Of a DNA stretch of 61,456 bases, positions 1 through 61,456 are shown piece by piece. The translations under genes were made by a program, and so were the position numbers. Source of the stretch: Arcicella aurantiaca (GTDB taxonomy: Bacteria > Bacteroidota > Bacteroidia > Cytophagales > Spirosomataceae); assembly GCF_003148625.1 (NCBI RefSeq), contig NZ_QGGO01000033.1, positions 1-61,456 of the forward strand, given 5' to 3'. Within the stretch, counting starts at the first letter, position 1, and the number at the start of each line of letters is the position of its first letter. A model generated the notes under the pieces. The model made no database searches. It was not told the DNA's origin and saw only the letters and a program-made list of their open reading frames with translations.

Positions 1-124
1 CATTTTTAGGTATGGATTAGACCACCTAATAAAAGCATTAACCTTTGATAGTCAGATAATTAAACATTACTTACAACTTTTGACACGTACTTAGATTAAT
101 CTATTAACAAATCATCAACAATAC

Positions 125-3034
125 TTAGTTCATTTTCACTATTTTCCCCAATAACTTTCGTCCATTTTCCATTTGTATCGACAAAATCGTTACCCCATTG
201 TTCAAATCGGAAGCATCTAAATTTAGTTTATTTATGCCTTGATTGAGAAAAACCGTTTCTGTTCTCAATATTATACCCATTGAAGTAACAAATTTTATTG
301 TTCCCCATTGGCTTGCGGTTGAATAAATTTCTGCCACAAATTTACCATTTGTAGGATTTGGATAGGCAGTTATTTCTTTGTCGTAATCATTTTGATTGAT
401 ACATAATTCAGATTCTTGACAAATTGTTTTTTCCTGACAAGTCAATACGAAGGTTTCAGCTTCGGGCAATGCAGTAATTGTACCTGCATATCTAACGGTT
501 AAACGCCTTGATTTCCCATCTTTAAACAATGCCCAAGCACTTGCAGGAATATCAAAGCAAAAGGTTTTGTAAAATAGCTTTTCACTTCCTAAAGTATTTA
601 CCAAGTCAAAACGATAACCTCTGTTGGCTTGTGTTGTACCGATTTTCTGTTTATCTAAGTATAAATCTAAAGTCAGAATATTATCATAATTTTCAGTATT
701 ATAAGCCCAACCTTTTACAGAACAACAATTGGCTTTTTCAACAAATCCACGATAAGCCAATGAAGCGACAGGACCTTTTTCAATATCAATGGGGTCGGTA
801 ATGATAGGTTTATCGCTACAATCATTGCACTTCTCTCCTACTCCTTTTTGGGTTATGAAAATCGTTTTTATTATTCCTTCTCCCGAAATGGTAACTTTTG
901 CCGTCCGAGTATCTTTTTCTGAAGAAGCTAAAATCTTTAATCGAAAAGTATTATCAAAAGAACCCGTATCCGCACTTACTGTCACCCAAGCAACAGATTT
1001 TGCAACTTTCCATTTCAAATTAGAACTAACTTTTACTTCAAACTCTGCTCCTGTCGGAAATACGTTTGCCAAAGAATCGGGATTAATACCCAACCTAAAC
1101 CGAACGCCACAAACGCCAGAGCCACTTCCAGAACAACGTAATGTTTTTTCGGTTTCTGTCTGCGGTTCTAAGGTCTTATTTGTTCCGCCAAATCTTACCG
1201 TAATCTTATGCCGAGTACTACTTTTGAACCAAGCAGTATCGGGCAAAACGTATCTGAATGAACGAAAGTAGGCTTGTTGATTATTAAAGGTTGTCACTAA
1301 ATCTGAACGATTCCCTAAGTTTGCCTGCGTTGTTCCAATTTTTACGCTATCAATATAAACATCAACGGTTAAGATATTTTCAAGATTTTTACTGTCTAAA
1401 GCCCAACCTGTTATTTCTTGACAATCAACACTTTCTACTCCTCCTCGATACGTTTCTGGAGCATTGGGCAAAGTCGTTAATTTTGTACAGGTATTGTTAT
1501 AAGTATCTTTAAAATTGGGAATTGTCCCACAAGTTGAATAATCAGAGCTTGGCTGAGTGTAGCGAATATCGGTAGCAAATTCTTCATTCAATAAAATTCT
1601 CACGGGTTTGTTTCCATTGGCATCAAATACACTTCGCCAGTTTTTATATGACCGACAGGTATTGGTAATATTCGTTCTGTCCGAATTATTACAGCCATCG
1701 TTTGTGAGCATATCCTCCACACTATAAAGGGCAACGCCACAGGTTTCAACGGGCTTCATCGTTCCATTTGTGCCTTTAATGTATTTATTAACCATTTCTG
1801 TAAGCATTTTTTTCTGAGCGGGTTCTTCTAAATTATAGTTGAAGGCACTCATTAATTTTGCTCCATGCGTATAACATTCTTCAAATTGTTGTTGGGTGGC
1901 AAAAGGTCCTTCAGCTTCATTCATCACCCATTTATCAGGAAAATTACTCCGACAAATATCTGTAATATGTCGATGGTCAGAAAAAGGGGCATTATTTACT
2001 TTTATACCGTCTGAACCTTCCCCAATATCTTTAAAACCGTAAGTTCCCATTCTGGTTTCGGTAATTGAGCCATAATCATTAATGACTTTTATTCTGTTAT
2101 CAACACCTTTTACAGCTTTTACAAAACTCATAGAATAATTTTTCAACAAACTATGACGGTACATATACCAATCCTGCGTGTGTTTTCCGTTGCCAATAAA
2201 TACACCCCATGCAAAAGAACCTGCGGGTGCGGTTGGTTCAACGGTATCAAAACTGCTGAAATCTCTCCCCCTTGCTCCCCATGTTAATTGAAATTTCTTA
2301 AAATCATTGCCATATTTATTTTTCAAAAACTCTCTAAATCCTGCAATTGCCGTAGGCGAATAATCAAAAATTGCATTGAAACCGCCATCGTTTCCTTTGG
2401 TCGTTTTATATGGAAAACCAAACTCTTGTTCAGCAGTTGTTACCATACTCATATAAAGTAAATCGTTGGTATCTAACAAATATTTATACCGATTGGCAAC
2501 TAAGCGAGCAAAATTTTGGCTTCGCTCCTGAAAAGGTTTAGAAGCAAAACTATAAGAAAGTACGTGTCCACAGTCGTCAATCAAATCACAACCGTTATAA
2601 CCCGTTGCTTGTTGTTGAACTCGCTTATTTTTACCTGTAACGTCATAGCCCACCATTCTATCAGCATTTGAGAGTCCATCGCACGGAGCTACGGTATTAT
2701 CGTCAGCAGCTCCAATAACTTTTACGTTACACCATGTGTACATACATACCCGCAAGCAAATTTTCATACCTCTGCTTCGAGCATACTGAATTTGCAAATC
2801 GTACTGTTCCCAAGGATTAGGAGTATTTACCTTAAATTGATTGATAACATCCCAACGAACTGTGATAATTACAGCATTCATTCCGATTTCTGAAGCCTTT
2901 TGTATTTGGTCTATCTGAGAATTGCGATAATCAACATTGACTAACGACAAAGCCATATAACGTTGATTATCTTGAGCTTTTGTGGACAAAAAAGCAAAAA
3001 GTAGAATAATGAGGACTGTATAGATTTTTTGCAT
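125..3034 (-). CDS. Secreted glycosidase-like multidomain protein with T9SS sorting domain
   Basis: 969 residues with a signal peptide (about 1-20, ending ...STKA). Residues ~25-430 look like a TIM-barrel glycoside hydrolase of the beta-galactosidase/GH42 type: an early strand with VRWDV, a candidate acid/base in TTAEQE (E202 or E204) and a second candidate Glu in NEAEGP near 370. Two copies of a ~110-residue module follow (about 528-640 and 759-870; both contain TTQAN and W/Y-rich strands), separated by a BACON-like domain (~645-750, ending in ITQKG). The C-terminus, starting AYPNPTNGKF, is a type IX secretion type A sorting domain, so the protein is probably exported and surface-anchored or released. 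The exact GH family and substrate are not determined. No partner genes (SusD-like or similar) are adjacent. Confidence 0.72.
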   Translation of the reverse strand: MQKIYTVLIILLFAFLSTKAQDNQRYMALSLVNVDYRNSQIDQIQKASEIGMNAVIITVRWDVINQFKVNTPNPWEQYDLQIQYARSRGMKICLRVCMYTWCNVKVIGAADDNTVAPCDGLSNADRMVGYDVTGKNKRVQQQATGYNGCDLIDDCGHVLSYSFASKPFQERSQNFARLVANRYKYLLDTNDLLYMSMVTTAEQEFGFPYKTTKGNDGGFNAIFDYSPTAIAGFREFLKNKYGNDFKKFQLTWGARGRDFSSFDTVEPTAPAGSFAWGVFIGNGKHTQDWYMYRHSLLKNYSMSFVKAVKGVDNRIKVINDYGSITETRMGTYGFKDIGEGSDGIKVNNAPFSDHRHITDICRSNFPDKWVMNEAEGPFATQQQFEECYTHGAKLMSAFNYNLEEPAQKKMLTEMVNKYIKGTNGTMKPVETCGVALYSVEDMLTNDGCNNSDRTNITNTCRSYKNWRSVFDANGNKPVRILLNEEFATDIRYTQPSSDYSTCGTIPNFKDTYNNTCTKLTTLPNAPETYRGGVESVDCQEITGWALDSKNLENILTVDVYIDSVKIGTTQANLGNRSDLVTTFNNQQAYFRSFRYVLPDTAWFKSSTRHKITVRFGGTNKTLEPQTETEKTLRCSGSGSGVCGVRFRLGINPDSLANVFPTGAEFEVKVSSNLKWKVAKSVAWVTVSADTGSFDNTFRLKILASSEKDTRTAKVTISGEGIIKTIFITQKGVGEKCNDCSDKPIITDPIDIEKGPVASLAYRGFVEKANCCSVKGWAYNTENYDNILTLDLYLDKQKIGTTQANRGYRFDLVNTLGSEKLFYKTFCFDIPASAWALFKDGKSRRLTVRYAGTITALPEAETFVLTCQEKTICQESELCINQNDYDKEITAYPNPTNGKFVAEIYSTASQWGTIKFVTSMGIILRTETVFLNQGINKLNLDASDLNNGVTILSIQMENGRKLLGKIVKMN

Positions 3035-3091
3035 ACACTAATAGGTTTTTTCTTTAGAACGAATTTACAAGAAAGAACTTGCCCAAAAAAC

Positions 3092-3127
3092 AAAAAGACT
3101 CGTCCAATTATTGAACGAGTCTTTTTT
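3092..3127. terminator. Hairpin terminator after rpmA, usable from both sides
   Basis: A 12-bp perfect stem (3092-3103 with 3115-3126) has an 11-nt loop and is flanked by A- and T-runs. It sits between the rpmA stop codon and the start of the leftward secreted-protein gene, so it would end leftward rpmA transcription. Confidence 0.75.
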
Positions 3128-3147
3128 GAGAAAAGAAAACGTGAAGA

Positions 3148-3516
3148 CTATTCTTCTTCTTTCTTCGCTTTTTTAGCTTTTTTGGGAGCTTCTTCAGCAA
3201 CAACTTCAACTGGAGCTGCAACTTCTACCGCTTTAGCAACTGGAGCATCAACTACAACAGTACTGAAAGGTAATACGTCAACGATAGAACGTCCTTTAAA
3301 TCCTTTTTTGAAAGTTACTAAACCATCAGCTAAAGCAAATAAAGTATGGTCTTTTCCAAGACCTACGTTTACGCCAGGATTATGAGCTGTTCCTCTTTGA
3401 CGAACAATGATATTTCCTGCAATTGCTGGCTGACCTCCGAAAATTTTAACGCCAAGGCGTTTACTGTGTGACTCACGGCCGTTCTTCGAACTACCCGCAC
3501 CTTTTTTGTGTGCCAT
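3148..3516 (-). CDS. rpmA: 50S ribosomal protein L27 with charged C-terminal tail
   Basis: The N-terminal ~85 residues are canonical L27, a large-subunit protein whose N-terminus reaches the peptidyl transferase centre ([14 protein letters not shown], then SKRLGVK and RQRGT). It begins directly at MAHKKG, so there is no cleaved N-terminal extension. At 122 residues it is longer than the usual ~85-90, because of a C-terminal Ala/Val/Glu-rich stretch ending in [11 protein letters not shown]. It lies 101 bp downstream of rplU on the same strand, the usual L21-L27 order. A strong hairpin follows. Confidence 0.97.
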
Positions 3517-3582
3517 TTCTCTTGAATGAGTTTATGAGCTTAAAGTGTATGAGTTTTAAGTTTTGAGAATTTATTAAAGATT

Positions 3583-3613
3583 CCCTAATCCCTAATCCCT
3601 AACCCCTAATCCC
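3583..3613 (-). repeat. Telomere-like G-tract repeat between rplU and rpmA
   Basis: On the minus (transcribed) strand there are five G-tracts of 3-4 G separated by ATTA or TTA linkers (GGGATTAGGGGTTAGGGATT and onward). Four or more G3 tracts with 3-4 nt loops fit the standard G-quadruplex pattern, and the motif would be in the L21-L27 transcript between the two cistrons. Confidence 0.8.
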
Positions 3614-3617
3614 TATC

Positions 3618-3929
3618 TTAAAATGTGATTCCTTCGATTAATACTTTCGTCAAATCTTGACGGTGGCCGTTTTGCTTTTGATAGCCTTTACGACGTTTTT
3701 TCTTGAAAACAAGAACCTTCTCACCACGAACGTGAGCTAAAATTTTACCTGAAACTGTTGCACCTGCTACTGTCGGAAGACCTACTTTGATGTCTCCGTC
3801 ATTATCGACAAGAAGAACCTTATCGAAAACCAGTGCAGCGCCTTCCTCTCCCGCCAAACGGTGGGTGTAGAGGTAACGGTCTTTCTCAACTTTAAATTGC
3901 TGACCAGCGATTTCTACGATTGCGTACAT
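3618..3929 (-). CDS. rplU: 50S ribosomal protein L21
   Basis: 103 residues, normal L21 length. It starts MYAIVEIAGQQFKVEKDR and has the conserved basic KKRRKGYQKQNGHRQ segment used to bind 23S rRNA. First gene of a leftward rplU-rpmA pair. The 220 bp between its start and the divergent thioredoxin-like gene at 4152 is AT-rich and must hold the promoters for both; no convincing motif was identified there. Confidence 0.98.
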   Translation of the reverse strand: MYAIVEIAGQQFKVEKDRYLYTHRLAGEEGAALVFDKVLLVDNDGDIKVGLPTVAGATVSGKILAHVRGEKVLVFKKKRRKGYQKQNGHRQDLTKVLIEGITF

Positions 3930-4151
3930 TTGTAAATTGTTTTAATGAAATTTTAATTTGGGTTGCAAAGGTACAGCTTTTGTTTTGAAATCTAAAAGTT
4001 ATCGACTACTTTTATTTCAAATTTTACGATTATTTTTATTCATTTCTTTTTTTATAACACGCTGGATGATAGAACGTTATAGCAATCATTAACACGTTAT
4101 TTCAAAAAATGTAAAAGTAATCTAAAATAAACAATCCAAAAACAAAAAAGT

Positions 4152-4440
4152 ATGTATTGGAACAGAATGCTCAAAATACTGTCTTTGGGACTGTATTTGT
4201 CTGTTTTTCAAGCAATTGGACAACACAAAAAAGTAGAAATTGTTAAGTTTGAGGATTTGCAACAACTTATAAACCATGCCACTGATACCACTTTAGTTGT
4301 GCATTTTTGGGCTACATGGTGCCGTCCATGTGTCGAGGAGTTACCAAGTCTTGAAAAACTAAGTCAAGAATATTCAACCAAGAAAGTGCGTTTCTTGATG
4401 GTTAGCATAGACTTTCCGAAGGATTTAAAGGAAAAAGTTA
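4152..4440 (+). pseudogene. TlpA/ResA-like thioredoxin, 5' part (interrupted by IS1595 element)
   Basis: N-terminal half of an exported thioredoxin-fold protein: hydrophobic signal segment (~6-22, ending AIGQ), then VVHFWATWCRPC with the redox CxxC at about residues 57 and 60, and VSIDFP. Translation runs into the inserted element, adds a few foreign residues (ELYTY) and stops at 4460. The rest of the protein is at 9056-9282. Joining base 4440 to 9056 keeps the frame (Thr codon ACG split over the junction) and gives ~171 residues, normal for this family. The fragment keeps the active site but lacks the cis-Pro half of the fold, so it is very probably inactive. Confidence 0.9.
4433..4440 (+). 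repeat. Left target-site duplication
   Basis: AAAAGTTA abuts the left inverted repeat and is repeated exactly at 9048-9055 after the right inverted repeat. Eight base pairs is the characteristic duplication size of IS1595-family insertions. Confidence 0.93.
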
Positions 4441-4465
4441 CGGAACTATATACTTATTGACGCAA
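4441..4465 (+). repeat. Left terminal inverted repeat (IRL)
   Basis: 25 bp identical to the reverse complement of 9023-9047. The outer end reads CGGAACTATATACTT. Weaker similarity (AAAAAG, CCC) continues inward. Confidence 0.93.
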
Positions 4466-4479
4466 CTTTCAAAAAGCCC

Positions 4480-4516
4480 AAAAATGCCCTCTATGCGGCT
4501 TTTGAGGGCATTTTTT
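4480..4516 (-). terminator. Terminator overlapping transposase stop
   Basis: Stem AAAATGCCCTC (from 4481) with GAGGGCATTTT (to ~4514) and a T-run. It overlaps the transposase stop codon at 4491-4493. It would end leftward transcription before the element's edge. Confidence 0.7.
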
Positions 4517-5564
4517 GAGATGAGACAACATCTCTCGCTCGCTTTTTGCCGTCTCTAATCTTTTTTGAATTTGTAGTCATTCCTTTGATTATTGTATCTG
4601 ACGGAAGCATAGAGTTAAATACAAGAGTCTCAAACATATCATCAAATTTACGATTATTGTACTTAAAACAGAACTCATCTACATAATTTGGGAGATATTT
4701 CTCACTTACGCTGTGATATTGCCCTATAATTCCCCTTTTTACGATTGCCCAAAAGGATTCAATACTATTTGTGTTTAGTCCTTTGTAGGAATACATCTTG
4801 CTATGGTCAATCTTAATATGCTCTATGATAGTGTCAAACTTGCTATATGCCTTAAATTCGTCTGTGATAAGCACACTTTCATCCATATCTACATAATGCT
4901 GAACCATTGCCTTAAAATTCTTCCAATTAGTTTTCTTCATTACTTCGGCAATCACGTCCCCATTTCTTTGCACCATACCCACGACAGGCACTTTACTTGT
5001 ACCACGACCTCTGGGGGCATCTTCTGTCAAACCGTTTTTCTTAATAGCGTTATTGTCAAAGGTAAATCTATCTGTTAAATCTTCTAATTTATCTTCCAAA
5101 TACTCGTTATAGTCCATTGCACCCGTGTATTTGGCACTTTGAAATTTACGGGGTTTTCCCCCGACATAGGTCTCGTCCATTTCCACGATGCCATTTAGGG
5201 AAATAAAGCCGTCAGACATGATTTCACGGACTTGGTGGTACATCTTCCAAGCTGTTTTGGGTGTGATTCCTAAATGGCGATGAAGTTGCAAAGCGGAGAT
5301 TCCTTTTTTTGCATCACTTATGATTGCAAAGCACATTAGCCAAACCCTTAATGATAGCCGTGTATGATGCAAATAAGTGTCAGAGGTAACGGAGAATTTC
5401 CTTCTACATTCATTACAAAAATATCTAAAATCAACGTATCTTTTTGAAGCATTTTTAGAACCACAATGACAACAAATAGGCTTATTGCCCCAACGCACAT
5501 ACTCAAAATAATTAGTAGCTTCCGTCTCTGTTGGAAATGAGTCAGCAATTTTTATAAGATTCAT
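4491..5564 (-). CDS. IS1595-family (ISXO2-like) DDE transposase
   Basis: 357 residues, full length. An N-terminal zinc ribbon has CxxC pairs at 31/34 and 50/53. A helix-turn-helix region follows (~85-115, ISALQLHRHLGITPKTAWK). The ISXO2-type catalytic domain has D130 (VEMDETYVGGKPRK), D235 (LITDEFKAY) and E269 (NTNSIESFWAIVKRG), matching the family's DDE layout. It mobilises the element by acting on the 25-bp terminal repeats. It is intact with no frameshift, so the element may be autonomous. It lies 184 bp downstream of the cargo ATPase on the same strand but is separated from it by a hairpin. Confidence 0.95.
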   Translation of the reverse strand: MNLIKIADSFPTETEATNYFEYVRWGNKPICCHCGSKNASKRYVDFRYFCNECRRKFSVTSDTYLHHTRLSLRVWLMCFAIISDAKKGISALQLHRHLGITPKTAWKMYHQVREIMSDGFISLNGIVEMDETYVGGKPRKFQSAKYTGAMDYNEYLEDKLEDLTDRFTFDNNAIKKNGLTEDAPRGRGTSKVPVVGMVQRNGDVIAEVMKKTNWKNFKAMVQHYVDMDESVLITDEFKAYSKFDTIIEHIKIDHSKMYSYKGLNTNSIESFWAIVKRGIIGQYHSVSEKYLPNYVDEFCFKYNNRKFDDMFETLVFNSMLPSDTIIKGMTTNSKKIRDGKKRARDVVSSQKMPSKAA

Positions 5565-5701
5565 TATTTTGTTTTAAACTGGAAAGTATTTTATTAACAG
5601 GAGTAAATATATAATATATTTCTTTAAAGCATGAATTTAAAAGAAAATAATTCCGTAAAAATTCAATTTAAAAGAATTATTTTCTAAACCAAATTGTAAA
5701 A

Positions 5702-5738
5702 AAACCGCTCTAAGTTATTTTAAAACTGCGAGCGGTTT
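5702..5738 (-). terminator. Hairpin terminator after cargo ATPase
   Basis: Stem AAACCGCTC (5702-5710) pairs with GAGCGGTTT (5730-5738). It lies just past the ATPase stop codon, with an A-run on the plus strand that would be a U-run in the leftward transcript. This separates cargo transcription from the transposase. Confidence 0.65.
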
Positions 5739-5747
5739 ATTATCTGA

Positions 5748-7550
5748 CTAAATATTTAAGAACTTGATTTTTGAAGATAGTTTTACGATTGCTTGTTTTT
5801 CTATGTTGTCGATAGATAACTCACCTTCCTTGTTTCCAAATTTTTCTGTTAAGTCTCCATCATCGTTTAACGTAACAATGTATTGTATTTTTTTTCCTTC
5901 ATTAATCAATCTTGAAATGAATTTATAAGTATATACAAAATGTGATTTATCCATACTATCAAAAATCCCATCATGTATTAAAAATCTTGGCAGTGCTATA
6001 CCTTTATTTATTGAATTTAATAATATTGATAAGTCATAGATTAAAGTTCGACCACTATTTTTCCCTTTTGAATCATCGGAAGGCATGGAAACTTTAATAC
6101 TAACTTTTGATTCTGTTCTACTATTAGCTTCAATTGAAAACGCCGAACTTTTACTTTCTGGATAAATTTGATTGTGGACGTGGTTAAATACTTTTTTAAA
6201 TTGTGAAATGAGTTCTTCCGAATCTTCAATTAATTCTTTAATACTTCTACTTAATTCTGCACCTTGACGTTTCCAAATATTTTCTTGTTCTTCTAACCTT
6301 TTGTATTCTTCATAATACTCAGTAATTTTATTTAACTCTGCATTGGTATCACCAAGAACCGTAAAAGCCTCTTGCAAATCTTTAATTGCCCCATGATTTA
6401 CATTTAATAATTGAAATATAGAACTGCGTTTTAAATCAAGATTAATAATCTCATCGCTTCTATTAGCAATATTTAATTCAAGTTCTTTAATCTCATTGTT
6501 TAAAAAATCTTTTCTTGATTCTGATAGCATTTTACGAAAATACAAAGCCTCATTTAACGTTTTTTTAATAACATTTCCCAACTCCCTATTCAACTCACTA
6601 TACATTTTCTCAATGCTTTTAACTGTACTTTGTTGAATATTTCCATCTGGAAGGTTCAAACTTTCTTTATAAGATTCCACCTTTCTATTATCCCAAAAGT
6701 TTTGAGCAGCTAATTCTTTAATTTGATTAGTTAATTCATTTAACTCGTCTTCTCTTTTTTGATGTTGTTCAGCTAACTTAAAGTTATCAACGATATTTTG
6801 AATCCTTGCTTTTTCGTTTTTTAAGAACTCAATTCTATTTGCAGTTTCATCAATTTTCAATATCCCATAATTTTCAAGAATATTTCTCTTCTGCTTTCTG
6901 ATAAGTGCTTGTTGTTCTTTGATATTAGAAATCAACTCAAAGTTTTCGCAAATCAATGAATTATTTAAGCCCAAAAAAAAGAAGTTATATTGGTTAAGTT
7001 CTACTTGCTTGTTTGCTCCATACACAATATATTCAGTAGGCTCTTCAAAAAGTTGTCCATTTCTTTTGTGAATTTTAAGGAAAAACACCATTAATTTCCT
7101 ATACCATGAATCCTTAATAATACCTTCATAATCAGGATTTGAAAATATTTTCTCTGTAAGGATTAGTTTTAGGTTTTTCGTCTGAAAAGTCTGTAAATCA
7201 AAAATATTTGTTCCGAACTCAACCTCTTGGTGTTTTGCAAAACTTCGCTTTATAACATAATCTACACCATTTAATTCAAACTCTAAAACTGCTGTGTATT
7301 GTTTCAAAAACTCTTTCTTAGCATAAAGTCTTGGAGTACGTGTATTAAAATCTGCTAACAAACAAAAATCAATCAAATTTAAAAAAGTGGATTTTCCTAT
7401 ACCGTTTAATGATTCTTTGGGTTCATTTGAAGTTATTTTTTTGCCAAATACAAAATTTACTCCATTCTTAAACTCAACAACATTGTTATTTTGAGTTATT
7501 CCAGAGTTGAATAAACCTAATGGCTCACTATATAGCTTTTTTAAATACAT
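5748..7550 (-). CDS. DUF2326/YydD-type ABC ATPase of an ABC-three-component system
   Basis: 600 residues with SMC/RecN-like organisation. The N-terminal half-ATPase has a P-loop NGIGKST (about 48-54). A long coiled-coil region follows (~210-450, rich in Glu/Lys/Leu/Asn). The C-terminal half has a signature-like SGRTLIYDLS (~490-500) and a Walker B-like strand RFLIHDGIFDSMD (~518-530), typical of DUF2326. In ABC-3C systems such ATPases are thought to sense nucleic-acid or nucleoprotein states and control a linked effector; that role is predicted from family context, not shown here. It starts 2 nt after the small middle-component gene, so the two are surely co-transcribed. Confidence 0.85.
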   Translation of the reverse strand: MYLKKLYSEPLGLFNSGITQNNNVVEFKNGVNFVFGKKITSNEPKESLNGIGKSTFLNLIDFCLLADFNTRTPRLYAKKEFLKQYTAVLEFELNGVDYVIKRSFAKHQEVEFGTNIFDLQTFQTKNLKLILTEKIFSNPDYEGIIKDSWYRKLMVFFLKIHKRNGQLFEEPTEYIVYGANKQVELNQYNFFFLGLNNSLICENFELISNIKEQQALIRKQKRNILENYGILKIDETANRIEFLKNEKARIQNIVDNFKLAEQHQKREDELNELTNQIKELAAQNFWDNRKVESYKESLNLPDGNIQQSTVKSIEKMYSELNRELGNVIKKTLNEALYFRKMLSESRKDFLNNEIKELELNIANRSDEIINLDLKRSSIFQLLNVNHGAIKDLQEAFTVLGDTNAELNKITEYYEEYKRLEEQENIWKRQGAELSRSIKELIEDSEELISQFKKVFNHVHNQIYPESKSSAFSIEANSRTESKVSIKVSMPSDDSKGKNSGRTLIYDLSILLNSINKGIALPRFLIHDGIFDSMDKSHFVYTYKFISRLINEGKKIQYIVTLNDDGDLTEKFGNKEGELSIDNIEKQAIVKLSSKIKFLNI

Positions 7551-7552
7551 TT

Positions 7553-7777
7553 TTATTTTACAAGTCGTACTGTATAATTTTCATAGACAATAATATCAAA
7601 CATTGCCAAAAAGGTCAGAGTATTATAAAATTGATAAAGATTTATTTGCTTAATATCTTTCATTTTTAGAAATAAATCTTCAATATTATATTCCTTCTTT
7701 TTGAGCAGTTTAACAATGTCATAACCTAAAAAAATCAGGCTTTTATGTAAGTTTTCTTCTTTTGATGGAATAACCAT
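7553..7777 (-). CDS. ABC-3C middle component-like small protein
   Basis: 74 residues, all-alpha with a short beta end, consistent with a winged-helix domain (helices around LHKSLIFLGYDIVKLL and IEDLFLKMKD, wing-like DIIVYENYTVRLVK). ABC-3C operons normally encode a small winged-helix 'middle component' between effector and ATPase, which is the position here. Its start codon shares one base with the stop of the HNH gene (TAATG) and its stop is 2 nt before the ATPase start, indicating translational coupling. Assignment rests on context and size more than on recognised residues. Confidence 0.7.
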   Translation of the reverse strand: MVIPSKEENLHKSLIFLGYDIVKLLKKKEYNIEDLFLKMKDIKQINLYQFYNTLTFLAMFDIIVYENYTVRLVK

Positions 7778-8715
7778 TAGAATAAATTTAGTTGTATCAA
7801 ATCAACAGGCTCTTCTCCAAGATTACAAATTTCAAAATAATGGATAATAATTGCTTTTGCATTAATTTGATACTTTGAGTCTTCTATATATCTCACTGGT
7901 AGTATTCTTTTAGCAAGTTTTTCAAACGCCGAAAAGTCTTTAATTTTAATATTGTGGTCAGTTACACCCAATATTTCACAGAAACATGATTGGATTTTTT
8001 CTCTCAAAATATCTGGCTTGTCATCATTAAGCTCACTTAATTCTCGAAGATAGTCATCAACAAGATTTTTTCGTTTTGTAGAATTTACTATCATAGAATT
8101 GACCCTATTTCTATGTTCTTCTGGAAAATTTAAGTCTATTTTGACTTTAAGTCTAAAATTGATATTTTCCTTCGTTAAAGAACGTATGTGTTCGGAAGGA
8201 TAAGTAATAGATGTGTCAATATAATCAAAAATTTCCCTAATAATTTCGTCATCTTCAAGTATTTGATTAATTGATTGATTTCCATAATAGTTATTGTTAA
8301 TAGTGTTATTACTATTGATTGTTGTTATTGAGTTATCAATAATTATTTGATTTTCAATAATACTATTGATTCTGTCTTCATCAATCAACGTAGGATTTTC
8401 TAAAAATTTAGCCTCATGCTCTGCTTTCCATTGTTTTAAAATTGATGTTGTATATTTCCCTTCGTTTTTGTCAATTTTGGAATGGTGTGATGGACACATA
8501 ACAATTAAATTGTCAAACTCATTTGGATTTATATTCTGGGAATTGTATCTGGCTGATTTATTGTTTAACCCTTCAATGTGAGCAATTTCACCATTGAAAG
8601 TTTCACCATCAAATAAGAGAACTGAACAATCTTGTTCTAAAAAACAGCACTTATTTCCACTCAATGCAAATAGTTTTTTCAAAGTAAGTACACTGTATTT
8701 CCGTGATTCAGCCAT
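7777..8715 (-). CDS. HNH nuclease effector with ABC-3C-type C-terminal region
   Basis: 312 residues. Residues ~10-105 form an HNH domain: KKLFALSGNKCCF with Cys23/Cys24/Cys30, IAHIEGL with His46, DNLIVMCPSHHSKID with Asn69, Cys74, His77 and His78, then a closing helix LKQWKAEHE. A linker rich in Asn (about 127-150) leads to a helical C-terminal region ending in a hydrophobic strand-like tail (AIIIHYFEI...LIQLNLF), as in ABC-3C effectors whose C-terminal domain docks to the ATPase module. Predicted role: DNA cleavage when the system is triggered. First gene of a three-gene leftward operon within the transposon. No immunity gene is seen. Confidence 0.78.
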   Translation of the reverse strand: MAESRKYSVLTLKKLFALSGNKCCFLEQDCSVLLFDGETFNGEIAHIEGLNNKSARYNSQNINPNEFDNLIVMCPSHHSKIDKNEGKYTTSILKQWKAEHEAKFLENPTLIDEDRINSIIENQIIIDNSITTINSNNTINNNYYGNQSINQILEDDEIIREIFDYIDTSITYPSEHIRSLTKENINFRLKVKIDLNFPEEHRNRVNSMIVNSTKRKNLVDDYLRELSELNDDKPDILREKIQSCFCEILGVTDHNIKIKDFSAFEKLAKRILPVRYIEDSKYQINAKAIIIHYFEICNLGEEPVDLIQLNLF

Positions 8716-9022
8716 AATTTTGTGTAAAAAAGCAGTTAATATGGTAAAGATTAAATATGGTTAAACTAAGAATTTTTAAAATGAATATGTTATTACAGAA
8801 TTTTTAGGCAACTTAATGCATTATTCTGTAATAAAATAGAGTAATTCTACGCAATTTAGTTACGGAATTGCAATTATTTTACAACAATTTGGATTACCAA
8901 AAAAGAAACAGATTTAATGTCAAAAAAAGATGAGGTTATAAATTATTCAAAATTAAATCAAATATTTGATAATTATAAACTAAAAAGTGCCTTTAAATAC
9001 AGGAATGGGACTTTTTATAGAT
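8716..9022. promoter_or_regulatory. Non-coding region upstream of the cargo operon
   Basis: About 300 bp, very AT-rich, between the HNH start and the right inverted repeat. It must contain the cargo promoter. It holds one clear inverted repeat (8790-8834) and a 41-codon rightward reading frame (8917-9042) that ends inside the terminal repeat and has no recognisable content. Confidence 0.5.
8790..8834. promoter_or_regulatory. 12-bp inverted repeat upstream of ABC-3C operon
   Basis: TTATTACAGAAT (8790-8801) and ATTCTGTAATAA (8823-8834) are perfect inverse copies with a 21-bp spacer. They lie 75-119 bp upstream of the HNH start codon. It could be an operator or paired half-sites; it lacks a T-run on either side and so is not an obvious terminator. 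Confidence 0.5.
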
Positions 9023-9047
9023 TTGCGTCAATAAGTATATAGTTCCG
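9023..9047 (-). repeat. Right terminal inverted repeat (IRR)
   Basis: 25-bp reverse complement of 4441-4465, no mismatches. Confidence 0.93.
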
Positions 9048-9055
9048 AAAAGTTA
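9048..9055 (+). repeat. Right target-site duplication
   Basis: AAAAGTTA, identical to 4433-4440. Confidence 0.93.
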
Positions 9056-9282
9056 CGTCTTTTGTGAGTAAAAATAACATCGAATCTGAAGTTGTATTGT
9101 TAGATGAACCCGACTATAATGCGTGGATTGATGAGGTGGACAAAGATTGGTCTGGTACAATTCCTGCTACTTTATTAATAAATTTAACTATGGGAAAACG
9201 GGTTTTCTTTGAAGGACAAGTGAATATGGAGCATTTTGTTGATGAATTAAAGAAAATGACTCCAGCAACAGGTGCTAATTAG
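9056..9282 (+). pseudogene. TlpA/ResA-like thioredoxin, 3' part
   Basis: Continuation of the gene begun at 4152. Read in the frame set by the 4440/9056 junction it gives TSFVSKNNIESEVVLLDEP, then DYNAWIDEVDKDWSGTIPATLLIN, which carries the cis-proline (TIPAT) of the thioredoxin fold, and the final helix. A GTG/ATG-less start nearby means this fragment probably is not translated by itself. A redoxin gene follows 155 bp downstream, suggesting the intact locus encoded two thiol-redox proteins in a row. Confidence 0.88.
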
Positions 9283-9437
9283 CTTTATATTTGTAAATGA
9301 GTAAATTACGATTTAGTAATTAAGGCTTTGCCCACATTTTTAATAATCACTAATTCACAACTCACACAATCACCATTAAGACCCGTTACTTTATAAAATT
9401 TAAACGTCTGAATAATAACACATTAGAAATATTGAAA

Positions 9438-10091
9438 ATGAAAAAAATCATGAAAAAGATATACATTTTAAGTTCCGTTGCGGTAGTAGTTATGGGGCTT
9501 GCAATACTTTTTGCCTTTAATAACGATACAAATACGCTAATAGATAAAGGTTACGCTATTGGCGATGTTGTGGCTGATTTTAAGCTAAAAAGTACCTCTG
9601 GAGGTGTAACTTCAATGGCTGAAAACCGTTCTGCGAAAGGCTATATCATCGTTTTTACGTGCAACCACTGTCCATTCTCAAAGGCTTATGAAAGTCGTAT
9701 TATGGCTTTAGACAAAAAATATGCTTCACAAGGCTACCCTGTTTTAGCTATAAACCCCAATGACCCAGCGGCTTACGAAGAAGATTCTTTTGAGAATATG
9801 CAAGCCGTAGCCAAGTCTAAAGGTTATACATTTGAGTATTTACAAGATGAAACGCAAAACGTAGCTCGTGCTTTTGGTGCAGCTCGCACGCCTTCTGTTT
9901 TTGTCGTAAAACGTGAAGGAGACAAATTCATCATGCAATATATTGGTGGAATTGACGACAATACACAAGATGCCAACGGTGTAACAAAACGCTACGTTGA
10001 AGATGCCGTTAATAGCCTATTAGTTGGGAAGCCCGTTGTTGTGAATGTAACAAAATCAGTGGGGTGTGCTATTAAATGGAAAGGAGTTTGA
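9438..10091 (+). CDS. Exported thioredoxin-fold/redoxin family protein
   Basis: About 217 residues from the ATG at 9438 (an upstream TTG at 9432 would add two). An N-terminal hydrophobic segment (~5-25) indicates a signal peptide or membrane anchor. The redoxin domain follows: GDVVADFKLKST, then FTCNHCPFSKAYESR with Cys75 and Cys78 as the likely redox pair, and a cis-Pro in ARTPSVFVV. It belongs to the AhpC/TSA-redoxin group of thioredoxin-like proteins and probably acts outside the cytoplasmic membrane. It is followed by a strong terminator shared with the convergent mutL. Confidence 0.85.
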   Translation: MKKIMKKIYILSSVAVVVMGLAILFAFNNDTNTLIDKGYAIGDVVADFKLKSTSGGVTSMAENRSAKGYIIVFTCNHCPFSKAYESRIMALDKKYASQGYPVLAINPNDPAAYEEDSFENMQAVAKSKGYTFEYLQDETQNVARAFGAARTPSVFVVKREGDKFIMQYIGGIDDNTQDANGVTKRYVEDAVNSLLVGKPVVVNVTKSVGCAIKWKGV

Positions 10092-10104
10092 TAAGGTAGT
10101 GATA

Positions 10105-10145
10105 AAAAATGAGGGCTTCGTGTTAAACGAAGCCCTCATTTTTTA
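10105..10145. terminator. Bidirectional terminator between redoxin and mutL
   Basis: Long stem AAATGAGGGCTTCG with CGAAGCCCTCATTT around a 7-nt loop, bounded by an A-run on the left and a T-run on the right. It serves both convergent genes. Confidence 0.88.
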
Positions 10146-10162
10146 TAGTGGTACAGTTATTT

Positions 10163-12070
10163 CTACTTCAAAAACAACCCCGCCATTTCTTCCAAAGATA
10201 AAATCTTCATCGTCAATTCGCCACTTGGTGTGTAGCTTGGATTTGACGAGGCGAAAAGTTGTTCTACCAAAGCATTCATTTCTAAAACGGTAAGGGCATG
10301 AACGCCAAAACGTCCAGCCGAACGCTTCGCCATTGAACGAGCCACATTTTCAGATTTATCTAAATGTAAATTGGCTTCATTATGTTTAAATTGCTCTAAA
10401 AGCCCTTCAATCATGGCTTGCTCATTTTCATCAGGCGAATCGGCAGGAATACCGTTGACCACAAAAGTATCGTGTCCTGTAACACTCAATACAAAACCCA
10501 AATTCCGAATTTCCTCTTGAATTTCAAGTACCAAATGAAAATCTACGGGCGTTAGTGTTACGGTCGTCGGGAAGAGCAGTTGTTGCGAAGCTCCATCATT
10601 TTTTTGTAGATGTTGCGTAAATTTTTCGTACAAAATACGTTCATAAGCCGCCCGTTGGTCAATCAGCAACATTCCTGATTTTACTTGCGAGACAATATAA
10701 CGATTATGAATTTGGAAAGTCGTCGCCTCCGAATCTCGAAAACCTCTTTGCAAACGCATATCCGAAATATCGTTAGCTTTACTTTTTAAGGTAAAAGGTG
10801 TTGGTTCAAAATCTTTCCCAAAATCAAAATTGGCTTGACTTACTTCTTTTCTTTCAAAATCGTCTGCCGTTCTGTTGAGTCCTTCGTAGAGTTTATTCCA
10901 ATTAGTTAAATTGGTTCGCTCACGTGGAGAAGAATTATCATGACGAATAGCGGTTGTCACGGCTGGACCTCCATTAAAAGTTTCAGCACTTTGTTGTTTC
11001 GTTTGGAAAGGAGAATTTCCGAAATTGAAAATATTGTTGGTAAAATTCACATCGGTTTCAAAATCCAGAGAAGGAGTGAGGTTATGCTGACTCATCGCCT
11101 TCCGAACGGCAGCTTGCACAATGGCGTAAACGGTACGTTCGTCGTCAAATTTAATTTCCGTTTTTGTCGGATGAACGTTGATGTCTATGTGGATAGGGTC
11201 AATTTCAATAAAAAGTACATAAAAAGGATGTGTACCTTCGGCAATTAGTCCTTCAAAAGCCGACATTACGGCATGGTTCAAATAACCATTTTTGATGTAA
11301 CGATTATTGGCAAAGAAAAACTGTTCTCCACGAGTTTTCTTAGAAAATTCTGGTTTCCCAACAAATCCACGCACACTTACGAAGGAAGTTTCCTCTTCGC
11401 AAGAAGCTAATTGTTCTCGATAATTTTTACCAAATAAATCTACAATCCGACGGCTCAATTTTCCAGCAGGAAGATTATAGATTTCCGAATCGTTATGGTG
11501 TAAGGTAAACGTTATTTCTGGATTTGCTAAAGATACTCGTTGAAATTCATCTAAAATATGACGCATTTCAACGGGGTTAGATTTCAAAAAATTACGTCTG
11601 GCAGGCACATTGTAAAAAAGGTTTTTCACTTGAATACTCGTGCCTTGCTCTGTTGCAACGGCTTCTTGAGCTTTTATTTCAGATGCTTCTATTTTGACAA
11701 GAACTCCTAACTCTTCCGTTTTTCTTCGAGTTCGCATTTCGACTTGGGCAACGGCTGCAATAGATGCCATTGCTTCACCTCTAAAACCCATTGTACGGAT
11801 TTTGAAAAGGTCGTCAGAAGTACGAATTTTTGAAGTAGCGTGACGTTCAAAACACATTCGAGCATCGGTTTCGGACATTCCTAAACCGTCGTCAATTACT
11901 TGAATAAGCGTTTTCCCAGCCTCCCGAATAATCAATTGAATGGTGCTTGCTCCTGCATCTATGGAGTTTTCTAACAACTCCTTCACCACCGAGGCAGGAC
12001 GCTGAACTACCTCTCCAGCCGCAATTTGGTTGGCAATAGAATCAGGAAGAAGTTGAATTATATCTAACAT
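10163..12070 (-). CDS. mutL: DNA mismatch repair protein MutL
   Basis: 635 residues, normal length. The GHKL ATPase domain is clear: IAAGEVVQRPASVVKELLENSIDAG, then DDGLGM and GFRGEAMASIA. The C-terminal dimerisation/endonuclease region (~440-635) contains DQRAAYERILYE at ~468, corresponding to the DQHA(X)2E(X)4E metal-binding motif of endonuclease-type MutLs, with Arg where the family has His. It couples MutS mismatch recognition to strand incision and removal. Single gene, leftward, with a repeat-rich hairpin region immediately upstream of its start. Confidence 0.97.
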   Translation of the reverse strand: MLDIIQLLPDSIANQIAAGEVVQRPASVVKELLENSIDAGASTIQLIIREAGKTLIQVIDDGLGMSETDARMCFERHATSKIRTSDDLFKIRTMGFRGEAMASIAAVAQVEMRTRRKTEELGVLVKIEASEIKAQEAVATEQGTSIQVKNLFYNVPARRNFLKSNPVEMRHILDEFQRVSLANPEITFTLHHNDSEIYNLPAGKLSRRIVDLFGKNYREQLASCEEETSFVSVRGFVGKPEFSKKTRGEQFFFANNRYIKNGYLNHAVMSAFEGLIAEGTHPFYVLFIEIDPIHIDINVHPTKTEIKFDDERTVYAIVQAAVRKAMSQHNLTPSLDFETDVNFTNNIFNFGNSPFQTKQQSAETFNGGPAVTTAIRHDNSSPRERTNLTNWNKLYEGLNRTADDFERKEVSQANFDFGKDFEPTPFTLKSKANDISDMRLQRGFRDSEATTFQIHNRYIVSQVKSGMLLIDQRAAYERILYEKFTQHLQKNDGASQQLLFPTTVTLTPVDFHLVLEIQEEIRNLGFVLSVTGHDTFVVNGIPADSPDENEQAMIEGLLEQFKHNEANLHLDKSENVARSMAKRSAGRFGVHALTVLEMNALVEQLFASSNPSYTPSGELTMKILSLEEMAGLFLK

Positions 12071-12460
12071 TTTTGAATCAGTTATCAGTGAATAGTTATC
12101 AATGAACAGTTAGTAGAAAAATTTTTACTGATAACTGTTTACTGATAACTGTTTACTGCCCCTAAGTTCGCTATAAATCAGACGATTGGCAATAAAAAAA
12201 ACAAGTTTGATGTTGATAATACGTGGATAAGTCCATAACAATCTGACTTTCAATACAGTTACGCTTTTTATACAAACTATCAATAGTATATGTGTATATT
12301 AGCTTTTAGGGCTTTAGAAATACCGTTTCACGTGTCGTTCTGCTATTAAATTATTCAGATTCCAAATGATAGAATCCTTGTTATATTCTATCAAGACCAA
12401 ACTTATTTTGTAATTTTACTGTTATATCGACTCAAACAAGTAATTATTATCCAAGAAATT
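12071..12460. repeat. Divergent mutL/nfu intergenic region with inverted and tandem repeats
   Basis: 12127-12158 holds two tandem copies of ACTGATAACTGTTT plus a partial third. 12078-12112 holds imperfect inverse copies (CAGTTATCAGTGAA...). Together they could fold into a long hairpin in the 5' leader of the mutL transcript. The remaining ~300 bp is AT-rich, contains a half-conserved GTTTCACGTG at 12325-12334, and must hold the promoters of mutL and nfu. Confidence 0.65.
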
Positions 12461-13051
12461 ATGTTGAAGCCCCAAATACTTATTTATACAGAATCAACGC
12501 CCAATCCTAATTCAATGAAGTTTGTTTTGAACTTTGAATTAGTGCCAGATGGTTCTTCTTTTGACTATGCAACGCCTGCTGACGCTATCGTAGAGGGGAA
12601 AAACTCTCCATTAGCAGTCGAACTTTTCGGTTTTGATTTTGTACAAAGAGTTTTTATTTCTTCAAATTTTATCACTGTTACCAAAAACGATGAGACAAAA
12701 TGGGAAGATGAGTTGTTCGGAATGAAACAATTTTTGAAACAGTTTTTTGAAGATAAAAAAGAGGTTTTTGCGAAAGCAACAATTGCCGCTTATGAAGCAG
12801 CAGGAGGGGAGCAAGATTCAGAAACGGTTATAAAAATAAAAGCGGTTTTAGACCAATATGTACGTCCAGCGGTAGAGTCTGACGGGGGAGCAATCAATTT
12901 TCATTCTTTCAATGAAGGAACGGTTAAGGTTCTTTTACAAGGTTCATGTTCTGGTTGCCCATCTTCAACTATCACATTGAAACAAGGAATTGAAAATCTT
13001 TTAACTCGCATGGTTCCAGAAGTTAAAGAAGTTGTTGCAGAAGGAGTTTAA
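12461..13051 (+). CDS. Nfu/NifU-type iron-sulfur cluster carrier
   Basis: 196 residues with two domains: an Nfu N-terminal domain (~5-95, with TPNPNSMKFV near the start) and a NifU C-terminal domain (~120-195) with the cluster-binding CSGC (Cys163, Cys166) in GSCSGCPSST. It receives a Fe-S cluster from a scaffold and delivers it to target proteins. Monocistronic; the 3' end is partly duplicated downstream (13146-13223). Confidence 0.93.
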   Translation: MLKPQILIYTESTPNPNSMKFVLNFELVPDGSSFDYATPADAIVEGKNSPLAVELFGFDFVQRVFISSNFITVTKNDETKWEDELFGMKQFLKQFFEDKKEVFAKATIAAYEAAGGEQDSETVIKIKAVLDQYVRPAVESDGGAINFHSFNEGTVKVLLQGSCSGCPSSTITLKQGIENLLTRMVPEVKEVVAEGV

Positions 13052-13082
13052 TTAATTGTGAATTAGTGATTTAGTGAATTGT

Positions 13083-13223
13083 GATTTATGTAAGTCCAAA
13101 TTATTCACTAAATCACAATCTCAATTAGATAATATTTCATGTGCAAAAGAAGGTTGTTGCAGAAAGAGTATAAGTAATTGAGATTTATGTAAGTCCAAAT
13201 TATTCACTAAATCACAATCTCAA
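13083..13223 (+). repeat. 42-bp direct repeat with duplicated nfu 3' end
   Basis: 13083-13124 and 13182-13223 are identical (begins GATTTATGTAAGTCC). The sequence before the second copy, AAAGAAGGTTGTTGCAGAAA (from 13146), is a near-copy of the last codons of nfu. This indicates a local tandem duplication covering the gene end and its downstream spacer. Confidence 0.75.
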
Positions 13224-13262
13224 GCTGACTTCTATGAATCACAATTCACCAATCACAATTAT

Positions 13263-14609
13263 TTAAAACTCCGTGTGCATACGCAAGGCGAAAGCGTGAA
13301 CAGGACTTCGGTCTTGATTGTAGGCTGGATTGATAACTAATTGATAATCTGGCGTAATTGATAACCAATCGGTAATTTTTGCGTTATAATTTATTTCAAA
13401 AATTGTCTCTAACCCATAATTTGGCAATTTCCCATCTCCGATAATAAAACCGTATCCTCCTTTTGCCAAATACTGACGGTGCAAATCAGAAATTCCATTA
13501 AAGGCAAAGCCAACGTTTAGTCTATCTTGTTTTCTTCCGAATAAGTTATCTTTTACAAATCCTCCACTAACAGAATGGTCTATTTCGGTAAAAGCCCATG
13601 TTTCATTATTTCCGTCGTTCCAAGATGCTCTAAAAAATAGCCCTGATTCGGTTGATAATTCTTGTTCGTAATTGATTCCGAAACCATATTTTGTTCTACC
13701 GTTTTGGCGAGTTAGCATTACATCTGGATTTACTTGTTTAATAGCTTCTGCATAACTTCCCATATAGGTTGTTGTATAAAATGCTAAGGCTCGTAGCTTT
13801 CCTTCTTTTCCAAAAAATGTTGTGTATTTTTCTAATTCAAGAGTATTCGAGTTATTGCCATTCCATTGCCAATTAAGGTCTGGTCCATTGGCAGTTGTAG
13901 GAACTAAAGATGTTCCTGCACGAATCGCCCAATGTTCTCGAACGTATTCCAAGACCGCATTCCATGTATATCCACGTGTATTAGCGGGATAATCCCAACC
14001 ACCTGTTGACATCAATGCCCAATTCATAAATTGACTTCTTGGGTCGTGGGCATAAGCATTATTATCAAAATAATCCGCAATTGAAAACTTCCCTACACTT
14101 ATTGTAAAGCGATTAACGGGTCTTTCACCTCCAATACTATTGGCTTCATCGTCTTCTCGTTCAACGGGATAAGCGTGATTTTCTCCACGAACATCTTTCG
14201 ATTTAGCATTTACATCTGCGTGTGTTTCGCCTGAAAGGGAAAAATCTTGACGTAAAAACAAACGAGCCGTATAAATTGCAGGAGAAGGATTTCCGATTCT
14301 GAAACATTCTCCATTGGTAAAACCTGCTATTCCTCTGGCTTGTGAAAGTCCGCTACCACCTGCCAATTCTGGATTATAAAAAATGGCCGCACCTTTCCAC
14401 AATCGTCTGCCCAAAAATATAGTGGTAGTCAATGATGTCTGCGTTTCTGCCGTATCCGAAAGACTATTTTCGCCACTGTATGGAGCATTTATTTTCAGTT
14501 TATGTTGTGGAATAATGGTCTGTTGAAAGTGAATTGACCAGTTTTTATTTTGAGAAAAAGTATTCTGAAAAAAGAATAATACAACAATTGACAGCAACAA
14601 ATATTTCAT
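13263..14609 (-). CDS. Carbohydrate-selective porin (OprB family)
   Basis: About 448 residues from the ATG at 14609 (a TTG at 14615 would add two). Signal peptide MKYLLLSIVVLFFFQNTFSQ. The mature protein alternates hydrophobic/polar beta strands with family-typical segments: FRIGNPSPAIYTARLFLRQDFSL, SVGKFSIADYFDNNAYAHDP and FMNWALM. It ends in Phe, as outer-membrane barrels do. It probably forms a sugar-permeable outer-membrane channel. It is divergent from the TonB receptor gene at 14784, with ~175 AT-rich bp between. Confidence 0.87.
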   Translation of the reverse strand: MKYLLLSIVVLFFFQNTFSQNKNWSIHFQQTIIPQHKLKINAPYSGENSLSDTAETQTSLTTTIFLGRRLWKGAAIFYNPELAGGSGLSQARGIAGFTNGECFRIGNPSPAIYTARLFLRQDFSLSGETHADVNAKSKDVRGENHAYPVEREDDEANSIGGERPVNRFTISVGKFSIADYFDNNAYAHDPRSQFMNWALMSTGGWDYPANTRGYTWNAVLEYVREHWAIRAGTSLVPTTANGPDLNWQWNGNNSNTLELEKYTTFFGKEGKLRALAFYTTTYMGSYAEAIKQVNPDVMLTRQNGRTKYGFGINYEQELSTESGLFFRASWNDGNNETWAFTEIDHSVSGGFVKDNLFGRKQDRLNVGFAFNGISDLHRQYLAKGGYGFIIGDGKLPNYGLETIFEINYNAKITDWLSITPDYQLVINPAYNQDRSPVHAFALRMHTEF

Positions 14610-14783
14610 TTTCAATGAGAGTTTGTAAAGACGTTGATAAAGAATCTGTTTAAAGATTATAACAAAGGTATTCCCAAAATCTTTCTAATTATTTTTTTGA
14701 TTTGATTATTTACTATACATTTACATAATTTTTAGACAAATCTAAATTTTATTTATGACTAACAAAATTAAAAATATAGATAA

Positions 14784-17054
14784 ATGAAAACACATCATTA
14801 CCTCAAAATCCTATTTTTATGTAATTTATTAATTGTTAATACCTTATATATTGATGCTCAGGGTTTAAAAGGAAAGATAATTAGCAATGGAAAAGCGGCA
14901 GAGTTTGTCAATATCACTCTCTCAAACCAAAAAGGAATAGGTACACAAGCGGATATTGAAGGTAATTTCTTGCTAAAAAATATTCCTGTTGGTAGGCAAA
15001 TTATTCGGATTTCGGGCGTGGGTTATAAAACTACCCAGAGAACCGTTCAAATTCAGAAAGATAAAATATCGACCGTCAGCTTTGAAATTGAACCAGACCA
15101 AACGGCACTTAATGAAGTTGTTGTTTCGGGAACGATGAAAGAAACAATGGTTAATTTATCCTCAACACCTATTGAAATTTATACGCCAACCTTTTTCAAG
15201 AAAAATCCGACGCCTAATCTTTTTGAAGCCCTCACGATGGTAAATGGCGTTCGTCCACAGTTGAATTGTAGTGTTTGTAATACGGGCGACATACACATAA
15301 ACGGCATGGAAGGAGCTTATACCATGATTACGATTGACGGTATGCCTATTGTTTCGGCACTTTCTACGGTGTATGGACTTTCGGGAATTCCTAATTCTAT
15401 GGTCGAACGAATTGAAGTTGTAAAAGGTCCAGCTTCAACGCTTTATGGTTCGGAAGCCGTCGGTGGATTGATTAATGTTATCACAAAAAATCCGATAAAA
15501 GCACCGCTCGTTTCCTTAGATTATAACGCTACCTCTTATGGCGAACATACTTTTGATGGTGCTGTAAAAGCAAAAATCGGAACGGCAAATACCATGATTA
15601 GTGCCAATTATTTCAATTTTCAGAATAGAATTGATAAAAATCATGACGGATTTACCGATGTAACGCTACAAAATAGAATTTCGGTTTTTAATAAATGGTC
15701 GTTTCAACGAAAGCAAAATCGGATTTTTACACTTGCGGGTAGATACGTAAATGAAGACCGTTTTGGCGGAGAACTCAATTGGCAAAAATCAGACAGAGGA
15801 AATGACAAAATTTATGGTGAAAGTATTTATACAAAGCGTTGGGAAGTAATCGGAAATTATCAATTACCCATTAATAATCAACAAGTTAACCTACAATTTT
15901 CTTATAATAATCACGACCAAAATTCTGTTTATGGCAATAAACCGTACATTGCTCAACAAGAAATCGCTTTCGGACAATTGATTTGGGATAAAAAATTGGG
16001 CAAAAACCATGATGCTCTTTTTGGCGTGGCTTTACGCTATACTTTTTATGACGACAATAATACTTTAACGCAAGACGAAAACGATTCGACCATCAATAAA
16101 CCAAGTAAGACTTTTTTGCCTGGAATATTTGCACAAGACGAAATAAAACTCAGCAAACGCAATACGCTTTTACTTGGCGTGCGTTACGACTACAATGATA
16201 TTCACGGAGGAATTGCTTCGCCGAGAGTCAATTGGAAATATAATTCTGAAAAAGCGGATATTATTCGTTTGAGTTTTGGTACGGGTTATCGAGTCGTTAA
16301 TTTATTTTCAGAAGATGAAACGGTTTATTCGGGTTCAAGAAAAGTTGAAATTCGTTCGGCACTTAATCCAGAAAAATCATGGAATACCAATTTGAACTAT
16401 CAAAAAACTATTACACATCAAATGGGTTTTGTTTCCATTGATGCCAGTGTGTTTTATACTTATTTCAAAAACAAAGTTGTTGCTGACTATGACACCGACC
16501 CTACAAAAGTAATTTTTGATAATTTGAAAGGTTACGGAGAATTGAAAGGGGCAAGTATAAATATAGACGCTAATTTCACGAATGGGATAAAATTTACAAT
16601 AGGAGGGACTTACACGGATATTTATAGAATAGAAAATGATATAAAGATTCGGCAGAAAAAAACGCCCATTTTTACAACAAACTATGCAATTTCTTATACG
16701 CATCCCAAAACGCAAATCACGTTTGATTTCACAGGAAATATCTATGGCTCAATGGATATTCCTTTGATTACCAACGATATTCGGGAAGCTAATTCTCCTG
16801 TTTTCAATATATCCAATCTTCAAATTTCAAGACGATTCAATAACGGTTTACAGATTTATGCAGGAGCAAAAAATTTATTTAACTTCTTTCCAGAACAAAA
16901 AATCGTTTATCAATCCAATGAATTACATCCAGAGCAAATAAAAGATTCGGCTTGGGGAGTCTTTCCGAAAGGTTACTATTTTAATACCGATGCCAGTTAT
17001 GCTCCGATACAGGGTATTAGAGGATTTTTAGGTGTTCGTTGGAATTTGTTTTAG
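14784..17054 (+). CDS. TonB-dependent receptor with carboxypeptidase-like domain
   Basis: 756 residues. Signal peptide ~1-26 (...YIDAQ). A CarboxypepD_reg-like beta sandwich occupies ~28-110 (GKIISNGKAAEFVNITLS, GNFLLKNIPVGR). The plug domain (~125-235) contains an uncommon CSVC in NCSVCNTGDIHINGMEG and the conserved RIEVVKGPASTLYGSEAVGG. A 22-strand-type barrel makes up the rest and ends in Phe (RWNLF). It imports a ligand across the outer membrane using TonB energy; the ligand is unknown. No SusD partner is next to it. The following gene (DUF1501) is 125 bp downstream, separated by a hairpin. Confidence 0.9.
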   Translation: MKTHHYLKILFLCNLLIVNTLYIDAQGLKGKIISNGKAAEFVNITLSNQKGIGTQADIEGNFLLKNIPVGRQIIRISGVGYKTTQRTVQIQKDKISTVSFEIEPDQTALNEVVVSGTMKETMVNLSSTPIEIYTPTFFKKNPTPNLFEALTMVNGVRPQLNCSVCNTGDIHINGMEGAYTMITIDGMPIVSALSTVYGLSGIPNSMVERIEVVKGPASTLYGSEAVGGLINVITKNPIKAPLVSLDYNATSYGEHTFDGAVKAKIGTANTMISANYFNFQNRIDKNHDGFTDVTLQNRISVFNKWSFQRKQNRIFTLAGRYVNEDRFGGELNWQKSDRGNDKIYGESIYTKRWEVIGNYQLPINNQQVNLQFSYNNHDQNSVYGNKPYIAQQEIAFGQLIWDKKLGKNHDALFGVALRYTFYDDNNTLTQDENDSTINKPSKTFLPGIFAQDEIKLSKRNTLLLGVRYDYNDIHGGIASPRVNWKYNSEKADIIRLSFGTGYRVVNLFSEDETVYSGSRKVEIRSALNPEKSWNTNLNYQKTITHQMGFVSIDASVFYTYFKNKVVADYDTDPTKVIFDNLKGYGELKGASINIDANFTNGIKFTIGGTYTDIYRIENDIKIRQKKTPIFTTNYAISYTHPKTQITFDFTGNIYGSMDIPLITNDIREANSPVFNISNLQISRRFNNGLQIYAGAKNLFNFFPEQKIVYQSNELHPEQIKDSAWGVFPKGYYFNTDASYAPIQGIRGFLGVRWNLF

Positions 17055-17063
17055 TTTCGGTTA

Positions 17064-17095
17064 AACGCAGGCAGGGTGCTAACCCTGCCTGCGTT
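17064..17095. terminator. 14-bp perfect inverted repeat after TonB receptor gene
   Basis: AACGCAGGCAGGGT (17064-17077) and its inverse (17082-17095) with a 4-nt loop. It lacks a strong T-run, so termination is uncertain. It resembles other hairpins at 26403, 27078 and 27321. Confidence 0.55.
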
Positions 17096-17179
17096 ACAAT
17101 TCTCTTCTTCGTGGCAAAAATTAAACCTTTCCCAAAGCAAACAGTCAAAGAAGCATTTTGAAATAAAATACATCATTAT

Positions 17180-18385
17180 ATGGCTTCCAGACGTGAATTT
17201 ATCCAAAAATCAGCCTTTGCAACAGTAGGGACAATGCTGATTCCCAATTTCTTAAAAGGATTTGAGCAACAGGCTTTGGCACAACTTCAAAGCCAAAATC
17301 AAGGGAAAATATTAGTAATTGTTCAACTTTCGGGAGGAAATGACGGATTAAATACAGTTGTTCCTTTCAGAAATGACATTTATTATCGTGAACGCCCAAG
17401 TATTGGAATTAAATCGGATAAAGTCTTGAAATTGAACGATGAGATTGGCTTAAATCCTGCTTTGGAAGCAATCAGAGGATTTTATGATAATGGTTCGATG
17501 CAGATTATCAACAACGTAGGTTATCCAAATCCCGACCGTTCACATTTTCGTTCGATGGATATTTGGCAAACAGGTAGTTCATCAAGCGAATATTTAAAAA
17601 GCGGTTGGTTGGGGAGATATTTAGATGCACAATGTTCAGGAAAATGCGAACCACACGCTGCCATTGAGGTTGATGATTCGTTGAGTTTGGCACTAAAAGG
17701 CTCGAAAGTAAAAGGCATGGCAGTGCAAAATCCTGCTCAATTATACCGACAAACGAAAAATCCATTTCTTGAAAAACTCGCCAAAGTCAACCACGAAGAA
17801 TTTGATAACGTAAATTATCTCTACAAAACACTTTCTGAAACCATTTCTTCGGCAGATTATATTTACGAAAAATCGAAAGTTTATCAATCAAAAGCTACTT
17901 ATCCACAAACAGAGTTAGGCAAAAGAATGAAAACCATTTCGGAATTAATCAACTCAGGCGTGCAGACACAGGTATATTATGTATCGCATGGGAGTTTTGA
18001 TACGCACGTAAATCAAGTAAATCAACAAGAACGTTTATTGAAACAATACGCCGAGGCTATGCGTGTTTTTATGGACGACTTAAAAGCCAACGGACGCACA
18101 GATGATGTGATGGTAATGACGTTTTCGGAATTTGGCAGAAGGGTAAAACAGAACGGCTCAAACGGCACCGACCACGGCACGGCAAATAATGTTTTTGTAA
18201 TGGGAGGGAAGCTAAAAACCGACTCAAATCTCATGCAATCCCCTGATTTACAAAACCTTGACGAAGGAGACTTAAAATACAAAGTTGATTTTAGAAATAT
18301 TTATGCGACTGTTTTAGATAAATGGTTACAGACAGATTCGGTGGCGGTTTTGGGGAAAAAGTTTGAGGGGTTGGGGTTTGTGTAG
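17180..18385 (+). CDS. DUF1501 family protein with Tat signal
   Basis: 401 residues. The N-terminus carries a twin-arginine motif (SRREFIQKSAF) followed by a hydrophobic stretch, so it should be exported folded by Tat. The DUF1501 fold is related to alkaline phosphatase/sulfatase-like proteins; visible motifs are QLSGGNDGLNTVVP, HGSFDTHVNQ, TFSEFGRRVKQNGSNGTDHG and NNVFVMGG, with clustered His and Asp likely binding metal. Function is not established for the family. It follows the TonB receptor on the same strand; a functional link is possible but unproven. Confidence 0.88.
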   Translation: MASRREFIQKSAFATVGTMLIPNFLKGFEQQALAQLQSQNQGKILVIVQLSGGNDGLNTVVPFRNDIYYRERPSIGIKSDKVLKLNDEIGLNPALEAIRGFYDNGSMQIINNVGYPNPDRSHFRSMDIWQTGSSSSEYLKSGWLGRYLDAQCSGKCEPHAAIEVDDSLSLALKGSKVKGMAVQNPAQLYRQTKNPFLEKLAKVNHEEFDNVNYLYKTLSETISSADYIYEKSKVYQSKATYPQTELGKRMKTISELINSGVQTQVYYVSHGSFDTHVNQVNQQERLLKQYAEAMRVFMDDLKANGRTDDVMVMTFSEFGRRVKQNGSNGTDHGTANNVFVMGGKLKTDSNLMQSPDLQNLDEGDLKYKVDFRNIYATVLDKWLQTDSVAVLGKKFEGLGFV

Positions 18386-18420
18386 ATTGTTTTTGTAAAT
18401 TTGTAAAAACAGATTTATAC

Positions 18421-19092
18421 ATGGCTACCGTATCTTCAAATATTCCGAAATATAATTTTGAGCGTTGCGACAAGACTTTTGTCGAAACTACTTTTGGTAT
18501 TTCCAGAGTTGAAAACCTACCCGTTCTTATAGATTGGATAAACTCTAAAAATGCTGAAACGGTTAATGATTTTGAAGAAAAAATATTAGAAATTGCTCGT
18601 AAAAAAGCCAGTCTAAGAATTAATGACTGGAACGAAGAAACATTAAAATTGAGCTTCATATCCACAATTTTGAATCTTGCGGAATTTGATGGAAAAAATT
18701 ATAGTGCCTTTGCTGATGAAAAATTAGAAGCCAATTTTGGCAATCTCATTCTCACAGGAAAAATAGATTGGTTTGTCGCAAAAGGACTTTATAAACCTCA
18801 AACGCCTTACCTATTTTTTCACGAATATAAACGAACTAAACAATCTTCATCTGACCCAGACGGTCAATTATTGGCAGAAATGATTGCTGCAAGGTTTCTC
18901 AATAAACAACCAGAAGACACCATGTATGGTATTGTGGTTTGGGGTAAAGAATGGTATTTTATGACCTTAAAGAATGATGAATACGCCATCAGTAAGGCTT
19001 TAGACAGTACCGTGAAAGAAGAATTATTTGATATTTTCAAGATATTAAAATCTTCTAAGAGGGTTATTGAAGAGAGATTGTTAAGGGGATAA
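18421..19092 (+). CDS. PD-(D/E)XK-like hypothetical protein (copy 1)
   Basis: 223 residues, no signal peptide. A helical N-terminal half is followed by a restriction-endonuclease-like core: GKIDWFVA (Asp116), then LFFHEYKRT (Glu135, Lys137), then GQLLAEMIAAR and a strand WYFMTL. This D...ExK spacing is that of PD-(D/E)XK nucleases. The core is clearly related to the protein at 29185-29820 (shared HEYK, DPxGQLLAxM, SKAxxS). No methylase or specificity partner is nearby. It could be a nuclease, a decayed mobile-element gene or a non-catalytic relative. Confidence 0.65.
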   Translation: MATVSSNIPKYNFERCDKTFVETTFGISRVENLPVLIDWINSKNAETVNDFEEKILEIARKKASLRINDWNEETLKLSFISTILNLAEFDGKNYSAFADEKLEANFGNLILTGKIDWFVAKGLYKPQTPYLFFHEYKRTKQSSSDPDGQLLAEMIAARFLNKQPEDTMYGIVVWGKEWYFMTLKNDEYAISKALDSTVKEELFDIFKILKSSKRVIEERLLRG

Positions 19093-19145
19093 ACGATAAA
19101 ATCTATTCATTTTCTATACTTTACACTTAAATCAAAACTACCTTC

Positions 19146-19748
19146 ATGAAAAAAGCCCTATTGTTCTCGCTTCTCATTTTCGTCACAATTTCAAAAATCA
19201 AAGCACAAGATTCTTTGAGAATTTCCAGCCGTTTGGATTCCTTTCCGACGATTAAAATTGAAAAAAATACTTCACTTTTACTTATTGGAATATATACTGG
19301 AGCTTGGCAAATGGGTGCGGGTTGTAACAATTATATCATCGGAAATCAAAAGTATTATTCAAATAAACCTTTCAAACAATATTATGATAAGTTGGGAGAT
19401 AGCACAGTTCTATCTGACTATCAAATACATAGAAAAACAAGACCATTCTTTTTTGCAGGTTATGGTATTGGGTCTATTATGTTTTTTACAGGAGTTTTGA
19501 AAACTATCAGACCTCTTTACACCTTCGGATTAGTGCAAGATTCGGGTTCATACATTAAAGATGGACATCAATTAATGATAATTGGCGGAGTAACTATGCT
19601 TGCATCAGCATTATTACGAGTTTATAGTTATGCACACCTACACAAAGCAACTAAACGCTATAACCAACTCATTACTAAACCCAAAACAGCCTTTGATATA
19701 AAACCAAGTCAAGACGGTTTGGGCTTAGGACTTAGAATGAGTTTTTGA
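19146..19748 (+). CDS. Secreted/membrane hypothetical protein
   Basis: 200 residues with a signal peptide (MKKALLFSLLIFVTISKIKA). Two further hydrophobic stretches occur: ~97-113 (PFFFAGYGIGSIMFFTGVL) and ~140-156 (MIIGGVTMLASALL). It ends LGLRMSF, with a terminal Phe. Probably an envelope protein. Family not recognised. Confidence 0.6.
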   Translation: MKKALLFSLLIFVTISKIKAQDSLRISSRLDSFPTIKIEKNTSLLLIGIYTGAWQMGAGCNNYIIGNQKYYSNKPFKQYYDKLGDSTVLSDYQIHRKTRPFFFAGYGIGSIMFFTGVLKTIRPLYTFGLVQDSGSYIKDGHQLMIIGGVTMLASALLRVYSYAHLHKATKRYNQLITKPKTAFDIKPSQDGLGLGLRMSF

Positions 19749-19810
19749 CATTTCTCTTAAATCTTCTTAATTTATATCAATCCTACGCATCAAGGTTTTA
19801 ACTTTGTTGT

Positions 19811-21559
19811 ATGACAGAAAAACGTTGGATTTATAAACCCGTTCCACCCCAAGAACAGATTGATTTATTAGTCGAAAAACTAAATATTTCGACCGAAATT
19901 GCTACGCTTTTGGCTCAAAGAGAAATTACGAGTTTCGACGAAGCCAAAGATTATTTTCGCCCTGCTCTTTCTCAATTGCACAACCCATTCTTGATGAAAG
20001 ACATGGATAAAGCCGTTGCTCGTTTGGAAGAAGCCATTTTTAAAGGTGAAAAAATATTGGTTTATGGCGATTATGATGTTGATGGAACGACTTCAGTAGC
20101 AACGTTTTATGGTTTTTTAAAAACCGTCGTTTTCCAAAATAGAGAAGATTGCCCTTTAGAATTTTATATTCCCGACCGTTATGCGGAAGGTTATGGCGTT
20201 TCTCAAAAGGGAATTGAATATGCCGCTGATAATGGTTTTAGCTTGATTGTAAGTTTAGACTGTGGCATAAAATCGAAAGATAAAGTGGCTTGGGCAAAAG
20301 CTCATGGCGTAGATTTCATTATTTGCGACCACCACCGCCCAGACGAAAACGACCTTCCAGATGCCATTGCCGTACTTGACCCCAAACGTTCAGATTGCAC
20401 TTATCCGTTTGATGAATTGACGGGTTGTGGCGTGGGTTTTAAGTTGTTACAGGCATTTTGTACCAATCAAGGAATTTCCGAAGAACTTCTTTTGCCTTAT
20501 CTCGATTTGGTAGTTACGTCCATTTCTTGCGATATTGTTCCCATTGTAGGCGAAAACCGCACGATGGCATATTTTGGTTTGCAACAATTGAATACCAATC
20601 CAAGAACGGGACTGAAAGCCTTGATGTCATCGGCAGGTTTGGAAGGGAAAATGGACATTACCAAAGTCGTTTTCGGACTTGGGCCACGTATTAATGCAGC
20701 AGGCAGAATCAAACACGCTTATGATGCCGTTAATTTGTTATTGTCTGATAATGAAGACGCTGCGATTGATTTTGCAAAAATTATCAGCAAACATAACACC
20801 GACCGCAAAGGACTTGACTCAAGTATTACCGAAGAAGTTTTGGAAATGATTCAAGACGACGAAATACTACAAAATGCCAAAAGCACTGTACTTTTCAAAA
20901 ATGATTGGAATAAAGGAGTAATAGGCATTGTGGCGAGTCGTTGTATAGAAAAATATCACCGCCCGACCATTATTCTCACCGAATCGCAAGGACACGCTGC
21001 GGGTTCTGCTCGTTCTGTACCGGGGTTTGACGTTTACGAAGCCATCGAAGAATGCGAAGAACACCTCATTCAATTTGGCGGACACACCTTTGCAGCAGGT
21101 TTAACCTTAGAAATCAGCGAGATAGAGAATTTTAGACGTAAATTTGAAGAAGTGGTTTCTCGTAAAATTTTACCAGAACAGCTTTCGCCCATGATTTCGG
21201 TGGATATGAATTTACCTCTGAGTCAAATTACCGATAAGTTTCACAGAATCATGTGCCAAATGTCCCCTTTTGGCCCTCAAAATATGACACCAGTTTTTGT
21301 TTCTGAAAATGTAATTTTACACGGTGTACCTATAAAAATGAAGGAAAAGCATTTGAAAATCAATGTTTTTCAAGAAGATTCCCAGAGTGGATGCTCACCT
21401 GCGTTCACTTGTGTAGGTTTTGGCATGGTAGAGGATTTTTACGAAGAATTATCCAAAGGAAAACCTTTCTCCATTTGTTATACCATTGAAATCAACGAAT
21501 GGCAAGGAAAAAGGAGTTTTCAGTTGATGTTGAAGGATATAAAATTTGGGGTTGGGTGA
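19811..21559 (+). CDS. recJ: Single-stranded-DNA-specific exonuclease RecJ
   Basis: 582 residues, full length. DHH-family motifs in order: YGDYDVDGTTSVA (~85-97), SLDCGIKS (~150), ICDHHRPDE (~170-178), then the DHHA1 region with GGHTFAAGL near 425, and a C-terminal OB fold. It degrades single-stranded DNA 5'-3' in recombination, base-excision and mismatch repair. The stop lies 2 bp from the convergent downstream gene. Confidence 0.97.
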   Translation: MTEKRWIYKPVPPQEQIDLLVEKLNISTEIATLLAQREITSFDEAKDYFRPALSQLHNPFLMKDMDKAVARLEEAIFKGEKILVYGDYDVDGTTSVATFYGFLKTVVFQNREDCPLEFYIPDRYAEGYGVSQKGIEYAADNGFSLIVSLDCGIKSKDKVAWAKAHGVDFIICDHHRPDENDLPDAIAVLDPKRSDCTYPFDELTGCGVGFKLLQAFCTNQGISEELLLPYLDLVVTSISCDIVPIVGENRTMAYFGLQQLNTNPRTGLKALMSSAGLEGKMDITKVVFGLGPRINAAGRIKHAYDAVNLLLSDNEDAAIDFAKIISKHNTDRKGLDSSITEEVLEMIQDDEILQNAKSTVLFKNDWNKGVIGIVASRCIEKYHRPTIILTESQGHAAGSARSVPGFDVYEAIEECEEHLIQFGGHTFAAGLTLEISEIENFRRKFEEVVSRKILPEQLSPMISVDMNLPLSQITDKFHRIMCQMSPFGPQNMTPVFVSENVILHGVPIKMKEKHLKINVFQEDSQSGCSPAFTCVGFGMVEDFYEELSKGKPFSICYTIEINEWQGKRSFQLMLKDIKFGVG

Positions 21560-21561
21560 TT

Positions 21562-22170
21562 TTAATCTCGAAATGTAGTAATAATCCTCTGTAAAACGCC
21601 AAGCAATTGTGGTAAATTATTGAGATAATAACGGTCAATATCAATGTAAATAATGTCATTTTCGAGATAAAGAAAAATCCATTCATAACCATTGGTACAA
21701 GCTCCGTAAATATTGGTATAAGGCAAATTATATTTTTGATTAAAATGCCTTGCACCTATCATCTGAGCAGCATTTTGAGCTAAGGTTTTAGCATTGTCAA
21801 TATCGCCTTTTTTAGCCTCACAAACATCAATTAATGGAGCTGTTAATTCAACAGAACCGGGGGCTTTGGCAAAAATGAAATCACATTCACCATTTAACCC
21901 TTTGGCTTTTTCAGCATCAAGATTTTCACCCGAAAATAATTCGACAAAATCTTTATTTAGGTTACGAATTTCTCTGAGAATCGGTAAAATAATAGCTTCT
22001 GAAACGGCTTTTTCTGTTGTCAAAGGCATTCCTTTTGATAATTCGAGGAGAGATACCAATAAATCAGACGGTTCAACGGGTGTAGTAGGCGTAACAAATA
22101 AGCGTTTGGTCGTCTGATGAATACCAAAAATCTCTTTAAGGTCTGAAAATCGAAAATTTTTATAAGACAT
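21562..22170 (-). CDS. PD-(D/E)XK-like hypothetical protein (copy 2)
   Basis: 202 residues. A helical N-terminal region (~38-90) is followed by NGECDFIFAKAPG (Asp97), LIDVCEAKKGDID (Glu118, Lys120) and a helix with NAAQMIGARHFNQ, then YEWIFLYLENDIIYID. Same topology as the proteins at 18421 and 29185, but only weakly similar in sequence. The D...ExK arrangement suggests a nuclease-fold protein. It is inserted head-on against recJ with almost no spacer. Confidence 0.65.
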   Translation of the reverse strand: MSYKNFRFSDLKEIFGIHQTTKRLFVTPTTPVEPSDLLVSLLELSKGMPLTTEKAVSEAIILPILREIRNLNKDFVELFSGENLDAEKAKGLNGECDFIFAKAPGSVELTAPLIDVCEAKKGDIDNAKTLAQNAAQMIGARHFNQKYNLPYTNIYGACTNGYEWIFLYLENDIIYIDIDRYYLNNLPQLLGVLQRIITTFRD

Positions 22171-22272
22171 TAGTTTTTATTTTATGATAGACAAATTTAG
22201 CTGTATTCTCTGCTATAAAACGTATTTTAAAACAAATATACGCTTATTTTGTCAAATTGAATATTAGAAAAA

Positions 22273-23004
22273 ATGATACTAAAAACAGAAAACTTAGTCA
22301 AAAAATACGGGCAACGTACTGTCAATGACAACGTTAGCTACCAAGTAGCACAAGGGGAAATCGTGGGACTTTTAGGGCCGAACGGTGCAGGGAAAACTAC
22401 CTCTTTCTACATGGCAACAGGCTTAGTAAAACCCAATTCTGGCAAAGTGTATTTAGACGACACCGACGTTACAGACTTGCCTATGTACAAGCGTGCAAGA
22501 CTTGGAATCGGATACTTGGCTCAAGAAGCTTCAGTTTTTCGTACTTTATCGGTAGAGGAAAATATTTTGGCGGTTTTGGAAATGACCAAACTCTCGAAAA
22601 AAGAGCAAAAGGAAAAAACAGAATCACTTTTGGAGGAGTTTTCATTGACGCACGTCCGTAAAAATTTGGGACAGGTTTTATCAGGAGGGGAGCGTAGAAG
22701 AACTGAAATTGCTCGTGCTTTGGCAGTTGACCCAAAGTTTATTTTATTAGATGAACCCTTTGCAGGCGTTGACCCCATTGCGGTTGAGGAAATTCAAGGC
22801 ATTGTAGCAAAACTCAAATACCGTAACATCGGGATTCTGATTACCGACCACAATGTTGACGAAACCCTTTCCATTACCGACCGTGCCTATTTACTCTTTG
22901 AAGGCAAAATCCTAAAAGCTGGCACACCCCAAGAACTCGCTGATGATGAACAAGTTAGACGTTTGTATTTGGGTAAACATTTTGAGTTGAAGCGGAAGAT
23001 TTAG
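22273..23004 (+). CDS. lptB: LPS export ABC transporter ATP-binding protein LptB
   Basis: 243 residues. Walker A GPNGAGKT (35-42), signature LSGGE (136-140), Walker B ILLDEP (157-162), then the LptB-typical [14 protein letters not shown] and [19 protein letters not shown]. It powers transport of lipopolysaccharide from the inner to the outer membrane together with LptFG/C, whose genes are not in this window. Its stop codon overlaps that of the convergent recO. Confidence 0.96.
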
Positions 23005-23687
23005 CGCATCACCTCATGCAAAACCCCCAACGACTTCACTTCTGTCAGCGTATCTACGTGCAAACGATAAAACAATATGATGGAGTCTAATAATTGATTT
23101 CTGGAAAATCGGTCAATCTTTGGAGCTTTGTCGTATTGTGTATTCATTAGCACATCCAACTGATATTCAAGCACTTTAGTCAATACTGGCAAATTATGAA
23201 GATTCAATTCATGGGAGATTTCATGGGCATTTTCGGGAGAAAAACCTAAGTATGTTCCCAATCGTAAGAGAAACTGTAAATGGAAATTCTCAAAATGCTC
23301 CTCTGTGCCGTCAAGCCAAAGAATGGAGTTATGCAAGAAATGAAATAAATGAGGGTTTGTCGTTTCTTCGTGAAGCGATTTAGACAAAATTTCGGTAATA
23401 AATAAAGCAATTGACGATTTATAAATATCAAATGGAATTGTCTGAAATGGAGCATTACATTTTATCTCCGAAATCCGCTGAATACCTTTTCCTTCTTTGT
23501 GATAAATAACTAAATCTAAAAGCGTAAGTGGCTGAAATAGAGCAATTTTATTCTTTGATTTCGCACTTCTCACCCCATTTTCAATATAAGTCTGAATGCC
23601 AAATTCTTCGGTATAGATTTTTACGATTACCGAAGTCTCCCGATAACGAATGTAATTAATAACTATACCACGGGTTTTGTGTAACAT
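23001..23687 (-). CDS. recO: DNA repair protein RecO
   Basis: About 228 residues from the ATG at 23687 ([28 protein letters not shown]), the usual RecO beginning with its OB fold. A helical domain follows from ~80. A longer reading upstream to 23738 would translate part of the repeat at 23705-23760 and is rejected. RecO loads RecA on SSB-coated DNA with RecR and RecF. Stop codons of recO and lptB overlap (23001-23004). Confidence 0.93.
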
Positions 23688-23704
23688 ATTAATATAGGTT
23701 TTAG

Positions 23705-23870
23705 CTTGGCACGCTGATGACGCTGATGGCTTCGCCAACGCAGGTTTTCGCAGATTTTTTAAAAGGTATTACGTTTTATTTGTTTTAAGATAATATTAAT
23801 CCAAGTTGGAAAAATAAAAAAGTCTCTTAAATCTGCGTTGCCGAAGGCATCTGCGTCATCTGCGTGCTAA
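23705..23870. repeat. ~165-bp unit bounded by ~38-bp inverted repeats
   Basis: Left arm from ~23705 (GCACGCTGATGACGCTGATG, then GCTTCGCCAACGCAG). Right arm 23829-23870 is the inverse with few changes (GCACGCAGATGACGCAGATG, then CCTTCGGCAACGCAG when read leftward). The ~75-bp middle is AT-rich and encodes nothing. The unit fills the recO-acyltransferase gap. Confidence 0.8.
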
Positions 23871-23873
23871 TCA

Positions 23874-24677
23874 TCACACTTCACGTTTCCACGTCAATTT
23901 ATCAACAGGAATATTTTGCTCAATTCTATCTCTTAACATATCAATTATTTCCTCCACAGGCATTTCGGGGTCAAAGCGAATTGGTTCTTTAAAGTTCACC
24001 GTCAAAGTAGTATTCGCTTTCTTGAATCGTAAGCCTTTTTTATCAAATGCTCTTCTGAACCCATTAATGACTACGGGAACTACAATTGGATTGTGTGCTT
24101 TTATCAAATGGGCTGTTCCTTTCCGTAAAGGTGCGTAGGGGGTTGTTGTTCCTTGCGGAAAACTCACTACCCAACCATAAGAAAGCCCTTTTCCAACTTT
24201 GTCATCTGCCGAAGTATCAACCGCACGTTTCACATCTTTGCCCTCTGCTCGCCACGAACGATTTACCAAGATTGCCCCTGCCTGTGAAAATATTCTTGGT
24301 ATCAAACCACCATCTTTCATCGTCTCCGAAGCCGCTACATAAAACACCCTTGAACGTGGAGCTAATAAATAAATTGGAAAATTAACCGAGTTTCTGAACC
24401 CCCATTTCACACTAAAAAATATGTGATAAAGAGCAATAACATCCATGAAATAGGTCTGATGATTGGAAAGAAATAATACGCCTGTACGTGGCAAACCTTC
24501 CAAATGTTCTGTTCCACTTATTTGGGTTTTGTTCACGCCTCGCAAGCGACTGTACGTTACCGCTCCCAAAATCATCACGATTATTCTCTTTAAAAACATA
24601 GAGTTTCCAAACGGGTCTCTTTCAAAAAAACCGAAAACATCTATCATTGAGAGAAACTTTTTTACCATCGAATTCAT
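23874..24677 (-). CDS. 1-acyl-glycerol-3-phosphate acyltransferase-like (PlsC family)
   Basis: About 267 residues from ATG 24677. The acyltransferase block has FLSNHQTYFMD (NHx4D catalytic pair) and VSFPQGTTTPY in place of the usual FPEGTRS, then VVPVVINGFRRAF. A hydrophobic N-terminal segment suggests membrane association. It probably adds an acyl chain to a lysophospholipid or related lipid. The Gln-for-Glu change in the FPEGT block and the large internal spacing make this a divergent member; the substrate is uncertain. Confidence 0.82.
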   Translation of the reverse strand: MNSMVKKFLSMIDVFGFFERDPFGNSMFLKRIIVMILGAVTYSRLRGVNKTQISGTEHLEGLPRTGVLFLSNHQTYFMDVIALYHIFFSVKWGFRNSVNFPIYLLAPRSRVFYVAASETMKDGGLIPRIFSQAGAILVNRSWRAEGKDVKRAVDTSADDKVGKGLSYGWVVSFPQGTTTPYAPLRKGTAHLIKAHNPIVVPVVINGFRRAFDKKGLRFKKANTTLTVNFKEPIRFDPEMPVEEIIDMLRDRIEQNIPVDKLTWKREV

Positions 24678-24776
24678 ATTGTCTATTTTCCTGTGAAACA
24701 AATAATCGAAGATAGGTATTTTTTAGTAAATTGTCTTAGCATTCAATAGGCTGATTTCAGCTAAAACCTCTTCATC

Positions 24777-25430
24777 ATGAAACCAACAATCCTTTTTGCC
24801 TTTCTATTTTTAATGGCTTTTGAAGGTTTTGCACAGAAAATCACCGAACGACCAATCATTTATGATTCCACCCGAAAAGCTCTTTCATTGCAGTATTTGC
24901 AAGAAAGACATGGGCTAATTCCCACAGAACCAACAATTTCGCCCAAAATTATCGTATCGCATTGGACAGCCATTCCGACATTCGAAGGTTCATTCAATAC
25001 TTTTAACCCTGTTTTATTGCCCAATGCTCGAAAAGAGTTAAAAGGAGCAAGTCCACTGAATGTTTCAATTCATTTTTTGGTAGATAGAGATGGAAAAATT
25101 TACCGATTGATGCCCGAAAATCTCATGGCTCGACACGTAATTGGCTTAAATTGGTGTGCTTTGGGTATTGAAAATGTTGGCGATGGCGATAAATTTCCCC
25201 TTACCGAAGCACAGCTTAAAGCCAATATTTGGTTAGTAAAATATCTCAAAAAGAAGTATAAATCTATTGAATATTTAATCGGACATCATGAATATATTTC
25301 CTTCCAAAACACAGCCCTTTGGAAAGAAACTGACGCCAATTACCGAACCGAAAAAAGCGACCCGGGCAAAGAGTTTATGGAAAAATTGAGAAACGGTGTA
25401 AAAGAATTAAACTTGAAGGGGAGTTATTAG
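24777..25430 (+). CDS. Exported N-acetylmuramoyl-L-alanine amidase (Amidase_2)
   Basis: 217 residues with a signal peptide (MKPTILFAFLFLMAFEGFAQ). The type 2 amidase fold shows IIVSHWTA (first zinc His), LMARHVIGLNW (second His), ALGIENVG, LIGHHEY and EKSDPGKEF (Asp/third ligand region). It cleaves the bond between muramic acid and the stem peptide in peptidoglycan. It is followed by the epimerase gene 32 bp downstream on the same strand. Confidence 0.88.
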   Translation: MKPTILFAFLFLMAFEGFAQKITERPIIYDSTRKALSLQYLQERHGLIPTEPTISPKIIVSHWTAIPTFEGSFNTFNPVLLPNARKELKGASPLNVSIHFLVDRDGKIYRLMPENLMARHVIGLNWCALGIENVGDGDKFPLTEAQLKANIWLVKYLKKKYKSIEYLIGHHEYISFQNTALWKETDANYRTEKSDPGKEFMEKLRNGVKELNLKGSY

Positions 25431-25462
25431 TTGTTAGATTAAACTTATTTCGCAATAACAAT

Positions 25463-26371
25463 ATGAATGTACTCATCACAGGTGGTTCTGGCTTAGTCGG
25501 AACTCGACTCACAGAAATACTCATTGCCAAAGGTTTTACCGTTTCTCATTTGAGCCGTAAACCGAGTTCTACAAATGGCAAAATCAAAACTTTTCATTGG
25601 GATATTGAAAAAAGCATCATTGACGAAAAGGCAATTAAAGAAGCTGATTACCTTGTGCATCTCGCAGGAGCAGGCATTGCTGATGAAAATTGGAGCAAAG
25701 CCCGAAAACGAGAAATCATCAAAAGTCGAACGAAGTCTATTCAATTGATTACGAATAAACTGAAAACAATTCCACATAAAATTAAATCTTTTATATCAGC
25801 TTCGGGTATTGGTTTTTATGGAGCAGACACGGGCGATGAACACATTTCCGAACAACACACCGCAGGAAATGATTTTGTAGCAGATTGTTGTATTCAGTGG
25901 GAAGCGGCGGCGGATGAAATTCAAGATTTAGGAATCAGAACGGTGAAATTACGAACAGGCATTGTTTTGAGCGAAAAGGGAGGAGCTTTACCAAGAATTA
26001 TCCAACCTGTTCGCTGGGGTGTTGGAGCTGCTTTGGGAACGGGAAAACAATGGCAATCTTGGATTTATTTAGATGATTTGTGCGAATTGTACGTAAAGTC
26101 TATCACTGATGATAGCATGAAAGGCTTTTACAATGCCGTTGCTCCAAACCCTGTGACCAATTATGAATTAACGAAACTTTCAGCTGAAGTTTTAAAACGC
26201 CCGTTTTGGATGCCAAATGTTCCTGCATTTGCTATGAAGTTAGTTTTTGGCGAAATGGCAAGTATTGTATTGGGAGGAAATTATGCTTTAAACCAAAGAA
26301 TTAAGTTAGAAACAGATTTTCAGTATAAATTTACAGATGTGAGAATGGCTTTGGAGGATTTATTGAAATAG
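25463..26371 (+). CDS. TIGR01777-type NAD-dependent epimerase/SDR39U1-like protein
   Basis: 302 residues. The Rossmann motif GGSGLVGTRL at the N-terminus is followed by LVHLAGAGIADENWSKARKREI, the hallmark of the TIGR01777/YfcH group, then SASGIGFYGADTGD and a C-terminal DUF1731-like region (NYALNQRIKLETDFQYKF, cut here at the family's usual end). The exact substrate of this family is unknown. Confidence 0.92.
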   Translation: MNVLITGGSGLVGTRLTEILIAKGFTVSHLSRKPSSTNGKIKTFHWDIEKSIIDEKAIKEADYLVHLAGAGIADENWSKARKREIIKSRTKSIQLITNKLKTIPHKIKSFISASGIGFYGADTGDEHISEQHTAGNDFVADCCIQWEAAADEIQDLGIRTVKLRTGIVLSEKGGALPRIIQPVRWGVGAALGTGKQWQSWIYLDDLCELYVKSITDDSMKGFYNAVAPNPVTNYELTKLSAEVLKRPFWMPNVPAFAMKLVFGEMASIVLGGNYALNQRIKLETDFQYKFTDVRMALEDLLK

Positions 26372-26402
26372 AGACCTTATTCAACCTCTCTATTCATCAA
26401 AA

Positions 26403-26420
26403 AACAGGTTAAAACCTGTT
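26403..26420. repeat. Short hairpin repeat
   Basis: AACAGGTT-AA-AACCTGTT followed by CTACC. Similar phrases (TAGAACAG, AACAGG...CCTGTT) occur at 38586-38633. Confidence 0.55.
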
Positions 26421-26473
26421 CTACCGTAATTATCTTCTTATTTTTACGAAACTAAAAAAACAATTCCGAGATA

Positions 26474-27055
26474 GTGAAAAACATTTTAATCTACTGCGGT
26501 TCATCAGCAGGTCACAACGAAATTTATAAAAAAACAGCCACACAAGTTGGCGAAACACTTGCTAAACAAGGACTTAGCCTAATTTACGGCGGAGGTAGCG
26601 TTGGTTTAATGGGAACAGTTGCCGATGCAATTTTGGCAAATGGTGGCGAAGCAATCGGAGTAATTCCTTCTTTTATGGAGCCTTGGGAAGTTCAACACAA
26701 AGGCCTAACGGAATGTATCGTTACAGAAACGATGCACACTCGTAAGCAAATCATGGCGGAGAAATCAGATGCCGTTATTGCTTTACCAGGTGGTTGGGGA
26801 ACATTGGACGAACTTTTTGAAATCTTGACTTGGCGACAATTAGGACTTCATAAAATGCCGATTGGCGTGTTAAATACCAATGGTTTTTACGATGATTTAT
26901 TAAAAATGCTCGAAAAGATGGTTTCGGAAGGATTTTTGAAGGAAGCTAATCTACAAATGCTAATCGTTGATGATAACATTGATTCTTTGTTGGAAAAACT
27001 AAAAAACGACTCTTCTGAAGGTGAATTAGTTGGCAAGTGGATTGGAAGAGCTTAG
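26474..27055 (+). CDS. LOG family (cytokinin-activating-type) phosphoribohydrolase
   Basis: 193 residues with a GTG start at 26474 (MKNILIYCGSSAGHNE). The family motifs GGGSVGLMG (~41-49) and PGGWGTLDE (~106-114) are present, with the intervening MHTRKQIM. LOG proteins hydrolyse nucleoside 5'-monophosphates to base and ribose 5-phosphate. In bacteria the physiological role is often unclear. No GTG-competing ATG upstream in frame was seen. Confidence 0.92.
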   Translation: MKNILIYCGSSAGHNEIYKKTATQVGETLAKQGLSLIYGGGSVGLMGTVADAILANGGEAIGVIPSFMEPWEVQHKGLTECIVTETMHTRKQIMAEKSDAVIALPGGWGTLDELFEILTWRQLGLHKMPIGVLNTNGFYDDLLKMLEKMVSEGFLKEANLQMLIVDDNIDSLLEKLKNDSSEGELVGKWIGRA

Positions 27056-27453
27056 TTAGAGAATAATTTATTCGTCTAACGCTGTCAGGGTTTGAACCTG
27101 ACAGCGTTTAAACAGGAATCATAGGATTTAAAAGTATTAGTTTATGTTGGAATAGCTTGATTAATAGTGAGTTCCAACACTAATGCCTAACACCTAAATT
27201 CCAACCCCTACTTATAATCGTAATTTTTTACACCAAAATACGTTATTCAAAAATAAGTAACACTATGATTTTCAGAAGGGTATTTTAATTATAGAGAATG
27301 ATATAACTTACTGGAATAAGAACTTCCCGAAAGTTCTAAAACTTTCGGGAAGTTGAGCAGAATTACTAAATTTTACTCCTAATAAGTAATATTGCAATCT
27401 ATTAACTCTATGAAATTATATTCGTTACAAAAGCCGTCAATCAAAATTTTAAC
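27056..27453. repeat. 398-bp gene-free spacer with two perfect hairpins
   Basis: 27078-27089 pairs with 27097-27108 (AACGCTGTCAGG arms), and 27321-27334 pairs with 27341-27354 (AACTTCCCGAAAGT arms). Neither has a T-run, so they look like dispersed inverted-repeat elements rather than terminators, though the first may serve the LOG gene. The rest is AT-rich leader for the OmpA gene, with no gene seen. Confidence 0.7.
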
Positions 27454-29100
27454 ATGAAATCCACTTTTCCTTTCGTTTGCACAGCTCTTCTTTTTGCTCA
27501 AAGTACCGCACTTTTTGCTCAAAACAAGCCCGAAAGTATCGGTTCTGCCGTCAATACTGAATATTCTGAATTAAACCCTGTGATGTCTCCCGATGGGAAA
27601 ACGCTTTATTTTGGGCGAAAAAATCACCCCCAAAACAAGTTCGGAATGGCAGGAACAGAGCAAATTGCTGGTTCGCAAGATATTTGGTATTCCGAAAGCC
27701 TTATGGGTGCGTGGACGACCTCAAGACGTATGTCTGAAGCCCTCAATCGTGACCAATACAACACCATTTACAGCGTTTCGCCCGATGGTCAAACGATTTT
27801 GGTAAAAGGTGCTTACGTAAACGGACAATATGAAACTCGTGGATTTTCGATTTCTAAAAAAACGGCTTCGGGTTGGGAAATTCCTAAGAAATTAGACATT
27901 CCTAAATACGAAAAAATGAGTCGTGGGAAAAATGAGTACGGTTATCTTTCAAATGATGGCAAAGTGCTTTTGATGGCTTTTTCAGAAAAGAAAAACTCCG
28001 ATGAAGACGATATTTATGCCTCATTTTTAGAAAAAGACGGCACTTGGTCTGAACCCATGAATTTGGGGGACGATGTAAATACGGATTTTACAGAAACAAC
28101 GCCATTCTTAGCTGCCGATGGCAAAACACTCTATTTTTCAAGTAACCGTGAAGGTGGAAAAGGTAGTAACGATATTTGGGTTTGTAAAAGAAAGGACGAA
28201 ACTTGGATTAATTGGACAGAACCTACCAATTTAGGCGAACCCATCAATACCGACCAATATGATGCCTATTACACCATTTCGGCGGCGGGCGACTATGCCT
28301 ATTTCATTTCAAGCAATAATTCGCTTGGGAAAAAAGACATTTTCCGCTTGAAATTAGACCAGCCAAAAGCCGTTGAAGTTCCCGCAAGTACAACTTCGCC
28401 AATGGCAGGAGGGGACAAAAAGCCAAGCGATACGAAACCAACGAAAACCGAAACAACAAAATCTGACCCTGTGGTTTTAGTTTCTGGAAAAGTAATTGAT
28501 GCCAAAACAGGAAAAGTCCCTGTTAATACCAAAATTATTTATGAAGATTTGACCAATGGAAAAGAGTTAGGCGTTGCCACACCCGACCCAATTACGGGTA
28601 TTTACAAAATCGTTTTGCCTTATGGTAAAAACTACGGAATTACGACCAAAATTGAAGGCTACGTTGGAACATCTCAAAATATAGATTTAACAAAATTAAA
28701 TGGTAAATATCTTGAAATTGAAGGAAAAGATATGACCGTTAAACCTGTTGAAGTAGGTGTAAAAGTGGAGATGAACAATATTTTCTTTGAATTCGGTAAA
28801 GCAGCACTCAAACCAGAATCATATCCAGAGCTAAACCGTATTGCAGAGTTTTTCAAAGCCAATAAGAAAATCGTTTCGGAAATTAGTGGACACACCGATA
28901 ATGTAGGTTCAGACGAAATAAACAACAAACTCTCACAAGAACGTGCCGATGTTGTACGTAACTACTTACTCACACAAGGTGTACCAACTGAACGAATTTC
29001 GGCAAAAGGTTATGGTAAAACTCGTCCGAAAGTGAATAACGATACGCCAGAGAATCAAGCTATTAACCGACGTGTTGAGTTTGAAATTTTGAAGAATTAA
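27454..29100 (+). CDS. OmpA-family envelope protein with PD40 propeller
   Basis: 548 residues with a signal peptide (~1-22). Residues ~35-305 contain about five PD40/WD40-like beta-propeller blades (MSPDGKTLYFG, VSPDGQTILVKG, LAADGKTLYFSSNREGG and others). A Pro/Thr/Lys-rich linker (~310-345) and a carboxypeptidase-regulatory-like domain (~347-430) follow. The OmpA peptidoglycan-binding domain closes the protein (~440-548: NIFFEFGKAALKPES, SGHTDNVGS, INRRVEFEI). It tethers the outer membrane to the cell wall. Similar proteins accompany type IX/gliding systems in this phylum; that link is inference here. Confidence 0.92.
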   Translation: MKSTFPFVCTALLFAQSTALFAQNKPESIGSAVNTEYSELNPVMSPDGKTLYFGRKNHPQNKFGMAGTEQIAGSQDIWYSESLMGAWTTSRRMSEALNRDQYNTIYSVSPDGQTILVKGAYVNGQYETRGFSISKKTASGWEIPKKLDIPKYEKMSRGKNEYGYLSNDGKVLLMAFSEKKNSDEDDIYASFLEKDGTWSEPMNLGDDVNTDFTETTPFLAADGKTLYFSSNREGGKGSNDIWVCKRKDETWINWTEPTNLGEPINTDQYDAYYTISAAGDYAYFISSNNSLGKKDIFRLKLDQPKAVEVPASTTSPMAGGDKKPSDTKPTKTETTKSDPVVLVSGKVIDAKTGKVPVNTKIIYEDLTNGKELGVATPDPITGIYKIVLPYGKNYGITTKIEGYVGTSQNIDLTKLNGKYLEIEGKDMTVKPVEVGVKVEMNNIFFEFGKAALKPESYPELNRIAEFFKANKKIVSEISGHTDNVGSDEINNKLSQERADVVRNYLLTQGVPTERISAKGYGKTRPKVNNDTPENQAINRRVEFEILKN

Positions 29101-29120
29101 TACTCTTATTATCCTTATTG

Positions 29121-29154
29121 AAAAAGTCTTCACGCTAAATGAAGGCTTTTTTTA
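29121..29154 (+). terminator. Terminator after OmpA/PD40 gene
   Basis: Imperfect stem AAAAGTCTTCA / TGAAGGCTTTT around CGCTAAA, followed by T's. Confidence 0.65.
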
Positions 29155-29184
29155 TTAATTTTATAATCAAAATAAAGACAAATT

Positions 29185-29820
29185 ATGAAGACATTTGAAA
29201 AATGGGAAACGGAGGACTTAATTGTATCATTTAACTTGGTAGAAAACCCTAAATCTGCTATTCTCAAAAGTTGGATTGATGTAAAAATACCTATATCTGA
29301 TACTGTCAAAATTGAATTAGATGAGATTAAAGAGGAATTACAAGATTCTTCAGAATTTTACAATGAAGAAGAACTAAAGTTATTTGTAATTAGTCGCTTA
29401 CTCAATCTAATTAAATTAAAAGGGCATAATTATAGAACATTTGCAGAGCGAACTATTAATGCAAAAATCGAAGGAATTGATATGCGTGGACGTGTAGAGT
29501 TAATCGTGGCAATGGGTATCCAAAAACCCAGAATTCCCTTCTTTTTCATTCATGAGTATAAACCTGAAATCAAGCAAAATAATGACCCACGTGGGCAATT
29601 ATTAGCCGCAATGCTCACTGCTCAAGAACTCAACAATCATCAATTCCCAATTTTAGGTTGCTATGTTATTGGTAAAAACTGGAGATTTGTTACCTTAGAA
29701 AATAAGGAATTCTCCGTCAGTAAGGCTTATGAATCAAGTCGAGACGATATTTTTCATATTTACATGATTTTAATGGAAGCTAAAGAACGTATAACCAAAC
29801 TGATAAAAGAAATTCAGTAA
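29185..29820 (+). CDS. PD-(D/E)XK-like hypothetical protein (copy 3)
   Basis: 211 residues. Core motifs parallel the protein at 18421: RGRVELIVAM (Glu105 replaces Asp), FFIHEYKPE (Glu124, Lys126), NNDPRGQLLAAMLTAQ, WRFVTLENKEFSVSKAYESS. The first acidic residue differs from copy 1, so catalysis may or may not be retained. It ends 4 bp before the YchJ-like gene and may be co-transcribed with it. Confidence 0.65.
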   Translation: MKTFEKWETEDLIVSFNLVENPKSAILKSWIDVKIPISDTVKIELDEIKEELQDSSEFYNEEELKLFVISRLLNLIKLKGHNYRTFAERTINAKIEGIDMRGRVELIVAMGIQKPRIPFFFIHEYKPEIKQNNDPRGQLLAAMLTAQELNNHQFPILGCYVIGKNWRFVTLENKEFSVSKAYESSRDDIFHIYMILMEAKERITKLIKEIQ

Positions 29821-29824
29821 ACCT

Positions 29825-30313
29825 ATGCAAAACCAATGCCCTTGCGGGTCAAACAATGCTTTTGAAGAATGTTGCCAGCTCATTATTGAAGGCAAAACGT
29901 CTGCCCCAACCGCCCAAGCCTTGATGCGTTCACGGTATTCGGCTTATGTTACGGTTGCGTCTCAATATTTGGTTGATAGCACTCATATCTCACAAAGAGC
30001 CAATTATGCTAAAACCGACATTGAAGCGTGGGCAAAAGAAAGTTCATGGCAAAAATTAGAAGTTCTTGCTTGCAAAAACGGATTAGAAAATGATGATTTG
30101 GGCGAAGTAGAATTTAAAGCCTATTATCGAGATAAAAAGAATATCCTCCAAATTCACCATGAGCAATCAGTTTTCAAAAAAGAGAACGGAACGTGGTTTT
30201 ATGTGAGTGGAAGGATTATCCCTCCGCCCAAAAGTGAAGCAATTTCTATCAACAGAAATGCTCCTTGTCCCTGCGGAAGTGGGAAGAAGTTTAAGAAATG
30301 TTGTGGGGGATAG
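29825..30313 (+). CDS. YchJ/UPF0225 family protein with two SEC-C motifs
   Basis: 162 residues. An N-terminal SEC-C zinc motif (CPCGSNNAFEECC) and a C-terminal one (CPCGSGKKFKKCCGG) bracket the YchJ domain (LMRSRYSAYVTVASQYLVDSTH). SEC-C motifs bind zinc; the function of the family is unknown. Confidence 0.9.
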   Translation: MQNQCPCGSNNAFEECCQLIIEGKTSAPTAQALMRSRYSAYVTVASQYLVDSTHISQRANYAKTDIEAWAKESSWQKLEVLACKNGLENDDLGEVEFKAYYRDKKNILQIHHEQSVFKKENGTWFYVSGRIIPPPKSEAISINRNAPCPCGSGKKFKKCCGG

Positions 30314-30372
30314 CTGTCTCAACGATTTACATATCATAAAGTAAAATTCCAATTTTTCTGTAATTTTACTTT

Positions 30373-30795
30373 ATGGCAAAAGATATTTATCACCAAATCG
30401 TTAAAGAAGCATTAGAGAAAGATGATTGGCTCATAACACATGACCCGTATTTATTAAATCGAAGCACTAAGAGTAAGCCTTACGAAATAGACTTGGGAGC
30501 AGAAAAAATCCTCATCGCTGAACGAGGAGTTGAACATATTGCAGTAGAAATTAAAAGTTTTTTAGGCTCTTCGGTAACTTATGATTTTCATGCAGCTTTT
30601 GGTCAATATGGTATTTATCGCTACTTTTTAGAAAACAAAGACCCAGAAAGAAAGCTATTCTTAGCAGTAACAGAGGAAATTTATCAAAGTTTTTTCAAAG
30701 ATATTGACATTGAAAACCTTTGTATTCACTTCAATATTAATCTCATTATTTTTGATTCAGAGCATAAAAACATTACACAATGGATAGAAAGATAA
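30373..30795 (+). CDS. xisH: XisH family protein (restriction-endonuclease fold)
   Basis: 140 residues. The XisH pattern is clear: MAKDIYHQIVKEALEKDDW, PYEIDLGAEKILIAERG and IAVEIKSFLGSS, with Asp40, Glu59 and Lys61 in PD-(D/E)XK spacing. XisH and XisI are known as controlling factors for excision of the fdxN element in heterocystous cyanobacteria. No XisF-type recombinase or nif gene is here, so the role is probably different. The coding end overlaps xisI by 16 nt. Confidence 0.92.
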   Translation: MAKDIYHQIVKEALEKDDWLITHDPYLLNRSTKSKPYEIDLGAEKILIAERGVEHIAVEIKSFLGSSVTYDFHAAFGQYGIYRYFLENKDPERKLFLAVTEEIYQSFFKDIDIENLCIHFNINLIIFDSEHKNITQWIER

Positions 30796-31118
30796 AGAAA
30801 TATCAGAAAATTTTAACCGATTTTTTAGTAGCTGAATCTATTTCCAAAGATTTGGGAACTATTGAATTGCAAGTAATTACTGATTTTAAAAACAACCATT
30901 TTCAATTAGTTGAAACAGGCTGGTTTGAGAAACGTTTTATCTATCAAGTCGTTTTTCATTTTGACATAAAACCCAATGGTAGAGTCTGGATTTTAGTTAA
31001 TAATACCGACACATTAGTTGCCGAGGAGTTAATCAAAAAAGGCATTCCTGCAACTGATATTGTATTGGGCTTTCACCCTGCCCATGCACGACAATATACA
31101 GGTTTTGCTGTGGCTTAG
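30780..31118 (+). CDS. xisI: XisI family protein
   Basis: 112 residues with the XisI signature: MDRKIKKYQKIL, DFKNNHFQLVETGWF, VFHFDIKPNGRVWILVNNTD, LVAEELIKKGIPATDIVLGFHPAHARQYTGFAVA. Translationally coupled to xisH by a 16-nt overlap, as is usual for the pair. Probably a binding partner of XisH. Confidence 0.93.
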   Translation: MDRKIKKYQKILTDFLVAESISKDLGTIELQVITDFKNNHFQLVETGWFEKRFIYQVVFHFDIKPNGRVWILVNNTDTLVAEELIKKGIPATDIVLGFHPAHARQYTGFAVA

Positions 31119-31193
31119 GTTTTGAATACAAAGCCATCAATGATACATTTTCTCTTCAACTAACTAATAATCAAACACTTGAATTCCTTACGC

Positions 31194-31946
31194 ATGATGT
31201 CTGGTGTGACACCAGCCACTGAAACAAAAAATATTTCTATGAAAGCTGATGTATATTCCGATACAAATCTTATTGGTACGACTAATTTACAAATAATAGA
31301 TGAAAGTATGGGATGTTTACAAGGAGTCTTTTTACCAACAGATTACTATTTTGAGCATATCCAAAAATTTGTTCGGAAATTCTGGAAGACTAATAAACCT
31401 CATTTTGATATTTGGAATTCTTTGAGAATCAATATTCAACTTGAAAACGGCTACTTTATATTTGCACAAGGTGGAGTTACTTTTGATGATTCCCCTAATT
31501 TTCCAAATGAACCTCTAAGAATTGATGTGAGTGGAGTAGATAGTCACGTAATTGAGGATTTTTTTAAAGTACTTCCACCAAAACCTTTTTTGCAAGAACC
31601 TTGGACAACAATTTCAATAGAACAAAAAATTGCTTTTGAAGATGAATTAAGGAAAGAAATAGGTTCAACATCAAATCAATCATCATTTTTTAATTTCTTT
31701 AAATCGAAGAAGCAAGACCATATTTTAATTGGATTTACAACTTCCGCACTTTGTAAATTCCAAAGCAATGATGATGTATTATTTGTTTCAAGAAATCCAA
31801 AAATAAAATCAAAGTTTGTAGTCGTCCATCTTACATGGAAAGGCAACAAAGAAAGTGGAACATTTCCCTCTATACGCTTTTACGAAAGCTTTGAACAGTT
31901 TATTAATCTAAGAATGAAAGTAGATATCGCAGATTGGGACGAATGA
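31194..31946 (+). CDS. Hypothetical protein, two-part, family not recognised
   Basis: About 250 residues from ATG 31194 (31197, a TTG at 31179 and an internal ATG at 31239 are alternatives). The N-terminal ~130 residues look mainly beta (DVYSDTNLIGTTNLQII, LENGYFIFAQGGVTFDDSPN). A Lys-rich linker (FFNFFKSKKQD) separates a second alpha/beta part (FTTSALCKF, VVVHLTWKGNKESGTFPSIRFYESFEQF). The C-terminal part is reminiscent of small immunity-like proteins of Bacteroidota, but this is a weak impression. It directly follows xisHI. Confidence 0.55.
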   Translation: MMSGVTPATETKNISMKADVYSDTNLIGTTNLQIIDESMGCLQGVFLPTDYYFEHIQKFVRKFWKTNKPHFDIWNSLRINIQLENGYFIFAQGGVTFDDSPNFPNEPLRIDVSGVDSHVIEDFFKVLPPKPFLQEPWTTISIEQKIAFEDELRKEIGSTSNQSSFFNFFKSKKQDHILIGFTTSALCKFQSNDDVLFVSRNPKIKSKFVVVHLTWKGNKESGTFPSIRFYESFEQFINLRMKVDIADWDE

Positions 31947-32033
31947 TTTGTCTGCTTTCAAGTAGTTAGAAACTTTTATAAATCCACAAACCTTTTCCCC
32001 AAAAAATCAGTTAATTTTACAGATATTTTTCTC

Positions 32034-32077
32034 GCCACGAATGGCTTTTGATTTTTAGGAATCAAGCGATTCGTGGC
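32034..32077. repeat. Imperfect palindrome upstream of mfd
   Basis: GCCACGAAT (32034-32042) and ATTCGTGGC (32069-32077), with inner partial pairing of CTT..GATT and AATCAAG. No T-run follows. Possible dispersed element or regulatory hairpin. Confidence 0.5.
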
Positions 32078-32148
32078 TATTGTTGTTTGTTAAGTTTGGG
32101 AATTTGCATTACTATAACCTAACAGCCAATCCCTAAAACCTTTTACAA

Positions 32149-35100
32149 ATGCTCGTTAAAGATTTCTTGACTCTCTACCGTGAAGACGGTTTCATAAAAA
32201 CGATTGCAGAACAGATAAAATCGCCGAATGAATACCCGAATGTACAAATAAAAGGCATTCTGGGCAGTTTAGACGCTGTTATTGCTTCGGCAGTTCATCT
32301 TATCAATCCTCAACAAACCCACATTTTTGTCCTTTCTGACCGTGAAGAAGCGGCTTATTTCATCAATGATTTACAGAATTTGGTAGGAGAGGAGTTCGTT
32401 CTTTCTTTCCCGATGTCTTACAAAAGGGCGTATCAGTATGAGGAGGTCGATAACGCCAACGTCCTCATGCGGGCGGAGGTTTTGAACAAACTCAACAATG
32501 CTCCTTCGGGTTTGTTATTGGTTACTTACCCCGAAGCTCTTTCTGAAAAAGTGATTAATCGTAGGTCTTTATCGAAGAATACTTTTACGATAAATGTCAA
32601 TGAAAAGTTAGATACTAATTTCTTGGGGGAAGTCTTGGCGAGTTACGATTTTGAAAAAACCGACTTTGTTTACGAGGCTGGTCAGTATTCAATTCGGGGT
32701 GGAATTGTGGACGTGTTTAGTTACGCCAACGATTTGCCTTATCGCATTGATTTGTTTGGAGATGAAGTTGAAAGTATCAGAACTTTCGACCCAGAATCTC
32801 AACTTTCGGTAGAATCTGTTTCAAGAATTAACATCATTCCCGATGTTCAAAATCGACTGATTCAAGAAACTCGTGAGCCGTTTTTGAGCTTTCTTCCAAA
32901 AGATGCTCGACTTTGGTTTAAGGACGTTGAATTGACCTTAGAAATCATCGAAAAATGTTTTGAGAAGGTAGAGGGCAACTTCCAAGAGATAATCGCTAAA
33001 AGTGGCGGAATTCAAGTAATTTCTGACCCTACGCAACTATTCGAGACTCGCAAAGGTTTCTTGAAATTGATTAAAGAGTTTGGGATTGTAGAATTTGGCA
33101 GGCGTTTTCATTTCAAATCTGAAAAAATCCTTTTGCAGGCTAAACTTCAACCCACTTTCAATAAGGATTTCAAACGTTTAGCAGATAATCTTCGTGAAAA
33201 TCAAGGGCTTCATTACACCAATGTCATCACCGCTGATTCTCCTAAACAGTTAGAACGACTTGCGACAATTTTTGACGAAATTGATAGAAATGTTCGTTTT
33301 CAAGCCTTGAATATTTCTTTGCGTGAAGGTTTTGTAGATGAACACATGAAATTGGTTTGTTATACCGACCATCAGATTTTCGACCGTTTTCATCGTTTCA
33401 GAGAAAAAAGCAAATATTCAAAATCGAAAGCCTTGACTTTGAAGGAATTACGAAGTTTACAAATTGGCGATTTCGTTACTCATGTCGATTACGGAATTGG
33501 TCGTTTTGCAGGACTTGACCGTGTATTGGTGGGAGAATCTGAACAAGAAGCCATTCGTTTGGTTTATCGAGACAATGACGTGTTAATGGTTTCGATTCAT
33601 TCTTTACATAAAATTGCTAAGTATTCGGGCAAGGAAGGAGGACCTCCAACAATGTCTAAATTGGGTTCGCAAGAATGGGATAATAAGAAATCTAAAGTCA
33701 AAAAGCAGGTTAAAGACATTGCCAAAGAATTGATTTCTCTTTACGCCAAACGTAGAATGGCTCCGGGTTTTGCTTTCTCGAAAGATAGTTTTATGCAAGT
33801 AGAATTAGAATCTTCTTTCTTGTACGAAGACACGCCCGACCAAGCAAAATCAACGGCAGACGTAAAAGCTGACATGGAAAAACCGCACCCAATGGACAGA
33901 TTGGTTTGTGGTGATGTGGGTTTTGGTAAAACTGAAGTTGCCATCAGAGCGGCCTTCAAAGCCGTTGCGGATTCTAAACAAGTGGCAATTTTAGTTCCTA
34001 CAACGGTTTTGGCGATGCAACATTACCGTACTTTCCGTGACCGTTTAGAGAATTTCCCTTGTCGGGTTGAATATATTAACCGTTTCAAATCAGACAAGCA
34101 GATTAAAGAAACGCTTAAAAGAGTTGCCGCAGGTGAAACTGATATTCTCATCGGAACGCACAGAATTGTCAATAAAGACGTTCAATTTAAGAATTTGGGC
34201 TTGATGATTATTGACGAAGAGCAAAAATTTGGCGTAAAAGTAAAAGACCGTTTGAAAGAAATGCGGGTAAATATTGATGCTTTGACTTTGACGGCTACGC
34301 CAATTCCAAGAACGTTACACTTTTCGTTGATGGGAGCGAGAGATTTGTCAATCATTGCTACGCCTCCGCCAAACCGTCAGCCAGTTACAACCGAACTACA
34401 AGTTTTTAGTGATACGCTCATTCGTGATGCGGTAAGCTATGAATTAAAGCGTGGAGGTCAAGTTTATTTTGTTCATAATCGGGTCAATGAATTAGAATCT
34501 ATTGCGAATATCATCCTCCGCATGGTTCCTGATGCTAAAGTTGGTATTGCTCACGGACAAATGGATGGTGATAGACTCGAAAAAGCAATGATGAATTTCA
34601 TTGAAGGACATTATGACGTTTTGGTTTCCACCAATATCATCGAAGCAGGACTTGATATTCCAAATGCCAATACCATTTTCATCAATCATGCCAATCACTT
34701 TGGACTTTCTGATTTACACCAAATGCGTGGTAGAGTAGGGCGTTCCAATAAAAAAGCTTTTTGCTATTTGTTAACTCCTGCACTTTCGTTGCTCACAAGT
34801 GATGCACGCAAGCGTTTGAGTGCTTTAGAAGAGTTTTCGGATTTGGGTGATGGCTTTAAAGTTGCCATGCGAGATTTGGATATTCGTGGTGCAGGAAATC
34901 TGTTGGGAGCTGAACAAAGTGGTTTCATTACCGATTTGGGTTATGAATTATACCATAAGATTTTAGATGAAGCCGTTCAAGAATTGAAAGAAAATGAATT
35001 CAGAGAATTGTTTGAAAAACAACTTTCAGAAGTGGTTGAAACGATAAAAGTAGATTGCCAAATTGAAACCGATTTAACTGTTCTCATTCCCGAAAAATAT

Positions 35101-35511
35101 GTAAGTAGTATTTCAGAAAGGTTATCGCTCTACACACAGTTAGACGATATGAAAAACGAAGAAGAATTGGTTAAATTTGAAAGAATGGTTAAAGACAGAT
35201 TTGGTCCTTTGCCTCCAGAAATGATAGATATTATCGAAATTGTGCGTGTACGATGGATAGCAGAAATGCTTGGAATGGAAAAAATATTGCTTAAAAACAA
35301 TAATCTGAAATGCTACTTCGTTTCATCAGAGAACGAAAAGTATTATAAATCAGCGACTTTTGGCAAGATTCTTGATTACGTAAAGGTGAATTCTCGCAAA
35401 AGTTCACTCAAGGAAGCAAAAGGGAAATTGATACTTATTTTTGAAAAAATTACGTCAATTGAAGAATTAAAAGGTATCTTGAGAGAAATTATCGGTAGAG
35501 AATCTAAGTAG
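32149..35511 (+). CDS. mfd: Transcription-repair coupling factor Mfd
   Basis: 1,120 residues, full length. A UvrB-homology region (~1-330) is followed by the RNA-polymerase interaction/CarD-like domain (LQIGDFVTHVDYGIGRFAG, ~440-460). The RecG-like translocase has Walker A GDVGFGKTE (~586) and DEEQ (~687), TATPIPRTLHFSLMG and the QMRGRVGRS motif. A TRCF C-terminal domain closes it. It removes stalled RNA polymerase from lesions and recruits UvrA. Monocistronic. Confidence 0.98.
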   Translation: MLVKDFLTLYREDGFIKTIAEQIKSPNEYPNVQIKGILGSLDAVIASAVHLINPQQTHIFVLSDREEAAYFINDLQNLVGEEFVLSFPMSYKRAYQYEEVDNANVLMRAEVLNKLNNAPSGLLLVTYPEALSEKVINRRSLSKNTFTINVNEKLDTNFLGEVLASYDFEKTDFVYEAGQYSIRGGIVDVFSYANDLPYRIDLFGDEVESIRTFDPESQLSVESVSRINIIPDVQNRLIQETREPFLSFLPKDARLWFKDVELTLEIIEKCFEKVEGNFQEIIAKSGGIQVISDPTQLFETRKGFLKLIKEFGIVEFGRRFHFKSEKILLQAKLQPTFNKDFKRLADNLRENQGLHYTNVITADSPKQLERLATIFDEIDRNVRFQALNISLREGFVDEHMKLVCYTDHQIFDRFHRFREKSKYSKSKALTLKELRSLQIGDFVTHVDYGIGRFAGLDRVLVGESEQEAIRLVYRDNDVLMVSIHSLHKIAKYSGKEGGPPTMSKLGSQEWDNKKSKVKKQVKDIAKELISLYAKRRMAPGFAFSKDSFMQVELESSFLYEDTPDQAKSTADVKADMEKPHPMDRLVCGDVGFGKTEVAIRAAFKAVADSKQVAILVPTTVLAMQHYRTFRDRLENFPCRVEYINRFKSDKQIKETLKRVAAGETDILIGTHRIVNKDVQFKNLGLMIIDEEQKFGVKVKDRLKEMRVNIDALTLTATPIPRTLHFSLMGARDLSIIATPPPNRQPVTTELQVFSDTLIRDAVSYELKRGGQVYFVHNRVNELESIANIILRMVPDAKVGIAHGQMDGDRLEKAMMNFIEGHYDVLVSTNIIEAGLDIPNANTIFINHANHFGLSDLHQMRGRVGRSNKKAFCYLLTPALSLLTSDARKRLSALEEFSDLGDGFKVAMRDLDIRGAGNLLGAEQSGFITDLGYELYHKILDEAVQELKENEFRELFEKQLSEVVETIKVDCQIETDLTVLIPEKYVSSISERLSLYTQLDDMKNEEELVKFERMVKDRFGPLPPEMIDIIEIVRVRWIAEMLGMEKILLKNNNLKCYFVSSENEKYYKSATFGKILDYVKVNSRKSSLKEAKGKLILIFEKITSIEELKGILREIIGRESK

Positions 35512-35662
35512 AAATGGCATTTAAGCCAAACTTCTCAGCCATTCCCGCCAGATATTACGCTGATTATCTTAACTTTGTAGTCCTTTTTCACGATTTTTAA
35601 ATCGTTTTGAAGCAGAATTTAAAATCATTTAGTTTATATCAGACAATCAAATTAATCAACAG

Positions 35663-36907
35663 ATGAAGTTGTCCCTCAAATCAGTGGCTGTAATTTTAGC
35701 AGGACTTGCCTTAGTAAGTTCATGTAAATCTAAAAAGCCGAGTAGCGTAAAAATGAGCAAAAACAGTACAGCTACTGGTATTGCTTACAATAAAAAAGGA
35801 GGTTTTCAAATTGATAAGTCTTTCAAAGGTCAACCAACAGGTCCAAACTTAGTATTCGTTGAAGGCGGTCGCTTTACAATGGGTGCTTTGGAAGAAGATG
35901 TGGTTAATACAAGAGATAACTTAGAAAGAACAGTTTCCGTACAGTCTTTTTATATGGATGAAACCGAAATCGGTAACGTTCACTATCTTGAATATTTGAA
36001 TGCTATTCAAAAAGATTCTTCTCAAGAATTCTATGAATCAGCTCTTCCTGATACTTTAGTTTGGAAAAATGAATTAGCTTTTAACGATTCTTACGTTGAG
36101 CAATATTTACGTTACCCAGGTTTCCGTATGTATCCAGTAGTGGGTGTATCTTGGACTCAAGCTTCTGATTATTGTAACTGGCGTACTGCGGCAGTAAACA
36201 ATGACATTGCCATGAAAAGCCAAAAAGGAAGCAAAAAAGGTGGAAAAACTACCAAAACAAAAGGAAAAGCCGAGTCTAAAGCGGCTCCTGCGTTTACTTC
36301 TGGACAACGTTTACAGATTGAATCAGGAAAAGTTCTTCCTGCTTACCGTCTTCCAACAGAAGCTGAATGGGAATATGCAGCTAAAGCGATGATTGGAACT
36401 CAGTATGAAGATGAAAACCAAACCAATCAAAGAATTTATCCTTGGGATGGTCCAAATATGCGTTCGGCTCGTGGTAAGAAAAAAGGAACTATGTTAGCTA
36501 ACTTTAAGCGTGGACGTGGTGACTATGCGGGTATTGCAGGGAAGTCAAATGACGGTGCAATTATCACAAATGAAATCTATTCTTATCCTGCCAACGACTT
36601 CGGTTTATACCAAATGGCGGGTAACGTAAACGAATGGGTTTATGACTTATATCGTCCGTTATCTTACGAAGATTTCAACGACTTGAACCCAATTCGTAGA
36701 AGCGATTATTTGGATAACGCTAAGAATTATGATAAGAAAAATGACAACTCTTTAGTAGATAATCATTCAAGAGTTTATAAAGGTGGTTCATGGGCAGACG
36801 TAGCTTATTGGTTAGCTCCAGGAACTCGTCGTTTTATCGACCAAGATTCAGCAACATCAACTATCGGTTTCCGTTGTGCAATGATTAGAGCTGGTACTAA
36901 TAAATAG
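35663..36907 (+). CDS. gldJ: Gliding motility lipoprotein GldJ-like (SUMF1/FGE fold)
   Basis: 414 residues. Lipoprotein signal with LVSSC (Cys21 lipidated). After a short Lys/Ser-rich stretch comes GPNLVFVEGGRFTMGALEEDV, the FGE/SUMF1-type domain as in GldJ and GldK, with ALPDTLVWKNELAFND, YPVVGVSWTQASDYCNWRTA and GNVNEWVYDLYRP plus a final IGFRCAM. A basic insert (KSQKGSKKGGKTTKTKGKAE, ~190-210) interrupts the domain. GldJ stabilises the type IX secretion/gliding apparatus. GldJ rather than GldK is favoured from the ALPDTLVW segment. A strong terminator follows. Confidence 0.85.
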   Translation: MKLSLKSVAVILAGLALVSSCKSKKPSSVKMSKNSTATGIAYNKKGGFQIDKSFKGQPTGPNLVFVEGGRFTMGALEEDVVNTRDNLERTVSVQSFYMDETEIGNVHYLEYLNAIQKDSSQEFYESALPDTLVWKNELAFNDSYVEQYLRYPGFRMYPVVGVSWTQASDYCNWRTAAVNNDIAMKSQKGSKKGGKTTKTKGKAESKAAPAFTSGQRLQIESGKVLPAYRLPTEAEWEYAAKAMIGTQYEDENQTNQRIYPWDGPNMRSARGKKKGTMLANFKRGRGDYAGIAGKSNDGAIITNEIYSYPANDFGLYQMAGNVNEWVYDLYRPLSYEDFNDLNPIRRSDYLDNAKNYDKKNDNSLVDNHSRVYKGGSWADVAYWLAPGTRRFIDQDSATSTIGFRCAMIRAGTNK

Positions 36908-36920
36908 TATTCTTCTTTTA

Positions 36921-36961
36921 AAAAGAGCCGTAAGAAATTAAAATCTTACGGCTCTTTTTTT
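36921..36961. terminator. Bidirectional terminator between gldJ and comF-like gene
   Basis: 15-bp perfect stem (AAAAGAGCCGTAAGA with inverse at 36944-36958), T-run to the right and A-run to the left, between convergent genes. Confidence 0.9.
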
Positions 36962-36963
36962 GT

Positions 36964-37644
36964 TTATAAGGCAGTGGCAATTGCCATGATTGAAATATCT
37001 TTTACACCAACTTCATTCAGTGCCATCACACAAGATTCAAGTGTTGCTCCTGTGGTAAGTGTATCATCAACCACAACTATTTTTCTTATATTAAGACCTT
37101 CTAATTTCTCCACAAAAAATACATCTTGCATATTTTGGAAACGCTCTATTCTTGACTTTTTGATTTGAGTTTCTGTTTCTACGCCTCTTTTCAAAATATC
37201 ACTTCTCCATTCTATCCCAAGACTCTCTGCTAAGCCTTTTGCAAATGAATCCGATTGGTTATATCCTCGAATGAGCAATCGGTTCTTGTGTAATGGAACA
37301 GGCAAAACAAGGTCAAATTCACCAGAAAAGCCATTTTCTTTCAAATCTGCTCCATACCATCGCCCTAACATCTCTCCAATTTCTTGATTGCCTTTATATT
37401 TCAAGGCGTGCATCATATTTTGTACTTTTCCACCTTTAATGAATTTCAAATACGACAATGAATATTTTAAATTAACTCTTCCTGCAAACTTATTAATCAG
37501 TTGTTGGTCTGGTAAAATATGCGAGTTTGTCTTGGGTAATTCAAAGCGACAATCTGTACAAATTTGATTTTCGTTAAGTTCTAAAGGTAGTTCACAACCC
37601 ACACAAATACGTGGAAAGATGAGGTCAATAAAAGCGTGTAGCAT
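36964..37644 (-). CDS. ComF family phosphoribosyltransferase-like protein
   Basis: 226 residues. An N-terminal double zinc knuckle (CVGCELPLELNENQICTDC) precedes a PRTase domain with VLPVPLHKNRLLIRGYNQSD and the PRPP loop VVVDDTLTTGATLES. Family members act in competence-type DNA handling in other bacteria; the role in this phylum is not defined. Confidence 0.92.
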   Translation of the reverse strand: MLHAFIDLIFPRICVGCELPLELNENQICTDCRFELPKTNSHILPDQQLINKFAGRVNLKYSLSYLKFIKGGKVQNMMHALKYKGNQEIGEMLGRWYGADLKENGFSGEFDLVLPVPLHKNRLLIRGYNQSDSFAKGLAESLGIEWRSDILKRGVETETQIKKSRIERFQNMQDVFFVEKLEGLNIRKIVVVDDTLTTGATLESCVMALNEVGVKDISIMAIATAL

Positions 37645-37813
37645 CTGTTTATATGGTTTATTTTTCTGAAATCATTTTGACAAAACTCCTCGAAAAATTT
37701 TGTTTCGGCGATAATGATTAACTTTGTAAAACTGGTAAATTATTTTGAATGTTTATCTGTAAAAATACTAAAAATTATCAACTTGTATTCACACAAAATC
37801 AACAAATAAATCT

Positions 37814-38155
37814 ATGAGTTTAGTTACTGAATTTAATGATTATCGTGGCAAAATGAATGAAAAAATCATGGCTTCGGATAATAAAGTTATCAAAAGAATT
37901 TTCAATCTTGACACCAATACATACGCAGAAGGAGCGTTATCTGAGAAGACAAAAGAGATGATGGGTTTGGCTTGTTCGATGGTTTTGCGATGCGATGACT
38001 GTGTAAAATATCATTTAGGAAAATGTCATGAATTAGGTGTAAAATCAGAAGAAATTCAAGAGATTTTTTCAGTAGCAACTTTGATTGGTGGAACAATTGT
38101 AATCCCACATTTACGTCGTGCTACCGAGTATTGGGAAGAGTTAATAAATGAGTAA
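37814..38155 (+). CDS. AhpD/carboxymuconolactone decarboxylase-like protein
   Basis: 113 residues, the family's usual length. The core has LSEKTKEMMGLACSMVLRCDDCVKYH, with a CDDC redox-like pair and following His, then IGGTIVIPH. Members are peroxidase-linked disulfide reductases or decarboxylases. The Cys pair favours a redox role. The next gene is 84 bp downstream on the same strand. Confidence 0.87.
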   Translation: MSLVTEFNDYRGKMNEKIMASDNKVIKRIFNLDTNTYAEGALSEKTKEMMGLACSMVLRCDDCVKYHLGKCHELGVKSEEIQEIFSVATLIGGTIVIPHLRRATEYWEELINE

Positions 38156-38239
38156 TTGAGCGAATGACAGATTGAGTGATTTTGGAATAAAATTCATTTT
38201 CATGATTCTTTCAATCTGTCATTTATAATTAAAACTTAC

Positions 38240-38581
38240 ATGGAAAATTTAGCCCAAGAATGGGAATTATTATTAGATAAATTAGAACAAGCTCTCGGAA
38301 AACGCCCTGCTGATTTGAATGCAGTTTTGTTTCTTATGGGTGTGCAAGAATTGGGAAAAGGGCATCAATTTTTCACCAAAGAACAAAAACAAGACTTGAT
38401 GCACATTGCTATTTGTAAAGCATTAAGTTATTCGGGTATTTATGAACTCGAAGGAGTTGACCAAGATGGTTGGCCACATTGGAAATTGGTTCAACAATTA
38501 CCATTTGTTAATGTTATCGAACAAGAGAAACTAATTAAGACTCATGTTATTGAGTATTTTGAAAAAGAAGTGTTTGTTTAA
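38240..38581 (+). CDS. Conserved hypothetical protein
   Basis: 113 residues, soluble, mostly helical. Recognisable blocks are RPADLNAVLFLMGVQELGKG, FTKEQKQDLMHIAICKAL and GWPHWKLVQQLP. It looks like a small protein conserved in Bacteroidota, often near repair or redox genes; no function known to me. Confidence 0.72.
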   Translation: MENLAQEWELLLDKLEQALGKRPADLNAVLFLMGVQELGKGHQFFTKEQKQDLMHIAICKALSYSGIYELEGVDQDGWPHWKLVQQLPFVNVIEQEKLIKTHVIEYFEKEVFV

Positions 38582-38585
38582 TTGG

Positions 38586-38633
38586 TAGAACAGTTTTCTA
38601 AACTGTCAAATAATCTAACAGGTAAATCCTGTT
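38586..38633. repeat. Two adjacent short hairpins
   Basis: ACAGTTT-TCT-AAACTGT (38590-38606) and AACAGG-TAAAT-CCTGTT (38617-38633). Shares TAGAACAG/CCTGTTCT wording with the hairpin at 26403. Confidence 0.55.
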
Positions 38634-38640
38634 CTCATTC

Positions 38641-39402
38641 ATGAAAATTTTAACTTATAATGTCAACGGGATTCGTTCGGCATTGACCAAAGGTTTTGCA
38701 GATTGGTTGAAAGCTACCAATGCTGATATGATTTGTCTTCAAGAAGTAAAGGCGGAGGAACATCAAATTGATAAGGCAATTTTTGAAGAAATGGGCTACC
38801 AAGTCTATTGGCATCATGCTGAAAAGAAAGGATATTCGGGCGTAGCAATTCTTACAAAAATCACACCTAAAAATATAGTTCATGGTTGTGGTATTGAAAT
38901 TTACGACCGAGAGGGTAGAGTGTTACGTACAGATTTTGAAGATTTTTCGTTAATGTCAGTATATATGCCTTCGGGGTCGAGCGGGGATGAACGTCAGGGT
39001 TTCAAGATGCAATGGCTTACTGATTTTTATGAGTATATTCATGAACTAAAGAAGACTGTTCCGAATCTTATTATTTCGGGCGATTATAATATTTGTCACC
39101 ACCCGATTGATATTCACAATCCAAAATCAAATGCTAATAGTTCGGGTTTCCTTCCAGAAGAAAGAGCTTGGGTTGGTAGTTTTTTGGAAAACGGATTTAT
39201 TGATACTTTTCGTCACTTCAATCAAGAACCTCATCATTATACATGGTGGAGTTATCGAGCAGGAGCGAGAACAAAAAACTTAGGTTGGCGTATCGACTAT
39301 CATTGTGCAACAGAACCTATGCGTGAACGTTTGGTTCGTTCGGCAATACTTTCAGAAGCCAAACACTCTGACCATTGTCCTGTTTTATTGGAAATCAACT
39401 AA
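38641..39402 (+). CDS. xth: Exodeoxyribonuclease III (AP endonuclease family)
   Basis: 253 residues. Family motifs: LTYNVNGIRSAL, ICLQEVKAEE (catalytic Glu), SVYMPSG, ISGDYNICHHPIDIHNPKSN (Asp/Asn), GWRIDYH and HSDHCPVLLEI (final Asp-His). It removes abasic sites and 3'-blocking groups in base-excision repair. The Uma2 gene begins 5 bp after its stop. Confidence 0.96.
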   Translation: MKILTYNVNGIRSALTKGFADWLKATNADMICLQEVKAEEHQIDKAIFEEMGYQVYWHHAEKKGYSGVAILTKITPKNIVHGCGIEIYDREGRVLRTDFEDFSLMSVYMPSGSSGDERQGFKMQWLTDFYEYIHELKKTVPNLIISGDYNICHHPIDIHNPKSNANSSGFLPEERAWVGSFLENGFIDTFRHFNQEPHHYTWWSYRAGARTKNLGWRIDYHCATEPMRERLVRSAILSEAKHSDHCPVLLEIN

Positions 39403-39406
39403 TAAT

Positions 39407-40006
39407 ATGATAACAAATATTAATCAATTAGACTTAAACAAGAAATATTCTTACGCTGATTATTTAACGTGGAAGTTTCAAGATTTTGTGGAAATAATTA
39501 AGGGGAAAATCTATAAAATGTCTCCTGCTCCGCTACGTTATCATCAGCAAATATCTGTCAGAATTACCTCAGATATTGACCATTACCTCAGAAGAAAATC
39601 ATGCAAAGTATATTCTGCTCCTTTTGATGTAAGACTACCGATGAATGGCGAAGAAGGAGAAGATGCCATTTATACCGTTGTTCAACCAGATATTTGCGTT
39701 ATTTGCGACCCCAAAAAGTTAGATGATAGAGGTTGTATTGGAGCTCCAGATATGGTTGTCGAGATTATTTCACCTTCTACCGCTAAAAAAGACCTCAATG
39801 AAAAGTTAGATTTATACGAAAGTTCAGGAGTTCGAGAATATTGGATAGTTTTTCCGAAAGAAAGATTCATTATGGTACACCTTTTGAATGATAACGGTAT
39901 ATACGATTTGATTGGAAGTTTTGAACCAAATGCAGAAACACCAACTATTAAAGTCAACATTTTCCCTGATTTAGAAATAATAATGGAAGACATTTTTTCA
40001 ATTTAA
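39407..40006 (+). CDS. Uma2 family (DUF820) endonuclease-like protein
   Basis: 199 residues from ATG 39407. Restriction-fold Uma2 pattern: SYADYLTWK, VEIIKGKIYKMSPAP, HQQISVRI, then VQPDICVICD (Asp95) and APDMVVEIISPSTAKKDLNEKLDLYESSGVREYWIVFP. Upstream in-frame codons to 39305 overlap xth and are rejected. These families are abundant in cyanobacteria and in some Bacteroidota; targets are unknown. Confidence 0.9.
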   Translation: MITNINQLDLNKKYSYADYLTWKFQDFVEIIKGKIYKMSPAPLRYHQQISVRITSDIDHYLRRKSCKVYSAPFDVRLPMNGEEGEDAIYTVVQPDICVICDPKKLDDRGCIGAPDMVVEIISPSTAKKDLNEKLDLYESSGVREYWIVFPKERFIMVHLLNDNGIYDLIGSFEPNAETPTIKVNIFPDLEIIMEDIFSI

Positions 40007-40042
40007 TCCTGTCTAAATTGGAAGTTTAAATTTTAGATAACT

Positions 40043-43000
40043 ATGACAAACTCACCCATTGCTACGCTCTTGATGCGTATTGAGGAATACAAACGGAAGT
40101 ATTATCTCAATAGGCTCATTAAAGGTTCTATTTTTTCAGCGGCGGTTATCCTGTCCGCTTTTTTGGTTTTTAATACCCTCGAATACTTTGGGCATTTTGG
40201 CACTACTTTCCGAACGATTCTCTTCTTTTCGTTCTTAGGTGCGTTCCTGACTTCCATCATTTTTTGGGTTGTTAAACCATTAATGTTTTTGTATGGTGAA
40301 CAAAAACCTTTATCAAATGAATTGGCTGCTGACCAAATTGGCAAGTTTTTTCCTGAAGTGGGAGACAAATTGGTGAATACGCTCCAGCTTACTAAGACGC
40401 TCGACAAAAATCAAAATGAATTGCTTTTGGCTTCCATCAAACAGAAGTCGGAACAATTGGGATATTTGAAATTTGCCGATGCTATCAAAATCAATGAAAA
40501 CCGTAAGTATCTCAAATTTGCAGCTCTTCCTGCGGGAGCAATTGCTTTGATTTTGATGTTATATCCAGCATTCTTCTCAAAAAGTACAGAACGCATTGTA
40601 AATTTCAAAAATGAGTATCAAGAAGAAGCTCCTTTTTCGTTTGTTTTAGAAAACAAAAAAATGCAAGCCTTTAAGAATGAAGACTTTACGGTCAATCTTT
40701 CACTTCAAGGTAATACAATTCCAGAATCTGTTTATCTAATTCATAACGATAGAAAACTCAAAATGGAGTCTTCCGATAAACGTCATTATACTTATACTTT
40801 TTCAAAAGTTCAACAAAGTTTTGACTTCAAGTTTGAGGCAGCAGGCTTTAAATCAGGCGAATACGATGTTGAAATTGTTAATCGTCCAAGTTTAGCATTC
40901 TTTGATGTTAACTTAACCTATCCTTCTTATTTAAACAAACCCAACGAATCTATGAAAAACGTTGGTAATTTGACTGTTCCAGAAGGTACTCACATCGAGT
41001 GGGATTTCAATGTTACTGATACAGATTCTATTTTGATGGTTTTTGAAGGTGACGGAAAACGTTATTATGCTGAGAAAAAGCTTTTAGGCGGCGGTTTTGA
41101 TTTATCGAAACGTGTTAAAGTTTCGGGAACATATAAAGTGTATTTGAAAAATCAATATGCTTCAAATGCTGAAGGCGTAAGTTTCTTCTTAAATGTTGTC
41201 CCAGATAAATATCCACAATTGAGTTTGGAACAATATAAAGATTCTACTCTTTACAACTTTATGGTTTTGGGTGGAAATATTGCTGATGATTATGGCATTA
41301 GTAAATTAGCTATTTTCTACAAAGTGCTTCGTGATGGAAAACCTTCAACTCAAAATTATGCCAGCCTTAATTTACCAATTAACGCAAATCAAACGATTCA
41401 GAGTTTTTATAAACAATGGAATTTGGATAGTTTAAAATTGAGTCCTGCCGATAAACTTGAGTATTTTATCCAAGTTTGGGATAATGACGGCGTAAATGGT
41501 GCAAAATCAACTCGTTCGCAAGTAATGAATTATGCAGTGCCAGACAAAAGGTCGATTGATAAAGAAATTGATAACTCAATTGATAAGACTGAAGCTCAAT
41601 TAGAAAAAACACTTGATAAAGCTCAAAAGCTTAGAAAGGAAATCGCTGCTTTAGAAAATCGTTTGAAAAATAAGAAAGAACTTGATTTTCAAGATAAAAA
41701 ATTAGCGGAAGAACTTATCAAGAAGAAAGAAGAGTTAATGAATGAAATCAAAAACTTGCAAGAACAAAACCAAAATCTGAACGAAAAACAGCAACGCTTT
41801 AATGAGCAAAAGCCTGAAAATCAACAGAAAATGGAAGCTTTGCAAAAAATGATGAATGAGTTGATGGACCCAGAAACTCAGAAAATGTACGAAGAATTGA
41901 AAAAGATGCTCGAACAAAATCCAGAAGACAATAAGATGTTGGAGCAAATGGAACGTTTGAAAAATAAAGAACGGAATGCAGAGAAAGAATTAGAGCGAAT
42001 GAAAGACCTTTTCAAGAAATTACAACTTGACCAAAAAATGGACAAAGCTGTGAAAGACCTTGAAAATCAGGCAGAAAAAGAGGAAAAATTAGCCGAAAAG
42101 AACGAAGAACTCGAAAAGAAAGCTGATAATTCACCAGAAAAACAAAAAGAAACTGATGCTGCCAAAAAAGAACAAGAAAAGCTAAGTAAAGAATTTGAGG
42201 ACATCAAGAAAGATTTGAAGGAAGCTGAAAAAATGAATGAGGAAATGAAGAATTCGGACAAGATGGATATGGATAAAGAACAGCAAGAGGATATTTCTGA
42301 TGACCAAAAGGATTCAGAAAAGCAAATGGATAAAGGCGACAATAAAAGTGCTGCTGAAAAACAGAAACGTGCTGCCAAAAAAATGCGAAATCTTGCCCAA
42401 AAGTTAGCTCAAGCCAAACAACAGCAAGAAATGAAGCAAAATGAGGAGAATATGGATGATTTGAGAGATATTCTTGACAATTTAGTAACGTTATCGTTTG
42501 ACCAAGAGAAACTTATGAAGGATTTCAGAGGTATTAATCCATCAGACCCTCGATTTGTTAAATTGTCTCAAGACCAGCTAAAACTTCAAGATGATGCCAA
42601 AGTAATTGAAGATAGTCTTTACACACTTTCTAAACGTGTTCTTCAGATTGAAACATTTGTAACCCGTGAAATGAATAATATGAAAGGCTACATGGGTGAT
42701 GCCGTAAGATTAATAAAAGAACGTAAATTATCAATGACTACTGCCAAACAACAATTTGCCATGACTTCAATGAATAATTTAGCTCTTTTATTATCAGATG
42801 TTTTGAAACAAATGCAACAAAACCAGCAAATGATGATGCAAGGTTCTGGAAGTGGAAAAGGAAAAAGCAAAGGGAAACAAAAAAGCATGGGAGAAACGCA
42901 AAAAGAGTTGAATCAACAAATGCAACAATCTATGCAAAAGGGCTCAAAAGGGCAGGGGGGCGTTTCTGAGCAGTTGGCAAAGATGGCTCGTGAACAATCT

Positions 43001-43393
43001 CAACTCAGAAAAATGCTTCAACAATTCTTAGATAGTAGCAAAGGAACTGAAAAAGGAAGAAAACTCGGCGATGAAATAAAAGATATGATGAAGAAAATGG
43101 AAGAAACCGAAACAGATTTAGTCAATAAACGTCTCGACCAAAATCTTATTAAACGTCAACAAGAGCTTTTAACTCGACTTTTAGAATCGGAAAAGGCAAT
43201 GAAAGAACAAGAAGAAGACCAAAAACGTAAAGCAGAAACTGCTCGTCAGAATTTTGAAAGAAAAGCCCCACCACAATTCCAACAATATGTAAAGGATAAA
43301 CAAAAGCAGACGGAACTTTTAAGAACCGTTCCGCCAAATTTAAACCCTTATTACAAACGTCAAGTTGATAACTACTTCAAACAGATTAATTAG
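40043..43393 (+). CDS. Large DUF4175 membrane protein with coiled coil
   Basis: 1,116 residues. Two or three N-terminal membrane spans (~30-52, 60-80 and 145-165) precede a periplasmic beta-rich part (~180-490). A very long Lys/Glu/Gln/Met-rich coiled-coil region (~510-800) follows, then a Gly/Ser/Lys-rich low-complexity stretch (GSGSGKGKSKGKQKSMG, ~935) and more coiled coil, ending in NPYYKRQVDNYFKQI. DUF4175 proteins are conserved in Bacteroidota with no assigned function. A structural or scaffolding role in the envelope is plausible. Confidence 0.85.
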   Translation: MTNSPIATLLMRIEEYKRKYYLNRLIKGSIFSAAVILSAFLVFNTLEYFGHFGTTFRTILFFSFLGAFLTSIIFWVVKPLMFLYGEQKPLSNELAADQIGKFFPEVGDKLVNTLQLTKTLDKNQNELLLASIKQKSEQLGYLKFADAIKINENRKYLKFAALPAGAIALILMLYPAFFSKSTERIVNFKNEYQEEAPFSFVLENKKMQAFKNEDFTVNLSLQGNTIPESVYLIHNDRKLKMESSDKRHYTYTFSKVQQSFDFKFEAAGFKSGEYDVEIVNRPSLAFFDVNLTYPSYLNKPNESMKNVGNLTVPEGTHIEWDFNVTDTDSILMVFEGDGKRYYAEKKLLGGGFDLSKRVKVSGTYKVYLKNQYASNAEGVSFFLNVVPDKYPQLSLEQYKDSTLYNFMVLGGNIADDYGISKLAIFYKVLRDGKPSTQNYASLNLPINANQTIQSFYKQWNLDSLKLSPADKLEYFIQVWDNDGVNGAKSTRSQVMNYAVPDKRSIDKEIDNSIDKTEAQLEKTLDKAQKLRKEIAALENRLKNKKELDFQDKKLAEELIKKKEELMNEIKNLQEQNQNLNEKQQRFNEQKPENQQKMEALQKMMNELMDPETQKMYEELKKMLEQNPEDNKMLEQMERLKNKERNAEKELERMKDLFKKLQLDQKMDKAVKDLENQAEKEEKLAEKNEELEKKADNSPEKQKETDAAKKEQEKLSKEFEDIKKDLKEAEKMNEEMKNSDKMDMDKEQQEDISDDQKDSEKQMDKGDNKSAAEKQKRAAKKMRNLAQKLAQAKQQQEMKQNEENMDDLRDILDNLVTLSFDQEKLMKDFRGINPSDPRFVKLSQDQLKLQDDAKVIEDSLYTLSKRVLQIETFVTREMNNMKGYMGDAVRLIKERKLSMTTAKQQFAMTSMNNLALLLSDVLKQMQQNQQMMMQGSGSGKGKSKGKQKSMGETQKELNQQMQQSMQKGSKGQGGVSEQLAKMAREQSQLRKMLQQFLDSSKGTEKGRKLGDEIKDMMKKMEETETDLVNKRLDQNLIKRQQELLTRLLESEKAMKEQEEDQKRKAETARQNFERKAPPQFQQYVKDKQKQTELLRTVPPNLNPYYKRQVDNYFKQIN

Positions 43394-43400
43394 ACAAATA

Positions 43401-43431
43401 AAAAGCCTCAGAATTTGATTCTGAGGCTTTT
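43401..43431. terminator. Bidirectional terminator between DUF4175 and OmpA genes
   Basis: 14-bp perfect stem AAAAGCCTCAGAAT with inverse at 43418-43431 around TTG, between convergent genes. Confidence 0.9.
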
Positions 43432-43446
43432 TATTTGATATCCTTA

Positions 43447-44733
43447 CTATCCAATTCCTTTTATAATTTTAAACTCAACACGTCGATTTATTTCACGTTC
43501 TTTTTCGCTTCCTGAGCGTTTCAACGGCTTTGAGCTTCCCAATCCCTTCGTTTGTATTCTTCGTCCGTCTATGCCCTTATTTACGAGGTATTTCTTGCAT
43601 GAATTAACTCGTTCCAAAGAAAGCTTTATATTCTCAACAGCATCACCTGTAATGTCTGTATGCCCTTCCAATAGAATTTCTACTTGTGGATATTTCCTTA
43701 ACTGTCTTACTAACTTATTCAATTCATCAAATGACTCAGGCATTAATTCTGATTCTCCCAATTGAAAGAGAATATTTTTAAGTCTAATACTCTCATTAAT
43801 ATTTGTACTCGCCGTAATCAATTCATCTTTATCATCTTCCACTACCTTTTCTTCTTTTTTGATAAAATTATTACAACCTGCCAAATCTGTCAATATACCC
43901 AATTTGACCGTATCAATTTTCATTACGCTAAAAGTATCTTCTTTTTTACTTGAATAGTAGGAGATACCGTCTCTTCTTAATATCAAAGTCATTAACGCTC
44001 CATTTGTATTTGTGTATTCTAAAATATCATTTGAAGGGTTAATTTCAGTAAGTGAATTTATCGTTTCAGTTTTAGATACCGTAAATCTTTCTCCTAATGG
44101 AATATACCACAAATGATTTCCTTTGTTTTCTTTTACGACTAATTCATCTTTTTGATTAATAAAAAAGTTGCATCCCGCCGAACAGTTTTCTTTTCTCCAT
44201 CCATTCACACTTATATTATCTGACCACATTATGTCTGGTTCGCCTTTTCTAATATCTATTCTAACTAAGTTTTCCATAGTTGTTGTAATAAAATATAATT
44301 TTCCTTTCGAATCCACAGCACCCGAAATCCAACCTCCATCACTATGCGAAGGTAAACTCCATTTAGTTATATTCCCTTGATTAGATTTAGGATTATACTC
44401 ATACAATGGGGTTTTTCCTTGTTCATCCGCCTTCACGGCATAAATTTTATTATTGACACCTTTTGCTAAAGCATTGCTTTTAAAAGGAAAAACATTTATT
44501 AACTGTTTTATTTTCCTTTCGCTTTTTTCAATACTTTCTACTTCAATTATATTTCCGCTGTAAGTAAGACCATAAATTTTGTCATCACAATTGTTGGGAA
44601 TACCCGTATTTTCATATCTATCTCCCTTTTGCCTCAAACCATCTCGTTGCTGAGCAATTATAGGTAAACATTCTAATATTAAAAATGATACCCCTAAATA
44701 GAATAAATACTTGGGCGGTCTTATAATTTTCAT
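43447..44733 (-). CDS. OmpA-family protein with N-terminal propeller-like domain
   Basis: 428 residues. The N-terminal hydrophobic segment (~8-27) serves as signal. Residues ~45-290 show repeated WYI/LYFIT-type strands (DDKIYGLTYSGN, NKIYAVKADEQGK, GKLYFITTTMENLVRID) consistent with a beta propeller. The C-terminal OmpA domain (~315-425) has NILFQLGESELMPESFDEL, LEGHTDITGDA and INRRVEFKI and should bind peptidoglycan. Second OmpA-propeller protein of the window, not closely similar to that at 27454. Confidence 0.85.
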   Translation of the reverse strand: MKIIRPPKYLFYLGVSFLILECLPIIAQQRDGLRQKGDRYENTGIPNNCDDKIYGLTYSGNIIEVESIEKSERKIKQLINVFPFKSNALAKGVNNKIYAVKADEQGKTPLYEYNPKSNQGNITKWSLPSHSDGGWISGAVDSKGKLYFITTTMENLVRIDIRKGEPDIMWSDNISVNGWRKENCSAGCNFFINQKDELVVKENKGNHLWYIPLGERFTVSKTETINSLTEINPSNDILEYTNTNGALMTLILRRDGISYYSSKKEDTFSVMKIDTVKLGILTDLAGCNNFIKKEEKVVEDDKDELITASTNINESIRLKNILFQLGESELMPESFDELNKLVRQLRKYPQVEILLEGHTDITGDAVENIKLSLERVNSCKKYLVNKGIDGRRIQTKGLGSSKPLKRSGSEKEREINRRVEFKIIKGIG

Positions 44734-44839
44734 TTCTCTTTTGGTTATTTTTAATCTACTAAACTCTTGATTTTCACTTAGTAATCTTTTGTGTCGTATC
44801 TTTGTATTGTTTTAGATTATTTACCAATAACAATACCAA

Positions 44840-45253
44840 ATGATTATTTTTTTTAACGAAGATATTACTTTTAAATTTCAAGGCAAGAATCTATTCAAAG
44901 CTTGGCTGAAAAAAGTAGCTGAAAAAGAGGGCTTTAAGGTCAAAAACCTAAACTATATCTTTTGCTCTGACGAGTATCTCCATAAGATTAATGTAGAGTA
45001 TCTCGACCACGACACTTACACTGATATTATAACTTTCGACAACTCTGAAGATGAGACTACCATCGAGGGTGATATTTTCATTAGTATTGATAGAGTAAAA
45101 GAGAACTCTCAAACGCTCAATACTGTTTTTGAAGATGAGTTAAAGCGAGTTATCGTTCATGGTCTTCTTCATTTATGCGGATACGATGACCATTCTCCAG
45201 AAGACAAGGCTGAAATGAGACGTTTAGAGAGTGAGTATATTGTTTTATTATAA
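44840..45253 (+). CDS. ybeY: rRNA maturation RNase YbeY
   Basis: 137 residues. The metal-binding motif is HGLLHLCGYDDH (His107, His111 and a third ligand at Asp117/His118, where the E. coli protein has His). TDIITFD precedes it. YbeY acts in 16S rRNA 3'-end maturation and ribosome quality control. The stop is followed within 20 bp by the parS pair. Confidence 0.93.
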   Translation: MIIFFNEDITFKFQGKNLFKAWLKKVAEKEGFKVKNLNYIFCSDEYLHKINVEYLDHDTYTDIITFDNSEDETTIEGDIFISIDRVKENSQTLNTVFEDELKRVIVHGLLHLCGYDDHSPEDKAEMRRLESEYIVLL

Positions 45254-45270
45254 TCAAATTTCACACAAAC

Positions 45271-45284
45271 GTTTCACGTGAAAC
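45271..45284. other. parS-like centromere site 1
   Basis: GTTTCACGTGAAAC, a perfect 14-bp palindrome equal to the core of the bacterial parS consensus (TGTTTCACGTGAAACA). ParB binding is expected from the match. The flanking bases are C and G. Confidence 0.82.
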
Positions 45285-45310
45285 GACACATTCGACAAAA
45301 TAGAAAATTA

Positions 45311-45324
45311 GTTTCACGTGAAAC
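45311..45324. other. parS-like centromere site 2
   Basis: Second exact GTTTCACGTGAAAC, 40 bp from the first (start to start). The pair lies in the ybeY-HNH spacer. Two such matches side by side are very unlikely by chance. Confidence 0.82.
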
Positions 45325-45336
45325 GATTGATAAGAA

Positions 45337-45843
45337 ATGACATCGCAAATAAATAGAAGAAATAACTCGAATTACAATATAAAAAAACGTCTATCCCTGA
45401 ATTTAAGAAGATTTGTGAGAGGAAAGAAAATGAGACTTGATAACTATGATAATGAGATATTAAGATACATTGTTTTAAGTAGAACTGATTTCAGAGAATA
45501 TATAGAACATCAGTTTTTAGAAGGAATGACATGGGATAATTATTGTTCCGTTTGGGAAATAGACCATATTATTCCTGTTGGAGAATTTGATATGGCAAAC
45601 GAAGACGACTTAAAACTTTGTTGGCACTACTTAAATTTAATGCCATTATTTAGAAAAGATAATGAAATTAAAGCACACTCTTTATACTTTGCAAAAATAG
45701 AACTTGAAAAGAGATTAAATGTGTTACCGAGTAATCCAATATTAAAAGCATTAAAAGAAAAAACGAACAATGAGGAGATTCATGCAAAATACAATTATGA
45801 TTTAGAATTTCTAAAATTTTACAATAGCATAAAATATCACTAA
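45337..45843 (+). CDS. HNH endonuclease-like protein
   Basis: 168 residues. The HNH core shows [19 protein letters not shown] (Asp76-His77), then [18 protein letters not shown] (Asn100, Asn109). Flanks are basic at the N-terminus ([18 protein letters not shown]). It resembles stand-alone HNH proteins of mobile or homing type. It starts 12 bp past the second parS-like site and ends 4 bp before mnmG, so it is transcribed with mnmG. Its presence between the parS pair and mnmG is unusual. Confidence 0.75.
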
Positions 45844-45847
45844 AAAT

Positions 45848-47710
45848 ATGTACAAAGAATATGATGTAATAGTAGTAGGAGCAGGACACGCTGGTTGTGA
45901 AGCAGCACATTCAGCAGCACAAATGGGTTCAAAAGTATTGTTGGTTACAATGAATATGAATACCATCGCACAAATGTCTTGTAATCCTGCAATGGGTGGA
46001 GTGGCAAAAGGACAGATTGTAAGAGAGGTTGATGCACTTGGTGGAATGTCTGGAATTATTTCAGATAAAACCATGATTCAATTTAGAATGTTAAATCGCT
46101 CAAAAGGACCTGCGATGTGGTCTCCAAGATGTCAATCGGATAGAATGAGATTTGCAGAAGAATGGAGAATGGCATTGGAGCAAAATCAAAATGTGGATTT
46201 TTGGCAAGAAATGGTATCAGGACTACTCATTGAAGACAATAAAGTAGTAGGAGTGAAGACACAGATGAATATTGAGTTTAAAGCTAAATCCGTAGTATTG
46301 ACAAACGGAACATTTTTAAATGGCTTAATTCATATTGGTGAAAAAAACTTTGGGGGAGGTAGAACTTCGGAGGCACGTTCAACAGGGATTACTGAACAAT
46401 TAGTAAGCATCGGTTTTGAAGCAGGTAGAATGAAAACAGGAACACCTCCAAGAGTTGATGGAAGAAGCTTAGATTACTCAAAAATGGAAGAGCAGAAAGG
46501 AGATGAAAATCCAAGTAAGTTTTCTTATTTAGAAACTGAGAATTTAAAAAGCCAAAGAAGCTGTTGGATAACTTACACAAATCAAGAAGTACATGATGTT
46601 TTAAAAACAGGATTTGATAAATCTCCGATGTTTGCGGGTAGAATAAAAGGACTTGGTCCGAGATACTGTCCATCAGTAGAAGATAAAATAAATCGTTTTG
46701 CTGATAAAGACCGTCACCAAATATTCGTTGAACCAGAAGGATGGAATACTGTGGAAATGTATATCAACGGTTTTTCAACATCATTACCAGAAGATGTACA
46801 ATATGAAGCATTAAAGAAAATTCCAGGTTTTGAAAATGTAAGAATGTTCAGACCGGGTTATGCAATAGAATACGATTTCTTTCCGCCAACGCAATTGAAA
46901 TCTACATTAGAAACTAAATTGGTTGAAAACTTATTTTTCGCTGGACAAATCAATGGAACAACAGGTTATGAAGAAGCAGCGTGTCAAGGATTAATGGCTG
47001 GGATAAATGCTCACCAAAAAGCACAAGGATTAGAAGAGTTTGTTTTAAATCGTTCGGAAGCATACATAGGAGTGTTGATAGATGACTTAATTAATAAAGG
47101 TACTGATGAACCATACCGTATGTTTACCTCAAGAGCTGAGTATAGAACATTATTAAGACAAGATAACGCAGATATTAGACTAACGGAGAAAGGATATAAG
47201 ATTGGTCTGGCATCAGAAGAAAGATTAAATAATGTTAGAACTAAAATCGAAAAATCTGCTGAACTGATAGAAAAGTTGAAAGTTGTGAAAGTTTCGCCAA
47301 AAGAAGTAAATGAAAAACTTCAAGCTTTGGGAACGGCAGAATTAAGAGAAAAGGTATCGTTGTGGAGTCTGTTAAGAAGACCCAATATCGAAATCAAAGA
47401 TTTGAGAACTCTGACAGATGATGTGGAAAATCTTTTCGCAGAATATAAAGAAGAAGTTTTAGAACAAGCAGAAATTAATGTGAAATATGAAAGCTATATT
47501 GAAAAGGAACAATTGATGGTAAATAAACTTCAAAGGTTAGAACATCTCAATATTCCTGAAGATTTTGATTATATGCAATTAAAAACAATCTCGATTGAAG
47601 GTCGTCAAAAATTAACCAAGATAAGACCACAAACGATAGGACAGGCGTCAAGAATCAGTGGTGTGTCGGTTTCAGATGTTTCAGTTTTAATGTTGTACAT
47701 GGGAAGATAA
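45848..47710 (+). CDS. mnmG: tRNA uridine-5-carboxymethylaminomethyl synthesis enzyme MnmG (GidA)
   Basis: 620 residues, full length. N-terminal FAD-binding [17 protein letters not shown], signatures [23 protein letters not shown] and [14 protein letters not shown]-terminal MTSRAEYR-like [21 protein letters not shown] and a GidA-associated C-terminal domain. With MnmE it makes the wobble modification at U34 of several tRNAs. mnmG commonly lies near the replication origin. A strong terminator follows. Confidence 0.98.
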
Positions 47711-47726
47711 AATTGAAGTAAATTGG

Positions 47727-47765
47727 AAGACCTGCAAGAAATAAAACCTTGCAGGTCTTTTTTTG
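47727..47765 (+). terminator. Terminator after mnmG
   Basis: AAGACCTGCAAG (47727-47738) pairs with CTTGCAGGTCTT (47748-47759), followed by a T-run. Confidence 0.9.
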
Positions 47766-47806
47766 TATCTTTGTTAAAAATTAAAAGAAGCTTATAATTT
47801 ACAAAA

Positions 47807-48691
47807 ATGGAAGAATTAAAGAATTGCCCTGTTTGTCAAAATAACACGTTTGTAGAATTTTTAAAAGTTCAAGATTTTACGGTAAGTCAAGAAAAATTTT
47901 CGATACAAGAATGTAAAAGTTGTGGCTTCAAGTTTACAAATCCAAGACCAGAAATAGCTAAAATAGGAGACTACTACAAAGCTGAATCTTATATCTCACA
48001 TACAAATACTTCAAAAGGGTTAATTTCTAAATTGTATCATTCAGTTAGAAAATACACTTTAAAGGGTAAACTAAATTTAATTAATTCGCTAATTCCTCAA
48101 AAAGGTAAATTATTAGATGTAGGATGCGGGACTGGAATGTTTTTGAATGTATGTAGAGAAGACGGTTGGAAAGTAAATGGCATTGAACCTGATAACGGAG
48201 CAAGACAAATTGCGGAAGAAATAAATAAAGCAACCATAAAAACAGAAATATTAAGTTCATTCCAAAATGAAACTTTTGATATAATAACCATGTGGCACGT
48301 ACTCGAACACGTACACCTATTAAATGAAACGGTTGATTGGTTAAAAGAAAGATTAAGCGACAAAGGATATTTAATTATTGCTGTCCCAAATCATGAATCC
48401 AAAGATGCAGAAATTTATCAAGAGCATTGGGCAGCTTATGATGTACCAAGACATTTATATCATTTCTCACAGAAAAGTATAAAGCAGTTATTTGAACAAA
48501 AAGGATTCTCGTTGAAAGAAACTTTACCGATGAAGTTCGATTCCTTTTATGTTTCAATGCTTAGTACAAAATATCAATCTGGAAGTATAAATTATATCAA
48601 GGCTTTTATTGATGGATTAAAGTCTAATCTCAATGCAGGAGGTAATCACGGAAATTACTCAAGCCTAATCTATATTTTTAAGAAAGATTAA
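47807..48691 (+). CDS. Class I SAM-dependent methyltransferase with zinc-ribbon start
   Basis: 294 residues. An N-terminal Cys pair set (CPVC at 8-11, CKSC at ~36-39) resembles the zinc ribbon of methyltransferases acting on sugar or quinone-like substrates. The SAM motif LLDVGCGTGMFLN (~104-116) and MWHVLEHVHLL (~160-170) identify a Methyltransf_23 type. The substrate is unknown. Confidence 0.88.
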   Translation: MEELKNCPVCQNNTFVEFLKVQDFTVSQEKFSIQECKSCGFKFTNPRPEIAKIGDYYKAESYISHTNTSKGLISKLYHSVRKYTLKGKLNLINSLIPQKGKLLDVGCGTGMFLNVCREDGWKVNGIEPDNGARQIAEEINKATIKTEILSSFQNETFDIITMWHVLEHVHLLNETVDWLKERLSDKGYLIIAVPNHESKDAEIYQEHWAAYDVPRHLYHFSQKSIKQLFEQKGFSLKETLPMKFDSFYVSMLSTKYQSGSINYIKAFIDGLKSNLNAGGNHGNYSSLIYIFKKD

Positions 48692-48713
48692 CTTTAATAA
48701 CATACTTTTCCAC

Positions 48714-48752
48714 AACCCTCAATGGTTATTAACTATTGAGGGTTTATTTTTG
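48714..48752 (+). terminator. Terminator after methyltransferase gene
   Basis: AACCCTCAAT (48714-48723) with ATTGAGGGTT (48735-48744), then TATTTTTG. Confidence 0.8.
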
Positions 48753-48871
48753 TATATACCCGAAGATTTCTATAAACCGAGATTTTTTATCAAATTTGAA
48801 TAAAAGAGTAATTCCAAAATTGTTTCACGGAAAGTAACATTGATTTTCCACAAAGTTTTCAACATATCAAC

Positions 48872-50506
48872 ATGAGATTAAAACACATAGTATTAATAAG
48901 TTTTTTAGGATTAGTAATTTCAGAAATGCTTTTGAGTTGTGCCCAAATTGTAGCACCAACAGGAGGGAAAAAAGATACGCTCGCACCAGTTTTAGTAAAA
49001 GTTTTTCCACAAAATCAATCAAAGAATTTTAATGGGAAACAAATCGAATTACAATTTGACGAATATGTGAGTGTCGATAATATCCAACAACAATTATCAA
49101 TTACCCCAAACTTGGAAGGAACTTATGAAACTAAAATCTTACCAAAAGGAGCAAGACTAACTTTCGATAAACCTTTCAAAGCAAATACAACTTACAGTTT
49201 TAATTTCAGAAATACTTTTAAAGATATGAATGAGAGAAATCCTGCGAAAAATATTAGATTGGTTTTTAGTACAGGAAATATAATCGATTCTTTGAAAGTG
49301 AGTGGAAAAGTAATTAACCCGCTTGATAAAAAACCGATGATGGATGTAAGCGTTGGTCTTTATGTTTATACAGATACCTTAAATCCTAAAAAAATAAAAC
49401 CCTACTATTTTATGAAAACGGATAGTTCGGGAAAATTTAATATTGAAAATATCGCAGCAGGAAAATATCGTATTTATGCCATAACAGATAATAATAGCAA
49501 TCTACTTTATGATGAAGCGAAAGAATTGATGGGATTTGTAAAAGATACAATCGACTTGAAAAACAATGTGGATAACTTGGAAATAAAAATGGCTAAAATG
49601 GATAAAACGCTTACTAAAGTTCTAAAAAGCCGAAATACAGCTAATTATTATCTAATTGAATATAATAGAGGAATAAAAAATGTGAAAATAGACTTCAATA
49701 ATCAAAAAGATAGCTTGGTTTATCAACAAGTGGATAATAGAAATATTAGAATTTTCAATACAATCAATAATTCTACGGATACAATTAAGGTAAAAATCTC
49801 GGTGACAGATTCATTAGAGAGAGTTTTTACGCATGACCAAAAAGTAAAATTTAAGGTGAAAAGTAAAAAAGATGATGGCGTTAAAGATGAATTTTCAATG
49901 AAAATAAAACCTTCCAATAATGAAGATATAGATTTGAAAGAAGTAGGCTACGCATTTACATTTACAAAACCGATAAAAAGTTTCGACCTCAATAAATTAG
50001 TTTTTGAAAATGATACCATTGTAAAAGTGCCAATTACCGAAAAAAATATTAGTTGGAATAAGGAAAGAACCGAAATGAAAATTTTGGTTGATGCCAAAAA
50101 GCCAAAAGAATTGGTGAGGGTAAAAATGCAAAAAGGAACATTTATTTCAGTGGAAAATGATACAACTAATAATGCACTTTCAATTCACCCGATACGAGAT
50201 GTGGAAAATTATGGTACAATTGCTGGGGAAATCAAAAACCCGAAAAAGAAAAATTTTATCGTTCAATTACTTGATGAAAAATATGAGGTGGTTCAAAAAC
50301 TGGACAACATTTCAAAGTACGAATTCACCTTTGTAAAAGCGGGTATTTATTATGTGAGATTAATTGTGGATGAAAATCGAAACGCTCGTTGGGATAGTGG
50401 AGATGTAGAAAAAAATATTCTTCCCGAAGAAACACAAATCACGAAGGACAAAATAAAACTGAAGCAAAATTTTGAGCTGACAGGCTACGATTTCACCATT
50501 GAATAA
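48872..50506 (+). CDS. Ig-like domain lipoprotein (Big_5/SbsA-type)
   Basis: 544 residues. Lipobox MLLSC (~Cys23). CAQIVAPTGGKKDTLAPVLVKVFPQN leads into a bacterial Ig-like domain (~35-130: IELQFDEYVSVDN, LTFDKPFKANTTYSFNF). A carboxypeptidase-like/prealbumin module (~145-235: GKFNIENIAAGKYRIYAITD) and further beta-rich segments follow, ending in a second similar module (YYVRLIVDENRNARWDSGDVE). Envelope lipoprotein widely conserved in the phylum; role unknown. The candidate origin starts just after it. Confidence 0.85.
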   Translation: MRLKHIVLISFLGLVISEMLLSCAQIVAPTGGKKDTLAPVLVKVFPQNQSKNFNGKQIELQFDEYVSVDNIQQQLSITPNLEGTYETKILPKGARLTFDKPFKANTTYSFNFRNTFKDMNERNPAKNIRLVFSTGNIIDSLKVSGKVINPLDKKPMMDVSVGLYVYTDTLNPKKIKPYYFMKTDSSGKFNIENIAAGKYRIYAITDNNSNLLYDEAKELMGFVKDTIDLKNNVDNLEIKMAKMDKTLTKVLKSRNTANYYLIEYNRGIKNVKIDFNNQKDSLVYQQVDNRNIRIFNTINNSTDTIKVKISVTDSLERVFTHDQKVKFKVKSKKDDGVKDEFSMKIKPSNNEDIDLKEVGYAFTFTKPIKSFDLNKLVFENDTIVKVPITEKNISWNKERTEMKILVDAKKPKELVRVKMQKGTFISVENDTTNNALSIHPIRDVENYGTIAGEIKNPKKKNFIVQLLDEKYEVVQKLDNISKYEFTFVKAGIYYVRLIVDENRNARWDSGDVEKNILPEETQITKDKIKLKQNFELTGYDFTIE

Positions 50507-50988
50507 TATAATAGGTATATGATTTCAAATAAAAAATAGAATCCCGAAATTTCTTTTGTGGATAAGCATGGAAAAATGAAGAAAACCAAGAGGCGGGAAA
50601 GTGGATAAGGTATGGTTTTTGAACAAAAAAAGTGTGGATATTTTTGAAGGCATTGTGGATTTTAAAATAGCTCGAAATGGAACGTGGAAAAGTATTCGAT
50701 TTATCACGACTCAAAATACAATTTCACCACACAATGAAGTAGCTGTGGACAACGTTGATAAAATCATAATACTTATACACAAATATGTGATTCAATATTA
50801 AAAGTATTTAAAATCAAATAGTTATGTGTTGATAACTCAATTTTAACTGTGGATAAAAAATAAGTTTTAGTATATATTCCGTGAAAAATAAGTTTCACAA
50901 ACTTAATCCACATATTCACAGTATAATAGATATAGTAGTTTTCTTCTTTTTAAATTTTAAATAAAAAAAAATGATTTATTATAATATA
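50507..50988. other. Candidate chromosomal replication origin (oriC): DnaA-box cluster
   Basis: 482 bp with no convincing gene. Exact DnaA boxes (TTATCCACA or its inverse) lie at 50557-50565 and 50848-50856; TTATACACA, which also fits TTATNCACA, is at 50773-50781. One-mismatch boxes lie at 50600-50608, 50633-50641, 50744-50752, 50827-50835 and 50904-50912, plus weaker ones at 50654 and 50912. An AT-only-like stretch (50941-50988) could be the unwinding element. mnmG and two parS-like sites are within 6 kb. The 66-codon reading frame at 50601-50801 runs through the boxes and looks fortuitous. Confidence 0.72.
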
Positions 50989-52803
50989 ATGTTGTTGAAA
51001 ACTTTTTTGAAAAATTTTGGATTCGCTCTTTTGCTGATTTTGTCTTTTGGAGCTTTTGCTCAAGATGCCGAATTGGGTATGGAATATTTGAAGGCAGGTG
51101 AATATGAAAAGGCAAAAACTATTTTTCAAAAATTGGCAAAGAATAAAGAAACCGCAAAAGTTATTCACAAGCCATATTTACAAACATTGATAAAATTGAA
51201 AGAATGGGAAGAAGCTGAAAAATTTGCAAAGAAGGAAATCAAGTCTTCTGATGGAAATGCAAAATATATTACAGACTATGCGAGGTTATTGGAGTTGACT
51301 GAAAAAAAAGAAGAAGCCCAAAAACAGTACAACTTAGCAATTGAAAAAGTAAAATCTGATGATAATGCTTTAATGGAGTTGGTGACTGAATTTTCCCAAA
51401 ATCAACAATTTGAATTGGCAATTCAGACGATTGAAAAAACAAGAGAATTTTTTAAATCAGAAGATAAGTTCGCAGTCCAATTGGCAAAGTTGTATCGTAT
51501 TGAAGGCAAAATTCCGCAAATGATTGAAGAGTACCTCAAGTTTGGGTTAGTATCTGAAAATAAAGAAATGGTTCAGTCCATTCTTCAAGATGAACTTAAA
51601 GATGAGAAGGAAATAGAACAATTAGAAAAAGTGCTTTATACTAAAGTTCAAAAGTACCCCGACGAAGTCTATTATAATGAGGTATTGATTTGGCACTTAA
51701 TACAAAAGAAAGAAATTTATAAAGCATTTGTTCAAGCAAGAGCCTTGGATAGAAGATACAGAAAAGAAGGAATTCAAGTAACAGATTTAGGCTTTTTAGC
51801 TCATCAAAATAAAGATTACGTTAACTCAGGAAAGATTTTTGAATATTTGATAAAAGAATATCCACGTCATCAAAATTATTCACTTTGGCGACGAATGTTG
51901 ATAAATGCGAAAGAAGAGGTTATCAAGAGTGTATATCCCATCAATTTGGACGACATTCGCCTCTTGATTACCGAATATTCTAAAATGTTACAAGAGTTGG
52001 GAACAAACCAAAAAACACTTGAAGCGGTAAGAAGTAAAGGTTTACTTTATGCGTTTTACCTAAATGAAAAAGATACGGCAATAACGGTGTTGGAGTCGGC
52101 AATAAAAATGGCAAATGGCGACCAACAGTTTATCGATCGATGCAAATTAGATTTAGGAGATATTTACTTGCTAAAATCTGAGCCTTGGGAAGCAACACTG
52201 ATTTACTCACAAGTTGAAAAATCAGAGAAGGATAGCCCACTTGGTTATGATGCCAAATTGAGAAATGCCAAATTAGCGTATTTTCGAGGAGACTTTGAAT
52301 TGTCGAAAGAAGTGTTGGATATTTTGAAACAAGCCACAACCAGAGAAATTGCCAACGATGCTATGGAGTTAAGTTTGTTGATTCAAGAAAATACAGGAAC
52401 AGATAGTACAGAACAAGCCATGAAAGCTTATTCAAATGCTGAACTCTTACTATTTCAACATCGAAATGAAGAAGCAATCTCAAATTTGAACGCAATGGAG
52501 AAAACTTTTAAAGGCGACCCACTCGAAGATGAAATTATTTATCTAAGAGCCATGACGTACTTAAAACAAGGTGATGTGGAAAAAGGGGTAAAAGATTTGG
52601 AAACAATTATCCAAAAATTCCCGATTGAGTTGAAAGGCGATGACGCAACTTACCATTTGGCAAAGACTTACCAAGAAAAACTCAATCAGCATGCAAAAGC
52701 AATGAAATTGTATCAGGAATTGTTGACAAAATATCCAGGAAGTATTTATGGAGCTGAAGCAAGAAAAAGATTTAGAAATTTAAGAGGGGATACAATAAAC
52801 TAA
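50989..52803 (+). CDS. Exported tetratricopeptide-repeat protein
   Basis: About 604 residues from ATG 50989 (six codons inside a longer frame). Signal peptide to ~24 (FGAFAQ). Many TPR-like helical pairs follow: GMEYLKAGEYEKAKTIFQKLAK near the start, then repeated A/L-rich helices, and TYHLAKTYQEKLNQHAKAMK with YPGSIYGAEARKRFRNLRG at the end, typical of YbgF-like TPRs. It probably mediates protein interactions in the periplasm. Confidence 0.87.
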   Translation: MLLKTFLKNFGFALLLILSFGAFAQDAELGMEYLKAGEYEKAKTIFQKLAKNKETAKVIHKPYLQTLIKLKEWEEAEKFAKKEIKSSDGNAKYITDYARLLELTEKKEEAQKQYNLAIEKVKSDDNALMELVTEFSQNQQFELAIQTIEKTREFFKSEDKFAVQLAKLYRIEGKIPQMIEEYLKFGLVSENKEMVQSILQDELKDEKEIEQLEKVLYTKVQKYPDEVYYNEVLIWHLIQKKEIYKAFVQARALDRRYRKEGIQVTDLGFLAHQNKDYVNSGKIFEYLIKEYPRHQNYSLWRRMLINAKEEVIKSVYPINLDDIRLLITEYSKMLQELGTNQKTLEAVRSKGLLYAFYLNEKDTAITVLESAIKMANGDQQFIDRCKLDLGDIYLLKSEPWEATLIYSQVEKSEKDSPLGYDAKLRNAKLAYFRGDFELSKEVLDILKQATTREIANDAMELSLLIQENTGTDSTEQAMKAYSNAELLLFQHRNEEAISNLNAMEKTFKGDPLEDEIIYLRAMTYLKQGDVEKGVKDLETIIQKFPIELKGDDATYHLAKTYQEKLNQHAKAMKLYQELLTKYPGSIYGAEARKRFRNLRGDTIN

Positions 52804-52825
52804 TTAACATTTTCGTAATAAATTC

Positions 52826-52856
52826 AAACCGCAGGTTTTCAAACTTGCGGTTTTTT
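52826..52856 (+). terminator. Terminator after TPR gene
   Basis: AAACCGCAGGTTT and AAACTTGCGGTTT arms with TC between, then a T-run. Confidence 0.75.
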
Positions 52857-52924
52857 GTTGATAACCCAATCCTAAAACTGCATGATAAAAATTTACTTGT
52901 AAAACATTGATTGAATTTTAGGAA

Positions 52925-52953
52925 TTATCCACATTCAAGTAAATTTATCCACA
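52925..52953. other. Two exact DnaA boxes before metalloprotease gene
   Basis: TTATCCACA at 52925-52933 and 52945-52953, both on the plus strand and 20 bp apart. The second touches the ATG at 52953. A TGTTGATAA variant is at 52856-52864. Confidence 0.7.
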
Positions 52954-54074
52954 TGAAAAGCCCATTATTATCATTCCTGATTATTTTTTCGTTGATAAAC
53001 CACTCATATAGTCAACAAAAAAACGCTAAGAAGATTTTTGCCTGTAATTATTTTGGAAGAAATATCTCGCCACAAGAGATTTGTCCACAAATGCAAGGAT
53101 TTGTTTCTGATAGCCATGCCGAACAAGTGATTGGACAGTTCGCCAAGAAAATGGGGCAGGTACAAAGCAAGTTCAGAGTTATGCAATGCTCAAATACCGA
53201 TAACTGTTTTGCTACGGTCATTGAAGGACAACCATATATTATTTATGATAACGCTTTTTTGAATAGAGTAGAAGAGACAACTCGTACCGACTGGGCAGCA
53301 GTTTCGATTTTAGCACACGAAATTGGACATCACGCCAACTTTCATACGATTGATGGAACAGGAAGTCGTCCAGATAAAGAATTGGAAGCAGATTATTTCT
53401 CAGGATTTTGGTTACACGAAATGGGAGCGAACCTTGCACAGTCACAAGAAGCAATGAAACATTTTCAAGGAGAGTTTGTTACAACAACTCACCCTCCACG
53501 CTCTCAGAGATTAGATGCCATTGAAAAAGGCTGGAAAGAAGCAGAAAGTCTTCATCCGAAGTTATCCACAATTCCACAAAAATTACCAACAAACGCTCCG
53601 CCACGAACAGAAAGTAAAGTAGTTATTCAACCAGAAACGAAAGTTTATCAACGTAAACCTGAAATTATCGAGAATAATATTGAAATCGAGAATATATCAA
53701 CCATAACTAAAACAGGATGTATTGCTGGAGATTGTTCAAATGGAGACGGTTACTATGTTCACCCAACGCAAGGAAGTTATAAAGGAGGTTGGAGAAATGG
53801 AAAACGAGACGGCTTCGGAACACATTATTACGCAAACGGTCAGAAAATGTATGTGGGAGAATATGTACTTGGAAAGCGACAAGGTAGCGGAACATATTAT
53901 TTCCCAAATGGAGAACGATACGAAGGACAATTTATCAATGACAAAACCACTAAAAACGGAGAATTCATTTTAAGAGATGATGACGATAGGGCAGAAATAC
54001 AGCTCTCCTATATTTTTTCAGATGGAAAAAAGGAAATAATAAAAATAATAAGTGAGGATGAGGAGGAAGATTAA
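52953..54074 (+). CDS. M48-like zinc metalloprotease fused to MORN repeats
   Basis: About 373 residues from ATG 52953, chosen because it begins a good signal peptide (MKSPLLSFLIIFSLINHSYS); an upstream TTG at 52911 would read through the DnaA boxes. The protease part has LAHEIGHH (zinc His122, Glu123, His126) and ELEADYFSG (third-ligand region, ~143-150). A linker (~195-255) leads to three MORN-type repeats (~265-340: GYYVHPTQGSYKGGW, GFGTHYYANGQKMYVGEY, GSGTYYFPNGERYEGQF). Protease plus MORN in a single secreted protein is an uncommon pairing. Confidence 0.85.
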   Translation: MKSPLLSFLIIFSLINHSYSQQKNAKKIFACNYFGRNISPQEICPQMQGFVSDSHAEQVIGQFAKKMGQVQSKFRVMQCSNTDNCFATVIEGQPYIIYDNAFLNRVEETTRTDWAAVSILAHEIGHHANFHTIDGTGSRPDKELEADYFSGFWLHEMGANLAQSQEAMKHFQGEFVTTTHPPRSQRLDAIEKGWKEAESLHPKLSTIPQKLPTNAPPRTESKVVIQPETKVYQRKPEIIENNIEIENISTITKTGCIAGDCSNGDGYYVHPTQGSYKGGWRNGKRDGFGTHYYANGQKMYVGEYVLGKRQGSGTYYFPNGERYEGQFINDKTTKNGEFILRDDDDRAEIQLSYIFSDGKKEIIKIISEDEEED

Positions 54075-54076
54075 TG

Positions 54077-54108
54077 AAAGGCTCAGTCGAAAGACTGGGC
54101 TTTTTTGT
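54077..54108 (+). terminator. Terminator after metalloprotease-MORN gene
   Basis: Imperfect stem AAGGCTCAGTC/GACTGGGCTTT with a short loop, then TTTTTT. The next ~235 bp to the acyl-CoA ligase start are AT-rich without other features. Confidence 0.7.
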
Positions 54109-54344
54109 TGAAATTTCAAAAAGAATAATTCTTAATGTTAAAAATCTTAATGGTTGTAAGTGTTTGATAGTCAGACTGTAAAGAGATTATAATAAAGATG
54201 AAAAATAAAAAAAGTGATAAATAATTATGCTTGCATACTATTTCATTTCAAGTAAAAGTATATATTTGCCAAATATATTTTAGAACTAAAAAAACTAAAA
54301 TTTGTATTTAAAGAAGAAATTGTCAACATTGTATAAATCATTTT

Positions 54345-56117
54345 ATGAAAAGTAACCCAAACATCACAAGAGTTTTTGATTTGCTGGAACATTGTGTTTT
54401 GCCAGTAAATAAAAATGACGCATTTGCCAATAAAGTAAACGGCGAATGGAAAAAGTATAGTGCTACCGAAGTAATTGAGATTGTTGATAAAGTAAGCATT
54501 GGGTTATTAAAATTAGGAGTTCAGAAAGATGATAAAATTGCCATTATTTCACCAAACAGACCCGAATGGAATTTTATAGAATTAGGTGTACAACAATTGG
54601 GAGCAGTGTCTGTTCCGATGTATCCAACTATTACCATTGAAGACTATCGTTACATTTTCAGTGATGCGGAGGTAAAATTCATATTTGTTGCGGATTCAAA
54701 TTTATTGAATAAGGTAAAACAGGCAACAGAATCATTGGAAGGTATCCAAGGAATTTACACATTTGATAAAATTAAAGGAGCAAATAATTGGTCAGAAGTT
54801 ACGGACTTAGCTAATGGTGAGGATAATGCTCAACTCCAACCATATAAGGATGCAGTAAAGCCAGAAGATTTATTAACGTTAATTTATACTTCTGGAACAA
54901 CAGGACAACCTAAAGGTGTAATGTTGACCCATGACAATATTGTTTCAAATATTGATGGATTGGTTGAAGCAAAGGCTTTGGATTTACTTCCTGAGGATAA
55001 AGCTTTAAGTTTTCTACCTTTATGTCACATCTACGAGCGTACAGATATTTATGTGTACATGTACAATGGCGTTTCTATTTACTATGCTGAAAGTATGGAA
55101 ACCATTGCGGATAATTTGAAAGAAGTAAAACCTCATGTTTTTGCTACCGTTCCAAGACTTTTAGAGAAAGTTTATGATAAAATTGTAGCCAAAGGGTACG
55201 AATTGTCGGGAATCAAAAAGCAATTATTCTTTTGGGCATTAAATTTAGGTCTGAAATACGACCCAATGAAACCAATGGGTTGGTGGTATGATACTCAATT
55301 GAAAATTGCCAGAAAACTCATTTTTAGCAAATGGCAGGAAGCTTTGGGCGGAAATATTAAATTGGTTGCTTCGGGTTCAGCAGCTCTTCAACCACGACTT
55401 TCACGCATTTTTTGGGCGGCGGGTATTCCAATCGCTGAAGGGTATGGACTTACAGAAACATCGCCAGTTATTTCAGCAAGTATTCTGACAGATTTTAGAA
55501 TTGGTTGTGTAGGAACAATTCTGCCCAATGTTGAGCTTAAAATTGCTGAAGACGGTGAAATTTGTGTAAAAGGACCTTCAATTATGAAAGGTTACTATAA
55601 AAAGCCACAAGCCACTGCGGAGGCAATTGATGCAGATGGTTGGTTTCATACAGGAGATATAGGAGAACTTTCTGAAGGAAAATATTTGAAAATCACCGAC
55701 CGTAAAAAAGAAATCTTTAAAACGTCAGGTGGAAAATACGTGGCACCTCAATTGGTAGAAAATAAATTGAAAGAATCAGTGCTTATTGAACAGGCAATTG
55801 TGGTAGGAGAAGGGCAAAAATTCCCATCAGCATTATTAGTACCAGAATTTAATGCCTTGAAAGATTGGTGTTCAAGAAGTGGAATCGAATATTCGGACGA
55901 TGCTCAAATGATTAAAAATCCGAAAGTCAAAGAAAAATTTGACGAAGAGGTAAAAGGATTAATGAAAAACATTGCTCAATATGAACAGGTAAAGAAAGTA
56001 GAATTACTGCCATGTTTATTCACAATTGATAACGGAGAATTAACACCAACGCTAAAATTGAAACGAAAAGTTATTCACAGCAAGTATAAAAATTTAATTG
56101 AAGGAATGTATGAATAA
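54345..56117 (+). CDS. Long-chain acyl-CoA synthetase (AMP-forming)
   Basis: 590 residues. Adenylation motifs: IYTSGTTGQPKGVMLTHDN (P-loop, ~185-203), EGYGLTETSP (~365), GWFHTGDIGEL (~430) and ITDRKKEIFKTSGGKYVAPQLVEN (~448-470). It matches the eukaryote-like FACS branch common in Bacteroidota. It activates fatty acids to acyl-CoA via acyl-AMP. A symmetric terminator separates it from convergent thrC. Confidence 0.93.
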   Translation: MKSNPNITRVFDLLEHCVLPVNKNDAFANKVNGEWKKYSATEVIEIVDKVSIGLLKLGVQKDDKIAIISPNRPEWNFIELGVQQLGAVSVPMYPTITIEDYRYIFSDAEVKFIFVADSNLLNKVKQATESLEGIQGIYTFDKIKGANNWSEVTDLANGEDNAQLQPYKDAVKPEDLLTLIYTSGTTGQPKGVMLTHDNIVSNIDGLVEAKALDLLPEDKALSFLPLCHIYERTDIYVYMYNGVSIYYAESMETIADNLKEVKPHVFATVPRLLEKVYDKIVAKGYELSGIKKQLFFWALNLGLKYDPMKPMGWWYDTQLKIARKLIFSKWQEALGGNIKLVASGSAALQPRLSRIFWAAGIPIAEGYGLTETSPVISASILTDFRIGCVGTILPNVELKIAEDGEICVKGPSIMKGYYKKPQATAEAIDADGWFHTGDIGELSEGKYLKITDRKKEIFKTSGGKYVAPQLVENKLKESVLIEQAIVVGEGQKFPSALLVPEFNALKDWCSRSGIEYSDDAQMIKNPKVKEKFDEEVKGLMKNIAQYEQVKKVELLPCLFTIDNGELTPTLKLKRKVIHSKYKNLIEGMYE

Positions 56118-56140
56118 ACATTCTTGAGAAAAACGTATAA

Positions 56141-56178
56141 AAAAAAGCCGAAAGATTTAATCTCTCGGCTTTTTTTTA
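56141..56178. terminator. Bidirectional terminator between acyl-CoA ligase and thrC
   Basis: AAAAAAAGCCGA ... TCGGCTTTTTTTT with A- and T-runs as the outer parts of the stem. Confidence 0.88.
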
Positions 56179-56194
56179 AGATTTTAAACACTTA

Positions 56195-57499
56195 CTATTT
56201 CAACAAATAAGCTTTAAAATCCGCAAAGTCCTTCGTCATCAAAATAGATACCTTTTCTTTCGACAATAAAGCTGATAAACGCTCAGGGACTTCAACCGAA
56301 GTTCCTAAAGTATCTTCAACCACATCTAAAAATTTAGCATAATGTGCCGTTGATAATAAAACGCCTGCAACTTCTTCGTTTAACGTATCAGTATAAGATT
56401 TCAAACCTAAATAAGCAACCGCAGTGTGAGGACACATCACATATCCTGTACGGTCAAAAACGTCTTTCATTGCCTTACGAGTATCTGTATCATCACTAAA
56501 ATCTCCTGTAATGTGTGTTACTACCTCTTGGTGTGCATCACCCGCCAACAAACGCATACGGATAAAGTTTGAAGGATTTCCCACATCCATGGCATTTGAA
56601 ATGGTTTCTTGCGATGGTTTTGGCTGATAAATACCTGTTTTCAAATATTCTGGAACGACATTATTTACGTTTGTTGCTGCCACAAACATTTTCACTGGTA
56701 ATCCCATTCTTTGAGCAATTAGTCCAGCTGAAAGGTTTCCAAAATTGCCACTTGGCACACAGAAAACAACAGGTTTGGTATTTCCAGCTCTTTTCAATTC
56801 TGCAAAAGCATTGAAATAATAGAAAGATTGAGGAATCAAACGACTAATATTAATCGAATTGGCAGAGGCTAAATTGAATTTTGAAGATAATTCTGAATCC
56901 AAAAACGCTGCTTTTACCAAAGCCTGACAATCATCAAATGTTCCGTCAACTTCTAAAGCCGTTACATTTTCTCCCAAAGTGGTTAATTGTTTCTCTTGAA
57001 TGTCCGAAACTTTACCTGTTGGGTATAAAATTGTAACCTTAATTCCTGGAGTTTTATAAAATCCTTGGGCAACCGCACCACCTGTATCGCCAGAAGTAGC
57101 CACCAAAATATGAATATCTTTTTGAGATTTCTGTAAAAAATAGGACATTAACGAAGCCATGAATCTCGCTCCGAAATCCTTAAATGCCATTGAAGGTCCG
57201 TGAAATAACTCTAAAACGTAAGTGTCTTTTTCAATTTCTACAACGGGAGCATCAAAATCAATCGCACGATTTACAATCATTTTCAAATCCTCTTCCGAAA
57301 TTTCGTCACCCAATAATGCTTTTGAAACCTCAAAAGCAATATCAGTTATCGACATTTTTTCAATGTTATCAAAAAATGAAGTTGGTAAGGTCGGAATTAC
57401 ATGAGGCATATATAAACCATTGTCAGGTGGTAATCCTCTGAAAACTGCCTCTTCCAATTGCACATCGGGACTTTGATGATTGGTGCTGTAAAGTATCAT
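56195..57499 (-). CDS. thrC: Threonine synthase
   Basis: 434 residues. Starts MILYSTNHQSPDVQLEEAVFRGLPPDNGLYMP, then FHGPSMAFKDFGARFMA (PLP lysine in AFKDFG), ATSGDTGGAVAQGF and FCVPSGNFGNLSAGL. PLP-dependent conversion of O-phosphohomoserine to threonine. Monocistronic and leftward; other thr genes are not in the window. Its upstream region holds one exact DnaA box (57530-57538) and one near-match (57556-57564). Confidence 0.97.
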   Translation of the reverse strand: MILYSTNHQSPDVQLEEAVFRGLPPDNGLYMPHVIPTLPTSFFDNIEKMSITDIAFEVSKALLGDEISEEDLKMIVNRAIDFDAPVVEIEKDTYVLELFHGPSMAFKDFGARFMASLMSYFLQKSQKDIHILVATSGDTGGAVAQGFYKTPGIKVTILYPTGKVSDIQEKQLTTLGENVTALEVDGTFDDCQALVKAAFLDSELSSKFNLASANSINISRLIPQSFYYFNAFAELKRAGNTKPVVFCVPSGNFGNLSAGLIAQRMGLPVKMFVAATNVNNVVPEYLKTGIYQPKPSQETISNAMDVGNPSNFIRMRLLAGDAHQEVVTHITGDFSDDTDTRKAMKDVFDRTGYVMCPHTAVAYLGLKSYTDTLNEEVAGVLLSTAHYAKFLDVVEDTLGTSVEVPERLSALLSKEKVSILMTKDFADFKAYLLK

Positions 57500-57652
57500 G
57501 TTGTAATTTTTTGGTTCAAAAAGAAATTTTGTGGATAATTCATGTCAGAATTTTGTAATCCACAGACACATAAATAATTAAAAAACACTAATTTAATGCC
57601 ACAAAATTAATTTAAAACTGTTCGACAACCATCAAAAAAACAAAAAAACACC

Positions 57653-58630
57653 ATGTTCAAAAAATTACGCTACTATCTACGTGACTATTTTGCCTTTAAT
57701 AACACCGAAATAAAAGGCTTCATGTTTCTTATTATTCTCATTGTCATTTTTATAATCTCCATTTTTATTTTTGATTTTCTTCCTGATAAAACCTCCAATG
57801 CCAATACCATCGACCCAAAAAAAGTGGAGGAGATGATGGCAAAAATTGAAATCAAAGAATCGGCTAAAAAAGAAACATATCAAGACCGATTTAATAATCA
57901 GTATGAAAAATCGGACAAAGAATACGCTGAAAATCGTGTTTTCAAATTAGCTCCCTTCGACCCAAATGTTGCCTCGCAAGAACAATTAGAACAATTAGGT
58001 ATTGCTTCATGGATGGCAAAAAGAATTATCAATTATCGTTCAAAAGGTGGGCAATTCCGTAAAAAGGAGGATTTACAAAGAATTTATGATTTTCCAACTG
58101 ACCTTTATTCAAAATTAGAGCCATACATCACTTTGCCCGATAAAACAGGAAAACCGTTTCCTACAAATACAAAAACTGATTTTTCGGTTGAATCAAAACC
58201 TGTGGCAAGTTTACCAACTAAAGAATCTTTTAAACCAATTACCTTCGACTTAAATCGTGCTGACACCAATGATTTGAAAAAGATTAAAGGAATTGGCTCA
58301 AAACTTTCTGCGAGAATAATTAAATACCGAGATATGCTTGGCGGATTTTATTCAGAAAATCAAGTAAGAGAAGTTTACGGATTAGATTCAACCGTTGTGG
58401 ATGAGGTTTTAAAATACGGAACAATTAAAAATCCACCGCTTCGCAAAATCAAAATCAACGAAGTCACTGGGGAGGAGTTTAAGCATTACTATATTCGTCC
58501 TTATGTTGCTAAGTCGGTTATTGCCTATCGACAACAACACGGTAATTTTTCGAGTCGTAAAGATTTTGAAAATATTAAATTGTTAGATGCCAAAACATTG
58601 GACAAGATATTCCCATATTTTGAATTTTGA
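57653..58630 (+). CDS. Membrane-anchored helix-hairpin-helix (ComEA-like) protein
   Basis: 325 residues. A single N-terminal membrane span (~20-43) is followed by a Lys/Glu-rich linker and three HhH-type modules (~97-140: FDPNVASQEQLEQLGI; ~195-245: FDLNRADTNDLKKIKGIGSKLSARII; ~260-325: IKINEVTGEEFKHYYI). HhH modules bind DNA without sequence specificity. ComEA-like proteins handle incoming DNA in competent bacteria, but three modules is more than the usual two in one ComEA domain. Confidence 0.85.
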   Translation: MFKKLRYYLRDYFAFNNTEIKGFMFLIILIVIFIISIFIFDFLPDKTSNANTIDPKKVEEMMAKIEIKESAKKETYQDRFNNQYEKSDKEYAENRVFKLAPFDPNVASQEQLEQLGIASWMAKRIINYRSKGGQFRKKEDLQRIYDFPTDLYSKLEPYITLPDKTGKPFPTNTKTDFSVESKPVASLPTKESFKPITFDLNRADTNDLKKIKGIGSKLSARIIKYRDMLGGFYSENQVREVYGLDSTVVDEVLKYGTIKNPPLRKIKINEVTGEEFKHYYIRPYVAKSVIAYRQQHGNFSSRKDFENIKLLDAKTLDKIFPYFEF

Positions 58631-58797
58631 GGTTCATTTCGTGGCTGGTCGAAGATATGATTTTGGTTTTTTGACTCATTTTATGGAAAGATTTTAAATA
58701 TTAATTTTATGATAGTCAATATGTTCGAGTTTTTGCTTTCACCAGCCAAGGAAGGAGGTTTTTTATTGGATTGATAAGACTTTGTAAACTCTATTTT

Positions 58798-59079
58798 ATG
58801 TTTAGGCAAATAGTAAGGGAGGAATTCTTACGTTTCTCCATTTTAGTAATTATACTATATTTTTTCACAGTGACAATATTCGGAATTGCGGTCTATTTCA
58901 TTGTCTATATTTATTTAGTATACACAATTTTAAGAAGTATAAATTCTCTTAAAATAATATTAAGTAAACTCATTGGAATATTGTCCTGTACAATATTTTT
59001 CAGCATAATTTCTTATGTTTTTTTTAACAAAATAGTTTTTGCATTTTTACTTTATGGCTTATTAAGGGCATTGTTTTAA
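58798..59079 (+). CDS. Possible small hydrophobic membrane protein
   Basis: 93 residues from ATG 58798 (or a TTG at 58771, preceded by GGAGG at 58754). Two to three membrane spans (FSILVIILYFFTVTIFGIAV, ISYVFFNKIVFAFLLYGLL). No family recognised. It could be a real small protein or an AT-rich chance frame. Confidence 0.4.
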   Translation: MFRQIVREEFLRFSILVIILYFFTVTIFGIAVYFIVYIYLVYTILRSINSLKIILSKLIGILSCTIFFSIISYVFFNKIVFAFLLYGLLRALF

Positions 59080-59235
59080 CCCCCATATGGTTCTTTCCTT
59101 TTTCCTTCGTTGGTAGAATCCACTCCGTCCTGTGGATGGTGTTCGGTAGCACTGCTTCAAGTTTGTAACTTGGACAGATAAGTAACAATTCCACACAATT
59201 TGATTAATTTTACACCAAACTAAAAACTTCATCAA

Positions 59236-60864
59236 ATGTCAACAGGATTCTTTAATGTCCCGAAACCTCAAAATGAGCCAATCAATTCTTACGCTCCAAA
59301 TACGCCACAGCGTGAAGCCCTCAAAGCAAAATTGGCTGAAATGCGTAATTCCGTAGCAGATGTACCCATGTATATCGGTTCAAAAGAGGTAAGAACCAAT
59401 AAAAAATTACCTTTAACTTGCCCACACGACCATCAGCATATTTTGGGTTATTATCACGAAGGTGATGAGTCTCATGTTCATCAAGCGATTGCCACGTCAT
59501 TAGCTGCTCGTGAACAATGGGCAAATTTACCTTGGGAAAATCGTGTAGCTATTTTCTTAAAAGCCGCTGACCTTTCTGCCACAAAATACCGAATGGAGCT
59601 AAACGCTTCAACCATGTTAGGGCAATCAAAAAATGCCTACCAAGCTGAAATTGATTCCGCTTGTGAATGGATTGACTTCCTCCGTTTCAATGCTCATTTT
59701 GCTTCACAGATATATGCACAACAACCTGAATCTTCGGATGGCGTTTGGAATCGCCTCGAACATCGTCCCTTAGAAGGGTTTGTATTTGCCGTTACACCAT
59801 TCAATTTCACCGCCATTGCAGGAAATCTACCCGCATCTGCCGCTCTAATGGGAAATGTTGTGGTTTGGAAACCATCTCCGCAACAAATTTATTCTGCCAA
59901 TGTCTTAATGAAAGTCTTGAAAGAGGCAGGACTTCCAGATGGCGTAATTAATTTGATTTATACAGACGGACCAATGACTGGCGATATTGTTTTCAAACAC
60001 CCTCAATTTGCAGGCGTTCACTTTACAGGAAGTACCAAAGTATTTCAACACATTTGGAAAACCATTGGAGAAAATATTCACCTTTATAAAACCTATCCAA
60101 GAATCGTAGGAGAAACAGGAGGAAAAGATTTTATCATTGCTCATAAATCAGCAGACCCAAAAGCATTGGCAGTAGGTCTGGTAAGAGGTGCATTTGAATA
60201 TCAAGGACAAAAATGTTCGGCGGCTTCTCGTGCATATATCCCAAGTAACCTTTGGAAAGAAACATCTGAATACGTTACTCAGTTTTTGAATGAGATTAAA
60301 ATGGGTGGTACAGAAGACTTTTCAAATTTTGTAAATGCCGTAATTGATGAAAAAGCTTTTGACAAAATTGCGAATTATATCCAACAAGCTAAAGCTTCTG
60401 ATAAAGTAGAAATCTTCGCAGGAGGAAATTTTGATAAATCGAAAGGGTATTTTATCGAACCAACGATTATTTTGACGCAAGACCCACGCTACACAACCAT
60501 GTGTGAAGAAATCTTTGGACCGGTTCTTACAATATATGTTTACGATGAAGACAAATACGAAGAAACATTAGAACTTGTTGATTCAACTTCTGAATATGCC
60601 CTGACAGGAGCAGTTTTCTCACAAGACAGATATGCCTTAGAAATTGCCAATAAAAAACTCGTGAATGCAGCGGGTAATTTTTATATCAATGATAAACCAA
60701 CAGGAGCCGTAGTAGGACAACAACCTTTTGGCGGAGCAAGGGCTTCAGGTACAAATGATAAAGCAGGTTCAATGCTTAATTTATTGAGATGGGTTTCTCC
60801 GAGAACAATCAAAGAGACATTCGTTTCACCAGTTGATTACAAATACCCATTTCTATCTGAATAA
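59236..60864 (+). CDS. pruA: L-glutamate gamma-semialdehyde dehydrogenase
   Basis: 542 residues, of the TIGR01236 type (stand-alone P5C dehydrogenase). Motifs: FNFTAIAGNLPASAALMGN, RIVGETGGKDFII (catalytic Glu), FEYQGQKCSAASRAYIP (catalytic Cys), EPTIILTQDPRYTTMCEEIFGPVLT and QPFGGARASGTND. It oxidises glutamate semialdehyde/P5C to glutamate in proline catabolism. No putA/proline dehydrogenase neighbour is seen. Confidence 0.96.
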   Translation: MSTGFFNVPKPQNEPINSYAPNTPQREALKAKLAEMRNSVADVPMYIGSKEVRTNKKLPLTCPHDHQHILGYYHEGDESHVHQAIATSLAAREQWANLPWENRVAIFLKAADLSATKYRMELNASTMLGQSKNAYQAEIDSACEWIDFLRFNAHFASQIYAQQPESSDGVWNRLEHRPLEGFVFAVTPFNFTAIAGNLPASAALMGNVVVWKPSPQQIYSANVLMKVLKEAGLPDGVINLIYTDGPMTGDIVFKHPQFAGVHFTGSTKVFQHIWKTIGENIHLYKTYPRIVGETGGKDFIIAHKSADPKALAVGLVRGAFEYQGQKCSAASRAYIPSNLWKETSEYVTQFLNEIKMGGTEDFSNFVNAVIDEKAFDKIANYIQQAKASDKVEIFAGGNFDKSKGYFIEPTIILTQDPRYTTMCEEIFGPVLTIYVYDEDKYEETLELVDSTSEYALTGAVFSQDRYALEIANKKLVNAAGNFYINDKPTGAVVGQQPFGGARASGTNDKAGSMLNLLRWVSPRTIKETFVSPVDYKYPFLSE

Positions 60865-60900
60865 ATAAGTAATTTAGTTTATTAGATATTCTCTCATATA

Positions 60901-60945
60901 CACAAGGTCACGGATATAGAGATATTCGTGACTTTTGTGTTATAA
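60901..60945 (+). terminator. Possible terminator after pruA
   Basis: CACAAGGTCACG...CGTGACTTTTGTG with an ATATAGAGATAT centre; imperfect stem, weak T-run. Confidence 0.5.
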
Positions 60946-61332
60946 TTATTTTGATATATTTTTTAATTATTTTTTTATAGGGGGAAATGATTGATTTTAT
61001 GGGTTAATTTTTTTGTTATTTTTTATTTGGTGTAAATATTTGGTTTTCAGGTTTTTGTATATTTTTTACAAATAATTTTCGGATATTTTTTCAAATATAA
61101 TTTGTTGTTTTAAAATAAAAGGTGCAACTTTGCACTCCGAAACGACGGGGCGAGTATATAAAAAGGTTTATTTAGCCACATAGATTTTGACTGCTAGAGG
61201 TTAAAATTATAAGAGTTCTTTGAGATATTGATAGGAAGAGAGAATATTAACTTTATTCAAAAACAGGAGTTGTAGTTATGTTTCTTTATTAAAAAGAGAG
61301 CATGAAAGAGCAACTTCATTTTATAGATATTT
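60946..61332 (+). promoter_or_regulatory. rRNA operon promoter region and leader
   Basis: AT-rich spacer upstream of 16S. A Bacteroidota-type promoter candidate is TTTG at 61101-61104, a 20-bp spacer and CAACTTTG at 61125-61132 (consensus TAnnTTTG, one or two off). The transcribed leader then holds GAGTTCTTTGAGATATTGA (61213-61231), a segment that recurs in rRNA leaders of the phylum and may act in antitermination or processing. Confidence 0.5.

Positions 61333-61456
<124 letters not shown>

Follow-up and report, generated by a model that had tools for sequence, protein, structure and literature searches.

An IS1595-family transporter element carrying a putative ABC-3C conflict operon in Arcicella aurantiaca

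Background

Can a conflict module made up of a nuclease, a small middle protein and an ABC ATPase be carried by a simple transposon with a single transposase gene? The question is raised by a locus in a 61,456-nucleotide contig of Arcicella aurantiaca (NZ_QGGO01000033.1), which was analyzed at its full length and is called the window below. The carriers usually named for defense genes are prophages, plasmids, large islands and Tn7-like transposons. Transporter insertion sequences (tIS) and the IS1595 family are reportedly treated by Siguier, Gagnevin and Chandler (2009). Passages in PMC3129680 and PMC7986276 describe tIS with passenger genes, and no report of an ABC-3C operon as a tIS passenger was found among the matches listed in the open-licence literature.

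The element and its insertion site

The element occupies window positions 4441-9047 (4,607 bp), and between its ends lie one IS1595-family transposase gene and a three-gene operon. The terminal inverted repeats, CGGAACTATATACTTATTGACGCAA, lie at 4441..4465 (plus strand) and 9023..9047 (minus strand) and are identical at 25/25 bases, while the 8-bp target duplication, AAAAGTTA, is found at 4433..4440 and 9048..9055 (no strand assigned). Both the terminal repeats and the 8-bp duplication that characterize the IS1595 family are thus present, and the three cargo genes between the ends, which have no relation to transposition, are the passengers that mark a tIS. All four reading frames of the element contain a terminal stop and no internal one.

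The element interrupts a thioredoxin-like gene on the plus strand, of which the 5' part is at 4152..4440 (the truncated frame matches Pfam Thioredoxin at 1.3e-9) and the 3' part at 9056..9282. Joining the flanks without the element restores one 168-aa thioredoxin-like frame. This gene was uninterrupted in 7/7 other genomes of the genus examined, each of which aligned to the joined flanks as a single piece that crosses the junction, with between 0 and 12 gap positions; L245 gave the best alignment, 493 columns at 80% identity with no gap. A sequence-only reading of this DNA had proposed a complete transposon with perfect 25-bp ends and 8-bp repeats; the ends, the duplication and the empty site bear this out, and the span it gave, 4433-9055, takes in the element together with its two duplications and nothing more.

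We scored a transposase locus as a bounded element if it had an exact 8-bp duplication, at least 15/20 matching end bases, a start of CG or GG, and a transposase inside. Of 103 real transposase loci examined, 51 had clean ends by this rule, compared with 0/103 in each of five random sets of the same dinucleotide make-up (0/515 overall). The element described here matches at 20/20 end bases.

The exact 25-mer occurs at two sites only in the draft genome, both of them the ends of this element, and 14 additional sites resemble it with 2-3 mismatches. No second copy was found by this 25-mer search of the draft genome, so there is no direct sign of present-day movement; the mobility of the element is inferred.

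The transposase and related elements

The transposase gene (4491..5564, minus strand) encodes a 357-aa IS1595-family (ISXO2-like) DDE transposase with a zinc ribbon and the residues D130, D235 and E269, which were invariant in 9 aligned sequences. It matched the Pfam families DDE_Tnp_IS1595 (2.8e-34, 118.8 bits; cut-off 27) and Zn_ribbon_IS1595 (3.4e-8, 33.8 bits; cut-off 25.4) and the NCBIfam model transpos_IS1595 (1e-52, 179.1 bits; cut-off 75). These matches and the open frame agree with the earlier assignment to the IS1595 family with an intact ISXO2-like transposase.

Two other IS1595 elements are present in the same genome, with transposases 62-64% identical to this one. Each has an exact 8-bp duplication and ends that start CGGAACTAT, as here, which indicates that such ends accompany this type of transposase. 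This similarity of ends among related elements suggests that the 25-bp ends may be recognized and moved by the transposase encoded between them. The nearest transposase beyond this genome in an order-level search (G213) was 57% identical, and its surroundings (locus L092) yielded no bounded element. Plasmid records gave 10 transposase matches, every one below 60% identity.

The cargo operon

The three cargo genes lie on the minus strand and are tightly packed: the stop of the HNH gene and the start of the MC6 gene overlap by one base, and 2 bp separate the MC6 and ATPase genes. Between the operon and the right end is a leader (8716..9022, no strand assigned) in which no ORF of at least 60 aa was listed; a scan for Bacteroidota-type promoters upstream of the cargo gave just one lone -7-like match, at 8955. 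At the other side a terminator-like hairpin (5702..5738, minus strand; fold -16.1 kcal/mol) with a seven-T run at its 3' side lies between the ATPase and transposase genes and parts the cargo operon from the transposase gene, while a consensus terminator scan listed no terminators.

The largest cargo gene (5748..7550, minus strand) encodes a 600-aa DUF2326 ABC ATPase of the Rad50/SMC/LmuB-like type with a coiled coil (Pfam DUF2326 9.6e-22, 77.6 bits; cut-off 28.7). At the Walker B position it has HDG rather than the canonical Asp-Glu, and HDG was common to all 12 aligned sequences. A profile search against solved structures returned nothing at 0.01. The predicted structure (pLDDT 83) matched YydD-YydB (9a6c, 1.2e-24) and LmuACB (9uxh, 3.1e-11) in Foldseek, matches that are significant yet loose overall, with TM by query length of 0.53 (YydD) and 0.37 (LmuB) and rmsd above 30 A.

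The second gene (7553..7777, minus strand) encodes a 74-aa ABC-3C middle component, MC6 (Pfam 4.4e-7, 30.2 bits against a cut-off of 27.2). The third (7777..8715, minus strand) encodes a 312-aa HNH-type effector with an N-terminal nuclease-like part and a C-terminal part that is common to other ABC-3C effectors and aligns with the C-terminal parts of those at L112, L113, L115 and L116. It matched PDC-M68A of PADLOC (1.5e-25) and also endonuclease effector models, and Pfam HNH_2 at just 0.021, under the cut-off; residues H46, N69, H77 and H78 were invariant in 4 aligned sequences. Among the named ABC-3C C-terminal families of Pfam, none matched the effector at E up to 0.1. A sister effector (L114) had a sub-threshold match to CTD10 (24.3 bits against 28.1), the effectors at L117 and L118 had no CTD match, and the structure model of the effector (pLDDT 57.6) was too poor for use.

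By its Pfam and PADLOC matches the cargo is an ABC-3C module, with a predicted HNH-type effector, MC6 and a DUF2326 ATPase, as had been proposed from the letters, and the C-terminal domain of its effector lacks a named Pfam match. Homology further suggests that the cargo may have defense or conflict activity. With the PADLOC candidate PDC-M68 and ABC-3C systems in general it shares the DUF2326 ATPase, MC6 and an exchangeable effector, but the module here sits within a simple transposon. Its ATPase fold loosely matches Lamassu structures (9uxh, 9ux7, 9hqx, 9nyg), and like Lamassu (LmuABC, DdmABC) it has a small middle protein and a nuclease-like effector. Lamassu proper was nevertheless rejected as the identity of the cargo, since the ATPase is a much closer fit to PDC-M68B (7.8e-62) than to LmuB (2.6e-14) and no LmuA or LmuC model was listed by PADLOC for MC6 or the HNH protein (E up to 1).

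Relatives of the module

The ATPase query matched 18 of 291 genomes at the order level and, at E<=1e-60, 10 of 395 at the phylum level, both counts including this genome. Genome contigs gave 17 ATPase loci from two peptide patterns, hence close relatives only. We read the surroundings of 44 ATPase loci besides the window (18 + 17 + 9), of which at most 42 are distinct because L241 is L121 and L076 is L126 (other pairs were not compared); matches in 50 plasmid records and 1 phage record lie outside these 44.

The order HNH-MC6-ATPase was also found at L075, L112 and L113. At L115-L118 the MC6 match and the ATPase are kept and the effector is different or cut down to its C-terminal part, an exchange that fits the expectation for ABC-3C. 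The sequence-only reading had called for a search for the same cargo at other loci with the same ends. No IS1595 transposase was found beside any of the 44 ATPase loci by tblastn with the transposase of the window, an absence that is weak, since several of the contigs are short and the loci read do not include one listed row (G081:C73). Nor did the order- and phylum-level genomes or the contigs yield another IS1595 element carrying an ABC-3C module. The same four genes, with or without the ends and repeats, were not found elsewhere, whereas related three-gene modules without a transposase do occur; the module is therefore independent of this vehicle, and their pairing was seen once.

Cargo of other IS1595 elements

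A cargo frame of at least 120 aa was present in 41 of the 51 IS1595 loci with clean ends, and carrying cargo is thus ordinary for this vehicle. Other types of cargo, which the earlier reading had suggested looking for, include type II restriction-modification genes, a ThsB/TIR pair (PDC-M50AB) and Panacea modules, and many bounded elements carry unnamed proteins. Restriction, methylase, TIR, Panacea or ABC-3C genes, a grouping of our own, occur in 12/51 bounded elements. In two other IS1595 elements Panacea-type antitoxin genes lie beside small ORFs; pairs of this kind stabilize DNA. The phylum-level set held 8 bounded elements among 15 loci, with cargo that is mostly small proteins without an assignable name. 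The proposal that such transposons are a compact way of spreading conflict systems is thus partly supported by the restriction-modification, TIR/ThsB and Panacea cargo, but not by a second ABC-3C copy.

DNA methylases made up 7/69 cargo proteins and 1/94 nearest flanking proteins (Fisher p ~0.011, among the matches listed), tallied over the best 25 of 28 and the best 25 of 69 families with matches counted at about E<=2e-20. The flank sample contains many IMG/VR contigs, and the cargo frames were identified mechanically, so that some may not be genes. Among the PADLOC matches for these 69 cargo proteins (best 25 of 244 families), type II methylases, with at most 4 members per family, and mad2, with 4, predominated. 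An enrichment of defense genes in IS1595 cargo is only weakly suggested, because the methylase family group was picked after seeing the data.

Discussion

We consider it likely that the element is a complete, probably recently inserted IS1595 transporter IS whose ABC-3C operon has a defense-type role. It has the IS1595 transposase, inverted ends, 8-bp duplication and passenger genes of known tIS, and differs in having an ABC-3C operon as passenger. Tn7-like transposons are big and depend on multiple transposition genes. The element here, in contrast, spans 4.6 kb and has a single transposase gene, and what it would share with them is a defense system as cargo, which PMC8649781 describes for Tn7-like transposons.

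Under this reading the transposase would recognize the 25-bp ends and move everything between them as a single unit. By analogy with relatives in Lamassu and ABC-3C systems, abnormal DNA from an invading phage or plasmid may be sensed by the DUF2326 ATPase, which MC6 may link to the effector; DNA would then be cut by the HNH protein, so that infection is stopped or the cell killed. A host that retains the module would benefit from the operon, while the transposon would take it to new sites and, via plasmids or phages, to new hosts.

The transposon might instead be real and its cargo serve the transposon rather than the host, as an addiction device or one that excludes rival plasmids, phages and transposons. 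This we regard as unlikely, if worth serious attention: passages of PMC10586767 describe a Lamassu system that targets plasmids as well as phages, and the Panacea-type genes of two other IS1595 elements point the same way, but no antitoxin-like partner was seen in this cargo, and relatives of the module sit outside IS1595 elements, one of them beside what by eye look like type I restriction genes. A further reading is that the cargo is inert, was picked up by chance and is heading for decay. This would agree with its being a single instance, since no match to the ATPase, MC6 or HNH protein turned up at the other 117 transposase loci examined. The reading is nonetheless improbable, as all three genes retain open frames and their motif residues although the proteins are only 29-45% identical to those of the nearest full-module relatives, which implies selection over a long time somewhere. 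Finally, we rejected the reading of transposase and module as chance neighbors with coincidental repeats, to which the occurrence of the module elsewhere without a transposase is the sole point in favor, since the end match, the exact duplication, the restored frame, the gene whole in all seven congeners and the surrogate tests leave it virtually no probability.

As a likely transporter IS, this 4.6-kb unit, with its precise limits and recognizable empty site, gives a clear example of an ABC-3C module put in place by a single transposase, and anti-virus-like nuclease systems may be carried by mobile units of very small size. It also provides a rule for searching: IS1595 ends and an 8-bp duplication delimit cargo modules without the need of neighboring defense genes, and cargo genes of no known kind therefore become candidates for new systems. 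It is tempting to speculate, with somewhat more doubt than confidence, that IS1595-family elements form a general class of pocket-sized defense transposons, single-gene units that repeatedly capture and trade complete immune or conflict modules. If so, some of the cargo genes that now have no assigned function would be undescribed immune systems.

Structure and gene content of the element

Perfect 25-bp inverted repeats, CGGAACTATATACTTATTGACGCAA, close off a transposon of 4,607 bp (window 4441-9047) at both ends, and an 8-bp duplication, AAAAGTTA, adjoins it on either side. The four genes within it share the minus strand and encode, in order of transcription, an HNH-type protein (312 aa; 8715-7777), a small protein (74 aa; 7777-7553), an ATPase (600 aa; 7550-5748) and a transposase (357 aa; 5564-4491); the only stop codon in each of the four frames is the terminal one. 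The transposase matches the IS1595 family far above the curated cut-offs of Pfam and NCBIfam and retains D130, D235 and E269. The perfect ends, the 8-bp repeats and the intact IS1595 transposase proposed in the sequence-only reading were therefore all borne out, and it is nearly certain that the element and its borders are real.

The ATPase and transposase genes are separated by a hairpin whose 3' side carries seven consecutive Ts, which could make the cargo a separate transcription unit; a consensus scan listed no terminator. The element has a G+C content of 29.6% versus 35.3% for the remaining window, and within it the transposase gene has 37.2% versus 28.2% for the ATPase gene, a contrast that is compatible with, and not proof of, different origins of cargo and transposase.

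Insertion site

The element sits inside a thioredoxin-like gene; when the flanks are joined and one duplication is taken out, a single frame of 168 aa results. This gene is present in all eight genomes examined from the genus, and in each of the seven congeners the joined flanks align as one continuous piece across the junction, with between 0 and 12 gap positions, which makes the draft genome of A. aurantiaca the sole carrier at this place among the eight. Two genes near the insertion are thioredoxin/AhpC-like by Pfam. By eye, its neighbours include ribosomal proteins L21 and L27, mutL and a NifU-like protein.

Related elements in the genome and genus

Two further IS1595 elements were found in the same genome, of 1,750 bp on contig C40 and 2,005 bp on contig C38. 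In each, the end bases match at 20 of 20 positions, the 8-bp duplications are exact and there is a single small cargo frame; their transposases are 62-64% identical to that of the window. The genome also has short MITE-like elements, in which one end or both differ from the element's end at no more than 2-3 positions. An exact 8-bp duplication was seen in 7 of the 11 two-ended copies inspected, and a twelfth place (L020) has one end only. The main type is 160 bp long, with at least 10 full-length copies. At nine loci (L014, L016-L019, L021-L023 and L025) the MITE-like elements measure 119-174 bp and have IS1595-like ends, and all except L019 have a palindromic core of the CCTCACCCCC...GGGGGTGAGG type. 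The 160-bp sequence gave 79 matches in the congener G292, a count raised by the palindromic core, which is hit on both strands. A search of the seven congeners (drafts 84-99% complete) at E<=1e-15 found no IS1595 transposase. The likeness of the MITE ends suggests that a transposase of the element's kind may have been active in the genus.

Cargo of other IS1595 elements

We compared 103 transposase loci, comprising the window, the two others in its genome, 20 order-level stretches and the best 80 of at least 573 confirmed IMG/VR matches. Bounded elements, in which matching ends and exact 8-bp duplications enclose the transposase, were found at 51 of these loci (15 in genomes, 36 in IMG/VR), and at 0 of 103 in each of five surrogate control runs; the remaining 52 loci had none, partly owing to nearby contig ends. 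A cargo frame of at least 70 aa was present in 47 of the 51, and of at least 120 aa in 41.

Among the IMG/VR loci, L152 carries a C5 methylase and an NgoFVII-type endonuclease (5938-9015), L163 a type II methylase and endonuclease by PADLOC models (2541-5005), and L164 an EcoRI-type methylase and a GmrSD_N/HNH protein (4684-9775); these three appear to be entire type II restriction-modification pairs. L147 (2357-4438; 2,082 bp) carries PDC-M50A with PDC-M50B/ThsB TIR, a candidate defence pair. Other cargo includes methylase-HNH proteins (L099, L206), N6 or N4 methylases (L135, L155, L166), Panacea (L100, L109), NYN (L103, L171), PIN (L175) and M78 (L098). With 6 of the 69 cargo proteins (five identified individually), P63C-domain proteins are the most frequent named cargo; they occur in L098, L111, L129, L188, L205 and probably L135. 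Small cargo proteins that appear membrane-anchored by eye (L011:6381-6785, L012:6714-7520, L257:7399-9481 and L258:8562-9014) are candidates for unknown systems; those of L011 and L012, the two scanned, had no Pfam match.

By our own grouping, restriction, methylase, TIR, Panacea or ABC-3C genes are present in 12 of the 51 bounded elements, or 16 with NYN, PIN and M78 included; the remainder have P63C, other or unnamed proteins, or no listed cargo. A methylase on its own is not necessarily a defence gene. Among the matches listed, methylases made up 7 of 69 cargo and 1 of 94 flank proteins (p about 0.011), which, for a group chosen post hoc, is only suggestive of their being commoner in cargo. 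A phylum-level search added 15 loci with eight bounded elements, whose cargo is largely small unnamed proteins, and no ABC-3C protein match was found in these 15. The other cargo types that the sequence-only reading proposed to look for do occur, and no second ABC-3C cargo was found at the 103 and the 15 loci.

The ABC-3C module

The predicted HNH, middle-component and ABC-ATPase cargo was supported, with Pfam matches above cut-off to DUF2326 in the ATPase and to MC6 in the 74-aa protein; the only Pfam match of the effector, to HNH_2, was sub-threshold. In PADLOC the ATPase matches PDC-M68B (7.8e-62), with LmuB second, and the effector PDC-M68A (1.5e-25). The closest fold to the predicted ATPase structure (pLDDT 83) is 9a6c (E 1.2e-24, TM by query 0.53), whose title calls it an integrative model of YydD-YydB, followed by 9uxh, the type II Lamassu LmuACB with DNA (E 3.1e-11, TM by query 0.37), and then Rad50 and SMC heads. 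Superposing the whole chains worked poorly, with rmsd values above 30 A in the first three matches, as is frequent for coiled-coil proteins. The Walker A motif NGxGKS and the Walker B variant HDG are invariant in 12 aligned ATPase sequences, as are H46, N69, H77 and H78 in four aligned effectors. The sister modules L115-L118 keep the ATPase and the MC6 match, and have a different effector or its C-terminal part alone; L114 has the ATPase in a similar layout by eye and no MC6 match. This layout of constant ATPase and MC6 with a changing effector is shared with ABC-3C systems, a group that a review places within the Lamassu superfamily (PMC10586767). The identification of the cargo as an ABC-3C module is strong, and a defence function is likely.

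Transporter ISs with passenger genes have already been described (PMC3129680, which cites the 2009 IS1595 paper), and so has defence cargo of Tn7-like transposons (PMC8649781). None of the matches listed from the open-licence literature reported an ABC-3C or Lamassu-like operon carried by an IS1595 element. The sequence-only reading was right in its facts and mostly right in its interpretation.

No transposase match was found around 44 ATPase loci besides the window (at most 42 distinct, L241 being identical to L121 and L076 to L126). The nearest whole-module relatives (ATPase identity 41-45%) are all at other loci, namely L075, where the module adjoins genes resembling, by eye, hsdM, an Abi-type gene and hsdS; L112, a Flavobacteriaceae contig of 3.7 kb; and L113, a Bacteroidetes contig. 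A second module of effector, MC6 and DUF2326 ATPase lies on contig C30 of the A. aurantiaca genome (17635-20585; L013:4636-7586); its effector matches CTD12 at 3.7e-18 and, sub-threshold, Mrr_cat, and the 14.5 kb read there has no IS1595 end or transposase match. The ABC-3C module is thus a known, independent unit, and the element in the window is the single case seen of its carriage on an IS1595 transposon.
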